64,000 nucleotides of DNA, taken from contig JAFGVI010000118.1 in NCBI GenBank assembly GCA_016938065.1, positions 40,374 to 104,373 on the forward strand, in the 5' to 3' direction. Position 1 is the stretch's first letter, and each line of letters begins with the position of its first letter. Positions 1 through 64,000 of the stretch are shown in pieces. Under the pieces are notes generated by a model. The model did no database searches and was not told where the DNA came from. It worked only from the letters and a program-made list of their open reading frames with translations. A program made the position numbers and the translations under genes. This DNA comes from Deltaproteobacteria bacterium. GTDB lineage: Bacteria; Desulfobacterota; Anaeroferrophillalia; Anaeroferrophillales; Tharpellaceae.

Positions 1-409
1 AAGCATAAACCTTAAGCAGACTATAGCGGCCGGGATAACGGCCCAGATCGGACTCAATCAGAAAAATAGCCGTCACCAGCTCGGCTTCAACCCCATATTT
101 TTTTTCCAGCTCCCTTATCCATTGCTGGTTTTCATCAAGAAAAGCCCGCACCTTCCGCACCGATTCCGGGGCTAGAAAACGCTCGTAAGCCGCTTTATAC
201 TCAACCTGTTTCAGGTTTTTTGCTATTATCGCCGTATCGACCTGCAGATGTTCACCCTGAAAAAGGCGCGCCAGCAGATCTTTATCAAGGCCCTTCTCCG
301 CTGCCAGCCGTGAATGGAGCGCGGCCTCAGCGAAAACCACAACCGCCCCCGGCCCCAGTATCATGAGCAGGCTCAACCCGAAAAGGAGATAATTAATCCT
401 GAATTTCAT
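1..409 (-). CDS. MltB-type lytic murein transglycosylase, N-terminal part (cut by window edge)
   Basis: The reading frame begins with ATG at 409 and stays open to base 1, giving the first 136 residues. A hydrophobic signal sequence occupies about residues 6-28 (YLLFGLSLLMILGPG), so the product is exported. Near residue 110 the segment KKYGVEAELVTAIFLIESD followed by LGRYPG matches the start of the MltB/SLT_2 catalytic domain, where the conserved Glu after the Ala-Ile-hydrophobic stretch is the acid catalyst cleaving peptidoglycan to 1,6-anhydro-muropeptides. The rest of the domain lies outside the window. It is transcribed away from the neighbouring cheX-like gene. The family call is firm; the subtype is not. 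Confidence 0.8.
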   Translation of the reverse strand, partial: MKFRINYLLFGLSLLMILGPGAVVVFAEAALHSRLAAEKGLDKDLLARLFQGEHLQVDTAIIAKNLKQVEYKAAYERFLAPESVRKVRAFLDENQQWIRELEKKYGVEAELVTAIFLIESDLGRYPGRYSLLKVYA

Positions 410-620
410 CAACACCGGAAAGTTTCTCTTGAGTTAAAAGCATAATTTATCAATACTAACAATAAGCTGAAAAAAAATCTATAAAAATACTTGAACTTGG
501 CACGACAATTTGTTACTTAGACGATATTCAAGCATGCTTATACTGCATCTATCAGAGCTTCGAATGCAGATTTACAAGCCTTCATCTTTTTCTGACTCAA
601 CTCCCTAAGGAGATTACGCC

Positions 621-1082
621 GTGGATGTTCGCTACATAAACCCTTTCATCGAAGGTACCATCAACGTTTTGAAAACCATGGCCTTCATCTCTTCCCGACC
701 CGGCAAGCCCTATATTAAAAAAAACCAGGCGGCGACCGGCGATATCACAGGTATAATCGGCCTGGCTGGAGACAAAGAGGGTTCTCTCTCAATCACTTTT
801 ACCTTTCCCTGTATCAAAGCGGTACTCGAAAAAATGCTGGGCGAAGTGCATGACGACCTCAATGAGGACGTCACCGATGCGGTCGGCGAAATCACCAACA
901 TGATCTGCGGCGATGCCCGCAACAAGCTGGAAGCCCAGAACATTAATCTTTCAGCCGGAATCCCCACCATCATTACCGGTCAGGGCCACACCATCTCCCA
1001 CGTCACCAAATCGGCAATTGTCGTTCTGCCTTTCACCACTGACTTCGGCAATTTCTCCCTGGAATTTGCTTTTATAGATTAA
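621..1082 (+). CDS. cheX: CheX-like chemotaxis phosphatase
   Basis: A 153-residue single-domain protein starting at GTG 621, preceded by AAGGAG (608-613). The family hydrolyses phospho-aspartate on CheY-type receivers. The helix reading DAVGEITNMICGDARNKL carries the Glu-x-x-Asn pair that inserts into the receiver active site in CheX/CheC phosphatases. N-terminal 'INPFIEGTINVLKTMAF' is the usual opening helix. It has no flagellar or chemotaxis neighbours here; it stands alone between the divergent transglycosylase gene and the convergent rlmN, as many delta-proteobacterial CheX paralogues do. Its receiver partner cannot be told from the sequence. Confidence 0.85.
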   Translation: MDVRYINPFIEGTINVLKTMAFISSRPGKPYIKKNQAATGDITGIIGLAGDKEGSLSITFTFPCIKAVLEKMLGEVHDDLNEDVTDAVGEITNMICGDARNKLEAQNINLSAGIPTIITGQGHTISHVTKSAIVVLPFTTDFGNFSLEFAFID

Positions 1083-1157
1083 CTGCTCCTGCAAACCTTT
1101 TTACTTTAACCGGATAACAACCTACCAGACAAGAGCCGGGAGGGACAGAAGCGGCTT

Positions 1158-2216
1158 TTAAACCGCCTGGCCGGCGACAGCTTCGCGCAATTGACCGCAG
1201 GCGGCGCTGATATCGGCACCTTTACTGCGCCGGGTCATCACCGTCAGATGATGGCGCTGCAGATACTCCATAAAGGCGGTTATCTGTTTTTGCCCGGGCT
1301 TTTTAAAAGGCAGTTCGGGATGTTCGTTGAAGGGAATAAGATTGATTTTAACGGGCAGTGATCCAACGAGCTCGACCAGACGACGGGCGTCATCCAGGGA
1401 ATCATTAAGATCGGCAAAAAGAATATATTCGAAGGTTATACGACGCTGATTGGTATGCGGATAACTGCGACAGGCCGCCAGCAGCGCGGCCAGATTATAA
1501 CGCCGATTAATCGGCATCAACTGACTGCGCAAAACATCATCCGCGGCATTCAGTGAAATCGCCAGAGAAACCTCAATACGCTGGCCCAGCTCAACAATTT
1601 TAGGAGCAACACCGCAGCTGGAAAGGGTTATCCGGCGGCTGGAAAACTGCAGGCCGTCGTCATATTTCATAATCTCCAGAGCCTTCACCACCTCGGCAAA
1701 GTTGTCCAGGGGCTCGCCCATCCCCATCAGCACAATATTGGTGATCGTCCCCCGGGCCAGACCGCTGTCGACAATCTCAGCCACCTGAATCACCTGATCG
1801 ACGATCTCAGCGGCACTGAGCTGTCTGGCAAAGCCGGAACGGCCGGTCAGACAGAAACTGCAGCCCATGCGGCAACCGACCTGGGTTGAGAGACAGAGGG
1901 TCGACCGGTTTTTATCGTTGATCAGCACCGTCTCAACCGTATGTCCGTCTTCTAGCTGAAAAAGAAATTTGCGCGTACCATCATCAGCCAGCTGTTCGCT
2001 GCGACACTCAATCCGACCGATGTAAGAGAATTCATGCAGACGCTCCCGGCAACTTCGCGAAAGATTACTCATCTGCTCAATATCGGTAACCCGCTGGCGG
2101 TAGAGCCAGCGAATAACCTGATCGGCCCGATAACGCTCTTTGCCGATCCCGGCAAGCTGCTCTGCCAATTCGGCCCGGCTTAAGCCTTTAAGGTTCAGTT
2201 TACACGATTCCGTCAT
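1158..2216 (-). CDS. rlmN: Dual-specificity rRNA/tRNA adenine-C2 methyltransferase RlmN
   Basis: 352 residues, the usual length. Radical-SAM enzyme that methylates A2503 of 23S rRNA and A37 of some tRNAs. The iron-sulfur motif CRMGCSFC (C115, C119, C122) binds the cluster. C340 in 'AACGQLR' is the family's C-terminal catalytic Cys, and 'GMGEPLDN' is the family's SAM-binding stretch. Its start ATG overlaps the stop of the upstream sigma-54 regulator gene by 4 bases (ATGA), so it is the last gene of the fbp-guaB-guaA-regulator-rlmN run and is probably translationally coupled. Confidence 0.97.
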   Translation of the reverse strand: MTESCKLNLKGLSRAELAEQLAGIGKERYRADQVIRWLYRQRVTDIEQMSNLSRSCRERLHEFSYIGRIECRSEQLADDGTRKFLFQLEDGHTVETVLINDKNRSTLCLSTQVGCRMGCSFCLTGRSGFARQLSAAEIVDQVIQVAEIVDSGLARGTITNIVLMGMGEPLDNFAEVVKALEIMKYDDGLQFSSRRITLSSCGVAPKIVELGQRIEVSLAISLNAADDVLRSQLMPINRRYNLAALLAACRSYPHTNQRRITFEYILFADLNDSLDDARRLVELVGSLPVKINLIPFNEHPELPFKKPGQKQITAFMEYLQRHHLTVMTRRSKGADISAACGQLREAVAGQAV

Positions 2217-3628
2217 CTGTTTTTTAACCAGCGGGCATTAGCCAGACCGAGCTGTTTAACCTTGTAGTTCATCACCCGCTTGCTGATGCCCAGCATCACC
2301 GCGGCATCCTTCTGCACCCAGTTACAGGCTTTCAGGGTTTCCACAATCAGGGAACGTTCCATCTCTTCGAGTTTTAATCCCTGCAGGGGAATTGCGAAAA
2401 GCGGATCAGGCTCGTCCTCACCTTCCTGACAGATCCCCTTCAGAAAGAGCAGATCCGACTTGACAATCTCGGAACCGTCACTCATCAGAACGGCCCGTTC
2501 AATACAGTTCTGCAGCTCCCGAACATTGCCCGGCCAGTGATGCTGCTGCAGAAAACGGGCCGCCTCCGGATGCAGGGTGGCGGTGTTCTTTTTCAGATCG
2601 GCAGCAAACTTACGAATAAAGGACTCGGCCAAAAGCGGAATATCTTCACGCCTTTCACGCAGCGGCGGCAGGTGAACGTTGATAACATTGATCCGATAGA
2701 AAAGATCTTCACGAAAATCGCCTTCGCGAATGATTTTGGCCAGATCTTTATTGGAGGCCGAGATAATGCGGGCATCAACCTTAATGGTTTTGTCGCCGCC
2801 TAAACGCTCAAACTCTTTCTCCTGCAGCACCCGCAGCAGTTTAGCCTGAGTCGCAAGGCTCATATCACCAATTTCATCCAGAAAGAGGGTCCCCCGGTCG
2901 GCCTGCTCAAAGCGCCCGATACGCTGGCGGCTGGCTCCGGTGTAGGCCCCTTTTTCATGACCGAAGAGTTCACTCTCTAAAAGATTATCATGCAGAGCGG
3001 CGCAGTTGACCTTGATAAAACTTTTCGCCGCCCGGGGGCTGCTGTAGTGAATCGCCCCGGCAACCAGCTCTTTACCGGTGCCGGTCTCGCCCGAAATCAG
3101 AATACTGGCATTACTGTTCGCAACCCGGCCGAGCAGAGCAAAAACCTGCTTGATCGCCGGGCTCTCACCGATAAAATTTTCAAACCGATAAATGATATTG
3201 CGCTCATGGCGCAGATAGGTAAGTTCATGCTCATAAAATCTGACTTTCAGAGCCTTTTCCAGCCGCAGACAGAGTTCATCAAGACCATAGGGACGCTGAA
3301 TAAAATCTGCAGCGCCGGCCCGCATCACCGCGGCGACATCATCAACCGAACTGGCGGCAGCCATGAGCACGACCACCGTGGAAGAGAGAATCGCCTCCTG
3401 GCCGAGAAGAAATTCGAAACCGCAGCCCGCAAGCTGACTGACCTCAGCCAACAGGAGCTGATAGGATGATTTATTAAGCAGAGCCCGGGCCTGGTCTCCA
3501 TTGTCAACCTCATCAACATGGTAATCCAGCCCCCGCAAAGCGGCGGCGGTCTCCTGCCGGATCCGGCTTTTACGATCGACGATAAGAATACGGCCGGCTT
3601 GGCCTACGGCCAGATCTTCTACTCCCAC
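2213..3628 (-). CDS. Sigma-54 activator of NtrC type with degenerate receiver domain
   Basis: 471 residues: receiver (about 12-125), AAA+ sigma-54 activation domain (150-380) and a C-terminal Fis-type helix-turn-helix (435-465). Walker A is GETGTGKE (180-187), Walker B LFLDEIGD, and the sigma-54-contacting loop is GAYTGA (227-232), so the ATPase looks intact. The receiver is not: the acidic pair reads D18-R19 instead of DD, the phospho-acceptor position is E62 (AEVSQLAG), the Thr/Ser switch lies in LMAAAS without a Thr, and the conserved Lys is R112 (QRPY). It probably acts without phosphorylation. Overlaps guaA by 10 bases and rlmN by 4. No cognate kinase is adjacent. Target genes are unknown. 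Confidence 0.93.
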
Positions 3629-5169
3629 TCGATTGTCCCCGGCGGTTTGGAGGAGATGTCGTAAACTACGCGATTGACTCCTCTGACTTCATTGATGATG
3701 CGATTCGCGATCCGCCCTAAAAGATCATAGGGCATTCGGAACCAGTCTGCCGTCATGCCATCGACACTGTTGACCGCCCGTAAGGCGATAACCTTTTCAT
3801 AGGTTCGTTCATCCCCCATGACACCAACCGTTTTTACCGGAATCAGAACCGCAAAAGCCTGCCAGATTTCATGATAGAGTCCGGCCTTACGGATCTCTTC
3901 AATAAAAATGGTGTCCGCCTGACGCAGGATATCAAGCCGACCCTGAGTAATTTCGCCAATTACGCGGATAGCCAGCCCCGGCCCGGGAAAAGGATGCCGA
4001 TCCACCACCTCTGAAGGAAGACCAAGTTCCCGGCCAACCTCGCGCACTTCATCTTTAAAAAGCTCCCGTAAAGGTTCAACCAGTTCAAGCTTCATATGTT
4101 CGGGCAAGCCCCCGACATTATGATGACTTTTGATCACCGCCGAAGGCCCCTTAAAAGAGACACTCTCAATCACATCCGGATAGAGGGTCCCCTGGGCGAG
4201 AAAATCAACCCCTTCGAGCAACCCGGCCTGTTCTTCAAAAACCCGGATAAACTCATTACCGATAATCTTACGCTTTTTTTCCGGGTCCGTGACCCCGGCC
4301 AGGAGATCGAGAAAGGTTTGACTGGCATCGACATAGCGCAGATTGATCTGAAAATGACGCCCAAACATCGCCTGCACCTGCTCCGCTTCATCCTGACGCA
4401 AGACCCCGTTATTGACAAAGATGCAGGTCAGCTGGTCGCCTAAAGCCCGGTGCAGCAACAGAGCTGCGACCGAAGAGTCGACCCCGCCGCTCAAACCTAA
4501 AATAACTTTGCCGGAATCGACCTGAGCCCGGATTGCAGCAATCGTGGTCTCGATAAAAGAGTGCATATTCCAGAGACCGTGGCAGTCACAGATGGCAAAG
4601 AGAAAATTTTTCAGAATCTGCCGCCCCGGTTTGGTGTGGACCACCTCGGGATGAAACTGCAGACCCCAGGCCTTTCTCTGAGAATCGGCAAAAGCGGCAA
4701 TCGCGGCATTCTCCGTCGCCCCGATCGCGGTAAAACCGTCCGGCAGAGAGAGTACCTTATCGCCATGACTCATCCAGACCTGCTCCGGAAAATGCAGGCC
4801 CTCCCACAAGGGATCGGCCTGAAGAGAGTTCAGACTGGCCATGCCGAATTCGCGCTGTACGGAGTGGCCCACCACTCCCCCTAACTGTTCGGCAATCTCC
4901 TGCATGCCATAACAGATGCCGAGAATCGGCACCTTGAGCGCGAAAACCCCTTTATCGACATGAGGCGCGCAGCTGCCGTAGGTACTGGAGGGCCCGCCGG
5001 AGAAAATAATCCCGCGCGGTGAAAACTCCTTAATCCGTTCTAAAGAGAGATTATAGGGATGAATCTCACAATAAACCTTTTGTTCCCGCACCCGCCGGGC
5101 AATCAGTTGCGTATATTGAGAACCAAAATCAAGAATGAGGATCTTCTCCTCATGAATATCAGGCTGCAT
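3619..5169 (-). CDS. guaA: GMP synthase (glutamine-hydrolysing)
   Basis: 516 residues. Converts XMP to GMP with ATP and glutamine. The N-terminal class I amidotransferase shows the nucleophile Cys in GICYGMQE and the His in QFHPEV. The ATP-pyrophosphatase domain has the P-loop [13 protein letters not shown]. The C-terminal dimerisation domain ends normally in KPPGTIEWE. It follows guaB by 90 bases, so both last steps of GMP synthesis sit in one transcription unit. The downstream regulator gene starts inside its last codons. Confidence 0.98.
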
Positions 5170-5230
5170 TATTTCTCCAGAATCAAAAAAACTGAACTTT
5201 TCCCCAAAACTTCAATAATTACGCAATAAT

Positions 5231-5251
5231 AATTCGTAATTCGTAATTCGC
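5231..5251. repeat. Short tandem repeat (3 x 7 bases) between guaB and guaA
   Basis: Three consecutive copies of AATTCGT/AATTCGC lie in the 90-base guaB-guaA spacer. No hairpin or terminator is formed. It may be slippage in an AT-rich spacer; no function can be assigned. Confidence 0.7.
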
Positions 5252-5259
5252 ACTTACTC

Positions 5260-7655
<2,396 letters not shown>

Positions 7656-7741
7656 TCTATTATCATCCTCAATTAAAGAGAGGGAAAATTAATTAACAGC
7701 CGCATCGGCTTCGGTCATGACCGGGCCATAATCCAGAAACA

Positions 7742-9424
7742 TTATTTTGCTCCGGCTACGGTTTCGCAGACATTAAAGCAGTGATCACCGATTTTTTCAA
7801 AATTAGTAAGCATATCAATAAAAACCAGACCCGGCACCACGGAACAGCGATCCTCGCTCAAACGTTCAATATGCCGGTTACGATAGCGATCCTCCAGAGA
7901 GTTGATACTGCTTTCCAGGGCTTTGGCCCGTACCATGAACCTCTCCTGTTTAGCGTTTTCCATACCGCTTATCATCAACTCGATAAATTCCCGCGACTTG
8001 GCCTTGATATTGGCAACCTCAGTCAGCGCTTCCTCACTGAATTCAATTTTCTGATCGTGCATCCGTTCAACCAGACGAATCAGGTTTTCGCAATGGTCTC
8101 CGAGACGCTCCAGGTTATTGACAATATACATCGTGGCATTGACCTCACGGGAGATTTCCGGCGTCGTCGAGAGCTGGGTTACATTAACAAGAAAATCCGT
8201 AATCTCCTTTTGCAGCATATCAACCGTATTTTCTTTGCGATAGACCTTCTCGACCATCTTCTGAGAAAAGTTTTCAAAACACTCCATGGTCTGATCAAAC
8301 ATCCGCAGACAGAGACCGGCCATGCGCATAGTTTCCTGGCGCGCCTGTGCCAGAGCCAGAGGCGGAGTGTCAAGCACCCGATTGTCGATAAAACGCAGAT
8401 GATAAGAACTCTCCTCTTCCTCGCCGGCAGGCACCATCCAGATGCAGATTTTAGCCAGCACTCCGATCAGAGGAAGAAAAAGCAGACAGTTGAACACATT
8501 GAAAAAGGTATGAGCATTGGCCAGATGGCGGGCGATAAAGGGTTTATCGCCAATAGCCATGGCATACTGAGCAGCCTGCTGAGCGGTGGTCAGTACCATA
8601 TCCGGAGCCCCGGGAGTAAATTTATCCACCAGCTGCATGAACAGGGGAAAGAGCAGTATGACATAAACAACCCCTAAGACATTAATCATCGTATGGGCCC
8701 AGGCCGCACGCTTGGCCGAAACATTAGTCCCGATACTGGCCAGCAAAGCGGTTATGGTCGTGCCGATATTCTCCCCGAGAATCAAGCCCAGGCCACCTTC
8801 AAAGGTCAGCGCGCCGCTGGCTGCCAGAACCATGGTAATACCGACAGTGGCACTGGAACTCTGCAGAACAATAGTCAGCAGAGCTCCAGCCAGAACAGCC
8901 ATGAGATGATTATGGCTGAATGAAACAAAAGCTTCTTGAAAAAAAGGCTGGGTTTTGAGCACCGAAAGCCCGTCCTTCAAGATATCGAGGCCATAAAAAA
9001 GCATCCCGAAACCAAGCAGTATTTCTCCGAAATACTGCCAGCGGCGATTGCGGGAGAAAAATTTAAGAGCCACACCGATGCCGATCGCCGGCAGTGCATA
9101 ATGCGTTACCTTGAAGGCAATCATCTGGCCGGTTATCGTGGTTCCGATATTGGCCCCCAGAATAACCCCGATCGCCTGCATCAGATTCATCAGACCGGCA
9201 TTGACAAAGCCCACCACCATTACGGTTGTGGCACTGCTGCTCTGAACAATGGCCGTTACCGTGGTGCCGACCAGAAACGCGGAAATCCGGTTAGTCGTCA
9301 AGGTTTCAAGTACTTGCCGCAGGCGATTGCCGGCCGCCTTCTGCAAGCCTTCCGACATGACTTTCATGCCGTAGAGAAAAAGCCCGAGACCACCAAGAAA
9401 AGAAAACACCATTGCTTGAATCAT
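7742..9424 (-). CDS. Na+/phosphate cotransporter (NptA family) with PhoU-like tail
   Basis: 560 residues. Two homologous membrane halves each carry the family's QSSSAT motif (QSSSATTVMVVG and QSSSATVGITMV). About eight membrane helices fill residues 1-320. The C-terminal 200 residues are helical and PhoU-like, with phrases such as NNLERLGDHCENL and NFEKIGDHCFNV that echo the repeated E/DxxxD metal-binding motifs of PhoU. It is expected to import phosphate with sodium across the inner membrane. It lies 86 bases upstream of fbp on the same strand and may be cotranscribed with it. Confidence 0.93.
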   Translation of the reverse strand: MIQAMVFSFLGGLGLFLYGMKVMSEGLQKAAGNRLRQVLETLTTNRISAFLVGTTVTAIVQSSSATTVMVVGFVNAGLMNLMQAIGVILGANIGTTITGQMIAFKVTHYALPAIGIGVALKFFSRNRRWQYFGEILLGFGMLFYGLDILKDGLSVLKTQPFFQEAFVSFSHNHLMAVLAGALLTIVLQSSSATVGITMVLAASGALTFEGGLGLILGENIGTTITALLASIGTNVSAKRAAWAHTMINVLGVVYVILLFPLFMQLVDKFTPGAPDMVLTTAQQAAQYAMAIGDKPFIARHLANAHTFFNVFNCLLFLPLIGVLAKICIWMVPAGEEEESSYHLRFIDNRVLDTPPLALAQARQETMRMAGLCLRMFDQTMECFENFSQKMVEKVYRKENTVDMLQKEITDFLVNVTQLSTTPEISREVNATMYIVNNLERLGDHCENLIRLVERMHDQKIEFSEEALTEVANIKAKSREFIELMISGMENAKQERFMVRAKALESSINSLEDRYRNRHIERLSEDRCSVVPGLVFIDMLTNFEKIGDHCFNVCETVAGAK

Positions 9425-9546
9425 TTAGAACAGCCCCATCACTTCTGGATTACTCAATTAATTTTAGCTTAATGAGCAGGCCATAGTTACAATATCTCAA
9501 ATATTTGATTGACGATTGCCGAACCGACGGAGTTCACAATCGCCAT

Positions 9547-10743
9547 CTAGCGAACCAGTTCCCGCAAAGCCACAATCTCGACCCCGGCTTCTCTTGCCAT
9601 CTCCGGCAGTAAACGCAGTGCCGCAGCCGTCTCCTCATAAGGGTGGCCGATAGCAACAGAACTCCCTTTAACTTTGGCAACCTCAATAAGGGCCTTAAGC
9701 TCTTCCCGGATATGACCGATATCCTTCACATTATCGAGAAAAATATCCCGTTGCAGGGCCGGAACCCCACATTCGACGGCACTCTTATAGGCAACACTGG
9801 AGGCTATCGTACGACTGTCTAAGAAAAACAGGCGGCGACCTTTGAGCACCTGCATCACCTGAGCCATTTTTCGGGCATCGGCAGTCAGGCGTGAACCCAT
9901 GTGGTTGTTGATGCCGACAATACCCGGCAAAGACTGCAAATCGGTAACCAGAGTCGAACTTAACTGATCCGCATTCATACAGCTCAGGAGAGCTCCGGGA
10001 CCGGGATCAACCGCCGGATAGCCCTGCGGCTCCATCGGGGCATGCAGAATAATATCCCGCTGGTGATCATTTAGATAAGCCGCCACTTTATGTGAATTTT
10101 TCAACAGAGGAAAAACTGCAAACGTCAGAGGCAGCGGCAGAGCGACAAATTCAGCCGCCTGCTCCAGACTGCGGCCGAGATCGTCGATAACTATAGCCAG
10201 ACGCGGGCCCGGGACATCAGAGTCCGAACCCGCTTTCGCGCCGACCTCGACAAAAGTGCCGACGGCCACAACCTCTTCCCCCTCCAGAATCAAGAGATTG
10301 AGCGTGGCGCGACTCTTATCAAGATAGATCAGCACGCGGAAATCAAGCTCCCGCCGGAAAAAATCCTTCTCCGCATCCAGCACCTGAGCCAGAGCAGCCA
10401 GATCCAGGCAGTGTCCGCGTAAACCCAAACGCCGCCACTCATGGGCACCGTGGCGCACAACCTCCCAATGGTGCTCGACCTCGACCGGCGGACGACAAGC
10501 CGCCAGCCGCTCCTCCAGCTGACGCAAACCTTCTTCCAGACTCTCCCGCTCCCGTCCTGGTGCCCGATGATTTTCCAATTCGGAAGTAACCTGCGGGCCT
10601 GAATCTGTTGACAGCGGCGGCCGCGACAGCCGACCGGCCAGCAGATAACCAAGAAGAAAAAAAAGCGCAACCCCAGCCCCGACTGAGCCGGCAAACAGCA
10701 GGCGTCGCCGCAAGGGGACATTCGGACCGGGCTTTTTTTTCAT
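9547..10743 (-). CDS. YibQ-like divergent polysaccharide deacetylase
   Basis: 398 residues. One membrane anchor near residues 14-36 (LLFAGSVGAGVALFFLLGYL) is followed by a linker and a C-terminal deacetylase-like domain of about 210 residues. Motifs of the 'divergent polysaccharide deacetylase' (YibQ) family are visible: LAIVIDDLGRS, HAPMEPQGYP, NNHMGSRLT, FFLDSRT and AIGHPYEE. The family usually sits beside EnvC-like M23 and S41 protease genes, as it does here, and is thought to act on periplasmic glycans; the substrate is unproven. It starts 12 bases after the S41 protease stop. Confidence 0.9.
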   Translation of the reverse strand: MKKKPGPNVPLRRRLLFAGSVGAGVALFFLLGYLLAGRLSRPPLSTDSGPQVTSELENHRAPGRERESLEEGLRQLEERLAACRPPVEVEHHWEVVRHGAHEWRRLGLRGHCLDLAALAQVLDAEKDFFRRELDFRVLIYLDKSRATLNLLILEGEEVVAVGTFVEVGAKAGSDSDVPGPRLAIVIDDLGRSLEQAAEFVALPLPLTFAVFPLLKNSHKVAAYLNDHQRDIILHAPMEPQGYPAVDPGPGALLSCMNADQLSSTLVTDLQSLPGIVGINNHMGSRLTADARKMAQVMQVLKGRRLFFLDSRTIASSVAYKSAVECGVPALQRDIFLDNVKDIGHIREELKALIEVAKVKGSSVAIGHPYEETAAALRLLPEMAREAGVEIVALRELVR

Positions 10744-10755
10744 CAGTGGGATCGC

Positions 10756-12159
10756 TTACTGTGCACTGAGCTGCTTAAAAACCTGCCAGCCCTGAAGCAA
10801 TTCGACCGCACGTAAAATCTGCGCATCATTGCGCCACTCTTCTTCAACCTCTTTCCCGGCCGTATTCGCCGGATCGTTTTTATCCAGCGCTGGCACTTTA
10901 TCCTCAGACGGAGCAGTTTTCGGCTGGGCTTCGGGCAGGTTTTCGCTCCCGCTGCCGCCATTCTCAAAGTGACCTTTCAGATCCTTCTCCTTGAGATTAT
11001 ACATGATCCCTTTTTTCTGATCGCGGCGCACAACCGTACCGGCTTCGACCACAACATCGGGCTCAATGCCTTTGGCCTGTATCGAACGACCACTCGGCGT
11101 ATAGTAAAGTGAAGTCGTCATCCGCACGGCGGAGCCATCTTCGAGAGGAATAATAGTCTGCACCGAACCCTTGCCGAAACTCTGCGTCCCCATGATCAGG
11201 GCGCGTTTATGGTCCTGCAGGGCTCCAGCCACAATTTCCGAAGCACTGGCACTGCCGCCGTTGACCAGGACGACCATCGGATAGTCGCCTTCAGTGCCAT
11301 CGTCATAGGCCTGATAACGCATATTCTGCTTGGTGATCCGGCCATCTGTATAAACAATCAGACCAGACTTTAAAAAATAGTCGGAAACCTTGACTGCCTG
11401 CTGCAGAAGCCCACCCGGATTATTGCGCAAATCCAATACCAGACCGGAGATCGGATGCTCCTTTTTCAGCTCTTTCATTTTCCGGTTAAGATCATCATAG
11501 GTCCGGGACTGAAACTGGGTCAGACGCACATAGGCAATATTGTCGGTAAGCGTTTTACTCTTGACACTGACGACTTTGATAATATCACGAACAATTTTCA
11601 CATCGAGAAGTTCATTGAGCCCCTCGCGCAAAATCGAGATGGTAATTTCCGTATCTTTGGGACCGCGCATCTTTTTGACGGCTTCCATCAGGGTCATATC
11701 TTTGCTGAGTTCACCATCAATCTTGATAATCCGGTCTCCGGCCTCAATCCCGGCCCGAAAAGCGGGGGTATCCTCAATCGGTGAAACCACCGTCAGAACC
11801 CCGTCACGAATGGTAATTTCAATACCGAGCCCCCCGAAGGAACCGGTCGTCTCAACCTGCATCTCCTTGAACATCTCCGGCGGCATGAAACTCGAATGGG
11901 GATCAAGATCGGAAAGCATCCCCTTGATTGAGCCATAGACCAGCTTCTTGATGTCAACCTCTTCGACATAATTCTTCTGCACCAGACTCAAGGTATCGGT
12001 AAACAGTTTTATATACTCATAAGGACTCTCTTCCTGCTTCTGCCCCTCTTCCAGGGCCCGGGAATCACTGGACAGCACTCCAAGATGAACTACCATAAAG
12101 GCGGCAACCGCCAGGATCACTCCTAAAAAAATTGATTTACCTTTATTTCTTTCAACCAT
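10756..12159 (-). CDS. Carboxy-terminal processing protease, S41 family (CtpA/Prc type)
   Basis: 467 residues counted from ATG 12159, chosen because GGAGG precedes it by nine bases and the next residues form a signal anchor (KSIFLGVILAVAAFMVVHLG). The frame is open further upstream to 12267, but that part lacks a ribosome-binding site. Domain order: anchor, PDZ (about 115-195), S41 catalytic core with the Ser in NGGSASASEIVAG and the Lys in SFGKGSVQT. It cleaves periplasmic proteins near their C-termini. It is followed by the yibQ-like gene and preceded by envC. Confidence 0.94.
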   Translation of the reverse strand: MVERNKGKSIFLGVILAVAAFMVVHLGVLSSDSRALEEGQKQEESPYEYIKLFTDTLSLVQKNYVEEVDIKKLVYGSIKGMLSDLDPHSSFMPPEMFKEMQVETTGSFGGLGIEITIRDGVLTVVSPIEDTPAFRAGIEAGDRIIKIDGELSKDMTLMEAVKKMRGPKDTEITISILREGLNELLDVKIVRDIIKVVSVKSKTLTDNIAYVRLTQFQSRTYDDLNRKMKELKKEHPISGLVLDLRNNPGGLLQQAVKVSDYFLKSGLIVYTDGRITKQNMRYQAYDDGTEGDYPMVVLVNGGSASASEIVAGALQDHKRALIMGTQSFGKGSVQTIIPLEDGSAVRMTTSLYYTPSGRSIQAKGIEPDVVVEAGTVVRRDQKKGIMYNLKEKDLKGHFENGGSGSENLPEAQPKTAPSEDKVPALDKNDPANTAGKEVEEEWRNDAQILRAVELLQGWQVFKQLSAQ

Positions 12160-12269
12160 CCTCAGAAACCTCCAAAAGATTGACCAACAGTTACCTGCAA
12201 CCGGCAAGCGGCGCAACCGGCCACTGACCCTTTGATTATCGCTTTTGCCTGTAAGATCTGCCATCATCG

Positions 12270-13421
12270 TTACATCTGCGAAACCCAGCTGAGAGGATCC
12301 TCGGGGATGCCATCCTTGCGGATCTCAAAATAGAGAGACGCAGTCTCGGAAAGAACCCCGCGGCCAACCTGACCGACAATGTCGGAGGTCCGCAGGTAGT
12401 CATTCAGAGAACAGGCAAACGCCTCAAGATGCGCGTAGATCGAGTAATAACCTCCTCCGTGATCAACCACCAGAAGATTACCATAACCTTTCATCGCAGC
12501 GGCAAAGACCACCTGACCGTCATGCACAACCTTGACCGGATCACCAAAACGGGCCTTGATTTCAATACCCTTATTATTGGTAACTGTCGCAAAGCGAGAA
12601 TCTTTTTCAAGACCAAAAAAACTTACCACAACGCCATCAACCGGCATAGGCAAGCTTCCCTTGAGTAAGGCAAAATCAGTTTCCGGCAGCCCTTTTGCGA
12701 AAGTCATCCTTTGCAGCTTTGAAGCAACGTGCTCAAGCTCGGCAACCAGCTCCTGATGAACCTTGACCTGATGCTGAATTTTATACAGCAACTCATTTTT
12801 TTTGGCAATGTTTTCTTCCAATTCCGCGGTTTTGCGGGCCTGCTGTTCTTCAAGCTGAAGCAGAAACTGACGTCTTTCATCGAGTTCCAGACGACGGTTT
12901 TTGACCTCACCAAGAAGCTTTGTACAGGAGTTCTGCAACGCGCGATCCGCCGCCAGAACACGCTGTCCATAATTTAGAGCATTTAGTTTTTCCGTCAGAT
13001 CGGCATCGCCGTCAAGAAAATCGAGCCATTTCCCCGGTGGCTGGCAGTAACGGATTTTCAGGCGCCGGCAGAACTTCTGCAAAAGATCATGCAAAGACTC
13101 CTCAAGGTGCAGCGCCGCATCCTCCTGCACCGCCACCTGCGAGCCGACCTCCAGCAACTCATCACCCAGAGCTTTGAGTTCTCCCTGAAGCGCACCATGC
13201 CAACGGTTAAGATCATCAATTTCCAACAGTATGGAACCATGCCGAGAACGGGCCTTTTCCTCCTGCCGACGCTCCTGAGCAATCTGTTCCTTAAGGGTCT
13301 GTAAATCACGAGCTAAAGCCGGATCGTCGTTTTTTCCCTGAGCCCGGCAATCCGCCGGCATCCGCATTTCAACCAGACCGGCGAAGAAAAACAACAGGAT
13401 GATCAGACTAAAACTTTTCAT
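12270..13421 (-). CDS. EnvC-like M23 peptidase-domain protein, amidase activator
   Basis: 383 residues from ATG 13421, which comes one base after the ftsX stop; the frame is open upstream only because it runs opposite coding DNA of ftsX. Signal peptide at 1-25 (SLIILLFFFAGLVEM). A long coiled coil covers about 40-250 (heptad-rich, e.g. LKEQIAQERRQEEKAR). The C-terminal M23/LytM domain starts with LPMPVDGVVVSFFG. In place of the full HxH metal set it has VVDHGGGYYSIYAHL, so hydrolytic activity is uncertain; EnvC itself is a non-catalytic activator of amidases and is controlled by FtsEX, the two genes just upstream. Confidence 0.92.
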   Translation of the reverse strand: MKSFSLIILLFFFAGLVEMRMPADCRAQGKNDDPALARDLQTLKEQIAQERRQEEKARSRHGSILLEIDDLNRWHGALQGELKALGDELLEVGSQVAVQEDAALHLEESLHDLLQKFCRRLKIRYCQPPGKWLDFLDGDADLTEKLNALNYGQRVLAADRALQNSCTKLLGEVKNRRLELDERRQFLLQLEEQQARKTAELEENIAKKNELLYKIQHQVKVHQELVAELEHVASKLQRMTFAKGLPETDFALLKGSLPMPVDGVVVSFFGLEKDSRFATVTNNKGIEIKARFGDPVKVVHDGQVVFAAAMKGYGNLLVVDHGGGYYSIYAHLEAFACSLNDYLRTSDIVGQVGRGVLSETASLYFEIRKDGIPEDPLSWVSQM

Positions 13422-13422
13422 T

Positions 13423-14346
13423 CTAATCCTGGCGAATCCAGCGCGTGGAGAGAAGGAATCCGGCAATCCCAAGGAAGGTACCCATAAGCAGGAAAAGCAG
13501 TAGAGGCAGCGGCGAAAAAAATTTAAGCTGCAGCACAACCGGCCAATGCGGAACCTGCAGCTGCAGCCAGCCTTTAAAATATCGAAATCCGCCATAAGCC
13601 AGGCCGAGAGCCAGAAAAGAGGCTGCAGACCCCTGGAAAACCCCCTCAAAAAGATAGGGCAAGGCAATAAAACCAGGCGTCGCACCAACCAGATGAAGCA
13701 CTCTGATAGTTTCGCGACGAGCAAAAAGAGAGAGTCGAATGGTACTCGCAACCACAAAAACAGTAACCCCGGAAAGAAAAGCCGCAAAAAGAAAACCAAA
13801 ATATTTAACTGTTTTGAGCAGGGAAAAAAGCTGCCGCAGCCAGCTGCTGCCGTAGACAACCTCATCCACCCCGACCTGCCGGCGCAGCTGACGGGCCAGA
13901 CGTTCAACCGCCTCGACATCGACAACCTTCTCATCCAGGAAAAGCTCTAATGAGGCCGGCAGAGGGTTATCCGGCAAACCCTCCAGGAAATTGGCATCAT
14001 CGCCCAGCGTTACTTTAAAATTTTTAAGGGCCTGATCCCTGGATATATAGATAAAACGTACCACTTCATCCAGTTCGCGACAATAGTTCTGCAGGGACGC
14101 CATTCTCTCCTCATCAATTTTCTCATCAAGGTAGACAACAATACGCAAATCGGTCCGCCAGGCTGAAACCAGTCGAGCCGCATTACTGTAACCTAGAAAA
14201 TAGAGGATCAAAAGGAGCAGGGAGATGGTAATGATTAAAATCGAGATTAAATTAATCACCGGATGCCGCCGGATATTATTGCCGGTCAGCTTAAAGAGCG
14301 GAAAAAGATGGTCGTAAATTTTAGCCATAAGCTTTATATCTTTCAC
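13423..14346 (-). CDS. ftsX: Cell-division ABC transporter permease FtsX
   Basis: 307 residues from GTG 14346; an ATG at 14328 (MAKIYDHL) is an equally possible start, and neither has a clear ribosome-binding site. One membrane helix near residue 35-55 (LISILIITISLLLLILYFLG), an extracytoplasmic domain, then three more C-terminal helices, the FtsX topology. It works with FtsE at the septum and transmits ATP hydrolysis to the EnvC-type protein encoded immediately downstream. A strong hairpin separates it from ftsE. Confidence 0.94.
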   Translation of the reverse strand: MKDIKLMAKIYDHLFPLFKLTGNNIRRHPVINLISILIITISLLLLILYFLGYSNAARLVSAWRTDLRIVVYLDEKIDEERMASLQNYCRELDEVVRFIYISRDQALKNFKVTLGDDANFLEGLPDNPLPASLELFLDEKVVDVEAVERLARQLRRQVGVDEVVYGSSWLRQLFSLLKTVKYFGFLFAAFLSGVTVFVVASTIRLSLFARRETIRVLHLVGATPGFIALPYLFEGVFQGSAASFLALGLAYGGFRYFKGWLQLQVPHWPVVLQLKFFSPLPLLLFLLMGTFLGIAGFLLSTRWIRQD

Positions 14347-14354
14347 AAAGGCTC

Positions 14355-14390
14355 AAAGTCGCAAAGTTTTTTTGAAAACTTTGCGACTTT
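14355..14390. repeat. Perfect 16-bp inverted repeat between ftsE and ftsX
   Basis: Arms 14355-14370 (AAAGTCGCAAAGTTTT) and 14375-14390 are perfectly complementary around a 4-base loop. On the minus strand it sits 4 bases after the ftsE stop and 8 bases before the GTG of ftsX, where a ribosome-binding site would be expected. There is no U-run after it, so it is not a classical terminator. It may modulate ftsX translation or protect the 3' end of the ftsE message, or be a small repetitive palindrome. Confidence 0.9.
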
Positions 14391-14394
14391 CACC

Positions 14395-15063
14395 TCAGTC
14401 AGGCCAGACATAGGTCTGCAGAGATCCTTTATCAAGATAAAAAACCTTGCGCTTGAAGCGCTGCAGCAGAGCCCGGTTATGAGTAACCATGACAACCGTA
14501 GCCCCTTGAGAATTTATATATTTAAAAATATTCATTATCTCTTCGGTAATCTCATAATCAAGGTTACCGGTCGGTTCATCGGCAAGAATAATTTGCGGAT
14601 CGTTAACCAGGGCCCGGGCAATGGCGACGCGCTGCTGTTCCCCCCCCGACAACTGCGGCGGAAGACGTTCCAGCTGACGTTCAATCCCCACCACCTTCAG
14701 CACCTGCCAGACGGCTTTCTGAATCAGTTTGCGCGGGGTTCCGGCTACCTCCAGGGCGAGCGCAACATTATCAAAAACCGTATAGTTGGGAATAAGTTTA
14801 TAATCCTGAAAAACCATCCCCATGCGCCGGCGCAACTTGGCAATGCGCGCCGGCCGCGCCTGCATCAGATCAAGACCGTCGACCACAACCTGTCCACTGT
14901 CCGGCTTCAAATCGGCAAAGAGCAGGCGAAACAGAGTGGTTTTCCCGGCCCCGCTGGGCCCCACAAGATAAACAAACTCACCCCTTTTGACCTCAAAAGA
15001 GATATCCTTCAAAATCAGGTCGGGGTGATTGTAACTTTTATTAAGATGGGATACGCGAATCAT
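14395..15063 (-). CDS. ftsE: Cell-division ATP-binding protein FtsE
   Basis: 222 residues from ATG 15063 ([11 protein letters not shown]), the standard start; the frame continues upstream only inside proS. Walker [10 protein letters not shown], signature [14 protein letters not shown], Walker [13 protein letters not shown], and the switch His in VTHN are all present. Overlaps the 3' end of proS by 23 bases. It powers FtsX, encoded downstream. Confidence 0.97.
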
Positions 15064-16777
15064 CGGCCGCCAGTTCCGCAAGCAGAGACCATAAAGGGGC
15101 CCGGTCTGCCAGAGGCAGCTCCGCGTTGCTGGAACCATCCCGCAGCCGCGCCTCGATAATTCCCCTTTCGAAACTTTTACGGCCCAGGGTCAGGCGCAGA
15201 GGTGCACCGATCAGGTCGGCATCTTTAAATTTAACCCCGGGTCGTTCATTGCGGTCATCGTAAAGAACCGCAATACCGCGACCCTCAAGTTCCGCATAAA
15301 GTGCTTCGCAGGCGGCGGTAACTTCAGCCGATTTAAGATCAAGATTTAAAAGAGCCACCTTAAAAGGGGCGATGGCATAAGGAAAACAGATACCGTTTTC
15401 ATCGTAGTGCTGCTCAATGGCAGCGGCCACGGTACGGCCCACCCCGATACCATAGCAGCCCATCACCAAAGGCCGTTCCTGACCCTCCTGATCAAGAAAG
15501 GTAGCTTTGAGTTTTTCGCTGTATTTCGTACCCAGTTTAAAGATATGGCCCACTTCTATGCCGCGATCAATCTGCAAAAGGCCACCACATCGCGGGCAAC
15601 GGTCACCGGCTCTGACCTGCACCAGATCAGCAACCTTATTGCAGCTGAAATCTCTGCCCCAGATTACCCCCTGCAGATGGAAACCATGCCGGTTTGCACC
15701 ACAGACAACCGCTTCAAGCTCAGGCACCTGCCGATCAACCAGCAACGGCAAAACAGTATCAACCGGCCCGAGATAACCAACCGGCAGACCCAGCTCATCC
15801 GCTATCCGGGATGGCGCCGGAATTTCCAGCCACTCGGCTCCGAGAGCCGCTTTGACCTTGATTTCATTGACCTCCCGGTCACCGGGAACCACCACCAGAC
15901 AAAAGCCGCGGTCACTCTCAAAAATCATACTTTTCAAGATTGCGCCGGGGTCAACCTTGAAAAACGCAGCCACAGATTCAACGGACTCACGATCAGGGGT
16001 TGCAACCGCCGCCGCAGCAGGAGCCGCCGCGTCCGCCGCGCACTTATCCGCGGCCGCAAACCGGCCTTCAGCTTTTTCCACATTCGCAGCATAAGCACAG
16101 GCCTGACAACTGGCTACCGCATCTTCCCCGGACTCGGCGAGTACGACGAACTCATGGGAAAAGCTCCCGCCGATCGCGCCTGAGTCAGCCTCAACCGCAC
16201 GGAAATCGAGCCCGCAAAGGGAAAAGATCCGGCTGTAAGCCTCACGCATCCCCTGATAGCTGATACCGGCAGCAGCATCATCCACATCAAAGCTGTAGGC
16301 ATCTTTCATAATAAACTCACGACCGCGCATCAGCCCGAAACGAGGCCTGATTTCGTCCCTGAATTTAGTCTGAATCTGATAAAGGTTCAACGGCAGCTGA
16401 CGATATGAGCGCACCTCATGACGAACCAGATCGGTAATCACCTCTTCATGGGTCGGACCAAAACAGAAATTACGCTGATGCCGATCTGTAATCCGCAAAA
16501 GTTCCTTACCATAAAAGTCCCAGCGCCCGCTCTCCTGCCAGAGTTCAGCCGGCTGCACGGCCGGCAGCAAAAGCTCCTGAGCTCCGGCCCGATTCATCTC
16601 CTGGCGAATAATCGCCTCAACATTGCGCAAAGCCATCAATCCCATCGGCAGATAAGAGTAGATTCCGGCTGCGAGCCGACGCACCATGCCGGCACGCAGC
16701 ATCAAACGATGACTGATAACCTCAGCTTCGGCCGGCTCTTCTTTCAACGTCGGCAGATACATTCTGGAAAAACGCAT
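15041..16777 (-). CDS. proS: Prolyl-tRNA synthetase (bacterial type with editing insert)
   Basis: 578 residues from ATG 16777 (MRFSRMYLPTLKEEP), preceded by AAGGAAC. The class II catalytic core shows motif 1 around 'GLMALRNVEAIIRQEMNRAG', motif 2 'FRDEIRPRFGLMRGREFIMKD' region, and motif 3 'GCYGIGVGR'. A YbaK-like editing domain of about 180 residues is inserted between motifs 2 and 3, the bacterial ProS arrangement. The anticodon-binding domain closes the protein. First gene of the proS-ftsE-ftsX-envC run. Confidence 0.97.
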   Translation of the reverse strand: MRFSRMYLPTLKEEPAEAEVISHRLMLRAGMVRRLAAGIYSYLPMGLMALRNVEAIIRQEMNRAGAQELLLPAVQPAELWQESGRWDFYGKELLRITDRHQRNFCFGPTHEEVITDLVRHEVRSYRQLPLNLYQIQTKFRDEIRPRFGLMRGREFIMKDAYSFDVDDAAAGISYQGMREAYSRIFSLCGLDFRAVEADSGAIGGSFSHEFVVLAESGEDAVASCQACAYAANVEKAEGRFAAADKCAADAAAPAAAAVATPDRESVESVAAFFKVDPGAILKSMIFESDRGFCLVVVPGDREVNEIKVKAALGAEWLEIPAPSRIADELGLPVGYLGPVDTVLPLLVDRQVPELEAVVCGANRHGFHLQGVIWGRDFSCNKVADLVQVRAGDRCPRCGGLLQIDRGIEVGHIFKLGTKYSEKLKATFLDQEGQERPLVMGCYGIGVGRTVAAAIEQHYDENGICFPYAIAPFKVALLNLDLKSAEVTAACEALYAELEGRGIAVLYDDRNERPGVKFKDADLIGAPLRLTLGRKSFERGIIEARLRDGSSNAELPLADRAPLWSLLAELAADDSRIPS

Positions 16778-16866
16778 ACAGTTCCTTTTTAGTCTTAGTG
16801 TAATAAAATTAATGCAGCAACGTGTGTAGGCTTTGTAGAAAGTCCCTCCCCGATTGTCAAGCATAA

Positions 16867-16899
16867 AAAAGCCCCGACTTATTATAAGTCGGGGCTTTT
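16867..16899 (-). terminator. Rho-independent terminator of cooS
   Basis: Perfect 14-bp stem (arms 16867-16880 and 16886-16899, core AGCCCCGACTT), 5-base loop, followed on the minus strand by a run of six T. It lies 77 bases after the cooS stop and isolates cooS from proS. Confidence 0.93.
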
Positions 16900-16975
16900 A
16901 ATATTTCATTCTATCTCGAAACTACCCTTAAAAGCAGAGACTATCCCGATGCGGGCATCGCCCGCGAGCTCGCTT

Positions 16976-18940
16976 TTACAGTTCGCGACGGTCAGCCATA
17001 TCGAAAAGTTTACGCTCCTGCTTGACGTTGATGCCTAAAGCTTCGCGTTTTTTATCGATATGAGCGATCATCTTGGCAGCATGCTCATAAGGATCAATGG
17101 CAAAATCCCACATGCCGCCGACTTCCGCTTCCAGACCTTTAAAAAGATGCTCTTTGAATTTGGTACCATCGGTAACCGGGAAAGCGGCGCCGAAGACGGT
17201 ATAGACGCCGGATGAAACAAAGTACTGACCGATGGAGATAGCCTTTTCACTCATCCACTCAGGAGCGGAACCGGCGACCGGAAGATCGGAAAGTCTTTCA
17301 CCCAGACCGCCTTCTTTAAGAACGGCGGAAGCGGCGATCAGAATACGGCTGTTATCAACACAGGAACCCAAGCTCAATACCGGCGGAATACCGACTGTTT
17401 CGCAGATTTCAGCCAGACCGGGGCCGGCAAATTTGGCCGCTTCAGGGGTTAACAGTCCAGCCTTACCCAGAGCAATTGTGGAGCAACCGGTCTGCAGTAC
17501 GAGAACGTCATTCTTGATCAGCTCTTTTACAACTTCAGTGTGAACCCAGTCATGTTTGACGCGGGGGTTAGTACAACCGACAACCCCGGCAACGCCGCGG
17601 ATGCGACCGCTGATGATGGCATCATTCAACGGACGGTAAGAGGGGCGATAGGTTCCACCGAGATGATAAAGAATGCTTTCATGACCGAAACCATGAATAC
17701 CGATGTGCTTGTTCTGCGGAATTTCAACCGGTTTCGTCCGGTTTTTAAAACGGGCAATCGCCAGTTCGACAACCTTATCAACACACTCACGGGGATTGGT
17801 CTCATCGAGCTGAATATGGGTCGCACCTTCGATGTGGGCCCGATAGTTGGTCGTAATGAAAGGGGTGCCGTAACAGGCGGCAACCGGAGAAAGACCTTGT
17901 TTGATACACTGAACGTCAACCGCCATGGCATCAACCGCCCCGGTCACAAGCAGGGCTTCCGTCGACATGAAGTTACCGGCATGAGGAATACCATGACGCA
18001 TCAGAACTTCTGCCCCGGAACAGCACATCCCTGCCAGAACAATACCCTCGGCCCCGGCGGCTTTGGCTTTTTCAATCATTTTGGGGTCATTGACGGAATC
18101 GATCATGGCCTCGAACATAATGGGCTCATGACCGTTAATGACAACGTTAACCTTTTTCTCTTCCAGACAACCCATATCAACATAGGCATCAATCGGTTTC
18201 GGAGTGCCGAACAGAATATCGGAAATCTCGGTAGCAACCATCGAACCACCCCAGCCATCGGAGAGAGCGGTGCGCTGAAACTGACGGGAAATGTTGACAT
18301 AATGCTGGTCAACCCCGATATGGGTACGATGCATCATCTCCATCAGTTCACGCATGGCGCCGCGAGGAACGATACCCAGTTCACGCCAGCGCTCCAGGGT
18401 TTTTTCCGGAACCCGTTTCATAAACGGAATCTCGCCCTCAACCTGAGTATAGGTCTTCTCCAGCTCTTCGGCCAGCTCAACCCCTAACTCCAGGATCTCA
18501 CGATCTTTAATTACGCCATCAACCTCGACCGTTGTCGGAATATCGAGATAGCCGCAAACCTCTTTCAGCTTGGTGACATCTTTAATACGGAAACCATCGA
18601 CCTTGCCATGAACGACCTCTTTGAAACAGTCAAGCATACCCATACCATGGTCGGTATGGGCAGCCGCACCAGCAACGACCATGCGGGCAAAGTTACGAGC
18701 AGAGATTGTATCAATCGTGGCCCCACAGACGCCGACTTTAGCATAAGGATCTTTGGGGCTCATCCGACAGGGGCCCATGGAACAGTTTTTACAACAGGCG
18801 GATACGGCGCCGATGGGACAGGCGGCCATATCATTGGCCCGATGAAAGGAGATCTGAACGCCATCTTTCTGAGCTTTTTCCAGCATCTGAATGGTGCTGG
18901 GACAGATTGTCGCTTCCTGAATATTTAACTCTTTTGCCAT
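16976..18940 (-). CDS. cooS: Anaerobic carbon-monoxide dehydrogenase catalytic subunit (Ni-Fe CODH)
   Basis: 654 residues, normal for CooS. Interconverts CO and CO2. The N-terminal cluster ligands appear as CPIGAVSACCKNCSMGPC: the C-x7-C pair of the inter-subunit D-cluster followed by the C-x2-C-x4-C start of the B-cluster. Downstream 'HGFGHESILYHLGGTYRP' and several Cys (e.g. VGCTNPR, QTGCSTIALGKAG, SLGSCVDNSR) fit the Ni-Fe C-cluster region. GGAGG precedes the start. No cooF, cooC, acetyl-CoA synthase or hydrogenase gene is nearby, so whether it serves CO oxidation, CO2 fixation or redox balance cannot be told. Confidence 0.97.
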   Translation of the reverse strand: MAKELNIQEATICPSTIQMLEKAQKDGVQISFHRANDMAACPIGAVSACCKNCSMGPCRMSPKDPYAKVGVCGATIDTISARNFARMVVAGAAAHTDHGMGMLDCFKEVVHGKVDGFRIKDVTKLKEVCGYLDIPTTVEVDGVIKDREILELGVELAEELEKTYTQVEGEIPFMKRVPEKTLERWRELGIVPRGAMRELMEMMHRTHIGVDQHYVNISRQFQRTALSDGWGGSMVATEISDILFGTPKPIDAYVDMGCLEEKKVNVVINGHEPIMFEAMIDSVNDPKMIEKAKAAGAEGIVLAGMCCSGAEVLMRHGIPHAGNFMSTEALLVTGAVDAMAVDVQCIKQGLSPVAACYGTPFITTNYRAHIEGATHIQLDETNPRECVDKVVELAIARFKNRTKPVEIPQNKHIGIHGFGHESILYHLGGTYRPSYRPLNDAIISGRIRGVAGVVGCTNPRVKHDWVHTEVVKELIKNDVLVLQTGCSTIALGKAGLLTPEAAKFAGPGLAEICETVGIPPVLSLGSCVDNSRILIAASAVLKEGGLGERLSDLPVAGSAPEWMSEKAISIGQYFVSSGVYTVFGAAFPVTDGTKFKEHLFKGLEAEVGGMWDFAIDPYEHAAKMIAHIDKKREALGINVKQERKLFDMADRREL

Positions 18941-19016
18941 TGTTTACTACCTCCTTGATAGTGTTTTAATCGTGGCATAATAAAAAGATCATTACGGCAC
19001 TGTAAGCCGAAACGAA

Positions 19017-19045
19017 ACTATAAACTCGCGGGCAGACTTTAGCAA
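19017..19045 (-). promoter_or_regulatory. Sigma-70 type promoter for cooS
   Basis: On the minus strand TTGCTA (19040-19045) and TATAGT (19017-19022) are separated by exactly 17 bases. A start point about 8 bases further would leave a leader of roughly 70 bases before the strong GGAGG of cooS. Confidence 0.55.
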
Positions 19046-19333
19046 GGAGTGTACCACGCGCTGCACTATTTAAAAAAATCTCTCAACTCGCAGAATTTAC
19101 CTTGAGGGATCTCACTTTCAACACTTTTATTTCACTTATCAAGCGACTGCTCACTATCAGACAACCCCCCTGCGTAGTACGAAAATATTTCGCGCTACGC
19201 AAAAAATTCGCGAATTATTCTCCGGCAGAAGAACCCCGAAATAGCATTTTTACAAATTCAGCGCTCTTGACTTGCAAGCATTTTTCCACTATCAGAAAAG
19301 GCCGCCGGCGAAAAGTTCATTTTAGACGCCGCT

Positions 19334-19364
19334 GAGACTTGGCTAAGACTTGGCTAAGACTTGC
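19334..19364. repeat. Tandem repeat, 11-base unit
   Basis: Two full copies and one partial copy of (G/A)AGACTTGGCT stand about 70 bases before the small TPR gene. No function is evident. Confidence 0.75.
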
Positions 19365-19432
19365 AAGATCAACCACGACCAAAAAAAAATCAACCGGGAA
19401 CTCTCCGCGAAAGCTTCGCCGAAACTGAGTCT

Positions 19433-19729
19433 ATGCACACCTTCGACAGCGATCCCTTAACCCCGCCGATCATGACCGAGACCATGGCTAAACTGCTGCT
19501 GGGGCAGAGACATTGGCGGGAAGCCCTCGATATCTATAGAGAACTCTGCCGGCAACACCCTGACAAGGCTGGACTTTACAAAGCGGAAATCGCGCAGATA
19601 GAGGGCTATTTCAAACCGCAGACCAATCCGGAGACGATCCTGAAAAGAGAGCGGACAAAAAAACAGATAGCGCAACTTGAAAATCTTCTGCGGATTGTGA
19701 GCGGCAGCCGCGAAGAGAGAAACAGGTAA
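19433..19729 (+). CDS. Small TPR-like protein upstream of aroQ
   Basis: 98 residues from ATG 19433. One TPR-like hairpin is visible at about 17-45: TMAKLLLGQRHWREALDIYRE followed by LCRQHPDKAGLY (given here in two parts), then a charged helix to the end (RTKKQIAQLENLLRIV). No catalytic motif, signal peptide or membrane segment. It ends 4 bases before aroQ and is probably cotranscribed with aroQ-pepP-efp. An in-frame ATG at the TMTETM region could be a later start. Probably a protein-protein interaction module; role unknown. Confidence 0.7.
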   Translation: MHTFDSDPLTPPIMTETMAKLLLGQRHWREALDIYRELCRQHPDKAGLYKAEIAQIEGYFKPQTNPETILKRERTKKQIAQLENLLRIVSGSREERNR

Positions 19730-19733
19730 TTTC

Positions 19734-20168
19734 ATGAAGATTCTGACAATTCACGGCCCCAACCTCAACCTGCTGGGACAGCGTGAACCGGAAATCTACG
19801 GCAGGCAAAGCCTGAATATGATAGACAATGAAATCGGCCGACGGGGAGAGCGGCTCGGCATAGCAACGGTCTGCCGCCAGAGCAATCATGAGGGCGAAAT
19901 CATCGACTGGCTGCATCAGGCCGCAGAAAATGACTTCACAGGCATCATCCTGAATCCCGCCGGTTTTACTCATACCAGCGTCGCCATTCGCGACGCCATT
20001 GCCGCCATTGAGATTCCGGTCATCGAAGTCCACCTGAGCAATATCAGCAGCCGCGACGACTTCCGCCAGAAATCTTTGACGGCAGCCGTCTGCCGTGGTA
20101 CAATCAGCGGTTTTGGTGCCGCCTCCTACCTGGTTGCTCTGGAAACCTTTAAAATATTACTCAACTGA
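19734..20168 (+). CDS. aroQ: 3-dehydroquinate dehydratase, type II
   Basis: 144 residues, typical. Dehydrates 3-dehydroquinate to 3-dehydroshikimate in aromatic amino-acid synthesis. Visible: HGPNLNLLGQREPEIYG with the catalytic Arg/Tyr loop, SNHEGEIIDWLH, NPAGFTHTSVAIRDA and EVHLSNI (catalytic His). Followed after 51 bases by pepP. Confidence 0.98.
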   Translation: MKILTIHGPNLNLLGQREPEIYGRQSLNMIDNEIGRRGERLGIATVCRQSNHEGEIIDWLHQAAENDFTGIILNPAGFTHTSVAIRDAIAAIEIPVIEVHLSNISSRDDFRQKSLTAAVCRGTISGFGAASYLVALETFKILLN

Positions 20169-20219
20169 CCCGGCAAATTGACTCAGCAAAACAATACAAT
20201 CATCTTAAACTGAAACTAT

Positions 20220-21311
20220 ATGAACATATATCTCCGTCGGCTTGAAAACCTGCGCCGACTGCTCGATAAAGTCAAGTGCGATGCCTTTCTCATCAATCAC
20301 CCGGCCAACCTCAGCTACTATACCGGTTACAGCGGCGACAGTGCCTACCTTCTGCTGAGCCCTGATCGCAGCTGTTTTTTTACTGATGGACGCTATACGA
20401 CACAGGCCGCATCCGAGATTCCCGAGTCGGTCGAACTTATTGAAATAACCTCATTCAACAGCCTCTGCCAGCATCTCAACACCTTTCACGACATAAACAG
20501 AGTCGGGGTTGATGAACGAAAATTAAGCGCTGAAAGCTGGCTCAAACTGAGCCAGCTTTTAAAAGGCGGAGAACCCCTGGTCGCCGTCGCCGAAACCCTC
20601 TGCCAACCCCGCAGATACAAGGATGAAAACGAGATCTATCTTCTGCGCCGGGCGGTCGCCATTGCCGAGGAGGCCCTGCAGAAGAGCTTGAGCTTACTGC
20701 GTCCCGGCACCAGCGAGCGTGATCTGGCGGCCGAAATAGAGTACCAGATCCGCCGCGCCGGCGGCGAGAAGGCCGCCTTTCCCCTGATTGTCGCGAGCGG
20801 GCCCCGCTCCGCCATGCCGCACGGGGTTGCTTCCGACCGTTTCATCAATCCCGGCGACCTGGTCACCATAGATTTCGGCGCCTGTTATCAGGGCTACCAC
20901 AGCGACCAGACCTGCACCTTCTTTCTCGAAGAACCCGGGCCCGAAAGCAAAAAGGTTTACGAAGCTCTTTACCAAGCCCAGAGAAATGGTTTCAACGCTG
21001 TGAAAAACGGCATCACTACCCGGGAACTCGATCGCCTGGTCAGAGACGTACTGACCGAATCAGGGCTCGGCCACAGTTTCAGCCACGGCACCGGACATGG
21101 TATCGGCCTGGAAATCCATGAAGCCCCTTCAATCTCTCCGCACGGCCCGGATGAAATTCTGCAACCGGGCATGGTTTTTACGATTGAGCCGGGCTGTTAT
21201 TTCCCGGGGCGCTGGGGCATCAGAATTGAAGATATGGTCTACCTAACTCCTCAGGGAGCTGAAAAATTAACTACTATCGATAAAAGTCTGGCAAAGATGA
21301 TTATCGCTTAA
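20220..21311 (+). CDS. pepP: Xaa-Pro aminopeptidase / M24 family peptidase
   Basis: 363 residues: creatinase-like N-terminal domain (about 1-130) and M24 'pita-bread' catalytic domain. Metal ligands fit TIDFGACYQGYHSDQT (two Asp), HGTGHGIGLEIHE (His), EPGCYFPG (Glu) and RIEDMV (Glu). It removes N-terminal residues before proline. The gene pair pepP-efp is conserved in many bacteria, which supports this subfamily. The gene symbol is used in the loose sense of this family. Confidence 0.93.
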   Translation: MNIYLRRLENLRRLLDKVKCDAFLINHPANLSYYTGYSGDSAYLLLSPDRSCFFTDGRYTTQAASEIPESVELIEITSFNSLCQHLNTFHDINRVGVDERKLSAESWLKLSQLLKGGEPLVAVAETLCQPRRYKDENEIYLLRRAVAIAEEALQKSLSLLRPGTSERDLAAEIEYQIRRAGGEKAAFPLIVASGPRSAMPHGVASDRFINPGDLVTIDFGACYQGYHSDQTCTFFLEEPGPESKKVYEALYQAQRNGFNAVKNGITTRELDRLVRDVLTESGLGHSFSHGTGHGIGLEIHEAPSISPHGPDEILQPGMVFTIEPGCYFPGRWGIRIEDMVYLTPQGAEKLTTIDKSLAKMIIA

Positions 21312-21370
21312 TTCGGTGAAGTCAACGCTTCACCAAACAAAACCATACTTAATTACAAAGGAAAAGGAAC

Positions 21371-21931
21371 ATGCATTCAACCCAAGATTTTCGCCGTGGC
21401 CTGCGGATAGAAATTAACGATGAACCCTTTATTATTGTTGATTTTCAACATGTAAAACCGGGAAAAGGCGGAGCTTTTGTCCGCACCAAACTGAAAAATC
21501 TGCTCAACGGCAACGTTGTCGACCGCACCTTCCGCTCCGGGGAGAAGGTCGGCAAGCCCGATATCGAAGAAAAAGAGATGCAGTACCTTTACAATGACGG
21601 CGATTTTCACTTCATGGACAATGATACCTACGAACAGACTGCAATCTCGGCCGAGCTTGTCGGCAGTGCCAAGGATTTTCTGCAGGAGAACAGCATTGTC
21701 AACGTGCTCTTCTATAAAGGCCGGGCCGTCAATCTGGAACTGCCGACCTTTGTTACTCTGGAAGTAACCGAAGCCGAACCCGGTCTCAAGGGCGATACCG
21801 CCAGCAGTGTCACCAAACCGGTTACCGTCGAAACCGGAGCCCGCATCAACGTTCCGCTGTTCATCAACCCCGGCGACCGGCTGAAGATCGACACGCGCAC
21901 AGGTGAATATATCGAGCGGGTCAAATCCTGA
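21371..21931 (+). CDS. efp: Translation elongation factor P
   Basis: 186 residues, three beta-barrel domains. Domain I loop PGKGGAFVRTK contains the Lys (K32) that many bacteria modify for rescue of ribosomes stalled at proline runs. The C-terminal signature INVPLFINPGDRLKIDTRTG is given here as the standard ending. Strong ribosome-binding site AAAGGAAAAGGA. Its stop overlaps the cmk start. Confidence 0.98.
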   Translation: MHSTQDFRRGLRIEINDEPFIIVDFQHVKPGKGGAFVRTKLKNLLNGNVVDRTFRSGEKVGKPDIEEKEMQYLYNDGDFHFMDNDTYEQTAISAELVGSAKDFLQENSIVNVLFYKGRAVNLELPTFVTLEVTEAEPGLKGDTASSVTKPVTVETGARINVPLFINPGDRLKIDTRTGEYIERVKS

Positions 21932-22608
21932 TGCCCCCTCTGGAAAAAAACTTCATCATCACGATTGACGGACCATCGGGTGCGGGCAAGAGTACGGTCA
22001 GCAAAAAAATTGCGGCCCGCCTGAACTTGATTTACATCGACACAGGGGCCATGTACCGTTGCGTTGCCTGGGCGGCGCGGGAAGCCGGCCTTGAGATGAG
22101 TTGCACAAGTGAAATGATAACGCTGCTGCAGGGGATCGAAATTCGTTTTCAGACCGCCGCCGGCAACCTGGTTTTCTGCAACGGCAAAGAGGTTACCGAC
22201 CTGATCCGCAGCCCTGAAATCGACCGTCTCTCTTCGGCGGTTTCCGGACTTCCCTGCGTCCGTGCGGCCCTCCTGCCCCTGCAGAGAGCCGCGGCCCGGA
22301 ACCAACCCGCCATCATCGACGGAAGAGATGCCGGAACCGTTATTTTTCCTCAGGCTGATCTTAAGATCTACCTTGATGCCGATCTCGACACAAGGGCCCG
22401 GCGCCGTCTGGCCGAGCAGCAGCTGCAGGCCGGCGTCGATCTGGAAAGTGTCACCGCCGCCATCGCCAACCGCGACCGGGCTGACAGCTCCCGCTCCCAG
22501 GCGCCGCTGCGCCGGGCCGATGATGCCGTCCTCATAGATTCCACCAGCCAGGACATCGAAAGCGTTTGCCAACACATTATTGAACTCTACGAGAAGCTGA
22601 AAAAGTGA
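21931..22608 (+). CDS. cmk: Cytidylate kinase
   Basis: 225 residues. Phosphorylates CMP/dCMP. P-loop ITIDGPSGAGKSTVSK at the N-terminus, then YIDTGAMYRCVAW, IDGRDAGTVIFP and the lid with RRLAEQQ. ATG overlaps the efp stop (TGATG), and its own stop overlaps the GTG of ispH, so all three are likely coupled. Confidence 0.97.
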   Translation: MPPLEKNFIITIDGPSGAGKSTVSKKIAARLNLIYIDTGAMYRCVAWAAREAGLEMSCTSEMITLLQGIEIRFQTAAGNLVFCNGKEVTDLIRSPEIDRLSSAVSGLPCVRAALLPLQRAAARNQPAIIDGRDAGTVIFPQADLKIYLDADLDTRARRRLAEQQLQAGVDLESVTAAIANRDRADSSRSQAPLRRADDAVLIDSTSQDIESVCQHIIELYEKLKK

Positions 22609-23474
22609 AAGCAAAACTTGAAATCAAGGTTGCTCAAACCGCTGGCTTCTGTTTCGGGGTGCATCGGGCCGTCAATCTCGCCAAAGAGGCTCCGGAAAAA
22701 TTCCCCGGCCAGCAGATTCACACCCTGGGCCCGATCATCCATAATCCTCAGGTCGTCATTCAACTGGCCGCATTGGGCGTCAGGCAGGCCGACAGCCTCG
22801 ATCAGATCAGTCAAGGGGTTGTCATTATCAGATCCCACGGCATAACCAGACAACTGGCCCGGAAACTCGAACAGCGCCCGGATTTAACCGTGATCGATGC
22901 GACCTGCCCTTTTGTCCGGCGCGCACAGGAAATTGTCGCCAAAATGAGCGCGGCCGACTATCAGGTCGTCATTATCGGGGAGCCCGACCATCCCGAGGTA
23001 GCCGGCCTCATCAGCTATGGAGAGCCGCAGCGCACTCAGGTCATCTCCAGAAAAGCTGATATTCCCGCAGCCTTTTTCACCAAGGGCAAGACGCCCCGGA
23101 TCGCCCTGCTGGCGCAAACCACCCAGTCGCAGAAACTCTACAACCGGATCAGCCTCGCCTTACTCCCCCTTAAAGGGGAGCTGCGCTGTTTCAACACCAT
23201 CTGCACTGCCACCAGCGATCGCCAGAGTGAGGCTCTTGAACTCGCCGGAAGTTGCGACTGCATGCTTATTATCGGCGGCCGCAACAGTGCCAACACCAAC
23301 CGCCTGCATGAACTCTGCAAAGAGAAGCAGAACGCTTCCTATCACATCGAAACCGCCGCAGACATTCAGAACCGGTGGTTTGCCGACAAACAGACAGTCG
23401 GCATCAGCGCCGGAGCCTCAACCCCGAAATGGCTGATTGACGAAGTCCTGGCGCAGCTGCAGCAGCTCTGCTGA
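22605..23474 (+). CDS. ispH: 4-hydroxy-3-methylbut-2-enyl diphosphate reductase
   Basis: 289 residues from GTG 22605 (overlapping the cmk stop). Last enzyme of the MEP isoprenoid pathway. The three cluster cysteines are visible in TAGFCFGVHRA, DATCPFVRRAQ and NTICTATSDRQ; GEPDHPEV and SAGASTPKWLI are also diagnostic. It is not fused to an S1-domain protein, as happens in some relatives. Confidence 0.98.
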   Translation: MKAKLEIKVAQTAGFCFGVHRAVNLAKEAPEKFPGQQIHTLGPIIHNPQVVIQLAALGVRQADSLDQISQGVVIIRSHGITRQLARKLEQRPDLTVIDATCPFVRRAQEIVAKMSAADYQVVIIGEPDHPEVAGLISYGEPQRTQVISRKADIPAAFFTKGKTPRIALLAQTTQSQKLYNRISLALLPLKGELRCFNTICTATSDRQSEALELAGSCDCMLIIGGRNSANTNRLHELCKEKQNASYHIETAADIQNRWFADKQTVGISAGASTPKWLIDEVLAQLQQLC

Positions 23475-23478
23475 AAAA

Positions 23479-23515
23479 GAGAGGGCGGAACCGGCACTGC
23501 CGAATCCGCCCTCTC
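23479..23515. terminator. Hairpin between convergent ispH and a small gene
   Basis: 11-bp perfect stem (arms 23479-23489 and 23505-23515, GAGAGGGCGGA) with a 15-base loop. It lies just after the ispH stop and 31 bases after the stop of the convergent gene. T-runs are short, so termination efficiency is uncertain. Confidence 0.65.
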
Positions 23516-23545
23516 GTCAAGGATCACACTATAAAATCTGCCCGC

Positions 23546-23986
23546 TTATGCGGCCTGGGCCTTACGCCAGCCGGCCTCGGTAAAGGCTTTCATCCGATCA
23601 ATACTCCAGCTTTTCATGGTCGCGAAATATTTTGCCTTGTCAACCTTGGCCAGAGCAATAATATCCTGCCGCTCACGAATACTCTCTTCCATATCGGTCG
23701 GCGACATGCCCTGCCAGGTTGAATAGCGGTTATCAAAGATGAACTCGGGTGTAACCGCCTCTTTCTCAATACCATGCTTACCCAGAAGATAGACGGCCAG
23801 CTCCATATCATATTCGATCACCCAGCCATTATCTGCGAGCATGGTCGCACCGTTGAACTCGGGCTTTTCCACGCATTGCGGACAATAGACTTTATCGATT
23901 ACCGCTGCCGGCAGAAGATTGTCCAGGTTGCTGAACTGAGCACTCTGATGGCCGCCGACGCATTTATGTTTAATCTCTATACACAT
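23546..23986 (-). CDS. Hypothetical 146-residue protein with N-terminal Cys pairs
   Basis: Good ribosome-binding site (AGGAGATAAGGC before ATG). N-terminal MCIEIKHKC and later YCPQC could form a metal site such as a zinc ribbon; the remainder is alpha-helical and charged with no membrane segment. The middle 'DNGWVIEYDMELAVYLLGKH' has no family I recognise. Convergent to ispH and followed upstream by pyrF on the same strand. Probably cytoplasmic; function unknown. Confidence 0.75.
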   Translation of the reverse strand: MCIEIKHKCVGGHQSAQFSNLDNLLPAAVIDKVYCPQCVEKPEFNGATMLADNGWVIEYDMELAVYLLGKHGIEKEAVTPEFIFDNRYSTWQGMSPTDMEESIRERQDIIALAKVDKAKYFATMKSWSIDRMKAFTEAGWRKAQAA

Positions 23987-24089
23987 GCCTTATCTCCTCT
24001 GAAAAATGTAATTCAATAAAACCATAAAAACTAACCTAATCTTTTTTATCTTATTTAAGCCATCCTGATAACCTTGTCAAGAAAAAAAA

Positions 24090-24905
24090 TCAATTCCGCA
24101 AACGATTTATCTCCGCCCGCAACTCCAGCGCCGCCTGACGGGCCCCCGGGCCGAACGCTTCCTCCTGACCCGCATAAATAATCCCGCGCGATGAATTGAT
24201 CAGGAGCCCGGCCCCGCGGCGGTCCAGTCCTGCCGCCAGAACGGCGGCCAGATCACCTCCCTGAGCGCCGATTCCGGGCACCAGCAAAGGCATATCGCCA
24301 ACCACCTTGCGGACTCGAGCCAGTTCTGCCGGCCAGGTCGCACCGACAACCAGCAGCACATTTCGATTGCCATTCCAGGATGATGCCGCCAGACGGGCCA
24401 GTCTGAGATATAGCGCCTCACCTTCAACCTCAAGACTCTGCAGGTCGCCCCCCCCCGGGTTTGAGGTACGGCACAGGATAACCACCCCTTTTTCACGGTA
24501 TTTGAGAAATGGCGCGAGAGAATCACCACCAAGATAAGGATTGACAGTAACAGCATCGGCCTGATAACGTTCAAAGGCCTCGATCGCATATTTTTCTGCG
24601 GTGCTGCCGATATCACCCCGTTTGGCATCCAGGATCACCGGAATATCTGGATATGATTCATTTATATAACGGATAGTCGCCTGAAGTTCCGCCTCCGCAC
24701 CCGCGGCCGCATAATGAGCAATCTGCGGTTTATAAGCGCAGACCAGATCGGCGGTCGCATCAATCAGGCTTCGATTAAAAGCCAGAAAAGGCTGCGGCTG
24801 CCGGCGGCAGACATGCGGCAGACGCTCTAGAGAGGGATCAAGTCCGACGCAGAGCAGGGAGTTATTTTTTTTCTGAGCTGATTCCAGTTTCTCGATAAAT
24901 TTCAC
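24090..24905 (-). CDS. pyrF: Orotidine-5'-phosphate decarboxylase (PyrF subfamily 2)
   Basis: 271 residues from GTG 24905 (VKFIEKLESAQ), chosen because AAGGAG lies 8-9 bases before it; an in-frame start at 24950 would add 15 unlikely residues. Catalytic motif LDAKRGDIGSTAEKY contains the Lys and Asp of the active site; NPYLGGDSLAPF and PGIGAQGG are typical of the larger subfamily. Makes UMP from OMP. Confidence 0.96.
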   Translation of the reverse strand: MKFIEKLESAQKKNNSLLCVGLDPSLERLPHVCRRQPQPFLAFNRSLIDATADLVCAYKPQIAHYAAAGAEAELQATIRYINESYPDIPVILDAKRGDIGSTAEKYAIEAFERYQADAVTVNPYLGGDSLAPFLKYREKGVVILCRTSNPGGGDLQSLEVEGEALYLRLARLAASSWNGNRNVLLVVGATWPAELARVRKVVGDMPLLVPGIGAQGGDLAAVLAAGLDRRGAGLLINSSRGIIYAGQEEAFGPGARQAALELRAEINRLRN

Positions 24906-25036
24906 AACATAATCTCCTTGACATACAACAGCATTATTAACTATTTTCACTGACTGCAGAAACGTTTCGACCCGTACCTATAGACGATAATAAGCAAAAG
25001 TACTCCCTGCAGAGCCATAATAAAAGGGGAAGACCC

Positions 25037-25573
25037 GTGGCAGCCCCGAAGCAAAACAGAGCTGAAAGCGCTCAACCTTTTCATAAAATAATTTTTACCC
25101 TTCTGCTTCTGGCGGCCGTCTCCGGCTGCAGCGGCCGCAACCAGGCCATCCGCATGGAGACTACAGGCTATTGCGGTTGCGGGGAATGTTGCGGCTGGGA
25201 GAGGGGCAGCTGGAAATTTCTTAAACTGGACTTCTGGAACCGCTATATCTCAACCGGAGAAAATGAAGGTGAAGAGTACACCGGTCTGACCGCCAGCGGC
25301 ACGGTTCCGCGAGAACCCAATGCCGGCCTGCTGCATCAACCCTGGAACCTCTTTTTCCCCTGGCGCTGGTTCTCTCAGGACGGAACCCTGGCCGCAGATA
25401 CACGCTACTACCCTTTCGGCACCCGCTTCTTTATTCCCGGATACGGCTATGGCGTGGTTGAAGATCGCGGCTCGGCTATCACCGGACCGAAGAGGCTCGA
25501 TCTTTTCTATGACTCTCACTCTAAAGCCCTTGAATGGGGACGAAAAACACTCGGCGTCTACAGGGTCGATTAA
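25037..25573 (+). CDS. Lipoprotein with 3D (Asp-Asp-Asp) domain
   Basis: 178 residues from GTG 25037 after AAAAGGGGAAG. A lipobox LLLAAVSGC at about residues 22-31 predicts lipid anchoring. The C-terminus carries the 3D domain: DTRYYPFGTRFFIPG, VVEDRGSAITGPKRLDLFY (Asp residues of the double-psi barrel), as in MltA/RpfB/YabE-type peptidoglycan-acting proteins. A Cys-rich stretch YCGCGECCGW follows the anchor and is unusual. Likely a cell-wall-acting lipoprotein. Confidence 0.88.
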   Translation: MAAPKQNRAESAQPFHKIIFTLLLLAAVSGCSGRNQAIRMETTGYCGCGECCGWERGSWKFLKLDFWNRYISTGENEGEEYTGLTASGTVPREPNAGLLHQPWNLFFPWRWFSQDGTLAADTRYYPFGTRFFIPGYGYGVVEDRGSAITGPKRLDLFYDSHSKALEWGRKTLGVYRVD

Positions 25574-25631
25574 GCCCTGAGCCGACCCGGTCCTTTAACC
25601 GCAAACCCGCTTTTGCAAAAGGAGATAAATC

Positions 25632-25826
25632 GTGAAAGAAATATTATTAATTCTGGGCATCGTCATTGTCTGGTATCTGCTGCAAGCCCATATTCTGCCC
25701 AAAATGGGGGTCTCGACCTGAATGAAACCCGCTTGCCAGGCGGCAAGCCTGAAAAATCCGAAGACCGCAAAAAAAAGTGCTGAAGGAAAAGATGCGAACC
25801 GACCGGAAATAAGGAAAAATAACTGA
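25632..25826 (+). CDS. Candidate small membrane selenoprotein (in-frame UGA at 25719-25721)
   Basis: GTG 25632 follows AAGGAG (25619-25624) by seven bases. The first 29 codons give one membrane helix (ILLILGIVIVWYLLQ) and the turn HILPKMGVST. Codon 30 is TGA. Reading through it as selenocysteine, the frame continues 34 codons (U-MKPACQ..., Lys-rich tail) to a TGA at 25824-25826 that overlaps the ATG of the next gene by one base. A 7-bp hairpin starts 9 bases after the UGA. U30 and C35 could form a redox pair. If the UGA is a plain stop, the product is a 29-residue membrane peptide. I recognise no named family. No sel genes lie in the window. Confidence 0.62.
25731..25748 (+). promoter_or_regulatory. 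SECIS-like hairpin downstream of the in-frame UGA
   Basis: Perfect 7-bp stem GCTTGCC/GGCAAGC closes a 4-base loop AGGC. A G is the second loop base, about 18 bases after the UGA. Bacterial SECIS elements place a short apical loop with a G in its first two positions some 16-37 bases after the Sec codon, so geometry and loop base both fit. Stability was not computed. Confidence 0.55.
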
Positions 25827-26257
25827 TGACCCATCTGCACACCGGCAACTATGCCGCCAAACACAACAACCCGGAAATCCCGGAAGCCTTACGGGAAAAA
25901 CTGAAAAGCGCCGCCGACGATAACCGTTTAAGCTGCAGCAAGGCCCATCGCCTGGCCCGGGAAACCGGTTTTGCCCCGGCGGAAATCGGCCGGGCGGCAG
26001 ACCTTATGGAACTGCGTCTGACCGAATGTCAGCTTGCTCTTTTCGGACAGAGCCGGACCAAAGAAAAGTTGAAGGCCGCCGAGGAAATAAGCCCGGAATT
26101 GAGAGAGGCGCTGCTGGCCAACCTTACAAACCAGCGCCTCCCCTGTCTGCAGGCCTGGCATCTGGCGGAGCGTTTCAAACTCAAAAAAACCGAGGTCACG
26201 GCCGCCTGTGAAGCCCTGAAAATCAAAATATCACCCTGCCAGCTAGGGGCCTTCTGA
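25826..26257 (+). CDS. Hypothetical protein made of two tandem Cys-containing repeats
   Basis: 143 residues. Two repeats of about 53 residues align: LREKLKSAADDNRLSC... to TECQLALFG, and LREALLANLTNQRLPC... to SPCQLGAF. Each has a Cys before a helix-turn-helix-like segment (KAHRLARETGFAPAEIGRA / QAWHLAERFKLKKTEVTAA) and a terminal CQL. The spacing resembles a small winged-helix or HTH fold, but no regulator family is certain. Its start overlaps the stop of the candidate selenoprotein, so both are likely expressed together. It ends one base from the stop of the convergent MoaE-like gene. Confidence 0.75.
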   Translation: MTHLHTGNYAAKHNNPEIPEALREKLKSAADDNRLSCSKAHRLARETGFAPAEIGRAADLMELRLTECQLALFGQSRTKEKLKAAEEISPELREALLANLTNQRLPCLQAWHLAERFKLKKTEVTAACEALKIKISPCQLGAF

Positions 26258-26258
26258 C

Positions 26259-26681
26259 TTAAAAAGGCAGCTCGCGCAAGGCGATGAGCTGCTCTTTTTT
26301 TATCTCGTCAACAATCCAGGCGCAACCTGCAAAAGCATCGCGCCGGGTCGCGGCAGAGCAGATGACCAGCAGCACATCGCCGCCACGCTCAACCGCCCCC
26401 AGACGATGCTGAAGAAAAATGCGGTGCAGAAGAAAATTCCAGGACGCATCGATGGCGATGGTGCGTAAACCTTCGCTGACATCATCAACCAGAGCTTCAA
26501 GGGTAACCGAGCGGAATTCAGGAAGCACCTTTCCCGGATATTTGACCCGGCCGTGGTGCATGACCACCGTACCGGTAGCGGCGCACTCATTTGCAAGAAA
26601 GCGGGAATATATCTCGGCCACGGCAAACGGTTCCGTGGCAAGCGCTACTTCGATATAGGCCTCGTTTACAGCTCGACCCAT
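26259..26681 (-). CDS. Divergent MoaE-like molybdopterin synthase large-subunit homologue
   Basis: 140 residues. The order of MoaE motifs is recognisable: a start strand with 'GTVVMHHGRVKYPGK' (MoaE: GTVR), LEALVDD, then IFLQHRLGAVERGGDVLLV (MoaE: HRxGxLxxGE) and ATRRDAFAGCAWIVDEIKKE (HRxxAFxAxxxxxDxxK). The final catalytic Lys segment (PFWKKE in MoaE) reads IALRELPF, so the second active-site Lys appears lost. It may bind or process molybdopterin differently. Start overlaps the HNH stop by one base, with GGAGG inside that gene. No moaD is visible. Confidence 0.7.
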   Translation of the reverse strand: MGRAVNEAYIEVALATEPFAVAEIYSRFLANECAATGTVVMHHGRVKYPGKVLPEFRSVTLEALVDDVSEGLRTIAIDASWNFLLHRIFLQHRLGAVERGGDVLLVICSAATRRDAFAGCAWIVDEIKKEQLIALRELPF

Positions 26682-26965
26682 TATAAATCCTCCAAAACAA
26701 TCTCCACCGGAGTCCTGTACTTTTTCTGATTATTACACGCCTTGCAGCAGGGCACGATATTGCCCCTGACACTCCGCCCGCCGCGAGCCAGAGGGACGAC
26801 ATGATCCATCGTCAAGGCCTGCGGCGGAAAACTCCGGCCACAGTAATGACAGACACCTTTCTGCAAAAGTCCCTGCCAGTACTGAGTACGGCGCAACTGT
26901 CGGGCTTTTTCGCGCTCGCGCCTAACGTGCCGGTCATCGGTTTCAATTTCAATCCAGTCACTCAT
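26681..26965 (-). CDS. HNH nuclease-domain protein
   Basis: 94 residues. Zinc-binding CHYCGR and CCKACNNQK flank the HNH core TMDHVVPLARGG with NIVPCCKACN, giving the ordered H-N-N/H signature and four Cys. A basic helix precedes it (RREREKARQLRR). Such short stand-alone HNH proteins are common and their targets are usually unknown; a role in restriction or phage defence cannot be inferred here. Lies directly upstream of the MoaE-like gene and 9 bases after the kdsB stop region. Confidence 0.88.
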   Translation of the reverse strand: MSDWIEIETDDRHVRREREKARQLRRTQYWQGLLQKGVCHYCGRSFPPQALTMDHVVPLARGGRSVRGNIVPCCKACNNQKKYRTPVEIVLEDL

Positions 26966-26974
26966 TAATACATC

Positions 26975-27757
26975 TCAACAAAAACCATCAGATTTATATC
27001 CCGGCCACCTGCCGGCAAAACGCTCCAGCTCCTGCGGCGTATCAATTCCGGCCCAGGGTGAATCGCATGGAAGAATCTCAATCCTGTAACCATTTTCAAG
27101 CCAGTTCAGCTGCTCCAGATTCTCAGCCGCCGCCAGCACGCCAGGCCGCAGTGAGGTTAATCTGCGCAGAAAACGGCCACTGTAGCCATAGAGACCGAGA
27201 TGCTGCAGCACTCCGGAGGGGCCATCGGACAAAACCGGAAAAACGGCTGCTTCATCCTGTAAAAAAGGAATCGGCGATCGGGAAAAATAGAGCGCCCGTC
27301 CTTTAAGATCAACAACTACCTTGACGACATGAGGAGAACGGTAATTATCGGGCTCCCGCAGAGGGCTCGCCGCCGAAAGCAGAAGATCCGGATCGTCCCG
27401 TTCCTCAAGCAGAGCGATAAACCGCTCAACCAGTTGCGGCTCGATCCCCGGTTCATCACCCTGCACATTGACAAACCATTTAACTTCTGGGTAGCGGGCC
27501 GCGATTTCCGCCAGTCTTTCAGTGCCGCTCTGATGGTGACCGGCAGTCATCTCAACTTGAGCGCCGTAATCCCGAACGACCCCGGCAATCCGCTGATCAT
27601 CGGTAGCAACAATCACATTTCCGGCCGACTTGACCTTGCGACAAGCCTCAATCACCCAGATCAGCATCGGCCGACCATGCAGTAACGCCAGAGGCTTGCC
27701 GGGAAAACGCCGCGCCTGAAAACGGGCCGGAATAACAATCCATGACGCACTGCTCAT
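26975..27757 (-). CDS. kdsB: 3-deoxy-manno-octulosonate cytidylyltransferase (CMP-Kdo synthetase)
   Basis: 260 residues from ATG 27757 (MSSASWIVIPARF); the frame is open 114 bases further up but encodes a hydrophobic non-homologous stretch. Motifs: IPARFQARRFPGKPL (CTP-binding), VATDDQRIA, NVQGDEPGIEP, and HLGLYGYSGRFL. Activates Kdo for lipopolysaccharide inner core, which fits the lpx genes at 38-41 kb. Confidence 0.95.
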   Translation of the reverse strand: MSSASWIVIPARFQARRFPGKPLALLHGRPMLIWVIEACRKVKSAGNVIVATDDQRIAGVVRDYGAQVEMTAGHHQSGTERLAEIAARYPEVKWFVNVQGDEPGIEPQLVERFIALLEERDDPDLLLSAASPLREPDNYRSPHVVKVVVDLKGRALYFSRSPIPFLQDEAAVFPVLSDGPSGVLQHLGLYGYSGRFLRRLTSLRPGVLAAAENLEQLNWLENGYRIEILPCDSPWAGIDTPQELERFAGRWPGYKSDGFC

Positions 27758-27848
27758 ACCACAATCCCCGTCAAAATTTAAGCCTTGAACTCTGCCCGAA
27801 TACTCTACACATAAAAAAATAAAAAACAACCGGAAAATAAAAAAAACC

Positions 27849-27881
27849 TTGACAAGCACCACCATTTTCACTAGCTATACT
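27849..27881 (+). promoter_or_regulatory. Possible sigma-70 promoter for the gene at 27909
   Basis: A perfect TTGACA (27849-27854) is followed by TAGCTA at 17 bases or TATACT (27876-27881) at 21 bases. The -35 is strong; the -10 assignment is ambiguous. Confidence 0.4.
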
Positions 27882-27908
27882 CGCAAATTATTTTTCAGGA
27901 GGAGAAGC

Positions 27909-28433
27909 ATGGCCGATTTAACTCTCAAAAGCATAAACTATCAGATTGGGAAACTGTGCCGTCTGGGAAGTCGTAAAGTAAAACTTATGGCGATCAGCAA
28001 CCGCCGTAAACAACAGCTCCGCCACCTCGGTGAAAGGGTATATATTTTCAAGGCCTTGCAACAAGATGATGACATCTGGGAAAAAGATGAAATTTCCCAG
28101 CTCCTGCTGACGATTGCCGATCTCGACCAGGAGCAGGAGATGATAATTGATGAAATCAACGAGATAAAGGCAGAGAGTCCGCCAGAGGATATTACTTGCG
28201 GATGTCATGGCGCGAGCGTTTGTCCGGAACCGCAGGCGCCGGTGGCTGAAAAAGCTGCCGCCACCGAAAGTGAAACACCCGAAAGCGAAGCGAAAGCAGC
28301 TGAACCGGAGATTGTCGAAGCGGAAGAGACAGCGACCGCAGAAGAAGAAAGCGGCTCGGCTGAACCGAACGAGGCGACACCGCGGCGGACCACCAGAAAA
28401 AAAGGGAGCACGTCTAAAAGCGACACCGAATAA
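27909..28433 (+). CDS. Hypothetical protein with helical N-terminus and acidic tail
   Basis: 174 residues from ATG 27909 after AGGAGGAG. Residues 1-90 are helical and basic then acidic (INYQIGKLCRLGSRKVK ... LTIADLDQEQEMIIDE). A small Cys/His patch CGCHG follows. The last 80 residues are low complexity, Glu/Ala-rich (SETPESEAKAAEPE), ending in a basic RRTTRKKG. No family recognised; probably partly disordered. Transcribed alone with a promoter before it and a strong terminator after it. Confidence 0.75.
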   Translation: MADLTLKSINYQIGKLCRLGSRKVKLMAISNRRKQQLRHLGERVYIFKALQQDDDIWEKDEISQLLLTIADLDQEQEMIIDEINEIKAESPPEDITCGCHGASVCPEPQAPVAEKAAATESETPESEAKAAEPEIVEAEETATAEEESGSAEPNEATPRRTTRKKGSTSKSDTE

Positions 28434-28749
28434 CCTTGTCTTCAGTGCTGACAAGACAGACCAGCAAGCGCAAAGTCCAACATTAGATCAATGTTGGACT
28501 TTTTTATGAACCCCTCCGCCCAAATGGGGACCCCGACGGTTTACATCTGCAGGCTTTCGCCGAAACCATGAAAACGATTTTCATTGCTTCCTTTAAAAGC
28601 CTGTGCTAAAGGGTTCTGGTTTAGAAATAAATCAGCTTTTACAATGCTTTATTAATTTTTCCTCATAATCTAAGAACAGCCGGCACAACCTGCAGAACTT
28701 TTTTTCGAACCCCTGAAACCAAGCCTGAAATGCAAAGGAAGAAGCACAA
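28434..28749. other. 316-base intergenic stretch
   Basis: Holds the terminator at 28472-28502. Nothing else is identifiable in the remaining 250 bases; no open frame with a ribosome-binding site. Confidence 0.6.
28472..28502 (+). terminator. Rho-independent terminator
   Basis: Perfect 12-bp stem (AAAGTCCAACAT at 28472-28483 with 28491-28502), 7-base loop, T-run TTTTTT partly within the stem end. Ends the gene at 27909. Confidence 0.9.
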
Positions 28750-29433
28750 ATGTCAAAAGGGAAAATATCCGTACGGCGTGAGTTACGCGAACCTGACGCC
28801 TTCGTCAAAACCACATATACGGTTCTCGACTATTGTAAAAAGCACCTGAAAGTGATCTCGATTACAGCGGTAATCGCGGTTATCGCCGGAGCGACGGCAA
28901 TCGGTTCATTCTGGTATTCCAGCGATCGAAACCACAAGGCCCAGCTGTTATTGAACCAGGCCCTGACTGCCCTGCAGAACCAACCGGCTGAAAACCAGGC
29001 TGAAGCCAGCCAGCAACTCAGCACCATCATCACGACATACAAGAGCACCAGTGTTGAACCTGTGGCCGGCTACCTCTACGCCAACCAGCAATATCGGGCC
29101 GGGGCTTTACCAGAAGCCGCCGATCTCTATCAGAGCAATGATAAAAATGTCACCCGGCAACTTAAGGATCTTGAGCAGCTGGGCATCGCCACCATCTCTT
29201 TTCAGCAGAACAACTTTGACCGGACTATCTCGATCCTTGAACAGCTGCAGACCGGACGCAGTTTTATCAATGAAGATCTCTACATTCTTCTGGGTCTCAG
29301 CTATGAAAAAAGCAAGCAGCCGGAAAAAGCCATCGCTACTTATGAAAACATGATTCAGCTGCTGCAGAACTCAGTCTTTAAACCCTGGGCGGAGGAACGT
29401 CTGCTCAACCTGCGAAACCCGGTAAAATCATAG
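28750..29433 (+). CDS. Membrane-anchored TPR protein, YfgM type
   Basis: 227 residues. Cytoplasmic N-terminus, one membrane helix at about 35-57 (VISITAVIAVIAGATAIGSF), then a periplasmic TPR-like domain: repeats around ALTALQNQPAEN, YLYANQQYRAGALPEAADLY, ISFQQNNFDRTISILEQL and LGLSYEKSKQPEKAIATYE. This topology and the repeats match the YfgM/ancillary SecYEG-translocon or BamB-neighbour family. Followed by a terminator, then a second TPR gene. Confidence 0.82.
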   Translation: MSKGKISVRRELREPDAFVKTTYTVLDYCKKHLKVISITAVIAVIAGATAIGSFWYSSDRNHKAQLLLNQALTALQNQPAENQAEASQQLSTIITTYKSTSVEPVAGYLYANQQYRAGALPEAADLYQSNDKNVTRQLKDLEQLGIATISFQQNNFDRTISILEQLQTGRSFINEDLYILLGLSYEKSKQPEKAIATYENMIQLLQNSVFKPWAEERLLNLRNPVKS

Positions 29434-29491
29434 CGGTTTATGCAATAAATCAGAGTAATACCGCATTACTCCTGAAACACTTTTTCGGAAC

Positions 29492-29511
29492 AGCCCTCAG
29501 CCATGAGGGCT
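29492..29511 (+). terminator. Rho-independent terminator
   Basis: 8-bp stem AGCCCTCA/TGAGGGCT with a 4-base loop, followed by TATCTTTTTTATTT. Lies between the two TPR genes. Confidence 0.85.
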
Positions 29512-29530
29512 TATCTTTTTTATTTATCCT

Positions 29531-30340
29531 ATGCCGCAGTCAACCGACAGCCCCCAGTTTTTTTTCCGCAGCTGCGCTGCAAAGATCACCCTGGCCATAG
29601 CTGTTCTGGGCTGCTTAGTGGGGGGAGCGGGCTGCAGCCACAACAATCCTCCAGGCAAAGCCCAGCTCTCTGATGAATTCTATCAGAATCTGCTGGTCGC
29701 TTTTGCAGCCCGGGATTACAATCGGGTAAAAGATGGCTTGCTTAAAATAAACGATGCCGGTATCGCGGATAAACGCACTCTCTACCTTGGAGCACTGCTC
29801 GCCCTGATTGAACAAAATCAGGAAAAGGCCGTCCTTGATCTTAAAGATGCCCTGGTTCTTGATCCTGACTACGGCGAAGCACATAACACGCTCGGCACAG
29901 TCTATCTGCAGCAAAAACAGTTTGCTGCGGCCGAAACGGAATTTCTGGAAGCCGCCGGCAACCCCCATTACCAGACCCCGGAAAAAGCTTACCACAACCT
30001 CGGTAATCTTTACCAATTACAGAATCAGCAAGACCAGGCCGCAAGCTGCTACCTGAAAGCTCTGGAGTTGCAGCCAAACTATTTTCCCTCCCACTACGAA
30101 CTCAGCCAGCTCTATGCGGCCTCCGGCAAACTTGAACTGGCAGCTCAGGAGAGTGAAAAAGCGCGTCAGCTTTCCCCTGAGCATCCCGGGGTATGGCTCC
30201 AGATCGGAAAAATTGAAGCGGCCCGAAACAATCCAGACGCTGCAGCGGCGGCGTTTAAAGAGGTTATGAAACTTCAGCCCGAAGGTTTTTTTGCGGATCA
30301 AGCCACCGTTGAACTGAAACGCCTGCCGGAATCACGTTAA
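29531..30340 (+). CDS. TPR-repeat lipoprotein
   Basis: 269 residues. Signal peptide ends in the lipobox LVGGAGC (about residues 29-35). At least four TPRs follow, e.g. AHNTLGTVYLQQKQFAAAET, KAYHNLGNLYQLQNQQDQAA, SHYELSQLYAASGKLELAAQ and VWLQIGKIEAARNNPDAAAA. Similar to PilF/PilW-type pilotins and other TPR lipoproteins, but no pilus genes are near. Likely a periplasmic or outer-membrane scaffold. Confidence 0.82.
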   Translation: MPQSTDSPQFFFRSCAAKITLAIAVLGCLVGGAGCSHNNPPGKAQLSDEFYQNLLVAFAARDYNRVKDGLLKINDAGIADKRTLYLGALLALIEQNQEKAVLDLKDALVLDPDYGEAHNTLGTVYLQQKQFAAAETEFLEAAGNPHYQTPEKAYHNLGNLYQLQNQQDQAASCYLKALELQPNYFPSHYELSQLYAASGKLELAAQESEKARQLSPEHPGVWLQIGKIEAARNNPDAAAAAFKEVMKLQPEGFFADQATVELKRLPESR

Positions 30341-30430
30341 GCGGTAAGACAAAATGCAGTACCGGCGCGAATCCGCCTTCTTTCTTTAACGTACTGTACT
30401 AATTAAAAAATTCTCAGGAATTCAGCAAAC

Positions 30431-31924
30431 ATGAATCAAGACAGTGAAAACAGCTTACGTCAGCAGCGCATCATTAAACTGGAACAGCTCCGAGAGCTGG
30501 GAGTCAACCCTTTTGCCAATGATTTTACCCCTTCAAGCACCGCTGCCGAAGTGCTTAAGGAATATAACGAACATGACGTCCACACTTTGGAAGCAACCGC
30601 TCACCCGGTTGCGGTTGCCGGAAGGATTATCTCCCTCAGGCTCTTCGGCAAAGCCGCTTTCGCCCACCTGCAGGATCGCAGTGGAAAAGTGCAGGCCTAT
30701 ATCCGCAAAGATCTGATCGACGAGGAAAATTTCAAGGTCTTTAAACTTCTCGACATCGGCGATACCATTGGGGTCAGCGGCACGGTTTTCAAAACCAGAA
30801 CCGGTGAAATCACAATCCAGGTGGCAACGCTTAAAATTCTGACTAAAGCCCTGCGCCCACTGCCGGAAAAGTGGCACGGCCTGAAAGATATCGAAACCCG
30901 TTACCGGCAGCGTTATGTCGATCTGATTGTCAATCAGGAGGTTCGGGAAACCTTTGTCAAAAGAACTAGGATTATCGATATTATCAGAAATTTTTTCAAG
31001 GAAAGAGATTTTCTTGAGGTCGAAACTCCGATGATGCAGGCCGTTGCCGGAGGTGCTACCGCCCGACCTTTCACAACGCATCATAATGCCTTGAACCTGG
31101 ATTTGAGCCTTCGGATCGCACCTGAATTATACCTTAAGAGACTGGTGGTCGGCGGCTTTGAAAGAGTCTTTGAAATCAACCGCAACTTCCGCAACGAAGG
31201 GATCTCGATCAAGCACAATCCCGAATTTACCATGATTGAATTCTATCAGGCTTACGCGACCTACCTCGACCTGATGAGTCTGACCGAAGAGCTTTTCGTC
31301 ACCATCTGCCGTAGCCTGAACAACCACGACACCATCGTCTATCAGGGTCAGGAATTAAATTTCACTCCCCCCTGGGATCACCTGACCGTTATTGAAGCAA
31401 TAGAAAAATATACCGGCATTGACACCCTGAAACTGCAGAGTCTGGAGAGTCTGCTGAGTTTGGTCGATGCCATGGGCCTGGAATTAACCCCGGCAGAAAG
31501 AACCGTTCACGGTAAATGTTTAATGAAAATCTTTGATGAAAAAGTCGAAGCCCAGCTTATTCAGCCGACCTTCATCACCGATTATCCTGTATCGATTTCA
31601 CCACTTTCACGAAGAAATGAATCCAACCCCGAGGTCACCGACCGCTTTGAACTTTTCATTGCCGGCCGTGAAATGGCCAACGCCTTCTCCGAGCTTAATG
31701 ACCCCCTTGACCAGAGAGAACGTTTTGAACAGCAGCTGCGCGACAAGGCTGCCGGTGATCTGGAAGCGCACCAGTTTGATGGTGACTATTTAAGAGCTCT
31801 GGAATACGGCCTGCCGCCCACTGCGGGTGAAGGCATCGGCATCGACCGGCTGGTGATGCTGTTTACAGATGCCGCCTCCATCCGCGACGTCATTCTTTTT
31901 CCGCTTCTTAAACCGGAACAGTAA
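30431..31924 (+). CDS. lysS: Lysyl-tRNA synthetase, class II
   Basis: 497 residues. OB-fold anticodon domain (about 50-160) with GRIISLRLFGKAAFAHLQD; class II motif 2 in 'FRNEGISIKHNPEFTMIEFY' (split: FRNEGIS, HNPEFTMIEFYQAYA); motif 3 'GIGIDRLVMLFTD'. It is followed within 12 bases by the lolC/E-like permease, an association seen in many delta-proteobacteria. Confidence 0.98.
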   Translation: MNQDSENSLRQQRIIKLEQLRELGVNPFANDFTPSSTAAEVLKEYNEHDVHTLEATAHPVAVAGRIISLRLFGKAAFAHLQDRSGKVQAYIRKDLIDEENFKVFKLLDIGDTIGVSGTVFKTRTGEITIQVATLKILTKALRPLPEKWHGLKDIETRYRQRYVDLIVNQEVRETFVKRTRIIDIIRNFFKERDFLEVETPMMQAVAGGATARPFTTHHNALNLDLSLRIAPELYLKRLVVGGFERVFEINRNFRNEGISIKHNPEFTMIEFYQAYATYLDLMSLTEELFVTICRSLNNHDTIVYQGQELNFTPPWDHLTVIEAIEKYTGIDTLKLQSLESLLSLVDAMGLELTPAERTVHGKCLMKIFDEKVEAQLIQPTFITDYPVSISPLSRRNESNPEVTDRFELFIAGREMANAFSELNDPLDQRERFEQQLRDKAAGDLEAHQFDGDYLRALEYGLPPTAGEGIGIDRLVMLFTDAASIRDVILFPLLKPEQ

Positions 31925-31936
31925 AGGCTTCTTACT

Positions 31937-33172
31937 TTGCGGTTTGAACTTTTCGTAGCCCTGCGCCACCTGCTGGCCCGCCGGAAACAGGTCTTTATCT
32001 CCCTGATCTCCCTGATCTCGATATTGGGCATTGCCCTCGGGGTCATGGCTTTGGTCGTGGTTATCGCGGTGATGAGCGGTTTTGAAAAAGAGTTAAAGCA
32101 GAAAATACTTGGCAACACGGCCCATATCATGGTCATGAAATATGGCGGAGGCATCAGCGGCTACCAGAAAATAACCGAAAATATCAAACAGATTGCCGAA
32201 GTTGAAGAAGCGGCTCCCTTCGTTTTCAATCAGGCAATGCTGACTCACGGCCGCCAGGTCAGTGGAGCCGGGGTTCGCGGCATTGAACAGGGCAGTGACC
32301 CCCTGCGCCTGAAACTCGAAAAAATGCTGGTTGACGGGCACTTTTTCTCCCCTCCCGGCTCGCTTCCGGTCACCAGCCCGCCGGAGATCATTCTGGGCAG
32401 TGAACTGGCCAAAAACATCGGTGTCAGAAGCGGTTCCGACCTGCGTCTGATCGCCCCCAGCGGCTCACCCACCCCGATGGGTCTGGTACCCAGAATGCAG
32501 CGTTTTAAAGTTATCGGCACTTATACGTCGGGCATGTATCAGTATGACTCGGCGCTGGCCTATACCACTCTGGGCGCAGCCCAAAAATTTTTTGCGATGC
32601 CGGATCAGGTAACCGGCATCGCCGTAGAGATCAAAAAACTCTATGAAGCCGGAAGCATCGCTGAAAAAATTCAGCAGAAACTTTCCTATCCTTACTGGGC
32701 CCGGGATTGGATCAGCATGAACCGCAACCTTTTTACCGCTTTGAAACTCGAACGCGTCACCATGTTCGTTATTCTGGCACTGATCATCATGGTTGCCGCG
32801 TTTAATATTATCTCGACCCTGATCATGGTCGTCATGGAAAAGCACAAAGAGATTGCCATCCTCAAAACCATGGGGCTCTCTTCCCTGCGCATCATGCGCA
32901 TCTTTGTCTGGGAAGGTATGATTATCGGCACTGCCGGCACTATTCTCGGTCTGACCGGTTCCCTGATTCTCTGCGAAATCCTTAAACGCTATGATTTTAT
33001 CACGCTGCCGGGTGATGTCTACTATTTTGAAACCTCTCTGCCAGTGGACCTGCAGCTCTATCATCTCGTCAGCACTGCAGCCTTGTCCCTGATCCTCTGT
33101 TTTGGTGCAACCCTCTACCCTTCATTCCGCGCTTCCCGTTTACTGCCGGCCGAAGCTTTACGCTACGAATAG
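31937..33172 (+). CDS. Lipoprotein-releasing ABC transporter permease (LolC/LolE)
   Basis: 411 residues from TTG 31937, the only start near the conserved N-terminus RFELFVALRHLLARRK. One N-terminal membrane helix (LISLISILGIALGVMALVV), a large periplasmic domain, and three C-terminal helices with MEKHKEIAILKTMGLSS, the coupling-helix signature of MacB/LolCE permeases. Extracts lipoproteins from the inner membrane for LolA. Only one permease gene is present, so it may act as a homodimer (LolF-like role). Confidence 0.93.
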   Translation: MRFELFVALRHLLARRKQVFISLISLISILGIALGVMALVVVIAVMSGFEKELKQKILGNTAHIMVMKYGGGISGYQKITENIKQIAEVEEAAPFVFNQAMLTHGRQVSGAGVRGIEQGSDPLRLKLEKMLVDGHFFSPPGSLPVTSPPEIILGSELAKNIGVRSGSDLRLIAPSGSPTPMGLVPRMQRFKVIGTYTSGMYQYDSALAYTTLGAAQKFFAMPDQVTGIAVEIKKLYEAGSIAEKIQQKLSYPYWARDWISMNRNLFTALKLERVTMFVILALIIMVAAFNIISTLIMVVMEKHKEIAILKTMGLSSLRIMRIFVWEGMIIGTAGTILGLTGSLILCEILKRYDFITLPGDVYYFETSLPVDLQLYHLVSTAALSLILCFGATLYPSFRASRLLPAEALRYE

Positions 33173-33181
33173 AGGCTTTAG

Positions 33182-34036
33182 ATGAACAGCGACCGCAAAA
33201 ACCAGCATTGTGCAGCGGATACGAATCACCTCTCTCGCAACCCCCTGGAAAACAAAGAGAAAAATCTGCGCTCTCAGATAAACCTGGCCCGAACCCAGCT
33301 CAGCCAGGGGAAAAAACAAGAGGGCCTTGAAACTTATTTTAAGATTGCGGCCGAGATGGTCTTAATCGCTGAAGTCAGTAAAGCCACGGCCATCTACAAA
33401 CTGATCTTAAAAGAAGAGCCCGCCAACCCCATGGCCCTGGCTTTTTTAAGTACGCTTTATCACAATCAGGGACTCGACGCCGAAGTGCTGCAGCTTAACA
33501 CCCGGGAAAACAACAAAAGTTCGGTTACGGAAAATCTTCCCGCAGAACTCCAGCAACTGCTGATTTACGCTTTAAGGCCGCTGTTTTTCACCGAATCCAG
33601 CCCTGAGCCGGCCCGGCTCTCACAGATTGCTCAGATCTTTAAGATCAGCAAATTTTCGCCCGGTGAGCTGATTCTCAAAGAGGGGGAAAACAACCAGACC
33701 CTCTATGTTATTCTTGACGGCAAAATCAAAATCAGCTGCGGCAATCGCGAAGCCACCGGTGAAATTCCCATCACCACCCTTGCGGCCGGTGATTTTTTCG
33801 GCGAATTCTCACTTCTGACCGGAGAAACCGCCAGTGCTGATGTCAGAGCTCAGACCGCGGGATGGCTGGCCAGTGTTAAACGTCAGGAAGTCGACCGTCT
33901 GGCCGTGCACTTTCCTGAATTTCTGCCCCGGATTCTTGAATCCTTCAGAATCCGTAAACAACGACTGCTGATCCAGAAAATCAATGGCTACGCATCCGGA
34001 ACCGCCGCCGACAGTTCAGGAGAAGGTCTTGATTAA
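33182..34036 (+). CDS. Cyclic-nucleotide-binding-domain protein with TPR-like N-terminus
   Basis: 284 residues. N-terminal helical repeat (INLARTQLSQGKKQEGLETY, VSKATAIYKLILKEEP). C-terminal cNMP-binding fold at about 145-265: FKISKFSPGELILKEGENNQ, LYVILDGKIKI, AAGDFFGEFSLLTGE (phosphate-binding cassette) and TASADVRA. The canonical Arg-Ala of cAMP-binding cassettes is replaced by TASADV, so cAMP binding is doubtful. No output domain. It is inserted between lolC/E and lolD and overlaps lolD, an odd place that suggests a role in the lipoprotein-export operon. Confidence 0.85.
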   Translation: MNSDRKNQHCAADTNHLSRNPLENKEKNLRSQINLARTQLSQGKKQEGLETYFKIAAEMVLIAEVSKATAIYKLILKEEPANPMALAFLSTLYHNQGLDAEVLQLNTRENNKSSVTENLPAELQQLLIYALRPLFFTESSPEPARLSQIAQIFKISKFSPGELILKEGENNQTLYVILDGKIKISCGNREATGEIPITTLAAGDFFGEFSLLTGETASADVRAQTAGWLASVKRQEVDRLAVHFPEFLPRILESFRIRKQRLLIQKINGYASGTAADSSGEGLD

Positions 34037-34697
34037 AACGATTGCCCTAAAAAAAAGTTTTTTTCTCGACAAACGGGAGATATCCGTTTTAAAAGGGATT
34101 GACCTTACAATTGCGGCGGGTGAGCGTATTGCTATCTGTGGAGAATCGGGAGCCGGTAAAAGCACCTTACTGCAGATTATCGGTTCCCTGGACAAACCGA
34201 GCAGTGGCAGCGTCAGTTTTGCCGGAGTGGATATTTTTTCACGTTCGGAACGGGAACTGGCCAGATGGCGCAATTCGGCTCTCGGTTTTGTTTTTCAGTT
34301 TCACCATCTGCTGCCCGAATTCAGCGCCCTGGAAAACGTTATGACGCCGGCCCTGATCAACGGCATATCGATGTCTGAGGCTCGCGGGATGGCAAACCTG
34401 CTCCTGCAGAAAGTTGGTCTCGCGGCGAGAACAGGTCATAAACCGGGAGAACTGTCCGGCGGAGAACAACAGCGGGTAGCTTTGGCTCGTGCTTTGATCA
34501 TGCGGCCTGAAGCCGTACTGGCCGACGAACCGACCGGCAACCTTGATGCCGGAACCAGCGACGAAATTGTCGCGCTGCTGATGGAATGTAACCGGGAATT
34601 CAACACAACCCTGCTGCTGGTCACCCATAGCCAACGTTTAGCCCAGCAGATGGATCGTACTATTTTTATTGAAAATGGCATCATCCTGGAATCCTGA
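34029..34697 (+). CDS. lolD: Lipoprotein-releasing ABC transporter ATPase LolD
   Basis: 222 residues from TTG 34029, chosen because AGGAGAAGG precedes it and the sequence LIKTIALKKSF is the family start; the frame continues upstream only within the previous gene. Walker A GESGAGKST, signature [14 protein letters not shown], Walker [12 protein letters not shown], switch His in VTHS. Energises the LolC/E permease encoded two genes upstream. Confidence 0.95.
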   Translation: MIKTIALKKSFFLDKREISVLKGIDLTIAAGERIAICGESGAGKSTLLQIIGSLDKPSSGSVSFAGVDIFSRSERELARWRNSALGFVFQFHHLLPEFSALENVMTPALINGISMSEARGMANLLLQKVGLAARTGHKPGELSGGEQQRVALARALIMRPEAVLADEPTGNLDAGTSDEIVALLMECNREFNTTLLLVTHSQRLAQQMDRTIFIENGIILES

Positions 34698-34714
34698 AGG
34701 AAAACCGGCATTTT

Positions 34715-37042
34715 ATGTTTAAAAGCAAAGTGAGCTCCATATCTGCAGCAAAATATAATCGTCTGACTCTGACGCTTGCCCTGCTGGGTTTGCTGCTGCT
34801 TTGGTCCATACCCTGCGGGCAGTTGCGCGCGGCTGAAGATGAAGGCAACCCCGCCGGAGAGAAAGTTCTCAGCATTGTCGTCCTGGGCAACCAGAAGGTT
34901 ACCAAAGATACGATAACCGACAAGATGAAAACCAAAGTCGGCGATCAGCTGTCAGCCAGCGTCCTCGATCAGGATCTCAAAGATCTTTACAGTTTAGGTT
35001 TTTTTGACAACCTGATGGTCAATTTAACTGATCTTCGGGACGGAGTTGAAGTTGCCGTTATCGTCGTTGAAAAACCAACCATCAACGCCATTGTTCTGAA
35101 AGGCAATAAAAAGATAGAGCGTAAGGATCTGCTGAAAGAGATCACCCTGCATACCTTCAACATCCTCAATGAAGAACGCCTCAAGGAGAGCCTGGAAAAA
35201 CTGAAAGCTTTCTACCGCGAGAAGGGTTTCTATTCGGTTCGAATTAAAACGAAAACCGTAAAATCCGGAAAAAGCAATGTCCAGGTTATTTTTATTATCG
35301 ATGAAGGGCCCAAGTGTTACGTCAAAAAAATCCGCTTTCATGGCAACGATAACTTCAGCGCCTGGAGCCTCCGGCGTAAGATTCAGACCAAAACCTACAA
35401 CTTCTTTCTCAGCTGGGCCACTGATGCCGGTATCCTCAAAAAAGACCAGCTCGAAAATGATGCCAAACTCCTTAAATCATTTTATTTAAGCGAAGGTTAT
35501 GTCCAGGTTCGGGTAAGTAAGCCGAAAATCACACTGGATGACAATCGAAAATGGATTTACATCGATTTCGATATCGATGAGGGCAAAATCTTCACAATGG
35601 GCAAAGTCGAAATTGTTGACCCGGAAAGTGAAGCCGAGATAACCGACAACCTGCTTAAAGTGCTTAAGGGAAAAAGCGGAAAGAATTTCAGCAATCTCGA
35701 CCTGCAGAGTGATATCGAAACCCTTTCAACTTTTTTTGCCGACCGGGGCTACGCCTATGTTGATATTGACCCACAAACCAATATCAACCCGGAAAAACGC
35801 ATAATTGATGTTTCCTATCATATTACCCGAGGCACCAAATTTCTCTTCGGACGCATCAATATCGGCGGCAATACTAAAACTCGCGACAAAGTTATTCGCC
35901 GGGAACTGCGTTTTGCCGAAGGTGATCTCTTCAGCGGCTCGGCTCTCAAACGCAGCCGCGAAAGAATAAACAATACTCAGTTTTTCTCGGAAGCCGACAT
36001 TCAGACGGTGCAGAACGATAATGAAACCATTGATGTCAACGTCAAGGTGGTTGAAGGCTCAACCGGGGCTTTCAGTATCGGGCTCGGCTACAGCACCGTT
36101 GACAGCATTATCGGTGTGGCCAACATTTCGCAGAAAAACTGGCTTGGTAAAGGACTTGACGCAACCTTCAATGTTGAACTCTCGGGTTCCCGGCAGTTCT
36201 ATAATATCGGCCTGACCGACCCCTATTTCCTGGACATGAACATGAGCTCAGGCATCAATCTCTATAATGAAGAGTATGAATATGATGCCTATTACACCTC
36301 TCAGCAGGGATTTCGCCTCTCTTTCGGCAAACCGATCGACGAATACACCAGCTGGTCGGCCGGTTATCGCTGGGAAAAAGTTAAAATTTTCAATATCAGT
36401 TCAACCGCATCCGACTATATCAGGGATGAGGAAGGAACAACAAGCACCAGCCAGGTTTTCGTCTCACTCTCCCGCGACAAGCGCGATAACTTTCTCTTTC
36501 CGACCCGCGGCTATAAACTCAAAGGTACCTTAGTTTTTGCCGGCGGCCCTTTAGGTTTTGATAACGATTTTTACAAAGTCATTCTTGAAGGACATAAATT
36601 TTACCCTTTCAAATGGGGCAGCGCCTTTCATCTCTGGGGACTTATGGGCTACGCCGACGGTTATGGAGGTCAGGATCTGCCGCTCTATGAGCGTTTTTAT
36701 GTCGGAAGCCTAAAAACGGTTCGGGGCTTTGATTTCGGCGAAGCCGGACCCGAAGACGAAAACGGCGATGTCATCGGCGGCACCAAAGAGATAATTTTAA
36801 GCGCGGAATGGATTTTCCCGCTGCTTAAAGACATGGGCCTTAAGGGTGTTATTTTCTATGATGCGGGAAAAGCCTTTGATGATGATGAAAATTTAAGTTT
36901 TGATTTGCGTCAGAGTGTGGGCTTCGGCATTCGCTGGAAATCACCGATGGGCCCGCTGCGCGTGGAATGGGGCTTTAACTTAGGACCCGAAGATGATGAA
37001 AAGAGCAGTGTCTGGGACTTCTCGGTGGGAACCTTCTTTTAG
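34715..37042 (+). CDS. bamA: Outer-membrane protein assembly factor BamA
   Basis: 775 residues. Signal peptide at about 15-42 (LALLGLLLLWSIPCGQLRA). Five POTRA domains (about 48-400) with phrases LSIVVLGNQKVTKDTI, AIVLKGNKKIERKDLL and GRINIGGNTKTRDKV. The 16-strand barrel follows and ends in an aromatic C-terminus (FSVGTFF). The conserved loop-6 motif VRGFDFGEAG stands for the usual VRGF. Inserts beta-barrels into the outer membrane. Followed by the skp-like chaperone gene. Confidence 0.97.
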   Translation: MFKSKVSSISAAKYNRLTLTLALLGLLLLWSIPCGQLRAAEDEGNPAGEKVLSIVVLGNQKVTKDTITDKMKTKVGDQLSASVLDQDLKDLYSLGFFDNLMVNLTDLRDGVEVAVIVVEKPTINAIVLKGNKKIERKDLLKEITLHTFNILNEERLKESLEKLKAFYREKGFYSVRIKTKTVKSGKSNVQVIFIIDEGPKCYVKKIRFHGNDNFSAWSLRRKIQTKTYNFFLSWATDAGILKKDQLENDAKLLKSFYLSEGYVQVRVSKPKITLDDNRKWIYIDFDIDEGKIFTMGKVEIVDPESEAEITDNLLKVLKGKSGKNFSNLDLQSDIETLSTFFADRGYAYVDIDPQTNINPEKRIIDVSYHITRGTKFLFGRINIGGNTKTRDKVIRRELRFAEGDLFSGSALKRSRERINNTQFFSEADIQTVQNDNETIDVNVKVVEGSTGAFSIGLGYSTVDSIIGVANISQKNWLGKGLDATFNVELSGSRQFYNIGLTDPYFLDMNMSSGINLYNEEYEYDAYYTSQQGFRLSFGKPIDEYTSWSAGYRWEKVKIFNISSTASDYIRDEEGTTSTSQVFVSLSRDKRDNFLFPTRGYKLKGTLVFAGGPLGFDNDFYKVILEGHKFYPFKWGSAFHLWGLMGYADGYGGQDLPLYERFYVGSLKTVRGFDFGEAGPEDENGDVIGGTKEIILSAEWIFPLLKDMGLKGVIFYDAGKAFDDDENLSFDLRQSVGFGIRWKSPMGPLRVEWGFNLGPEDDEKSSVWDFSVGTFF

Positions 37043-37124
37043 GGACACGGCGTTCTGATAAGCTATGCGATGAATTAAAAAACATATTAAGCAACCCTTA
37101 ACTTATTACCAAGGAGTAGAAAAA

Positions 37125-37685
37125 ATGAAAAAAATTTTCTGGATCACAACAATTGTCATAGGCATGCTGTTTACAGGCCTGGTATCAGTATATGCTGCAG
37201 ACTCCGGTTTCAAATTCGGCTATATCGATCTGCAGAAAGTTATGGCCCTCTCCAGTCAGGGAGAAATTGCCAAAGGTAAAATGCAGGCCAAACAGGAAGA
37301 GCTTCGGGCGGAAATGCAGACTAAACAGTCTGAAATTTCCGCTATGAAAGAGGAGATCGAACGTCAGGGCATGATGCTGAGCCCGGAAAAACGCCAGGAA
37401 AAAGAGAGCGACTACCAGAAAATGGTGCGTGATTTCAAAATTTTTGTTTCCGACTCGGAAAAAGATATGAAAGCCCTTGAGGGCGAATTCTTGAAAAAGA
37501 TGCTCAAAGAGCTTGAAGTCGTTACCGAAGAGTTCGGCAAATCCGGCAAATACCAGCTTATCCTGGAAAAGCGCAGCGGCATTATCTATGCGGATCAAGC
37601 GCATGACATTTCCGACGAACTCATCACGGCCTATAACAAGTGGGTTGAAAACAACCAGAAAGAGCAGAAAAAAGAGAAGAAATAG
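37125..37685 (+). CDS. OmpH/Skp-family periplasmic chaperone
   Basis: 186 residues. Signal peptide MKKIFWITTIVIGMLFTG to about residue 24. The mature part starts with FKFGYIDLQKVMALSSQGE and continues as a long charged coiled coil (about 50-150), the Skp fold that holds unfolded outer-membrane proteins. Strong ribosome-binding site AAGGAG. Directly after bamA, as usual. Confidence 0.93.
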   Translation: MKKIFWITTIVIGMLFTGLVSVYAADSGFKFGYIDLQKVMALSSQGEIAKGKMQAKQEELRAEMQTKQSEISAMKEEIERQGMMLSPEKRQEKESDYQKMVRDFKIFVSDSEKDMKALEGEFLKKMLKELEVVTEEFGKSGKYQLILEKRSGIIYADQAHDISDELITAYNKWVENNQKEQKKEKK

Positions 37686-37693
37686 GATAGATC

Positions 37694-38152
37694 ATGCAGC
37701 CTTCACCTCTGATGGATATTCAGCAGATCATGCGTTTTCTCCCGCATCGCTACCCCTTTCTGCTGGTTGATAAGATACTTGCCTTGACCCCGGGTGAAAG
37801 TATTGTCGGATGTAAAAATGTAACCGTCAATGAACCTTTTTTCGTCGGCCACTTTCCCTCCTTTCCGGTCATGCCGGGGGTCATGATTATTGAAGCCATG
37901 GCTCAGACCGGCGGCATTTTTGCGATGGACTCATTAAATGTAAAAGCCGGCGAAGATCCGTCCACTAAAATGTTTTTCATGAGCATTGACAAGGCCCGTT
38001 TCCGTAAACCGGTAATCCCGGGCGACACTTTGCTGATGACCATGGAGTTGATCAATCAGCGCCGTAACATCTGGAAATTTGCCGGCCGCGCCGAAGTCGA
38101 CGGAACACTGGTCAGCGAAGCCGAGATGATGGCCAGCATCAGCCGCAACTAA
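37694..38152 (+). CDS. fabZ: 3-hydroxyacyl-ACP dehydratase FabZ
   Basis: 152 residues. Hot-dog fold dehydratase of fatty-acid synthesis. Catalytic His in LPHRYPFLLVDKI and Glu in PGVMIIEAMAQTGG are present. Nine bases after the skp-like gene. In related clusters lpxD commonly sits between these two; here it is absent. Confidence 0.97.
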   Translation: MQPSPLMDIQQIMRFLPHRYPFLLVDKILALTPGESIVGCKNVTVNEPFFVGHFPSFPVMPGVMIIEAMAQTGGIFAMDSLNVKAGEDPSTKMFFMSIDKARFRKPVIPGDTLLMTMELINQRRNIWKFAGRAEVDGTLVSEAEMMASISRN

Positions 38153-38160
38153 TAATCAGA

Positions 38161-38211
38161 TAAACCAGCCGCCGGGACTTCCGTAACGAAAGTTTTCCGG
38201 TGGCTGGTTTA
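38161..38211 (+). terminator. Long hairpin between fabZ and lpxA
   Basis: 15-bp stem with a single G-U pair (38161-38175 with 38197-38211, TAAACCAGCCGCCGG), 21-base loop, followed by TTTTAA. It may terminate or attenuate transcription inside the operon. Confidence 0.75.
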
Positions 38212-38240
38212 TTTTAAGCCATCCGGAACAGAATACATTC

Positions 38241-39026
38241 ATGTCTAAAATTCACCCAACAGCTATATTGTCAGCTCAAGTCAGCCTGGCTGAAGATGTG
38301 ACGATCGGCCCCTATGCGGTCATTGCCGGCGAAGTCAGTCTCGGCAAGGGAACGGTCATTGATCACCATGCCACAATCCAGGGCAGAACTTCTCTCGGGG
38401 CAAACTGTCGCGTCTACCCTTACGCTCTGGTCGGCACCGACCCGCAGGACCTTAAACATCAGGAGGGCCGCTCCGAGCTCAGTATCGGCGACCATACCGT
38501 CATCAGAGAATATGCCACCATCAGCCGGGGCACCGAACATGGCGGTGGGATTACCCGCCTGGGCTCGCATAATTTTATCATGGCCTACTCCCATATTGCT
38601 CATGACTGCCAGTTCGGCAATCATATCATTCTCTCCAACGGCGCCACTTTTGGCGGCCACAGTGAAGTGGAAGATCATGCAATAATCGGAGGGTTGAGCG
38701 CCATTCATCAGTTCTGCCGCATCGGGGCCTACTCCTTTATCGGCGGAGCGTCCGGGGTCAGCCAGGACATCCCTCCCTATGTCCTGGCCAACGGCAATCA
38801 TACCCGCCTTTACGGGCTGAACAGTGAAGGTTTAAAGAGACATGGTTTCAGCCGGGAAACCATCAAAACCATCACCCAGGCCTTTCGCATTCTTTTTCGC
38901 ACTACCGGCCTTTCCCTGGCTAAAGCCATTGACAAAGTAGAGAAGGAGATCGAGCAGACCCCTGAGGTCGTACACATGATAAACTTTATCAGACAGTCAA
39001 AACGGGGCGTATGTCGCAGAAAATAG
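38241..39026 (+). CDS. lpxA: UDP-N-acetylglucosamine acyltransferase LpxA
   Basis: 261 residues. Left-handed beta-helix of hexapeptide repeats (IHPTAILSAQVSLAEDVTIG). First acylation of lipid A. The catalytic His region is SHIAHDCQFGNHI, and GLNSEGLKRHGFS is the usual C-terminal signature. Its last 16 bases overlap the next gene. Confidence 0.96.
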   Translation: MSKIHPTAILSAQVSLAEDVTIGPYAVIAGEVSLGKGTVIDHHATIQGRTSLGANCRVYPYALVGTDPQDLKHQEGRSELSIGDHTVIREYATISRGTEHGGGITRLGSHNFIMAYSHIAHDCQFGNHIILSNGATFGGHSEVEDHAIIGGLSAIHQFCRIGAYSFIGGASGVSQDIPPYVLANGNHTRLYGLNSEGLKRHGFSRETIKTITQAFRILFRTTGLSLAKAIDKVEKEIEQTPEVVHMINFIRQSKRGVCRRK

Positions 39027-39985
39027 AACCTTCAGAAATCATTCGGGCGGGTGTCGTCGGGGTTGGCCATCTGGGTGCTTTCCACGCCGAGAAGTATGCC
39101 GCAATCAACCATGTCGAACTGGTCGGCGTCTATGATCCAGACAGCAAAAGAGCCGGCGAGATCGGACGAAAGCTCTCGGTGCCGGCCTTTAAAAAGCTTG
39201 ACGAACTGCTGTCACAATGCCGGGCGGTCTCCATCGCGGCCCCGACTTCAGCCCATTTTGCTCTGGCCCAGACAGCTTTAGAGAAAAAAATTGATGTCCT
39301 GATTGAAAAACCGATAACCACTACCGAAGACGAAGCCCGGAAACTGATCGATCTGGCCCGAAAAAATCAATGTATTCTTCAGGTCGGCCTGCTCGAACGT
39401 TTCAACCCGGCCTTTACCAACACCCGTGAACATCTGCATAATCCACGATTTGTTGAAGTACACCGGCTCTCCCCGTTCAGCTTTCGCAGTATCGATATCG
39501 ATGTCATTCTTGATCTGATGATTCACGACCTCGACCTTATGCATGAAATCATAAAAAGCCCGATAACCAGGATTGACGCCGTGGGAGTGCCGGTTATTTC
39601 CAGACAAACCGACATTGCCAATGTACGTATCCATTTTGAAAATGGTGCCGTAGCCAATCTCACGGCCAGCCGGGTCTCTTTGAATCCTGAACGTAGAATC
39701 AGAATTTTTCAGCCGGACGGTTACTTCTCACTTGATTTCAGCAATTTCAAGACTACTATCTGCCGCCGTCAGGAAGGCAGCTACCTTGAACCCCTGCCCC
39801 AGATTACCGCCGAAGATCTCAGTTTTCCCAAAAGTGACAACTTAAAGCTTGAAATTGAAGATTTTATCGATGCCATCCGCCAGCGCCGCAAGCCCCTTGT
39901 CAGCGGTGAGGACGGCCTGCTGGCGCTGTCGACCGCGATCCGCATCAAGGAAAGCATTAAACAGCAGCAACACGTCTGGCAATGA
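39011..39985 (+). CDS. Gfo/Idh/MocA-family oxidoreductase in the lipid A cluster
   Basis: 324 residues. Rossmann NAD(P) fold GVVGVGHLGAFHAEKYA, then EKPITTTEDEARKLI (catalytic Lys of EKP) and DLMIHDLDLMHEI (family His). Overlaps lpxA and lpxB, so it belongs to lipid A synthesis. The GnnA enzyme that oxidises UDP-GlcNAc for 3-amino-lipid A is of this superfamily, but its aminotransferase partner GnnB is not in the window. Substrate therefore open. Confidence 0.88.
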   Translation: MSQKIEPSEIIRAGVVGVGHLGAFHAEKYAAINHVELVGVYDPDSKRAGEIGRKLSVPAFKKLDELLSQCRAVSIAAPTSAHFALAQTALEKKIDVLIEKPITTTEDEARKLIDLARKNQCILQVGLLERFNPAFTNTREHLHNPRFVEVHRLSPFSFRSIDIDVILDLMIHDLDLMHEIIKSPITRIDAVGVPVISRQTDIANVRIHFENGAVANLTASRVSLNPERRIRIFQPDGYFSLDFSNFKTTICRRQEGSYLEPLPQITAEDLSFPKSDNLKLEIEDFIDAIRQRRKPLVSGEDGLLALSTAIRIKESIKQQQHVWQ

Positions 39986-41112
39986 AAGAGTTCCCGCACC
40001 TGAGCATTATTGCCGGTGAAGACTCCGGCGATTTTCATGGTGCCAATCTTGCGGCCGCTTTGCGCCGCCAACTGCCACAGATCCGGCTCTCCGGAATTGG
40101 CGGGCAAAAGATGGGTGAGCAAGGGGTCGAACTGATTTTCCCCTCGGCCCGGCTTGCCGTCGTCGGCATAACTGAAGTGTTAAAACGCCTGCCGGATATT
40201 TTTTCCGGCTGCCGGGCCCTGCGCAGACACCTGCGCGAATCGCGTCCGGACCTGCTGGTGCTGATTGATTTCCCCGATTTCAACCTCCATCTGGTTGCCC
40301 CCTATGCCCGTAAGCTAAAGATACCGATCGTCTACTATATCAGTCCTCAGGTCTGGGCCTGGCGCCAGGGAAGGGTTGCCGCCATTAACAGGCTTGTCGA
40401 AAAAATTCTGGTTATCCTGCCTTTTGAGAAAGAATTTTATCATCGCCGCGGCGTCGCTGTTGAATATGTCGGTCATCCTTTGCTTGACGAATTTGAAAAT
40501 TTTCGCAGCCTTCCGCACCGGCACCGCTCTTTAATCGCCCTGATTCCCGGCAGCCGCAGCAGTGAGGTCAAAAGATTGCTGCCTTTGATGTTAACGGCTG
40601 CCCGCCTCTATAGCAGAAGGCAGCCGGAAGCCAGATTTATCATTCCCGTAGCACCGTCGCTTTCCCTCGATTTTATTCGGCAAATGATACCGACAAGTCT
40701 GCGCGAAAAGATTATCCTGTTGCGGCAACCTCTATCCCAGGCTCTGGTAAAAGTCTCCTTCGCCCTCGTGACCTCAGGAACAGCAACCCTCGAAACGGCG
40801 TTAGCTGAAGTCCCGATGGTGGTTGTTTACAAGGTCAACCTCTTTTCGTATTGGCTGGGCAAAAAATTAATCTCAGTACCTCATATCAGTCTTGTAAACC
40901 TGGTCGCTGAAAAAGAAATTGTCCCGGAGTTGATTCAAAACGATGTCCTTCCAGAACAGATTACAAAACAGATGCGCCGACTGATGGACAACCATGAGAC
41001 CTACGATAAAATCTGCCGGGAATTAAAAGAGCTCAAGAAAAAATTGGGCAAAGCCGGCGCATCGGAACGGGCCGCGCAAGCCATCCTTGCCATACTTAAA
41101 AAACACCAGTAA
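39982..41112 (+). CDS. lpxB: Lipid-A-disaccharide synthase
   Basis: 376 residues. GT-B glycosyltransferase joining UDP-2,3-diacylglucosamine and lipid X. Motifs IIAGEDSGDFHGANL, GIGGQKM, IDFPDFNLHL, YYISPQVWAWR and LTPLPGSRSSEVKR-like LIPGSRSSEVKRLLP; TSGTATLE near the end. Overlaps the preceding gene by four bases. Last gene of the lysS/lol/bam/lpx run. Confidence 0.97.
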   Translation: MKEFPHLSIIAGEDSGDFHGANLAAALRRQLPQIRLSGIGGQKMGEQGVELIFPSARLAVVGITEVLKRLPDIFSGCRALRRHLRESRPDLLVLIDFPDFNLHLVAPYARKLKIPIVYYISPQVWAWRQGRVAAINRLVEKILVILPFEKEFYHRRGVAVEYVGHPLLDEFENFRSLPHRHRSLIALIPGSRSSEVKRLLPLMLTAARLYSRRQPEARFIIPVAPSLSLDFIRQMIPTSLREKIILLRQPLSQALVKVSFALVTSGTATLETALAEVPMVVVYKVNLFSYWLGKKLISVPHISLVNLVAEKEIVPELIQNDVLPEQITKQMRRLMDNHETYDKICRELKELKKKLGKAGASERAAQAILAILKKHQ

Positions 41113-41339
41113 TTATAAACATTTACACAACGCCAACAAATGCCTGTTCGAGTCCGGCTTGAGGCAGAAATTTAACTGCCGCAAGTCATCTATTATTTGC
41201 ATTTCGCAAAAAAATCTGTTATCGTTCAAAGTATAGAAAAAAGATCAGCTATCATCAGCGCAGCTGGACTTTATGACAGTCGCTGATTACTGCAGCACTG
41301 AGAAGGCACTAAACAGGGATAGATAAGGAGGGTCTTAAA

Positions 41340-41996
41340 ATGGAAAACCAGCCAACCAACACCAGAATTTCACTGCTTTCAAGCATGAATGCTTTTTACG
41401 GCAACCCCAATCTTTCTCCCGAAACCGAAGCCGCCATTGAAAAGGGGGCTCGCGCCCCGGAGGTTTACTCACCGAATGCAAATGAACCGGTAGCGCCCGA
41501 GCAGAACAGAGCGGCAGAGACCAGGCAGGCTCAAAACAATAATCCGGCCGAAGCATTTTTCTCGCAGACTACGGAACAGATTGACATCAGCAGCCAGGCC
41601 GTCGCCCTGCAACAACAGCAACAGCAACAACAGGTACAGCAGCAACAACAGCAAAGAACTGCGAATTCGCCGGCGGAAACCGGGGGCACACCTGAGCCTT
41701 CCGCCAATGTGAGACCACCAGCCCCGCGAGAAGCTAGTGGTGCCAATGCTGCCGGAGCCGGGCAGAATCAGGCGGCAAATCAGGCCCAGGCAACACCCAG
41801 GGCGGAACCGAGAGCTGCCAGCGGGTTAAACAGTGAGCCCCGGCCTCCCCTGCAACCTGAAGGCACAAACATAAACCAACCCCAGACTAATGCCGCTTTC
41901 AATCCGCTGCAAAACGGCTACGCACAATTCGGCAACGGCCCCGGCGCGGCCAGCAATGCCAGTCAGCCAGGCGCTCTATTAAGTGCCATGGGTTAA
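41340..41996 (+). CDS. Low-complexity Gln/Ala/Pro-rich protein
   Basis: 218 residues with a strong ribosome-binding site (AAGGAGGGT). No signal peptide or membrane helix. Central polyglutamine tracts (QQQQQQQQ-V-QQQQQQ, about residues 89-105) are followed by an Asn/Ala/Pro/Gln-rich region. N-terminal ISLLSSMNAFYGNPNL and C-terminal QPGALLSAMG are the only ordered-looking parts. Probably disordered. Function unknown; a strong hairpin follows. Confidence 0.75.
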   Translation: MENQPTNTRISLLSSMNAFYGNPNLSPETEAAIEKGARAPEVYSPNANEPVAPEQNRAAETRQAQNNNPAEAFFSQTTEQIDISSQAVALQQQQQQQQVQQQQQQRTANSPAETGGTPEPSANVRPPAPREASGANAAGAGQNQAANQAQATPRAEPRAASGLNSEPRPPLQPEGTNINQPQTNAAFNPLQNGYAQFGNGPGAASNASQPGALLSAMG

Positions 41997-42018
41997 AACT
42001 CTATACTGAACAATCAAG

Positions 42019-42056
42019 CTGCCTTCGTCAGGCGCACAACAGCCCGACGAAGGCAG
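42019..42056. terminator. Hairpin between convergent Q-rich gene and epimerase gene
   Basis: 11-bp perfect stem (CTGCCTTCGTC at 42019-42029 with 42046-42056), 16-base loop. It can serve both converging genes; T-runs are weak. Confidence 0.7.
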
Positions 42057-42089
42057 TTATCATCAGTTAGTCCGATAAACAATCACTTC

Positions 42090-43097
42090 TTAACAACCAT
42101 AATAATCGCGATACCAGTCAATAAACTTGCCGATTCCCTGTTCCAGCGTCGTATGAGGACTGAAGCCGACCGCACTCTGCAGGTCGACGATGTCAGCATA
42201 CGTTGCCGGGACATCGCCGGGCTGCATCGGCAACAGCTCCTGCTTGGCTTTTCGGCCCAGTTTCCTTTCCAGAATATCGATAAAATCGAGTAGTTTTACA
42301 GGACTGTGGTTGCCTATATTGTAAAGACGGTACGGGGCCGGACTGGTGCCGGGGTCTGGGTCGGCTCCATTCCAGTTGCGGTCAGCTTCCGGCAGATGGG
42401 AAAGTAAACGCACGATTCCTTCGACAATATCATCAATGTAGGTAAAATCCCGCTGCATCAGTCCTTGATTAAAAACCTTGATCGGCTCGCCGGCCAAAAT
42501 CGCCTTGGTAAAAAGAAAAAGCGCCATGTCGGGCCGACCCCAGGGTCCGTAAACAGTGAAAAAACGCAGACCCGTAACCGGCATGCCGTAGAGATGACTG
42601 TAAGCGTGGGCCATCAGTTCATTGGCCTTTTTACTGGCAGCATAGAGACTGACCGGATGATCGACGTTATCGTGTACGGAAAACGGCATCCGCGTGTTCA
42701 GCCCGTAAACCGAACTGGATGAAGCGTAGATCAGATGTTCCACGCGGTTATGACGACAACCTTCAAGAATATTAAGAAATCCCGACAGATTACTGTCGAC
42801 ATAAGCCTTGGGATTTTCCAGACTGTAGCGAACCCCGGCCTGGGCTGCCAGATTGATGACCTGATCAAAGGCCGCCTCCCGGAAAAGCTTCTCCATCCCC
42901 TCACCGTTCATCAGATCAAGCTTGACAAAAGTAAAATTTTTATGCCGGCAGAGAATTGCCAGGCGATCCTTTTTCAGTGCAACATCATAATAATCGTTTA
43001 GATTATCGAGTCCAACGACTTCCCTCCCCTCCGCCAGCAGTCGCAAACTGACGTGAAAGCCGATAAATCCGGCAGCACCCGTGACTAATATGCTCAT
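42090..43097 (-). CDS. UDP-glucuronate 4-epimerase-type NAD-dependent sugar epimerase
   Basis: 335 residues, extended SDR. Cofactor motif TGAAGFIGFHVSLRLL, catalytic YAASKK with upstream Ser (ASSSSVYG), and FFTVYGPWGRPDMALFLF typical of the UDP-glucuronate epimerase (LspL/CapI) group. Makes galacturonate-type nucleotide sugars for surface polysaccharide. Stands alone between two hairpins. Confidence 0.93.
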   Translation of the reverse strand: MSILVTGAAGFIGFHVSLRLLAEGREVVGLDNLNDYYDVALKKDRLAILCRHKNFTFVKLDLMNGEGMEKLFREAAFDQVINLAAQAGVRYSLENPKAYVDSNLSGFLNILEGCRHNRVEHLIYASSSSVYGLNTRMPFSVHDNVDHPVSLYAASKKANELMAHAYSHLYGMPVTGLRFFTVYGPWGRPDMALFLFTKAILAGEPIKVFNQGLMQRDFTYIDDIVEGIVRLLSHLPEADRNWNGADPDPGTSPAPYRLYNIGNHSPVKLLDFIDILERKLGRKAKQELLPMQPGDVPATYADIVDLQSAVGFSPHTTLEQGIGKFIDWYRDYYGC

Positions 43098-43143
43098 GAC
43101 TTTTTCACTCCAACCTTTATCAGCAAGATGAAGACAAACGAAA

Positions 43144-43175
43144 AAAGACCGGCACAGCCTGACTGCCCGGTCTTT
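43144..43175 (-). terminator. Rho-independent terminator of the PilZ gene
   Basis: 9-bp stem (AAAGACCGG 43144-43152 with 43167-43175), followed on the minus strand by TTTTTT. Confidence 0.85.
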
Positions 43176-43217
43176 CTATCTGTCTTTGCAACTATTTATC
43201 GGTAAAAAACACTTTCG

Positions 43218-43535
43218 CTACATATCAAATTTGGGAGCATTGCTGACAAACTGATAATGTCCATCGAAACTTACTCCGACCCCTTCACTCTCCCTCCGAA
43301 CCACACGACCATTCATCTCAACCCATGAACCTGAACCGGAAAAGGAGTTAAGGTAGAGATTCACTTTAATATCTGTTCCATTCTCCAGAGATTGACCATC
43401 GGTTAAAAGAAAAGCTCCACTGCAGGAAACATCCCTGGTTTTCCATTTATAAGTTTCGATCTGACCGCTGCCACAAAAAGCTTCAACATGCGCTGGAACT
43501 TGTAGGTTATATCTGGTCACTACTCTTTTTTCCAT
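43218..43535 (-). CDS. PilZ-domain protein
   Basis: 105 residues, a lone PilZ domain. The c-di-GMP-binding signatures are visible: KRVVTRYNL (RxxxR-like) at the N-terminus and RDVSCSGAFL (DxSxxG). Probably a cytoplasmic c-di-GMP effector. It has its own promoter and terminator. Confidence 0.88.
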   Translation of the reverse strand: MEKRVVTRYNLQVPAHVEAFCGSGQIETYKWKTRDVSCSGAFLLTDGQSLENGTDIKVNLYLNSFSGSGSWVEMNGRVVRRESEGVGVSFDGHYQFVSNAPKFDM

Positions 43536-43571
43536 GAGATCACCTGTTCTGGAAACTGCGTCGCAAGAAAC

Positions 43572-43599
43572 TATGTAAAGATAACGTATTCACTATCAA
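43572..43599 (-). promoter_or_regulatory. Possible sigma-70 promoter of the PilZ gene
   Basis: On the minus strand TTGATA (43594-43599) and TACATA (43572-43577) with a 16-base spacer, about 40 bases before the PilZ start. Confidence 0.4.
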
Positions 43600-43785
43600 T
43601 AAAATAGAGATTCGACAGTAAATATCATTCCCTGAACTTAAATTAACTCAGCACCTCTGCATTGTTAGAATATACAACAATCTCTAAAAAAAGCAATCAG
43701 CCAAAAGTATGAAAATTATAGTAAAAAACTGATCTGTTTACACTATTTTCATACTGATAAAGCACTAGCTCTATTCGACCATTAA

Positions 43786-44208
43786 TCAGCTGAACTCCCG
43801 GGCTACCAGCTTAAAAATAGTATTGTCGGCACTCTTCATTAAAACCTCTCGCTCATCTGCAGGCAAAAAAGAGTGAGAAAAGGCCTGCTTGATAATTGCC
43901 AGTGCATCCCAAAGCGTAATCCCGCCAACCAGGCGGGAGGCAAGAAGATACTCACCGGTCAATGTGGTTTTACTGATCCCCGGATTATCGGTGCAGATGG
44001 TTAACGGCAGACCCATCTGCCAAAGCTTCTGCAAGGGATAAGGTGGATAATCAGCAAGCGCCGCCATGGCCGCCGCTCTCTTTAAACGTTCATTCGCCCC
44101 TTTTTCATTATCCCACCGATCGCTGATCACAACGAAACCGAATCGGGGCTGAAGCAAAGGCAAATTTCCCATTAAACTTTCCGTTCCGATGCAGAAACAC
44201 CGTATCAA
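43786..44208 (-). pseudogene. Adenosine-deaminase-like C-terminal fragment
   Basis: From about 44080 downward the frame reads ADYPPYPLQKLWQMG, LPLTICTDNPGISKTTLTGE and YLLASRLVGGITLW, matching the last 100 residues of adenosine/AMP deaminases (HPxxxLxxxGxxVTxxTDDP...TxLxxEY). The TDN keeps the first Asp of the metal-binding pair. The upstream two-thirds of the enzyme, including the metal-binding HxH, are missing, so it cannot be active. The frame begins overlapping the Cas1-like fragment in another frame. Interpreted as a decayed gene. Confidence 0.72.
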
Positions 44209-44389
44209 TCTGATGCCGCATCAAAAGATTGATCGCGGCACTGGTAATCTCAATACGCCCGATAATCACCAGCTGCTCGGTCTTAAAAGGAAAGATCGTC
44301 TTTAAAAGATCATCACCTTTACGCAACTGCAGAACGTCACCGTTTTTTACCAGGCGCCCATAATCTGAAACAACATAAATGATCGACAC
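44108..44389 (-). pseudogene. Cas1-like N-terminal fragment
   Basis: GTG 44389 opens a 93-residue frame: IIYVVSDYGRLVKNGDVLQL, then FPFKTEQLVIIGRIEITSAA and LLMRHQIDTVFLHRNGKF. This is the beta-sandwich N-domain of CRISPR integrase Cas1 (first ~75 residues of ~330). The catalytic E/H/D helical domain is absent and the tail is unrelated. No cas2, other cas genes or CRISPR repeats are near. A remnant; function lost. Confidence 0.68.
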
Positions 44390-44398
44390 AGTTTTACC

Positions 44399-44697
44399 CT
44401 AACCTAAAAGATCAATATTATCGCAAAAATCATCGTCATCGAGCAAAAATAAAGGCTCGTCATCCAGCAGCAAGAGAATAGCCGCTATCAGCTCATCCCG
44501 GCATAAATCAACACCCCTCGCCACTCCGACATCACTGCCAATCTGAAGAGATCCCCGGTCTAACATCTTCTCAAGCTACTTTCGCTAATCCAGGACCATC
44601 TTTTTTTCCACTCACGCTCCCACCCCTTGCAAAGCAGCTCCAGACTTATCTCTAAACCATTATTTTTTTTAAACTTCAGCGGGCCAATAGACCGCCC
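44399..44697 (-). pseudogene. Frameshifted remnant upstream of the Cas1-like fragment
   Basis: Two open segments in different frames abut. Upstream one (44697-44560) reads LKFKKNNGLEISLELL and CKGWEREWKKRWSWISESSL. The downstream one (44575-44399) reads LEKMLDRGSLQIGSDVGVAR then an acidic end (LLDDDDFCDNIDLLG) and stops nine bases before the Cas1-like start. One frameshift joins them into about 100 residues. The Trp/Lys-rich text looks genuinely coding, but I do not recognise the family. Confidence 0.5.
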
Positions 44698-45288
44698 TCA
44701 CTTATCACCTGTTAAGCAAGTTGAAAGAAGTAAATGAATTGTTTCGTCTCAATCCTTTTTATCAGAAGGCTTTTTTCATCCGGTTATATCGTAAACACCC
44801 CTATCCACTCCATTAACCACAAATCACCATACTATACAAAACCTATTTTGCAGTATTTCGTGACAATCCATCAAAAAAAACCGGTCGGCCCTGTGGAACC
44901 CGCCGTTACCGGCCTTAAAACCAGCTTCCTGATAATCATGTAACCGCGATTATGCGAAGGATCTGTTGTTTGAAATATAGGGGTTGCAATATGGTACATA
45001 TCATTCTTTTGTCAAAAAAATGGGCCTGAGCCGGTTAAGCGGAAAAAAGATAAGCATGTTTCATCCGAAGGGGCATTTTTTTCATATACTCCCCCACATC
45101 TCTAAAATTAATTACTAATTTCAATCACTTACCAACATAATTCCGGACATCATGCCAGCCGTGACGTATACATTGCACAAAAAACATATACATCGCGACC
45201 TTTTTAAAACACTTCTCTTTACCATAAACATACGGCTATAGCATGTAAATTCAATAAGTTAGATGAAAAACTGAAATTCATCCAACCA
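44698..45288. other. AT-rich gene-free stretch
   Basis: About 590 bases with no convincing gene. A 69-codon frame at 44734-44943 has no ribosome-binding site and no sensible composition. The region may hold activator-binding sites for the sigma-54 promoter that follows; no clear palindrome was found by eye. Confidence 0.6.
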
Positions 45289-45305
45289 CTGGAACGCCTT
45301 ATGCT
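45289..45305 (+). promoter_or_regulatory. Candidate sigma-54 promoter of the cytochrome/NrfD operon
   Basis: CTGGAACGCCTTATGCT has the invariant GG (45291-45292) and GC (45303-45304) with exactly 10 bases between, and 14 of 17 positions match YTGGCACGRNNNTTGCW. Transcription would start near 45316, about 60 bases before the first gene. An NtrC-type activator is encoded in the same cluster at 52745-54157. Confidence 0.6.
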
Positions 45306-45376
45306 GACTGTAGATTGTATAAAGAATACAGACAGGAGGCAGTCAAGCCTTCTGGAAATAAGCGGAGGTGAGAAAA

Positions 45377-45625
45377 ATGAAAACCATGTTACGTATCGTC
45401 ACAGTGTTTGCCGCCCTGCAGGCAACTTCGGTCTTTGCCGCTAGCGGCGCCGGGGGTGGAGGGATCGGTCTCATCGGATGGATTTTCATCGGCTTTATGG
45501 CGGTTATTGTAGCCTTCCAGTTCGTTCCCGCCGTAATTATGTTCGGCTCGATGATGGCGGCTGTTTTCGGCAAGGCTAAAAACCGGGAAAGTGCGGCGCA
45601 CAGCGCCAAGGCTGACAACTCCTGA
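45377..45625 (+). CDS. Small exported single-helix membrane protein (paralogue 1)
   Basis: 82 residues from ATG 45377, preceded by GGAGGTGA. Signal peptide to about residue 22 (VFAALQATSVFAA), Gly-rich linker GAGGGGIG, one membrane helix WIFIGFMAVIVAFQFVPAVI, and a basic tail. It shares the pattern IVxxQxVPAxxxxxxxxxA with the protein at 46112-46357, so the two are probably duplicates. First gene after the sigma-54 promoter. Possibly a small subunit of the electron-transfer complex. Confidence 0.75.
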   Translation: MKTMLRIVTVFAALQATSVFAASGAGGGGIGLIGWIFIGFMAVIVAFQFVPAVIMFGSMMAAVFGKAKNRESAAHSAKADNS

Positions 45626-45677
45626 TTGAGGCTCTACCCGAAAGATTTGCTGTAAAAAAAAGGGGGGAGGGTAAATC

Positions 45678-46091
45678 ATGCAGCTTCTTCTTATAGCTGA
45701 CAGGGATGATGAAACCAGCCGGCGGATCGTCGGGTTTTTCAGCGGCAGCGAATATCAGGTCATTGAGGCCGATTCAGTGGATGTTGTGCTTCGCAATGTT
45801 CTGAAAAAAGAAGCTAATGTCGTGCTGCTGGGAAGTGAATTCGACGGTTTGTCGGCCATGGAAATCATCCCCCTTTTAAAAAAATGTAATCAGAACCTAA
45901 CTATTATCCTTATATCAAACGAAGAGTCCCTTCCTCTTATTCGCAGATTCCGTAAAGAGGGAATATTTTATCACGCCTTGAAACCGGTAAACGGCGACGA
46001 CCGGGAGGAACTCAGACAGGTAGTGCAATGCGCTTTTCATAATTCAACAGACAGGAGACTGTCACGAAAAGATCCTGCCAGGGACATCTGA
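45678..46091 (+). CDS. Degenerate response-regulator receiver protein
   Basis: 137 residues, one receiver-like domain. The fold is readable (LLLIADRDDETSRRIVGFF, ANVVLLGSEFDG, TIILISNEES, HALKPVNG), with the distal Lys present, but the phospho-acceptor Asp position is G52 (LLGSEF instead of LLDxxL). It cannot be phosphorylated in the normal way and is probably a protein-interaction module. It sits between the two small paralogous membrane proteins. Confidence 0.8.
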   Translation: MQLLLIADRDDETSRRIVGFFSGSEYQVIEADSVDVVLRNVLKKEANVVLLGSEFDGLSAMEIIPLLKKCNQNLTIILISNEESLPLIRRFRKEGIFYHALKPVNGDDREELRQVVQCAFHNSTDRRLSRKDPARDI

Positions 46092-46111
46092 CAAAAAAAG
46101 GAGGATAAATC

Positions 46112-46357
46112 ATGAAAACGGTTACATCGACACTCTTTCTGGTTCTGGCTGTTTGCAGTCCGGCTTTTGCCGAAGGTACAACGATGGTTTACAAAAGCGG
46201 GATTCTCGTTTCCGTTTTCGTCGGCATCTGTGCGCTGATCGTTGTCGCCCAGCTGGTTCCCGCCCTGATGCTGCTCATGGGATTCATCAAGGCATCAGTC
46301 GCCGCGGCCTGCAAAAAGGAACTCCCGGCAACCGAATCATCGCGCAAAGGCAATTAA
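46112..46357 (+). CDS. Small exported single-helix membrane protein (paralogue 2)
   Basis: 81 residues after AAAGGAGG. Signal peptide TLFLVLAVCSPAFAEG, then one membrane helix ILVSVFVGICALIVVAQLVP and a cytoplasmic-type basic tail with CKKE. Related in pattern to the protein at 45377-45625 but more diverged at the ends. No known family. Confidence 0.75.
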   Translation: MKTVTSTLFLVLAVCSPAFAEGTTMVYKSGILVSVFVGICALIVVAQLVPALMLLMGFIKASVAAACKKELPATESSRKGN

Positions 46358-46406
46358 AAAAACGACCCCTACAAAAACCGCATGAGACCGATAAGGAGAA
46401 TCTTTC

Positions 46407-46595
46407 ATGAGCCACCAGCTTATTCAATTTTTTAACGATATCGGCGGAGTCGTGCAGATCGGCACCCTTGTCGAATATTATGATTATATCAAAGCCGTCG
46501 AATATCTGATCTGCGTCGGATTTCTGGTCGCGTTCCCGATTTTTTATAAGAACGTTATTATGTACAACAATGATGCCGAAAACAAAGATGCATAA
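46407..46595 (+). CDS. Small membrane protein
   Basis: 62 residues, start ATG 46407 after AAGGAGAATC. A soluble N-terminal part (IQFFNDIGGVVQIGTLVEYY) and one membrane helix AVEYLICVGFLVAFPIFYKN, no signal peptide. Lies between the duplicated membrane proteins and the cytochrome gene. Probably an accessory subunit; no family recognised. Confidence 0.72.
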   Translation: MSHQLIQFFNDIGGVVQIGTLVEYYDYIKAVEYLICVGFLVAFPIFYKNVIMYNNDAENKDA

Positions 46596-46626
46596 AACAG
46601 CTGCGAATGTGAGGAGGATTGAACGC

Positions 46627-47151
46627 ATGAAAAGTAGAAAAATCTGGGTCTGGAGAGGAATTGTGGCGCTGTTTTTTATCGCTGCTCCGGCTTTCGGCAC
46701 GGTTGACGAACCGCCGGCATCCGTGTCGATAGGCTCCCTCTCCCACCTTTACAGCGAGGTTGTTTTTGATCACGACTTGCATCTGAGCGTCACCGACGAC
46801 TGCTCAGTCTGCCACCATCACCGCTTCGGCAAAGGGGTTAAAGAGGAGCGCTGCGCCAGATGCCACTCTGAGAGCCAGGGAACCTTTTCCGCAAGATGCA
46901 GTGATTGTCATGTCGAAAAACCATTCTCCGTCGAGCATATCATGATGATGGAGGCTGATCCCAAACGCTACCATATCGATATGACCGGACTCAAGGGAGC
47001 CTATCATCTGAAGTGCTATAACTGCCATGCCGCTATGGGAGCGCCTTCCGAATGCGGAGACTGTCACGCTAGAAGCGATGCAGGTGATCGTTTCTACCAC
47101 TCCGGAATATATGCGCCGGCCGGTGGCAGCCCGACAGGAAAACATGAATAG
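46627..47151 (+). CDS. Pentahaem periplasmic cytochrome c
   Basis: 174 residues from ATG 46627 (GAGGAGG upstream). Signal peptide to about residue 24 (GIVALFFIAAPAFG). Five CXXCH motifs at C59 (CSVCH), C76 (CARCH), C91 (CSDCH), C130 (CYNCH) and C143 (CGDCH), with extra His as distal ligands (FDHDLHL, CHHH), as in class III/c7 cytochromes. It probably exchanges electrons with the ferredoxin/NrfD pair encoded next, like CbcS or HmcA-type subunits. Confidence 0.92.
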   Translation: MKSRKIWVWRGIVALFFIAAPAFGTVDEPPASVSIGSLSHLYSEVVFDHDLHLSVTDDCSVCHHHRFGKGVKEERCARCHSESQGTFSARCSDCHVEKPFSVEHIMMMEADPKRYHIDMTGLKGAYHLKCYNCHAAMGAPSECGDCHARSDAGDRFYHSGIYAPAGGSPTGKHE

Positions 47152-47199
47152 CTTTTTCCGAAAAAATCATTTCGCAAATGAAAAGGGGGATAGAACATT

Positions 47200-48141
47200 A
47201 TGAGTGGTATAAGCCGGAGAAAATTTCTCAAATCGACCGTCATCGCCGGCGGCAGTGCCGCTGCGGCGATGACTTCCGCCAAAAGCGCATTTGCTATGAA
47301 GGAGTTCCAGGGTTATCCGGACAGTATGGGCGTCCTGGTTGATCTTACCCGCTGCATCGGCTGTCGCACCTGTGAAGCCGCATGCAACAAGGAACATAAT
47401 CTGCCGGAACCGGCACTGCCCTTCGACAATCTTTCAGTTTTCGACGAGACCTTTCACGAAGGTAAACAGAAACGACGCACCACCGACAAGGCCTACACGG
47501 TCGTCAACCGCTATGCTGAACAAGAGCCGGGCGGTCCGGTCTACCGGAAAATCCAGTGCAACCACTGCAGCGAACCGGCCTGTCTGACCTCCTGTTTTGT
47601 TAACGCCTACAAAAAGACCAAGGAGGGAGCCGTGGTCTACAACCCGAATGTCTGTGTCGGCTGCAGAATGTGCATGGTGGCCTGTCCCTTCGGCATTCCG
47701 GCCTACTCCTATGACAGCGCCCTGCATCCCGAAATCATAAAATGTAACTTCTGTTACGACACTCGGTTAAAAAACGGCAAACCACCCGCCTGTGTCGAGG
47801 CGTGTCCGCAGGAAGCTCTGACTTTCGGCCATCGCAAAACCCTGGTCAAAACCGCCCATGAACGCATCCGCTCTAATCCCGGCAAGTACGTTGATCATGT
47901 CTACGGCGAAACCGAAGTGGGCGGCACCTCCTGGATGTACCTGTCCAGCGTCCCCTTCGAACAGGTTGGTTTCAACACCACCCTGCAGCACCATCCGATT
48001 CTGGACAATACCAAGAGTTTTCTGGGCATCGTACCCATGGTCTTAGGCATCTGGCCGGCGATGTTTCTGGGTTTCCACCTTCTCGCAAAAGGAGGCAAAA
48101 CCGAGAATAAAGAATCCAATGCCGGCGAGAGCTGCAAGTAA
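47200..48141 (+). CDS. Tat-exported 4Fe-4S ferredoxin-type subunit (HybA/CbcT-like)
   Basis: 313 residues. Twin-arginine signal SRRKFLKSTVIAGGSAAA. Four Cys-rich groups for [4Fe-4S] clusters: CIGCRTCEAAC, CNHCSEPACLTSC, CVGCRMCMVACPFG and CNFCYDTR...CVEACP. A C-terminal membrane helix (FLGIVPMVLGIWPAMFLGFH) anchors it, as in HybA. It bridges the periplasmic cytochrome and the NrfD-type membrane protein. Confidence 0.94.
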   Translation: MSGISRRKFLKSTVIAGGSAAAAMTSAKSAFAMKEFQGYPDSMGVLVDLTRCIGCRTCEAACNKEHNLPEPALPFDNLSVFDETFHEGKQKRRTTDKAYTVVNRYAEQEPGGPVYRKIQCNHCSEPACLTSCFVNAYKKTKEGAVVYNPNVCVGCRMCMVACPFGIPAYSYDSALHPEIIKCNFCYDTRLKNGKPPACVEACPQEALTFGHRKTLVKTAHERIRSNPGKYVDHVYGETEVGGTSWMYLSSVPFEQVGFNTTLQHHPILDNTKSFLGIVPMVLGIWPAMFLGFHLLAKGGKTENKESNAGESCK

Positions 48142-48221
48142 GAGATCTTATCAGAACATTTTCTATTAAAAACCAGCAAGTCAGCTGCAAGGCACTAAAA
48201 AAGAGTGGAGGGCCACTGAGA

Positions 48222-49574
48222 ATGAAACATCTTATAAAAAAAGGCTTCAGTCCGGTCAACTCGTTGAATAATCCGGACAATGGTCACAAATGGAGTTTAT
48301 GGCAGAAACTGCGGCTTGGACTTACTCCGGCCGAGTATTTTCAACAGCTTCTGCGCAACCCTTTCAACTGGGTTTTATGTGTTATATTTGCCATCGGCCT
48401 GCCGATCATTGTCTACCGCTATGTTATGGGTCTGGGCAGTGTCATGCATGCCAGCTATGACTATCCCTGGGGCCTTTTCTTGGGGTTCGGGCTTTTCTGC
48501 ATGGTGCCGCTTTCCGCCTCCGGCTTTCTGCTCGGCACGACCGTGGAGCTGTTCGGTCATAAAAAATTCAAACCCATCCTCAACCTGGCCCTGCTCAACG
48601 GCCTGCTCGGCTATTTCTTTGCGGTGGTTTACCTGCTCGTTGATCTGGGCTGCCCCTGGCGACTTTACTACCCCATGTTTGTTTCCTGGGGTACGGCAGC
48701 TGTTCTTTTTTTAGTCGGCTGGCATGTCGCAACCTACCTGTCGGTCCAGATCATGGAGGTTTCCGAAGCCTTTTTTGCCTGGATAGGCTGGCCGGCCGCC
48801 AAAAAATACATTCATGGGGCAACCATCGGCCTGACCGTTGCCGGGATCATTCTCTCCACACTCCACCAGGGAGCTCTGGGAACCCTTCTCACCTATGCTC
48901 CCGGGAAAGTACACCCGCTCTGGTATTCATCGGAGTTTATGTGGATCTTCTATCTCTGTTCTTCGATTTTCGCCGGACTCTGTATGGTTATCGCGGTCAG
49001 CACCATTGTCGAAAAAACCATGGCCTGGCGGTGCAGCCGTGAATTCCTGGATAATCTCGGAGCCATCACCATCGGCCTGGCCAAAGGCGCCAGCATGGCC
49101 CTGGTAACCTACTTTGTGATCAAGCTTATCGGCCTGACCCATGACAACCAGTGGTCCTATCTGGCAACCGGCTGGGGGAAATGGTATATGCTGGAAATAT
49201 CACTCGGCGTCATCCTGCCGATTATCCTTTTCTCCATCGCCATTCGGAAAAACAGCGTCGGCCTGGTACGTTTCACCGCCTTCATCACGATTGCCGGACT
49301 GATGATGAACCGGCTCAATACAGCTCTGATCACCTTCAACTGGAACCTCTATCAGGAGATCCCTCATCCTCTGGAAACAATCATCAGCGTAACCATCTTT
49401 GCCCTGTTTATAGTGGTCTATCGCTTTATCCTCTATCGGCTGCCAATACTCTATACTTGGCAATCCGTGCCGGCATTGGAAATGGCAACGGTCCCCGTAC
49501 TCGAGCCGGCCGAAACCGTTCCGGTCCAACCGGAGCCCCACTTTGCCACAGTGATGCCATCAATCGAAAACTAA
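48222..49574 (+). CDS. NrfD/HybB-type quinone-interacting membrane subunit
   Basis: 450 residues with about ten membrane helices, for example NPFNWVLCVIFAIGLPIIVY, GLFLGFGLFCMVPLSASGFL and LEISLGVILPIILFSIAIR. It has the HybB-like features SYDYPWGLFLGF and STLHQGALGTL. In the family it exchanges electrons with menaquinone. A hydrophilic tail of about 35 residues rich in Pro/Val/Glu is added at the C-terminus. Follows the ferredoxin subunit. Confidence 0.92.
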   Translation: MKHLIKKGFSPVNSLNNPDNGHKWSLWQKLRLGLTPAEYFQQLLRNPFNWVLCVIFAIGLPIIVYRYVMGLGSVMHASYDYPWGLFLGFGLFCMVPLSASGFLLGTTVELFGHKKFKPILNLALLNGLLGYFFAVVYLLVDLGCPWRLYYPMFVSWGTAAVLFLVGWHVATYLSVQIMEVSEAFFAWIGWPAAKKYIHGATIGLTVAGIILSTLHQGALGTLLTYAPGKVHPLWYSSEFMWIFYLCSSIFAGLCMVIAVSTIVEKTMAWRCSREFLDNLGAITIGLAKGASMALVTYFVIKLIGLTHDNQWSYLATGWGKWYMLEISLGVILPIILFSIAIRKNSVGLVRFTAFITIAGLMMNRLNTALITFNWNLYQEIPHPLETIISVTIFALFIVVYRFILYRLPILYTWQSVPALEMATVPVLEPAETVPVQPEPHFATVMPSIEN

Positions 49575-49632
49575 CGCCGGAACAGCCGGAAAGTCAGATT
49601 ACAAACCGGAAGACCGGAAAGGAGAATCGGAT

Positions 49633-50496
49633 ATGTTCAACCGCTTTGCTTCCAAAGCAATCATCCCGGTAGCGCTCTCTCTGACTGGTTTTGTCGTTAT
49701 CTGCAGCCTCATACTCTACTCCTCGATTAAAGCTGATTTTTTACGGGATGCGGTACGGCAGGAGACCAGTCTTGCCGATACCGTCGTCAGTTCAACCCGC
49801 TACACCATGATGACCGGGGACCGGAAAAACCTCTACCATATTATTGACAGCATCGGCGTGCAGAAAGGCATTGAGCATCTGCGGATTTTCAATAAAGATG
49901 GGGTTATCATGTTCTCCTCGGATCCCGGCGAATTAAACCAGGTTGTCGACAAAACGACAGCCGGATGTATCGAGTGCCACAGCGGTCCCGTACCTACGGT
50001 ACGTCTGGGCTCCATGCAGCTGGCGCGGCACTTTGTCAATGCCAGAGACCACAATGTTCTGGCCATCACCGCTCCGATCTACAACGATGCGGACTGCTCT
50101 GCCGGCGACTGTCATTTTCACCCCTCTCACCAGAAGGTGCTGGGAACCCTGGATATCGGCCTTTCAACCGCGTCTTTAGACAGCAGCCTGCTGGCTCTGC
50201 GCTGGAAAATGATAGTTTTCTGCATCATGGTTCTTATCTTGTCCGTAGGCGGAGTCAGCGCGCTTCTCAGACGCAACCTGCTGACACCGATCAACCAGCT
50301 ACTGGATTATGTAAAAAAAGTTTCCGAAGGAACATTAGAGAATGATTTTCCCAGGGGAGTCAGCGAGGTTGAGACCCTGGGACAGAGCTACTTTGACATG
50401 GCCCGAGAAAAGCACTTAGCTGAAACGACATTGATAAAAGCCAAAAAAACTGATATTACAACGCCGGAAAAGGATCATAAACAGGGAAAAAAGTGA
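49633..50496 (+). CDS. Kinase-less diheme-c membrane sensor with HAMP domain
   Basis: 287 residues after AAAGGAGAA. Helix 1 at 9-31, a periplasmic domain (33-190) with CIECH (112-116) and the longer CSAGDCH (155-161, a CX4CH heme motif), helix 2 (192-212) and a HAMP segment LLTPINQLLDYVKKVSEGTL. It ends after about 60 cytoplasmic residues, with no kinase or methyl-accepting domain. The periplasmic part matches the sensor half of the histidine kinase at 51123-52706. Confidence 0.87.
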   Translation: MFNRFASKAIIPVALSLTGFVVICSLILYSSIKADFLRDAVRQETSLADTVVSSTRYTMMTGDRKNLYHIIDSIGVQKGIEHLRIFNKDGVIMFSSDPGELNQVVDKTTAGCIECHSGPVPTVRLGSMQLARHFVNARDHNVLAITAPIYNDADCSAGDCHFHPSHQKVLGTLDIGLSTASLDSSLLALRWKMIVFCIMVLILSVGGVSALLRRNLLTPINQLLDYVKKVSEGTLENDFPRGVSEVETLGQSYFDMAREKHLAETTLIKAKKTDITTPEKDHKQGKK

Positions 50497-50566
50497 ACAC
50501 TCCGATTTAGTTTTCAGTCAGACGGAACTTCAGATGTAAAGATGGCGAACCAGAGGGGAGGGGTAA

Positions 50567-51091
50567 GTGTTTTTACGGCGGAAGCAGAAACAAAGTGATC
50601 TCTTCACTCCGGTCGGGACTGGGCTTGGGCAAAATCAGCGACGCCAGGAGATTCAGGATCGCATCCAGCTGCTGAAGAAACAAATACGCAACAGCAAATG
50701 GTGGATGGCCCTGTTTTTCCTGGTCAGTCTGGCCGCCGCGGTGGATTTCCGCTTTCTCCCCGCCATACCTGAAACCGCAAAAAAATTTCTCGGAAATGCG
50801 CCGCCGACAACCCTCATCAGCATTGCCCTGATCGTCTATGCTTTTTCCGCCCTTATCCTCATCATGGGGCATATGAACACCGGCTCGGTTCGCTTCAAGG
50901 GCTGGTCGCACATTGTCTACCTCTCGGCCTTTTACCTGTTCTATTACTACAGCGGTGTTCTGCGCGATAATTTCTGGCCGGTGTTTATCGCCGGGCTGAC
51001 GATTCTCGGCCTGGAAAACTATCGTGTCTGGTCCCTGTGCAGTGAAGCCATCAGAGAGGAGATGAAGATCCTAAACTCTCTCGGAAAATGA
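50567..51091 (+). CDS. Four-helix membrane protein of unknown function
   Basis: 174 residues from GTG 50567 after GAGGGGAGG. A basic N-terminus (FLRRKQKQSD, IQLLKKQIRNSK) precedes four membrane helices: WWMALFFLVSLAAAVDF, TLISIALIVYAFSALILIMG, IVYLSAFYLFYYYSGVL and FWPVFIAGLTILGL. No cofactor motif. Last gene of the plus-strand operon, converging with the kinase gene. May be a membrane partner of the oxidoreductase. Confidence 0.78.
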   Translation: MFLRRKQKQSDLFTPVGTGLGQNQRRQEIQDRIQLLKKQIRNSKWWMALFFLVSLAAAVDFRFLPAIPETAKKFLGNAPPTTLISIALIVYAFSALILIMGHMNTGSVRFKGWSHIVYLSAFYLFYYYSGVLRDNFWPVFIAGLTILGLENYRVWSLCSEAIREEMKILNSLGK

Positions 51092-51122
51092 CCGGTTTTT
51101 ATGCGCGGAGGGAAGGCAAACG

Positions 51123-52706
51123 TTACTCAAGAAAAAGGTGATGAGAACGGCTGTCTCCAACCGGCAGAAAAATGGTAAAAACCGTACCCTGATCCGGTTT
51201 GCTGCTGACCTCGATTTCACCGCCATGGGCCTGGATAATACCATAGGAAACCGAAAGACCAAGACCGGTGCCCTTGTGTCCTTTGGTGCTGAAAAAGGGA
51301 TCGAAAAGCTTCTCCAGATTCTCTTCCGCAATACCGCAACCGGTATCCTCAATACGAACATAGATCTGCTCTTTTGCGGACAAAACCCCCGTCTGTATGA
51401 GCAGAGTCCCTCCCTCGGGCATCGCCTGGCCCGCGTTAATCATCATATTAACCAGAACCTGCTCAATCTGAGACGCGTCCATCAAGGTATCGGGAAGTTC
51501 AGGATCATACTCCCTGATAATCTCAATATCTTTAAAATCGGCATTATGTTCAATCAGGGCGATCGTGCGGTCGATGGCTCCGCTGACCGGCTGTATGGCC
51601 TTCTGCGAATCCGAGACCCTGGCGAAATCAAGCAGTTCCTTAACAATTTTAGAACAGCGCCGCGATTCGTGAATAACCGTCTGGCAATCTTCAACCAAAC
51701 CCTCATCAAGCCGGGGGTCACTGGAAATAAGCGAGGTATGAATCATAATCCCGGTCAGGGGGTTATTGAGTTCGTGCGCAATCCCCGCGACCAGTTCCCC
51801 CAGGGAAGCGAGCTTTTCCGAACGGATCAGCACCGACTGCATCTCCTTGATCTCGCGTGTGCGCTCCTCCACCCGGCTCTCCAGCGTCGCCGCCCATTTG
51901 TCCTGTTCCTCCCGGTTTCTTTTGAGTTTACCGGTCATTTCGTTAAAAGCTTCGGCAAGCTCCCCCAATTCATCCCCGGGTACTGATTTAATAAAGCACC
52001 AGTTGCCCTTACCCACGGCCCGAGTATACTCCAGCAGGGTGTGCACCGGCTGAATAATCAGCCTTCGGGTGAGCAGAGTCAAACAGAGAGAAGTGGAGAG
52101 AATCAGGAAAAAGATCTGAATCACAGTATTGTTGCGATAGTTACTGATCATCATGAGCATGGGATCAGCGGAAATTGTAATGTCAAGCAGACCCAGAAAC
52201 GAGGTCTCCCGGGAGTGCGCATGGCAGGCCCCGGTCCAGCATGTCTTTTCATTATAGATGGGCCGAATCAGGCCGAGCACTTTTTTACCGTTGCTGTCGA
52301 GAAACATGCGGCTGCGGGCCAGAGGCGAAGGTTTTTCCAGGGACATCGCCTCATTGTGACAGACCATACAGGCCGGAGCTGAATTTTTATCAAGGGTGCT
52401 ACCGATCTCAGAACCGTGAGTAGAGAAAACCATGGTTCCTTCCCGGTTAAGAATTCTGATCCGCTCAATACCCTTCTGCTTACCCATCTCCCCGATGGCA
52501 ACCTCAATCTGATCCCGGTTATTTTCCAGCATCTGATGAAATACAGCCCTGAAAATGGTTTCACTGAGATGATCGAGGTCTGATACCGCACTCTGTAGGA
52601 AGGCGTGTTTGAGGGTTGAGAAATTGAAATAACCAAAGAGAACCGAGGTAAACAACAGCACAATACCCGTAATCAGCGAGATCTGCACAATCAGTTTTAA
52701 ACGCAC
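51123..52706 (-). CDS. Sensor histidine kinase with diheme-c periplasmic domain
   Basis: 527 residues. Helix 1 (7-28), periplasmic sensor with CMVCH (113-117) and CWTGACH (156-162, CX4CH), helix 2 (about 190-212), HAMP (213-265), coiled coil, HisKA with the phosphorylated His in GELVAGIAHELNNPL and HATPase with NMMINAGQAM (N box), DTGCGIAEE (G1) and GTGLGLSVS (G2). The domain should read periplasmic redox state through heme. It follows the activator gene by 38 bases. Confidence 0.93.
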   Translation of the reverse strand: MRLKLIVQISLITGIVLLFTSVLFGYFNFSTLKHAFLQSAVSDLDHLSETIFRAVFHQMLENNRDQIEVAIGEMGKQKGIERIRILNREGTMVFSTHGSEIGSTLDKNSAPACMVCHNEAMSLEKPSPLARSRMFLDSNGKKVLGLIRPIYNEKTCWTGACHAHSRETSFLGLLDITISADPMLMMISNYRNNTVIQIFFLILSTSLCLTLLTRRLIIQPVHTLLEYTRAVGKGNWCFIKSVPGDELGELAEAFNEMTGKLKRNREEQDKWAATLESRVEERTREIKEMQSVLIRSEKLASLGELVAGIAHELNNPLTGIMIHTSLISSDPRLDEGLVEDCQTVIHESRRCSKIVKELLDFARVSDSQKAIQPVSGAIDRTIALIEHNADFKDIEIIREYDPELPDTLMDASQIEQVLVNMMINAGQAMPEGGTLLIQTGVLSAKEQIYVRIEDTGCGIAEENLEKLFDPFFSTKGHKGTGLGLSVSYGIIQAHGGEIEVSSKPDQGTVFTIFLPVGDSRSHHLFLE

Positions 52707-52744
52707 ATCCGGCCCTCCATTGTCCTTAACCTGATAGAATCTTC

Positions 52745-54157
52745 TTACAAATCGGCATGATCTCGCACCGATATCCCGTGTTTTTTCAACATTGCCTGAA
52801 AATTGGGCCGCAACATTCCAACCCCCCGGGCCGCCCGGGCGATAATCCAGTTATTGCGCTCCAGGGCCTGAATTAGAAAAGCACGTTCAACCGGCTCCAC
52901 CGCTTTTTCTCTGATCTCTCTTTTAACCTCCTTGAGGCTCTCGGCACTCTGCGGCACAGACTCTGCAATAACCTCCAAAGCTGCGTCGGCAGAGGACTGA
53001 ATCTCCAGATCCTCAGGCTGAATAAGTTTACTGCGCGTCAGCACAACCGCTCTTTCAATAATATTTTCCAGTTCCCTGACATTCCCAGTAAAAGGATGCT
53101 GCGCCAGAATCGACATCGCTGTCGGGGAGATACCATGGATCTCCTTGCCGATCTCCTCGGAGAACTTTTTCAGAAAATGGCCGACAAAAAGGGGGAGATC
53201 CCCCTCTCGCTCAATCAACGGAGGCAGGTTGACCGGAATGATGTTGAGCCTGAAAAAAAGATCCTGGCGGAAAAGCCCTTCGCTGACCAGATCGTTCAGA
53301 TCCCGGTTGGTAGCGGTAATCAGCCGGATGTCAATGGGAACAGGTTTTGTCCCCCCGATGGGGGTTATTTTAAACTCCTGAAGAACCCGTAAAAGTTTAC
53401 CCTGAGTGGCGAGGCTGATATTGGAAATCTCATCCAGAAAAAGGGTGCCCCCGTCCGCAACCTTGAAAAGACCCATTTTGGTCTGCACAGCCCCGGTAAA
53501 GGAGCCCTTGACATGCCCAAAAAGCTCGCTTTCAAGAAGATTTTCGACCAGAGAGGTGCAATCGACAGCGACAAAGGGCTTATTGCTGCGCATACTGTTT
53601 TTATGAATAGCTTTGGCCACCAGCTCTTTGCCGGTGCCGCTCTGACCATTGATGAGTACCGTACTGTCAGTGGGAGCAACCTGTCTGATGCGTGCATAGA
53701 CCCTCTGCATCGCTTCGCTCTCTCCGACAAAAATCTCAAAACCGTTCCGGCTGGGACCTACTGCCGGATGGGCCATCTGCATCTGCACCGTGCGCTGTTC
53801 CAGCGCCTTTTCAACCATTTCTATAATCTGCTCGGGGGTAAAGGGTTTCGAGATATAGTCAAATGCCCCATTTTTCATGGCATCAACCGCAGTGTTAACC
53901 GTAGAATACCCAGTGACAATGATGACCGGCACCCCCGGCTGCAGGATTTTGATGGCTTTTAAAACCTCAATTCCATCCATGCCCGGCATTTTAAGATCCG
54001 TAATGACGATATTGAACGGCGTTTTCTGCAGCATTTCAATAGCCCCAAAACCGCTTTCAGCAACCTCCGCCTGGTATCCCCGACCTTCCATAACCCGACA
54101 GAGCCCTCGCCTGATCACGGCTTCGTCATCAACTATCAGAACCTTTACACCAGTCAT
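52745..54157 (-). CDS. NtrC-family sigma-54 response regulator
   Basis: 470 residues: receiver with intact D10-D11, D54 (VITDLKMPG), T82 and K104; AAA+ domain with NGQSGTGKE Walker A, loop GSFTGA (Ser in place of Ala), LFLDEIS Walker B; and a Fis-type DNA-binding end (WIIARAARGVGMLRPNFQAML). It is the partner of the kinase just downstream and is the likely activator of the sigma-54 promoter at 45289. Its own promoter is a strong sigma-70 site. Confidence 0.95.
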   Translation of the reverse strand: MTGVKVLIVDDEAVIRRGLCRVMEGRGYQAEVAESGFGAIEMLQKTPFNIVITDLKMPGMDGIEVLKAIKILQPGVPVIIVTGYSTVNTAVDAMKNGAFDYISKPFTPEQIIEMVEKALEQRTVQMQMAHPAVGPSRNGFEIFVGESEAMQRVYARIRQVAPTDSTVLINGQSGTGKELVAKAIHKNSMRSNKPFVAVDCTSLVENLLESELFGHVKGSFTGAVQTKMGLFKVADGGTLFLDEISNISLATQGKLLRVLQEFKITPIGGTKPVPIDIRLITATNRDLNDLVSEGLFRQDLFFRLNIIPVNLPPLIEREGDLPLFVGHFLKKFSEEIGKEIHGISPTAMSILAQHPFTGNVRELENIIERAVVLTRSKLIQPEDLEIQSSADAALEVIAESVPQSAESLKEVKREIREKAVEPVERAFLIQALERNNWIIARAARGVGMLRPNFQAMLKKHGISVRDHADL

Positions 54158-54295
54158 ATCTCTACCCCAAAAATGCCGTGTGTCGTAACCTGCTCAAAAC
54201 TGATCGCTTTCCAAAAAACCGATTCGGATATCTTAATTCCTGCCCGAAAAATTTTACAAACCTGCCGAAACAATTTGTTCTTATATTCACCAATA

Positions 54296-54323
54296 AGTAT
54301 AACTATTAAGGTAATCTTGTCAA
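54296..54323 (-). promoter_or_regulatory. Sigma-70 promoter of the regulator-kinase operon
   Basis: On the minus strand TTGACA (54318-54323) and TATACT (54296-54301), 16-base spacer. It lies in the 340-base gap between divergent genes (54158-54497), in which I see nothing else certain. The leader before the regulator ATG would be about 130 bases. Confidence 0.65.
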
Positions 54324-54497
54324 CTGCATAAAGTATAAAGTATAAAAATATGTAAAAACGCCAAACAAAATATCAATTAAAACCAACTTATCATTTCCTC
54401 GGTTTCTTTGTCGGCTGAACTATGCTACAATTTCTTACACTGCCCGAAATTTCTCGCTGGCGAAAGACCTCCGTTATTCATGACTATCAGGTAAACC

Positions 54498-55694
54498 ATG
54501 CAAAAGCTCAGCCAACCGGATAATATTTTACCCCGCAACCTGATAAGAGCGGCCCGCATCGTGACCATGGTACCGGAACAACCGCTGCTCTCCGACGGAG
54601 CTCTGCTGACACAGACGACGGCCGCCGGCGACCGAATCATAGCTGTCGGCAACTATCATTCACTGAAAAATGAGCGTTATCAGAAACTTGTCGATCTGGG
54701 CCCGGTGACCATCGGCCCCGGACTGATCAATGCGCATACCCACCTTGAGCTTTCCCATCTGGCAGGCAGAACCATTGCCGGCCAGGGTTTTGTTGCCTGG
54801 CTCAAGAGCCTGGTACCTCATCTCAACATCCCGCCCCGGGATAATGATCTACTGCACGCTCTTGCCGGAATGCGGCTGAGTGGAACAGTTTTCGCGGCAG
54901 ATATGGCAGACCGGCACGCCGCCCGCCTTGAAACTTTTCTTGAGAAAAATGACTTTGCTCACTGGCTCATGATTCAGCACTTCGGCTTTGCCGCTCCCGA
55001 CAGCAAGGGCGGTATGACGGCAACAACGGCCGAAAAACTGAACCCTGAACTCGCAGTTTCCAAAAATTTCTGTCGCGCCGGCCACGCCTTCTACTCAACC
55101 GCCGCAACCACCCTGCAAGCCGCCAAAGCCTGGGATCGACGGCAGCACCGCCCTTTTGCCCTGCACCTGGCTGAATCGCAAGGTGAAAGCGAACTTCTCA
55201 GCAACGGTCGGGGGCAACTGGCCGACTTCTTCCGCGAAGCCGGTATCCTGCCACCCGAATTTCAGGCCCCGGGTTGTTCTCCGGTCGCATTTGCCGACCA
55301 ACTCAAACTCCTTGACAAGATGACGCTGGCGATTCACTGCGTCGAGCTTACACAGAGCGACATCGAAATTCTGGCCCGCCGGCGGGTCAATGTCTGCCTC
55401 TGTCCCCGCAGCAATGCATTTATCGGTGTGGGCCGGGCTCCCTTTGCCAAAATGCTGCAGGCCAAAATCAACCTCTGTCTCGGTACCGACAGCTTGACTT
55501 CGAATCATGATCTCAACCTCTGGCATGAGCTTGAATTTCTTCAGCATAATGTAAAAACCAACCTTAACCTGCAAACCAGCCTCGCCATGCTGACCAGAAA
55601 TCCGGCACAGGCTTTGGCTCTCAACCATGATTATGGTACCCTGGAACCCGGCAAAATCGCTCTCTGGAGCGTCATTCCCGCACAGTTCCTGTAA
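54498..55694 (+). CDS. Metal-dependent amidohydrolase (aminohydrolase-like)
   Basis: 398 residues. Metal-site motifs of the ATZ/TRZ amidohydrolase branch: INAHTHLELSH (HxH), LHLAESQGE (His-Ala-Glu), AIHCVELTQSD (His) and LGTDSLTSNHD (Asp). It removes an amine or chloride from a heterocycle, most often deamination. Candidates include aminodeoxyfutalosine deaminase of menaquinone synthesis, but no mqn genes are visible. Divergent from the regulator-kinase operon. Confidence 0.87.
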   Translation: MQKLSQPDNILPRNLIRAARIVTMVPEQPLLSDGALLTQTTAAGDRIIAVGNYHSLKNERYQKLVDLGPVTIGPGLINAHTHLELSHLAGRTIAGQGFVAWLKSLVPHLNIPPRDNDLLHALAGMRLSGTVFAADMADRHAARLETFLEKNDFAHWLMIQHFGFAAPDSKGGMTATTAEKLNPELAVSKNFCRAGHAFYSTAATTLQAAKAWDRRQHRPFALHLAESQGESELLSNGRGQLADFFREAGILPPEFQAPGCSPVAFADQLKLLDKMTLAIHCVELTQSDIEILARRRVNVCLCPRSNAFIGVGRAPFAKMLQAKINLCLGTDSLTSNHDLNLWHELEFLQHNVKTNLNLQTSLAMLTRNPAQALALNHDYGTLEPGKIALWSVIPAQFL

Positions 55695-55778
55695 ACCCTT
55701 ACCGCCAGAACAACCATCTGAACCACTTAAACAAACCCGGAATTTTTACAAAAAACCATTACAATTACTGTTTAAACC

Positions 55779-57605
55779 ATGTATCAAACCTTCGCCTGCT
55801 ATATTGTCGTCATCCTCATCTACACCGCCCGTCCCGAAGCATCACCGGAACTTATGCAGACAGACCACAGTCTGGGGCTGATTCTGCTGCTGCTGCTGTT
55901 TTTTTACTGGCTGGTGCGTAAAAGCTGTCGGCGCCTGCAGCAAAAATTTCTGCAGGTCGATTATGAACAGACCGCTGTTCTTTACGACCGGCTGCAGATG
56001 CAGCTGCAGATTGGAGCTATAATCATCTTCACCGGCATGGTCTACGGCGCTGACCTGGGCCTATTGCTGACAAAACTACCCCTGGTCAGTAGAAGTGAAG
56101 GAGTCAACAACCTTCTGGGACTGAGTGTTTTCTTTATCCTGCAGGTTATTATCTGGCGGGAGAGTCACAAATATTTAGCCGACCGCATTCTCCTGCTCAG
56201 ACCGCGTTCAAAATATATCAAAGCCCGCTTACGCTTCGCTCTGGGCCTTGTCATTCCCTGGCTCAGCCTCCTTTTAACAATTGATCTTTTCAGCCTCTGG
56301 ATGCCCCGGACCATACAGCAGGCCCTGCAGCACCCTCTGGGCGAAATGGCTCTTTTTATAATTTTTCTCTTTTTCATGACCGCTGTCGCCCCACCAATGC
56401 TGGTTCATCTCTGGCAATGTAAAAAATTGCCGGACTCGCCCCTGCGTCAGGCGATCATCAACCTCTGCCGGCATCAGCAGGTCGGCTATCGGGAGATTAT
56501 GCTCTGGCCGCCTTTTGAGGGACGTATGGCCACCGCCGCCGTAGTCGGCGCCTTTCCCTGCAGCCGTTATCTTCTGGTCACCCCGGATCTGCTGCGCCTG
56601 CTCAACGGCGAGGAGGTACTCGCCGTCATGGCCCATGAACTGGGCCATGTCCGCTACCGTCACCTGCTCTTTTTTCTCATCTTCTTCATAACTTTTTTCT
56701 TTTTCAACTATCTCTACCTCGATCTCGGCAACGCCTGGCTGTTAAGCACTCCTCCGGTAAAAGCTCTGCTCGACAGCGGAATCGGCAACCAGAAAATTTT
56801 TCTCTCATTACTTGAGATAGTTCCGCTGCTGCTCCTCTATCTGCTTTTTTTTCGCTATATCTTCGGTTTTTTCCTGCGCAACTTTGAACGTCAGGCCGAT
56901 CTCGCCTGCCTGGATCTGCCCGGGCTCGGGCCCTTTCTGATTTCGGCTTTTACAAAACTCGGGTTTCTTCTCGGCGCAGCCGGCGAGAAACCCAACTGGC
57001 ACCATTTCAACATTCCGCAACGAATCGCTTTTCTCAAAGCGGCTCTGAGCAATCCGGCAATTGCAGAAAAGCATCATCAGCGTTTAAAGAAAAGCCTGCG
57101 ACTGTACCTGCTGATTTTTCTAATCATACTGCTACCGGGCATCTACTGGCAGCAGACCGGGGCTGCACAGCAGTTACACTATCGCTATCTGAGTCAGCGC
57201 CTTGAACATCTGCTCAAGGAAAATCCCCGGGAAGCCAGACTCTGGTTTGCCTTAAGTTCACTCTACATCGAGTCTGGTGCTGAAAAAAAGGCCCTCGCAG
57301 CCCTGCAGCAGGCCCACAGCCTCAGTCCGGATGATCCGGAAACGCTGAACAATCTAGCCTGGCTCCTTCTGACAATCAAAGAAAAAGATCTGCGCAACTA
57401 TGCCCAGGCTCTGCAGCTGGCCCGACAGGCGGCAGCGGCGAAACCTCTGCCCCATATCCTCGACACCCTGGCCGAAGCTTACTGGCGTCAGGGCAACAAT
57501 AGCGCAGCCATAGAACTGGAAGAAGGGCTTTTAAAACAAAGAAACCCTGAAAATTCAGATCATTACAAACAGCAACTGAAAAAATTCAAACGTGCGGAGC
57601 CATAG
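55779..57605 (+). CDS. M48-family membrane metalloprotease with C-terminal TPRs
   Basis: 608 residues. Two or more N-terminal membrane helices, further helices near residues 85-215, catalytic HELGH (286-290) with a later Glu in RNFERQADLACLD, and helices around 305-365. The C-terminal 130 residues contain TPR-like helices (LWFALSSLYIESGAEKKALA, TLNNLAWLLLTIKEKDLRNY). It resembles HtpX/Ste24-type quality-control proteases. Starts 84 bases after the amidohydrolase gene. Confidence 0.9.
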   Translation: MYQTFACYIVVILIYTARPEASPELMQTDHSLGLILLLLLFFYWLVRKSCRRLQQKFLQVDYEQTAVLYDRLQMQLQIGAIIIFTGMVYGADLGLLLTKLPLVSRSEGVNNLLGLSVFFILQVIIWRESHKYLADRILLLRPRSKYIKARLRFALGLVIPWLSLLLTIDLFSLWMPRTIQQALQHPLGEMALFIIFLFFMTAVAPPMLVHLWQCKKLPDSPLRQAIINLCRHQQVGYREIMLWPPFEGRMATAAVVGAFPCSRYLLVTPDLLRLLNGEEVLAVMAHELGHVRYRHLLFFLIFFITFFFFNYLYLDLGNAWLLSTPPVKALLDSGIGNQKIFLSLLEIVPLLLLYLLFFRYIFGFFLRNFERQADLACLDLPGLGPFLISAFTKLGFLLGAAGEKPNWHHFNIPQRIAFLKAALSNPAIAEKHHQRLKKSLRLYLLIFLIILLPGIYWQQTGAAQQLHYRYLSQRLEHLLKENPREARLWFALSSLYIESGAEKKALAALQQAHSLSPDDPETLNNLAWLLLTIKEKDLRNYAQALQLARQAAAAKPLPHILDTLAEAYWRQGNNSAAIELEEGLLKQRNPENSDHYKQQLKKFKRAEP

Positions 57606-57685
57606 AGTTACAGGAGGGATATTATCGAGAAAAACGAGGGATGGGGGGGCAACGGGCGAGATTTATTTAATTACCGGGAAAGCCT

Positions 57686-59680
57686 TCAGCCGGAAAGCTG
57701 AGAGACCCCGGCCATCCGCTTATCATGCTCAATTTCAACTTCAGGGGAATATTCGGGAATCACGGTTTTCAGAACTTGACGGATCGCTCTGCTGTCATGT
57801 TCCTGGGCGGCCTGCATCAGAGCCTGAAGCTGCCGGTTAAGTGCCGCGTAAGAGATTCCGTTACCAAGCAATACCATAATCTTTTCGTGACTGGTCGCCT
57901 TGATACCTTCACTCTGGGTTATCAGCTCTTCGTAAAGCTTTTCGCCCGGTCGCAGACCAGTATATTTAATTTCTATTTCTATGTCCGGCTGCCGCCCGGA
58001 AAGCTGAATAAGATCGCGAGCCAACTGATCAATTTTTATGGGCTCTCCCATCTTGAGAATAAAGATCTCTCCCCCCGCCCCCATAGCCCCGGCCTGCAGG
58101 GTCAATTTAGCCGCTTCCTCAATCGACATGAAATAGCGGGTCACCTCGGGATGGGTCACGGTCACCGGGCCACCCAGCTCGATCTGGCGCTTAAAGAGAG
58201 GAATCACAGAACCGGAAGAACCCAGCACATTGACAAAGCGCACCGCCTGAAAAACAGTTGTGTGCTGAAAAGGAGCACCGGGCTTCACCTGAAACAGCGT
58301 CCCATCCCATTTGCCCCGAGCGCAGGCCAGCATAAGAAGCTCGGTCAAACGTTTGGAAGCGCCCATGACATTCGTAGGATTAACCGCTTTATCGGAAGAT
58401 ATCAGAACGAACCGGACAACATTGTAGACGATCGACATCTCAATCAGGCACTGGCTGGCGAGAACATTATTGAACACCGCCTCCCTGGGATTAAGTTCCA
58501 CCAGAGGAACATGCTTGTAGGCGGCAGCATGAAACACAACCTGCGGCCGGTGCCGGCTCAAGATTTTCTCAAGCAGCGATACATCCTGAACTCTGCCCAG
58601 AATCGGCAGACAGGCGGAAAAGCCGAATTCGTGCTCAAGCTCCATCTGAATTGTATAGAGGTTTTCTTCACCGGCATCAAAAAGAAGCAAAAGTTTTGGC
58701 GCAAAACGGATAATCTGCCGGCAGAGCTCTGAACCGATAGAACCGCCCGCCCCGGTAACCAGAACAACTCGATTCTGCAGGTAGTCGCTGATCGCATCAT
58801 GATCGAGCTGCAACGCTTCCCGACCGATAAAATCCCTATAGGAGATTTCGCGCATGGAACGAATTGAGACCTGACAGTCAATCAACTCACTCAAGCCGGG
58901 CAGAACCTTATAAGTCGCCCCGGTACTGCGACAGACTTCGACTAATCTTTTCAGCTGTTTACCGGTACCAGAGGAGATGGCGATCAACACTTCCTTGGCG
59001 GCAGAACGAACAATATGCTCCTCCAGATCCTCAACCAGACCGATAACCGGAATACCATGAATCTTCAAACCGGTCTTATTGGGATTGTCATCGACCAGAC
59101 CGACCACTTCATAAGGCAGACTGGGGTTATTCTGCACTTCACGGATAATCATCTCAGCCGCGTCACCGGCCCCGACCAGCAACAATCTCTTTTTCGTCGT
59201 TTCGCGAAGGTGAAGGTCCGGAACCAGTCTCCGCGAACCGGTTACATTTTTAAAAAAATAACGGATGGCAAAACGATAACCACCAATCAGCAGAAATGTG
59301 AAAATAGCGTCAAGAAAAAAAATAGAGCGTGATAAACCCGCAAAGCGATTGACAAAAAGAGCATAAGAGACAATCAGAAGAAAGGAAAAGAGGGTTGCTT
59401 TGATCAGGTTCAAAACTTCGTTGGTGCTCATATAGCGCCACATACCGCGATAAAGACCAAAAAAATAGAAGACCGGGAGTTTAATCAGAAGAATAACCGG
59501 CATTATGGAGATAAAATTATGGAGTTCTAAAGGGGAGAGGGATTTTTCGGAACGAACTTCGTAAGCGAGATAGTGGGCCAGAACCAGTAGAACAATATCA
59601 GTTGCCAGAATTATCCAGAAGTTTTTTTTCTGAATAAAGTGATTAAAAAATTTAATCTGACTGTGAAATGAGTTCGGCAT
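57686..59680 (-). CDS. Membrane-bound nucleotide-sugar 4,6-dehydratase (PglF/WbpM/CapD family)
   Basis: 664 residues. Four N-terminal membrane helices, a CoA-binding-like domain starting LLLVGAGDAAEMIIREV, then an SDR domain VLVTGAGGSIGSELCRQI with SSDKAVNPTNVMGASKR in place of the usual YxxxK. This group makes UDP-6-deoxy-4-keto sugars for O-antigen or glycans. It converges with the M48 gene. Confidence 0.95.
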   Translation of the reverse strand: MPNSFHSQIKFFNHFIQKKNFWIILATDIVLLVLAHYLAYEVRSEKSLSPLELHNFISIMPVILLIKLPVFYFFGLYRGMWRYMSTNEVLNLIKATLFSFLLIVSYALFVNRFAGLSRSIFFLDAIFTFLLIGGYRFAIRYFFKNVTGSRRLVPDLHLRETTKKRLLLVGAGDAAEMIIREVQNNPSLPYEVVGLVDDNPNKTGLKIHGIPVIGLVEDLEEHIVRSAAKEVLIAISSGTGKQLKRLVEVCRSTGATYKVLPGLSELIDCQVSIRSMREISYRDFIGREALQLDHDAISDYLQNRVVLVTGAGGSIGSELCRQIIRFAPKLLLLFDAGEENLYTIQMELEHEFGFSACLPILGRVQDVSLLEKILSRHRPQVVFHAAAYKHVPLVELNPREAVFNNVLASQCLIEMSIVYNVVRFVLISSDKAVNPTNVMGASKRLTELLMLACARGKWDGTLFQVKPGAPFQHTTVFQAVRFVNVLGSSGSVIPLFKRQIELGGPVTVTHPEVTRYFMSIEEAAKLTLQAGAMGAGGEIFILKMGEPIKIDQLARDLIQLSGRQPDIEIEIKYTGLRPGEKLYEELITQSEGIKATSHEKIMVLLGNGISYAALNRQLQALMQAAQEHDSRAIRQVLKTVIPEYSPEVEIEHDKRMAGVSQLSG

Positions 59681-59702
59681 ATTTCATGACGCAAAAAAAT
59701 TT

Positions 59703-59745
59703 ACCGCCGGCAGATCTGCATATAACTTTTACGTCTGCCGGCGGT
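59703..59745 (-). terminator. Rho-independent terminator
   Basis: 12-bp perfect stem (ACCGCCGGCAGA 59703-59714 with 59734-59745), 19-base loop, followed on the minus strand by TTTTTTT. Ends the gene at 59780-60634. Confidence 0.85.
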
Positions 59746-59779
59746 TTAGGTAAAGAAAAAGCGATAGCGCCCGTGACAA

Positions 59780-60634
59780 CTATTTGAATTCGGTCTCTTC
59801 GATAATCACCTGATAGCGATAACCGGAACCAAAATCTTTATCATAAGCCAGAATACCTTCACCCAGCAGAATCTCACCTACGGTTGGACTCTGCTGTGAG
59901 GTAAGCACGAGATCATGTGTACCGGTTTCCGGTTTACCGGTGCCATCCTGCAGGTGAACCCAGTTTTTGCCCATAATATTATTGGAGACTTTCACCACTT
60001 TACCACGCACGACAACCTTTTTCAGATTAAGAGCCTGCCCTTTCTCGTAAATTTCAGCCACCGTGAAAGCATTTTCTCCGGTAGCTTTTTCGATAGCCAG
60101 ATCAACCGGAGGCACGGTCACACGACCGGATGATTTCATCGCTCCCATGGCACCAGCGCCCATAGCTCCCATCCCCATAGCCGCTCCACCATGCGGACCA
60201 GCGCCATCAGAGCTCTGGCCCTGGCCACCGGGACACTCCCCGGCCGTCATCGCGGCTGGCGCACCGGCGCCAACCGGACCCGCGGAAAAAACCAATTCAG
60301 GAAATGTCCGATTAAGGGTTTCACTCTTGAAATCACGCATCACCATACCAGCAGCAAAAGCAGCGGGCTGGCCGACGGTAACAATGGTTTTAGGCGCAGC
60401 GACCCACTTTTCACCATCCTTGGTCGCCAGAAGAACATAAGTATAGCCGCCACTATCCATAGTTTCCAGAACTTTACCGGAAAGTTCACCAACCGAAGGA
60501 CTCGCCTTTTCAACCGCCTCTGCCACCGGACCAGTTTTCGCCGAAAAGGCGGTTCTATGGTTCTGCATTACCAGCAATATTGCAACGACCGCAATAACTG
60601 CCATGAATCCCAAACCTGCAACAAATCGTTTCAT
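59780..60634 (-). CDS. Exported protein with two OB-like domains (NrfJ/DNA-binding-like)
   Basis: 284 residues. Membrane anchor at 6-24 (AGLGFMAVIAVVAILLVM). Two similar domains: SGKVLETMDSGGYTYVLLA with KWVAAPKTIVTVGQ, and VVVRGKVVKVSNNIMGKNWV with LQDGTGKPETGTHDLVL. They match NrfJ-related and OB-like exported proteins. Between them lies a Gly/Met/Ala run (MGAMGAGAMGAMK). Function unknown; may handle metal or heme delivery. Confidence 0.8.
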   Translation of the reverse strand: MKRFVAGLGFMAVIAVVAILLVMQNHRTAFSAKTGPVAEAVEKASPSVGELSGKVLETMDSGGYTYVLLATKDGEKWVAAPKTIVTVGQPAAFAAGMVMRDFKSETLNRTFPELVFSAGPVGAGAPAAMTAGECPGGQGQSSDGAGPHGGAAMGMGAMGAGAMGAMKSSGRVTVPPVDLAIEKATGENAFTVAEIYEKGQALNLKKVVVRGKVVKVSNNIMGKNWVHLQDGTGKPETGTHDLVLTSQQSPTVGEILLGEGILAYDKDFGSGYRYQVIIEETEFK

Positions 60635-60798
60635 CTATTTCTCCTTTAACCTCAAATTAAATCACCAGGCAACAAAGGCCGCTTCAGACACTCTGAAATA
60701 TTCAGACGCAGCCTCTGTAATCCGAACCATTAAAGTCGAATATAGTATGCGGTCAGGAAAAAGTCCACCCAAAAAAATTTAGTTCGATATAAAAAAAA

Positions 60799-60823
60799 GA
60801 GCCCCTCTCGGAATGAGGGGCTC
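60799..60823 (-). terminator. Rho-independent terminator of the ferredoxin oxidoreductase gene
   Basis: 9-bp stem GAGCCCCTC/GAGGGGCTC, 7-base loop, followed on the minus strand by TTTTTTTT. Lies 12 bases after the stop. Confidence 0.93.
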
Positions 60824-60834
60824 CAGCAACGGAA

Positions 60835-63800
60835 TCAGCGCTGACTGATCAAACGTTCAATCTCGTCAGCATCAGGCATATCCTGACGGATGCCGGCTCG
60901 ATATTGATTGAGACACCAGAGGTAGAGATTCTGCCGTTCGTTGACCTTGACAATTTCGTCGATAGTTTTCGCGTCACCGGTAAATTGCCCGAGCAGAGAA
61001 ACAATATCACGAAATGTCGCCGGCCCAACCTCTTGACCCTTGACCTTGCGGGTTTTGGGATAGTTCTCTTCCGGATCGGGATTACCGGTGAGATCAATAC
61101 GGGCATACGGTTTACGCGTGAACACCGTCCAGGCCCGGGATTCAACCATCATTTTCGAAAGGGTAACGGGCAAGTTATCGGTCGCCATGCCCTGCCCGGT
61201 AGGACAGGGCGAGAAGAATTCGATCAGCGACGGACCTTTATAGGCAATAGCCTCGGTCAGAATACGCATCGCATACATCGGATTGGACAAGGAAAGTCGC
61301 GCCACATAGACCCCGGGAATAACCATGGCCTGGCCGACAATTTCCCGATGAAAATCATCCTTGCCCTGCAGCTCCATACCATAGGGGGAGGTCGTCCGAT
61401 TGGAACCGAAACGGCTGGCTCCGGATTTCTGAAAACCGGTATTCATGTAGGCTTCGTTATTATAGATAATCCAGGTCACATCCTGATTTTCACCCAAGGC
61501 AAAATTCAACCCCTGATTGCCGATATCATAGAAAGAGCCATCCCCGCCAAAGACCAGGACCTTGGTCAGCTTGTCGAGATAAAGATTGCGAAAGGCATTA
61601 AAAAGCGAAACCCGGGCCCCGAGCCCGGCCGCGCTGGCCGTACCGAAGCCATAATGACCGGCAGGATAAACCCGGGCGTTATAGGGATTACCAAGACACG
61701 AAACCTCGGCGCAGCCTGTAGCATTGACGGTGTAGATATTGAAACCGTGATCGATCATATGCTGCAGACCACGACCATGTTCTCTGGTCATCAGGGCCGG
61801 AATCGAACGGTAAAAATCGGCAATCAGACGCGGGTTGCGACGCACCATCTCAGCCGCGGAAAAGACCAGATTTTCAATAATCCCCTCACCGCAGCCGGGA
61901 CATAAACTATGCCCGCCGGGAAGAAATTTCTGCCCGGAATAGAGTAGCATCAGATACTGCAGATAACGGCCCTCCTTAACATAAGGGGCGACCGTCTGAC
62001 TGACATCTTTGGCGTAAGTTGCCGGGGCCAGGAGACGCTCTTCGGTCTCAAGCCCGACACTGCTTTTATCCACCAGACTGAAAGCCTTGCTTTTACAGAC
62101 CTCAACACAGGCTCCGCAGCCTTTACAGTACCGGGGCATGACATTTATATTAAGATAGCTGTCCTTGAAAACGGCATCGCCATAACCTGTGAATTTACTC
62201 AAATCAAGCGGACGAAAAAGTTTTTTCTCGGTTTCAGGCAGAGCTTCGTATTCGCGATCATGCACCAGGGTTACGCGCAGGGCATTATCGGGACAGGCTG
62301 CAATGCAAAGGCCGCAGGCGATACATTTATCCGCCGTAAAAACCGGCAGTACCGTCCCGATCAAACTCGCATCATTGTACTCGGAAGTACGGGCCGGAAC
62401 GATATTAAAAAACTGATCCCAGGGAATATCCTCACCTTTCTGCAGGGGCTCAAGCACTTTTTCGATAAAAAGCGGACGATATTTATCGCCCAGCACCGAA
62501 GGAAAGGTCAGAGACGCGTGTTCATCGTCGGGATGATAACCGCGGGAATGAGGAGGATCGTAATAGATTCTTTTGCGCACCGGTTCAGCAGTTGCGGCTC
62601 CGACAGCGGCCGGTTGCGCTTTCGCCACCGGCAAAGCTCCGTTTTTCGCCGGAACCAGCTCATAGGGAACCTCTAGCAACTCCATATTGACATCAACCAT
62701 GGCGGCCTTCGCACCACTGAATTTACTCGTCAGTTCACTGCGAAAAGCCGATTTAAAATCCTGCGCGGGCAACAATTCAACAATCCGATTAATCGCTCCC
62801 AGAATCGGGGTACCCGGCAGATTACGCTTTAATTGGGCCAGTGAAGCCCCGCTGGCATCAAGCAGCACCAGATTAAATACCGCCTTTTCCAGCAGAGCCC
62901 TGACCTCAGGGGTCGCCTGCCGGCTCAGATCCGCCTCACTCTTTACCGTATTGACCACGAGATAGCCGCCGGCCTTGACCCCCTTGAGAAAACCCAGCAG
63001 ACTGTTATCGAGCAGATATTTGTCATTAAAAACGGCCAGGGTCTCCATTTTGCTGACATCGGAACAATTCCGAATCGGCCGGGTCGCAACCCGGGCATTC
63101 ATAACCACCATGCCGCCCTTACGCGAAGCGCCATATTTGGCACTGGTCTGCACATATTTTCCGGCCTTGGCGATAATTTTGGCCAGGGTCTCCTGCGCGG
63201 TCTTCACCCCTTCGGCGCCGACCCCGATAAAAGCAACCCCGACCTCACTCTCGACAAAATCTTTATGCTCAACCTTTTCAAGCACTTCGGGACCCTTGAT
63301 ACCAACCCCATAAATCCCCTTGGGTTTATCCGAAAGCATATTTTCAATCACGGCAAAGCAGTCTTCAATACTGAGATCCTGACTGCCGAGCCCATAGATT
63401 CCCGAGGTAATAACCGGATTAAACGATCGGCCCGTACGTTCATTGTAGGCCGCGTGTTTAACATCGCGCAGAAGATAGCGTTCATTGGCGAGAGCGGTCT
63501 TTTCCAGGACTGATACCACTTTGGCATTCTGAATGCCGCGGGCCAGTTCTTCCGTACAGACCGGAAAGAAAAGCACCGGCCGCAAAAGGCCGACCGAAAC
63601 CCCTTTGCGGCGATAATAGTCGATGGCCTCCTTCATGGTCCCGGCAGCCGCCCCGAGACAGACGACCACGTATTCGGACTCGGCCGCATAGTAATCCTCA
63701 ACCACATCAAGTGAGGTGCCCAGGATCTCATTCATCACCCCCATCGCCGCCTTAACATATTTCTTGGCATTGAGAAGGGCGAGATCCTGTTTCATCTGAG

Positions 63801-64000
63801 TCGGCATTGTCGTCCCGATATCAGTAAAGGTTCCCATGAGAACCGGATTGTCGAAATCGGGTTGAAAGAGACGGTTGGGTTCACCAAGAAAATATTTGAG
63901 AAACTGATCGGAGACAACTTTAATATTTTCAATACTGTGACTCTTTTGAAAACCTTCCCCGGCAACAATCGCCGGCAGCATCACCTGGCGCTGTTCGATA
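60835..64000 (-). CDS. 2-oxoacid (probably pyruvate):ferredoxin oxidoreductase, single chain, N-terminus outside window
   Basis: More than 1,050 residues; the frame is open to the right edge, so the start is missing. Order seen: end of the alpha half (MLPAIVAGEGFQKSHSIEN), gamma domain (VAFIGVGAEGVKTAQ), an Ala/Pro-rich linker, delta domain with two [4Fe-4S] motifs (CIACGLCIAACP, CKGCGACVEVC) and TPP-binding beta half (SLCPGCGEG, GGDGSFYDIG, YNNEAYMNTGFQ). The linker near AKAQPAAVGAATAEP replaces a compact junction and suggests a fusion point. Couples oxoacid decarboxylation to ferredoxin reduction; the substrate is inferred. Confidence 0.92.
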   Translation of the reverse strand, partial: IEQRQVMLPAIVAGEGFQKSHSIENIKVVSDQFLKYFLGEPNRLFQPDFDNPVLMGTFTDIGTTMPTQMKQDLALLNAKKYVKAAMGVMNEILGTSLDVVEDYYAAESEYVVVCLGAAAGTMKEAIDYYRRKGVSVGLLRPVLFFPVCTEELARGIQNAKVVSVLEKTALANERYLLRDVKHAAYNERTGRSFNPVITSGIYGLGSQDLSIEDCFAVIENMLSDKPKGIYGVGIKGPEVLEKVEHKDFVESEVGVAFIGVGAEGVKTAQETLAKIIAKAGKYVQTSAKYGASRKGGMVVMNARVATRPIRNCSDVSKMETLAVFNDKYLLDNSLLGFLKGVKAGGYLVVNTVKSEADLSRQATPEVRALLEKAVFNLVLLDASGASLAQLKRNLPGTPILGAINRIVELLPAQDFKSAFRSELTSKFSGAKAAMVDVNMELLEVPYELVPAKNGALPVAKAQPAAVGAATAEPVRKRIYYDPPHSRGYHPDDEHASLTFPSVLGDKYRPLFIEKVLEPLQKGEDIPWDQFFNIVPARTSEYNDASLIGTVLPVFTADKCIACGLCIAACPDNALRVTLVHDREYEALPETEKKLFRPLDLSKFTGYGDAVFKDSYLNINVMPRYCKGCGACVEVCKSKAFSLVDKSSVGLETEERLLAPATYAKDVSQTVAPYVKEGRYLQYLMLLYSGQKFLPGGHSLCPGCGEGIIENLVFSAAEMVRRNPRLIADFYRSIPALMTREHGRGLQHMIDHGFNIYTVNATGCAEVSCLGNPYNARVYPAGHYGFGTASAAGLGARVSLFNAFRNLYLDKLTKVLVFGGDGSFYDIGNQGLNFALGENQDVTWIIYNNEAYMNTGFQKSGASRFGSNRTTSPYGMELQGKDDFHREIVGQAMVIPGVYVARLSLSNPMYAMRILTEAIAYKGPSLIEFFSPCPTGQGMATDNLPVTLSKMMVESRAWTVFTRKPYARIDLTGNPDPEENYPKTRKVKGQEVGPATFRDIVSLLGQFTGDAKTIDEIVKVNERQNLYLWCLNQYRAGIRQDMPDADEIERLISQR

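Follow-up and report, generated by a model that had tools for sequence, protein, structure and literature searches.

Two neighboring genes at this locus encode proteins with the same predicted two-heme periplasmic domain, of which only one continues into a histidine kinase. What is the second protein for: does it serve the kinase, the respiratory enzyme encoded beside it, or neither? The window (the whole 64,000-nucleotide stretch of DNA that was analyzed) belongs to a Candidatus Tharpella-group genome. The Tharpellota are Desulfobacterota that have been recovered as MAGs only, and no electron acceptor is known for them. As the redox potential falls, Geobacter-like bacteria reportedly switch from one inner-membrane quinol oxidase to another.

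Two putative diheme proteins

The pair of genes was located as follows:

49633 to 50496, + strand: kinase-less diheme Cache-HAMP protein of the CbcD type, 287 aa
51123 to 52706, − strand: diheme Cache-HAMP-HisKA-HATPase histidine kinase, counterpart of GSU0599, 527 aa

As had been predicted, each periplasmic domain carries a CXXCH and a CX4CH motif, at C112/C155 and C113/C156, respectively. The motifs are CIECH (C112) and CSAGDCH (C155) in the kinase-less protein, where the putative hemes would be held by C112-C115-H116 and C155-C160-H161, and CMVCH (C113) and CWTGACH (C156) in the kinase. A spacing of 43–44 residues had been given; it is 43 in both proteins and 44 in neither. Both share the layout TM - Cache domain - TM - HAMP, in which the periplasmic domain, flanked by two TM helices, holds two CX2-4CH c-type heme motifs, as in the diheme GSU0591/GSU0599 type. 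The statement that one protein runs on into HisKA-HATPase and the other ends after HAMP agreed with Pfam: HAMP, HisKA and HATPase_c were all above their cut-offs in the kinase, and a sub-threshold HAMP was the sole domain match in the kinase-less protein. PF21563 scored below its cut-off of 27 bits for both (19.6 and 19.9 bits), and PF11845 was not reported by the Pfam scan of the two proteins.

A search of other genomes for the two-motif domain, which the original prediction had suggested, found relatives in several phyla. In an alignment of 55 proteins from several phyla, M59, G90, C112, C115, H116, C155, C160, H161, L170, G171 and D174 were invariant, and a chance origin of the motif pair was excluded because of this conservation. 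The idea that CX4CH is a rare or doubtful motif was rejected; CX2-5CH is the rule at the second site across phyla. For cytochrome c assembly, two PF01578 proteins were found in the genome of the window, and CcmF_C and ResB gave no match there (the assembly is 89% complete).

Operon and promoter

The placement of the pair in an operon held for the kinase-less gene, which sits in a respiratory operon. It did not hold for the kinase gene, which lies outside it in convergent orientation and is followed by its own sigma-54 regulator gene. The other features are:

45290 to 45305, + strand: −24/−12 (sigma-54 type) promoter TGGAACGCCTTATGCT heading the operon; no variation in the TGG, AC and TATGC columns across all 8 genomes aligned
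45377 to 45625, + strand: small membrane protein, 82 aa, first operon gene; Shine-Dalgarno sequence, kept in 8 genomes
45678 to 46091, + strand: stand-alone receiver domain with the phospho-acceptor Asp replaced by Gly (pseudo-receiver); Pfam Response_reg 3.6e-8
46112 to 46357, + strand: small membrane protein; reading frame conserved in 8 genomes
46407 to 46595, + strand: small membrane protein; reading frame conserved in 8 genomes
46627 to 47151, + strand: periplasmic multiheme cytochrome c, 5 CXXCH; Cytochrome_C7 2.1e-5, TmcA-like 1.6e-10
47200 to 48141, + strand: HmcB-like Tat-exported 4Fe-4S protein; NCBIfam HmcB 2.9e-121
48222 to 49574, + strand: HmcC-like integral membrane quinone-interacting subunit; NCBIfam HmcC 3.8e-103
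50567 to 51091, + strand: small membrane protein at the CbcE position, last operon gene; downstream neighbor of the kinase-less gene in almost every full-length cassette
52745 to 54157, − strand: NtrC-family sigma-54 response regulator; Sigma54_activat 3.2e-68, Response_reg 2.4e-32

The cytochrome reading frame was listed from 46570, and the ribosome site and conservation favor the start at 46627. Judged by gene spacing and conservation, the nine genes from the 45290 promoter to the CbcE-like gene form one putative transcript. The phospho-Asp and the GSFTGA loop of the NtrC-family regulator are intact. Among the homologues of the receiver-only protein read from Tharpellota and Geobacterales cassettes, nearly all have the phospho-Asp exchanged for Gly or Ser and keep the Lys. 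By these residues, the operon holds versions of both two-component halves that lack the catalytic positions, and the working kinase and regulator are encoded outside it.

A loose promoter scan of the window alone was uninformative (333 matches); the alignment across genomes was decisive. The strict −24/−12 pattern was found 349–458 bp upstream of the receiver gene at 16 of 32 loci, Hmc-type and CbcBA-type alike; the other strand and the reversed pattern gave 0 each, and mononucleotide shuffles averaged 0.35. It is missing at the other half of the loci, in some by single changes, and the TGG and TGC promoter cores are present in the alignment at three loci (L031, L032 and L036). We infer that the adjacent NtrC-type regulator acts on this sigma-54 promoter. 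Further upstream, at 43786–44389 (− strand), fragments of an adenosine deaminase and of Cas1 occur in overlapping frames and are probably decayed; no CRISPR-like array was found in the window between 41000 and 46000.

Counterparts in known systems

Of the signal-transducer proteins in Geobacter sulfurreducens, just GSU0591 and GSU0599 are described as carrying two heme motifs (CX2-4CH); one is a kinase, the other a “cytochrome c family protein.” This listing was traced to Londer et al. 2006 through the literature that cites it. GSU0591 is CbcD, a HAMP-containing protein with 2 heme sites that belongs to the cbcEDCBA operon and is annotated as the cytochrome c subunit of the oxidoreductase Cbc5. 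The window's kinase-less protein and kinase were matched to GSU0591 and GSU0599 by synteny and published description; the G. sulfurreducens genome was not found in the sets searched, either by genus or with a PilA query.

The order CbcA, CbcB, 9-12-heme CbcC, kinase-less protein, CbcE-like is common in Geobacterales. The window resembles the Cbc5 operon in having a HAMP-bearing diheme protein followed by a CbcE-like gene in an oxidoreductase operon, but it has an Hmc-type module where Geobacter has CbcBA, and no close CbcA was found elsewhere in its own genome. The Fe-S and membrane subunits match HmcB and HmcC of the Hmc complex (HmcA-HmcB-HmcC) of sulfate reducers best, although below the equivalog cut-offs (HmcB 404.3 vs. 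420 bits; HmcC 345.7 vs. 550 bits), and the window cytochrome has 5 CXXCH motifs where that of the Hmc complex has 16 hemes. In other genomes, the same cassette flanks genes resembling CbcA/CbcB of G. sulfurreducens CbcBA, and the sigma-54 regulator of those cassettes is 59–67% identical. The regulator of CbcBA in G. sulfurreducens is BccR (GSU0598), for which Joshi et al. 2021 reportedly described a role in cbcBA induction.

The diheme pair is not new in kind, its G. sulfurreducens counterparts being known. What appears to be new here, with uncertain priority, is the common duplication, the near-obligate pairing, the oxidoreductase swaps, the conserved promoter, the pattern of Met and heme conservation, the degenerate HAMP of the kinase-less protein and the pseudo-receiver. 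In the literature found, no paper describes GSU0591 and GSU0599 as paralogous, as obligate partners or as the sensors of an oxidoreductase operon. Diheme forms are not mentioned in a 2026 preprint on heme-Cache proteins.

The putative heme domain

The proposal of heme-based redox sensing gained indirect support from a profile match, an invariant Met and the Cache fold. The profile, built from 23 relatives, matched the heme-c sensors GSU0935 (3b42, E 1.9e-5) and GSU0582 (3b47, 1.8e-4) in two stretches each, and the lone CXXCH of these sensors aligned with the second motif (CX4CH) of the window proteins. M59 aligned to chain position 26 and the motif His to 110; via the numbering of His144, M59 corresponds to Met60 of GSU0935, a reported axial heme ligand that binds upon reduction. 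Met occupies this site in 187 of 187 unique domains, and M59 is a candidate distal ligand of heme 2. The window domain thus shares with these sCache_heme domains the Cache fold, the place of the second motif and the Met60 equivalent, whereas GSU0935 and GSU0582 have one heme, at a CXXCH, and are fused to MCP; the window domain has an extra heme motif upstream and a CX4CH (CX2-5CH in relatives). An AF2 model from 55 sequences had the Cache fold (pLDDT 88); low confidence was confined to the heme 1 loop, which a model without heme would be expected to show. Structural searches with it found WalK (Z 14) and CitA (Z 11.5); 3b42 and 3b47 were absent among the matches listed, although the sequence profile finds both.

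Five cassette kinases (L072, L076, L078, L080 and L102) and two outlying kinases (L047 and L048) have lost heme 1. The few alignment gaps at heme 2 were read as spacing variants (CX2CH, CX5CH) rather than losses, and heme 2 appears universal. Because its motif is kept throughout while heme 1 is sometimes lost, heme 2 would be the core of the domain and heme 1 an addition.

One kinase-less protein (L152, in genome G193), a true CbcD, is also without heme 1; the kinase of the same genome (L153) keeps both motifs. In two lineages, that of the five cassette kinases and that of this protein, heme 1 was lost from one partner and kept in the other. Another candidate for an extra kinase-less copy (L151, in G208) was rejected, as it reads as a kinase with a frameshift.

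The signal itself has a rival reading. GSU0935 and GSU0582 bind NO and CO, NO dissociates slowly from a monoheme relative with HAMP, as it does from known NO sensors, and heme-Cache members fused to signaling modules show NO-sensor behavior in vitro. The signal may accordingly be NO, which counts against redox sensing. The diheme domain would then be a nitric oxide sensor, and the operon would serve in denitrification or in the response to nitrosative stress. Positions 16976–18940 encode a protein of the Prismane/CO dehydrogenase family, perhaps a hybrid-cluster protein, but this is 30 kb away; none of the cassette genes examined was recognized as an NO reductase, the putative target genes are respiratory quinone oxidoreductases, and CbcBA is reportedly expressed during low-potential Fe(III) respiration. 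We regard an NO-sensing role as improbable.

Origin and retention of the kinase-less protein

In a 113-row tree, the 52 kinase-less proteins form one clade (support 100) that is sister (87) to the 35 cassette kinases (99), and both clades fall within a broader group of diheme kinases that spans several phyla. Since the kinase-less copies make up a single clade sister to the cassette kinases, the simplest history would be one duplication, after which one copy lost its kinase and stayed in the operon. A lone diheme kinase is often found next to hmc-like genes and an NtrC regulator in genomes outside the Tharpellota/Desulfuromonadales group.

Sixty genomes of one Geobacterales family were scored: 44 have both types, 1 the kinase-less type only, 3 the kinase only and 12 neither. 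The kinase thus accompanies the kinase-less protein in 44 of 45 genomes of this family and, phylum-wide, in 19 of 19, with about 60 genomes having the kinase type alone; these genomes are related, and the counts are not independent events. Co-occurrence is one-way: the kinase-less protein is near-obligately found with the kinase, and the kinase is often alone.

Identity in the HAMP domain is 0.32 among kinase-less proteins vs. 0.50 among kinases, and the D-E-x-G-x-L signature of HAMP (DExG), near 100% in cassette kinases, is gone from the kinase-less proteins. Their heme domain and TM parts, by contrast, are more conserved than those of the kinases. A decaying, functionless kinase copy would account for the missing output domain, for an internal stop in one MAG and for the loss of heme 1 in one copy, but the conservation pattern already contradicts it: the origin is single and old, identity is 68–82% across Tharpellota-type genomes (78% to Ca. 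Tharpella aukensis, the nearest named relative of the locus), and the heme and TM parts are under more constraint than in the kinase. Decay is scarcely credible. Because DExG was lost from HAMP while the heme and TM parts were better conserved, the function of the kinase-less protein probably lies in its periplasmic and membrane part. A partner working through periplasm and membrane, as heterodimer or electron donor, seems to fit these data best; an electron-transfer subunit would fit too.

In the latter case, the protein would be a membrane-anchored diheme cytochrome that reuses a sensor domain to pass electrons from the quinol oxidase to periplasmic cytochromes. Its gene adjoins oxidoreductase genes in a structural operon, its HAMP has degenerated and its heme and TM parts are the better conserved, CbcD is annotated as the cytochrome c subunit and is listed among detected electron-transport proteins, and the data of a preprint point to redox functions of heme-Cache proteins that stand alone. 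The operon placement and the Cbc5 annotation in Geobacter also count against the regulatory reading, as do short HAMP-less relatives that exist away from any cassette.

The neighboring modules argue otherwise. The redox module beside the kinase-less gene is Hmc-type in 30 cases and CbcBA-type in 30, with at least 8 switches on the tree of the kinase-less protein, and the kinase, regulator, receiver and CbcE-like gene stay while the module switches. At one locus (L037), the Tharpella regulatory genes are kept, and a multiheme cytochrome c and a cytochrome b561 stand in place of the hmc genes. Because these partners persist across at least 8 oxidoreductase swaps, the kinase-less gene appears to track the regulators rather than any one enzyme, which favors a regulatory role. 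An enzyme subunit would not be expected to stay when its oxidoreductase is exchanged for an unrelated one, nor to be almost never without the kinase. In DIET cultures of G. metallireducens, moreover, cbcD was up 2-fold vs. 29-fold for cbcA and 42-fold for cbcB, odd for a subunit in fixed ratio. We consider the subunit role a real possibility that falls short of probable. The functional tie between the two diheme proteins that was originally predicted is indirectly supported by the single duplication, the near-obligate co-occurrence and the retention through oxidoreductase change.

Proposed mechanism

Our preferred reading, about which belief and doubt are evenly divided, is a redox-sensing two-component cassette with the two diheme proteins as paralogous parts, the kinase-less one pairing with the kinase or feeding electrons to it. 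Identity, paralogy, co-retention, promoter and conservation were taken from sequence; heme binding, ligand switch, promoter control, pairing and feedback are the inferred portions.

The kinase and the adjacent NtrC-type regulator would form the working two-component system, and the regulator, acting at the 45290 promoter, would turn on the operon, whose product would be an inner-membrane quinone:cytochrome c oxidoreductase, of the Hmc type in the window and of the CbcBA type in other genomes. Sensing may take place at heme 2 (CX4CH, His161), with the distal ligand Met59 bound or released according to redox state, as in GSU0935, and the proposed role of heme 1 is electron transfer to and from the pool of cytochromes. 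As a product of the target operon, the CbcD-type protein would have kept its heme and membrane parts and lost its output; most likely it pairs with the kinase or passes electrons to it. Since a sensor without a kinase and a receiver without its phospho-Asp are both encoded in the target operon, the kinase may receive feedback from how much of the operon's product is present and from the redox state of that product. That the kinase-less sensor and the Asp-less receiver together constitute built-in feedback, tying quinol oxidase expression to the redox state of the periplasmic electron pool, is a tentative and rather unlikely extension.

GSU0599, GSU0591 and the adjoining regulator are concrete candidates for potential sensing, and G. 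sulfurreducens is open to genetic manipulation. CbcD, although classified as part of an enzyme, may be a component of the sensor. The diheme pair is kept beside respiratory genes in many metal-reducing bacteria and is a good candidate for gauging the voltage of respiration. In Tharpellota, the cassette points to redox-regulated quinone:cytochrome electron transfer.

Other occurrences of the module

At one locus (L154, from 4897–5742 onward), the same diheme Cache-HAMP module is followed by what was read by eye as a GGDEF-type domain; the module thus reads as one used with other outputs. Short solitary relatives of 223–233 aa (L095–L100, at about 7980–8680), with two TM helices and both heme motifs and no HAMP, occur outside cassettes. 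Two of them (L095 and L099) lie near a large multi-TM protein that resembles a sodium-solute symporter fused to a phosphatase.
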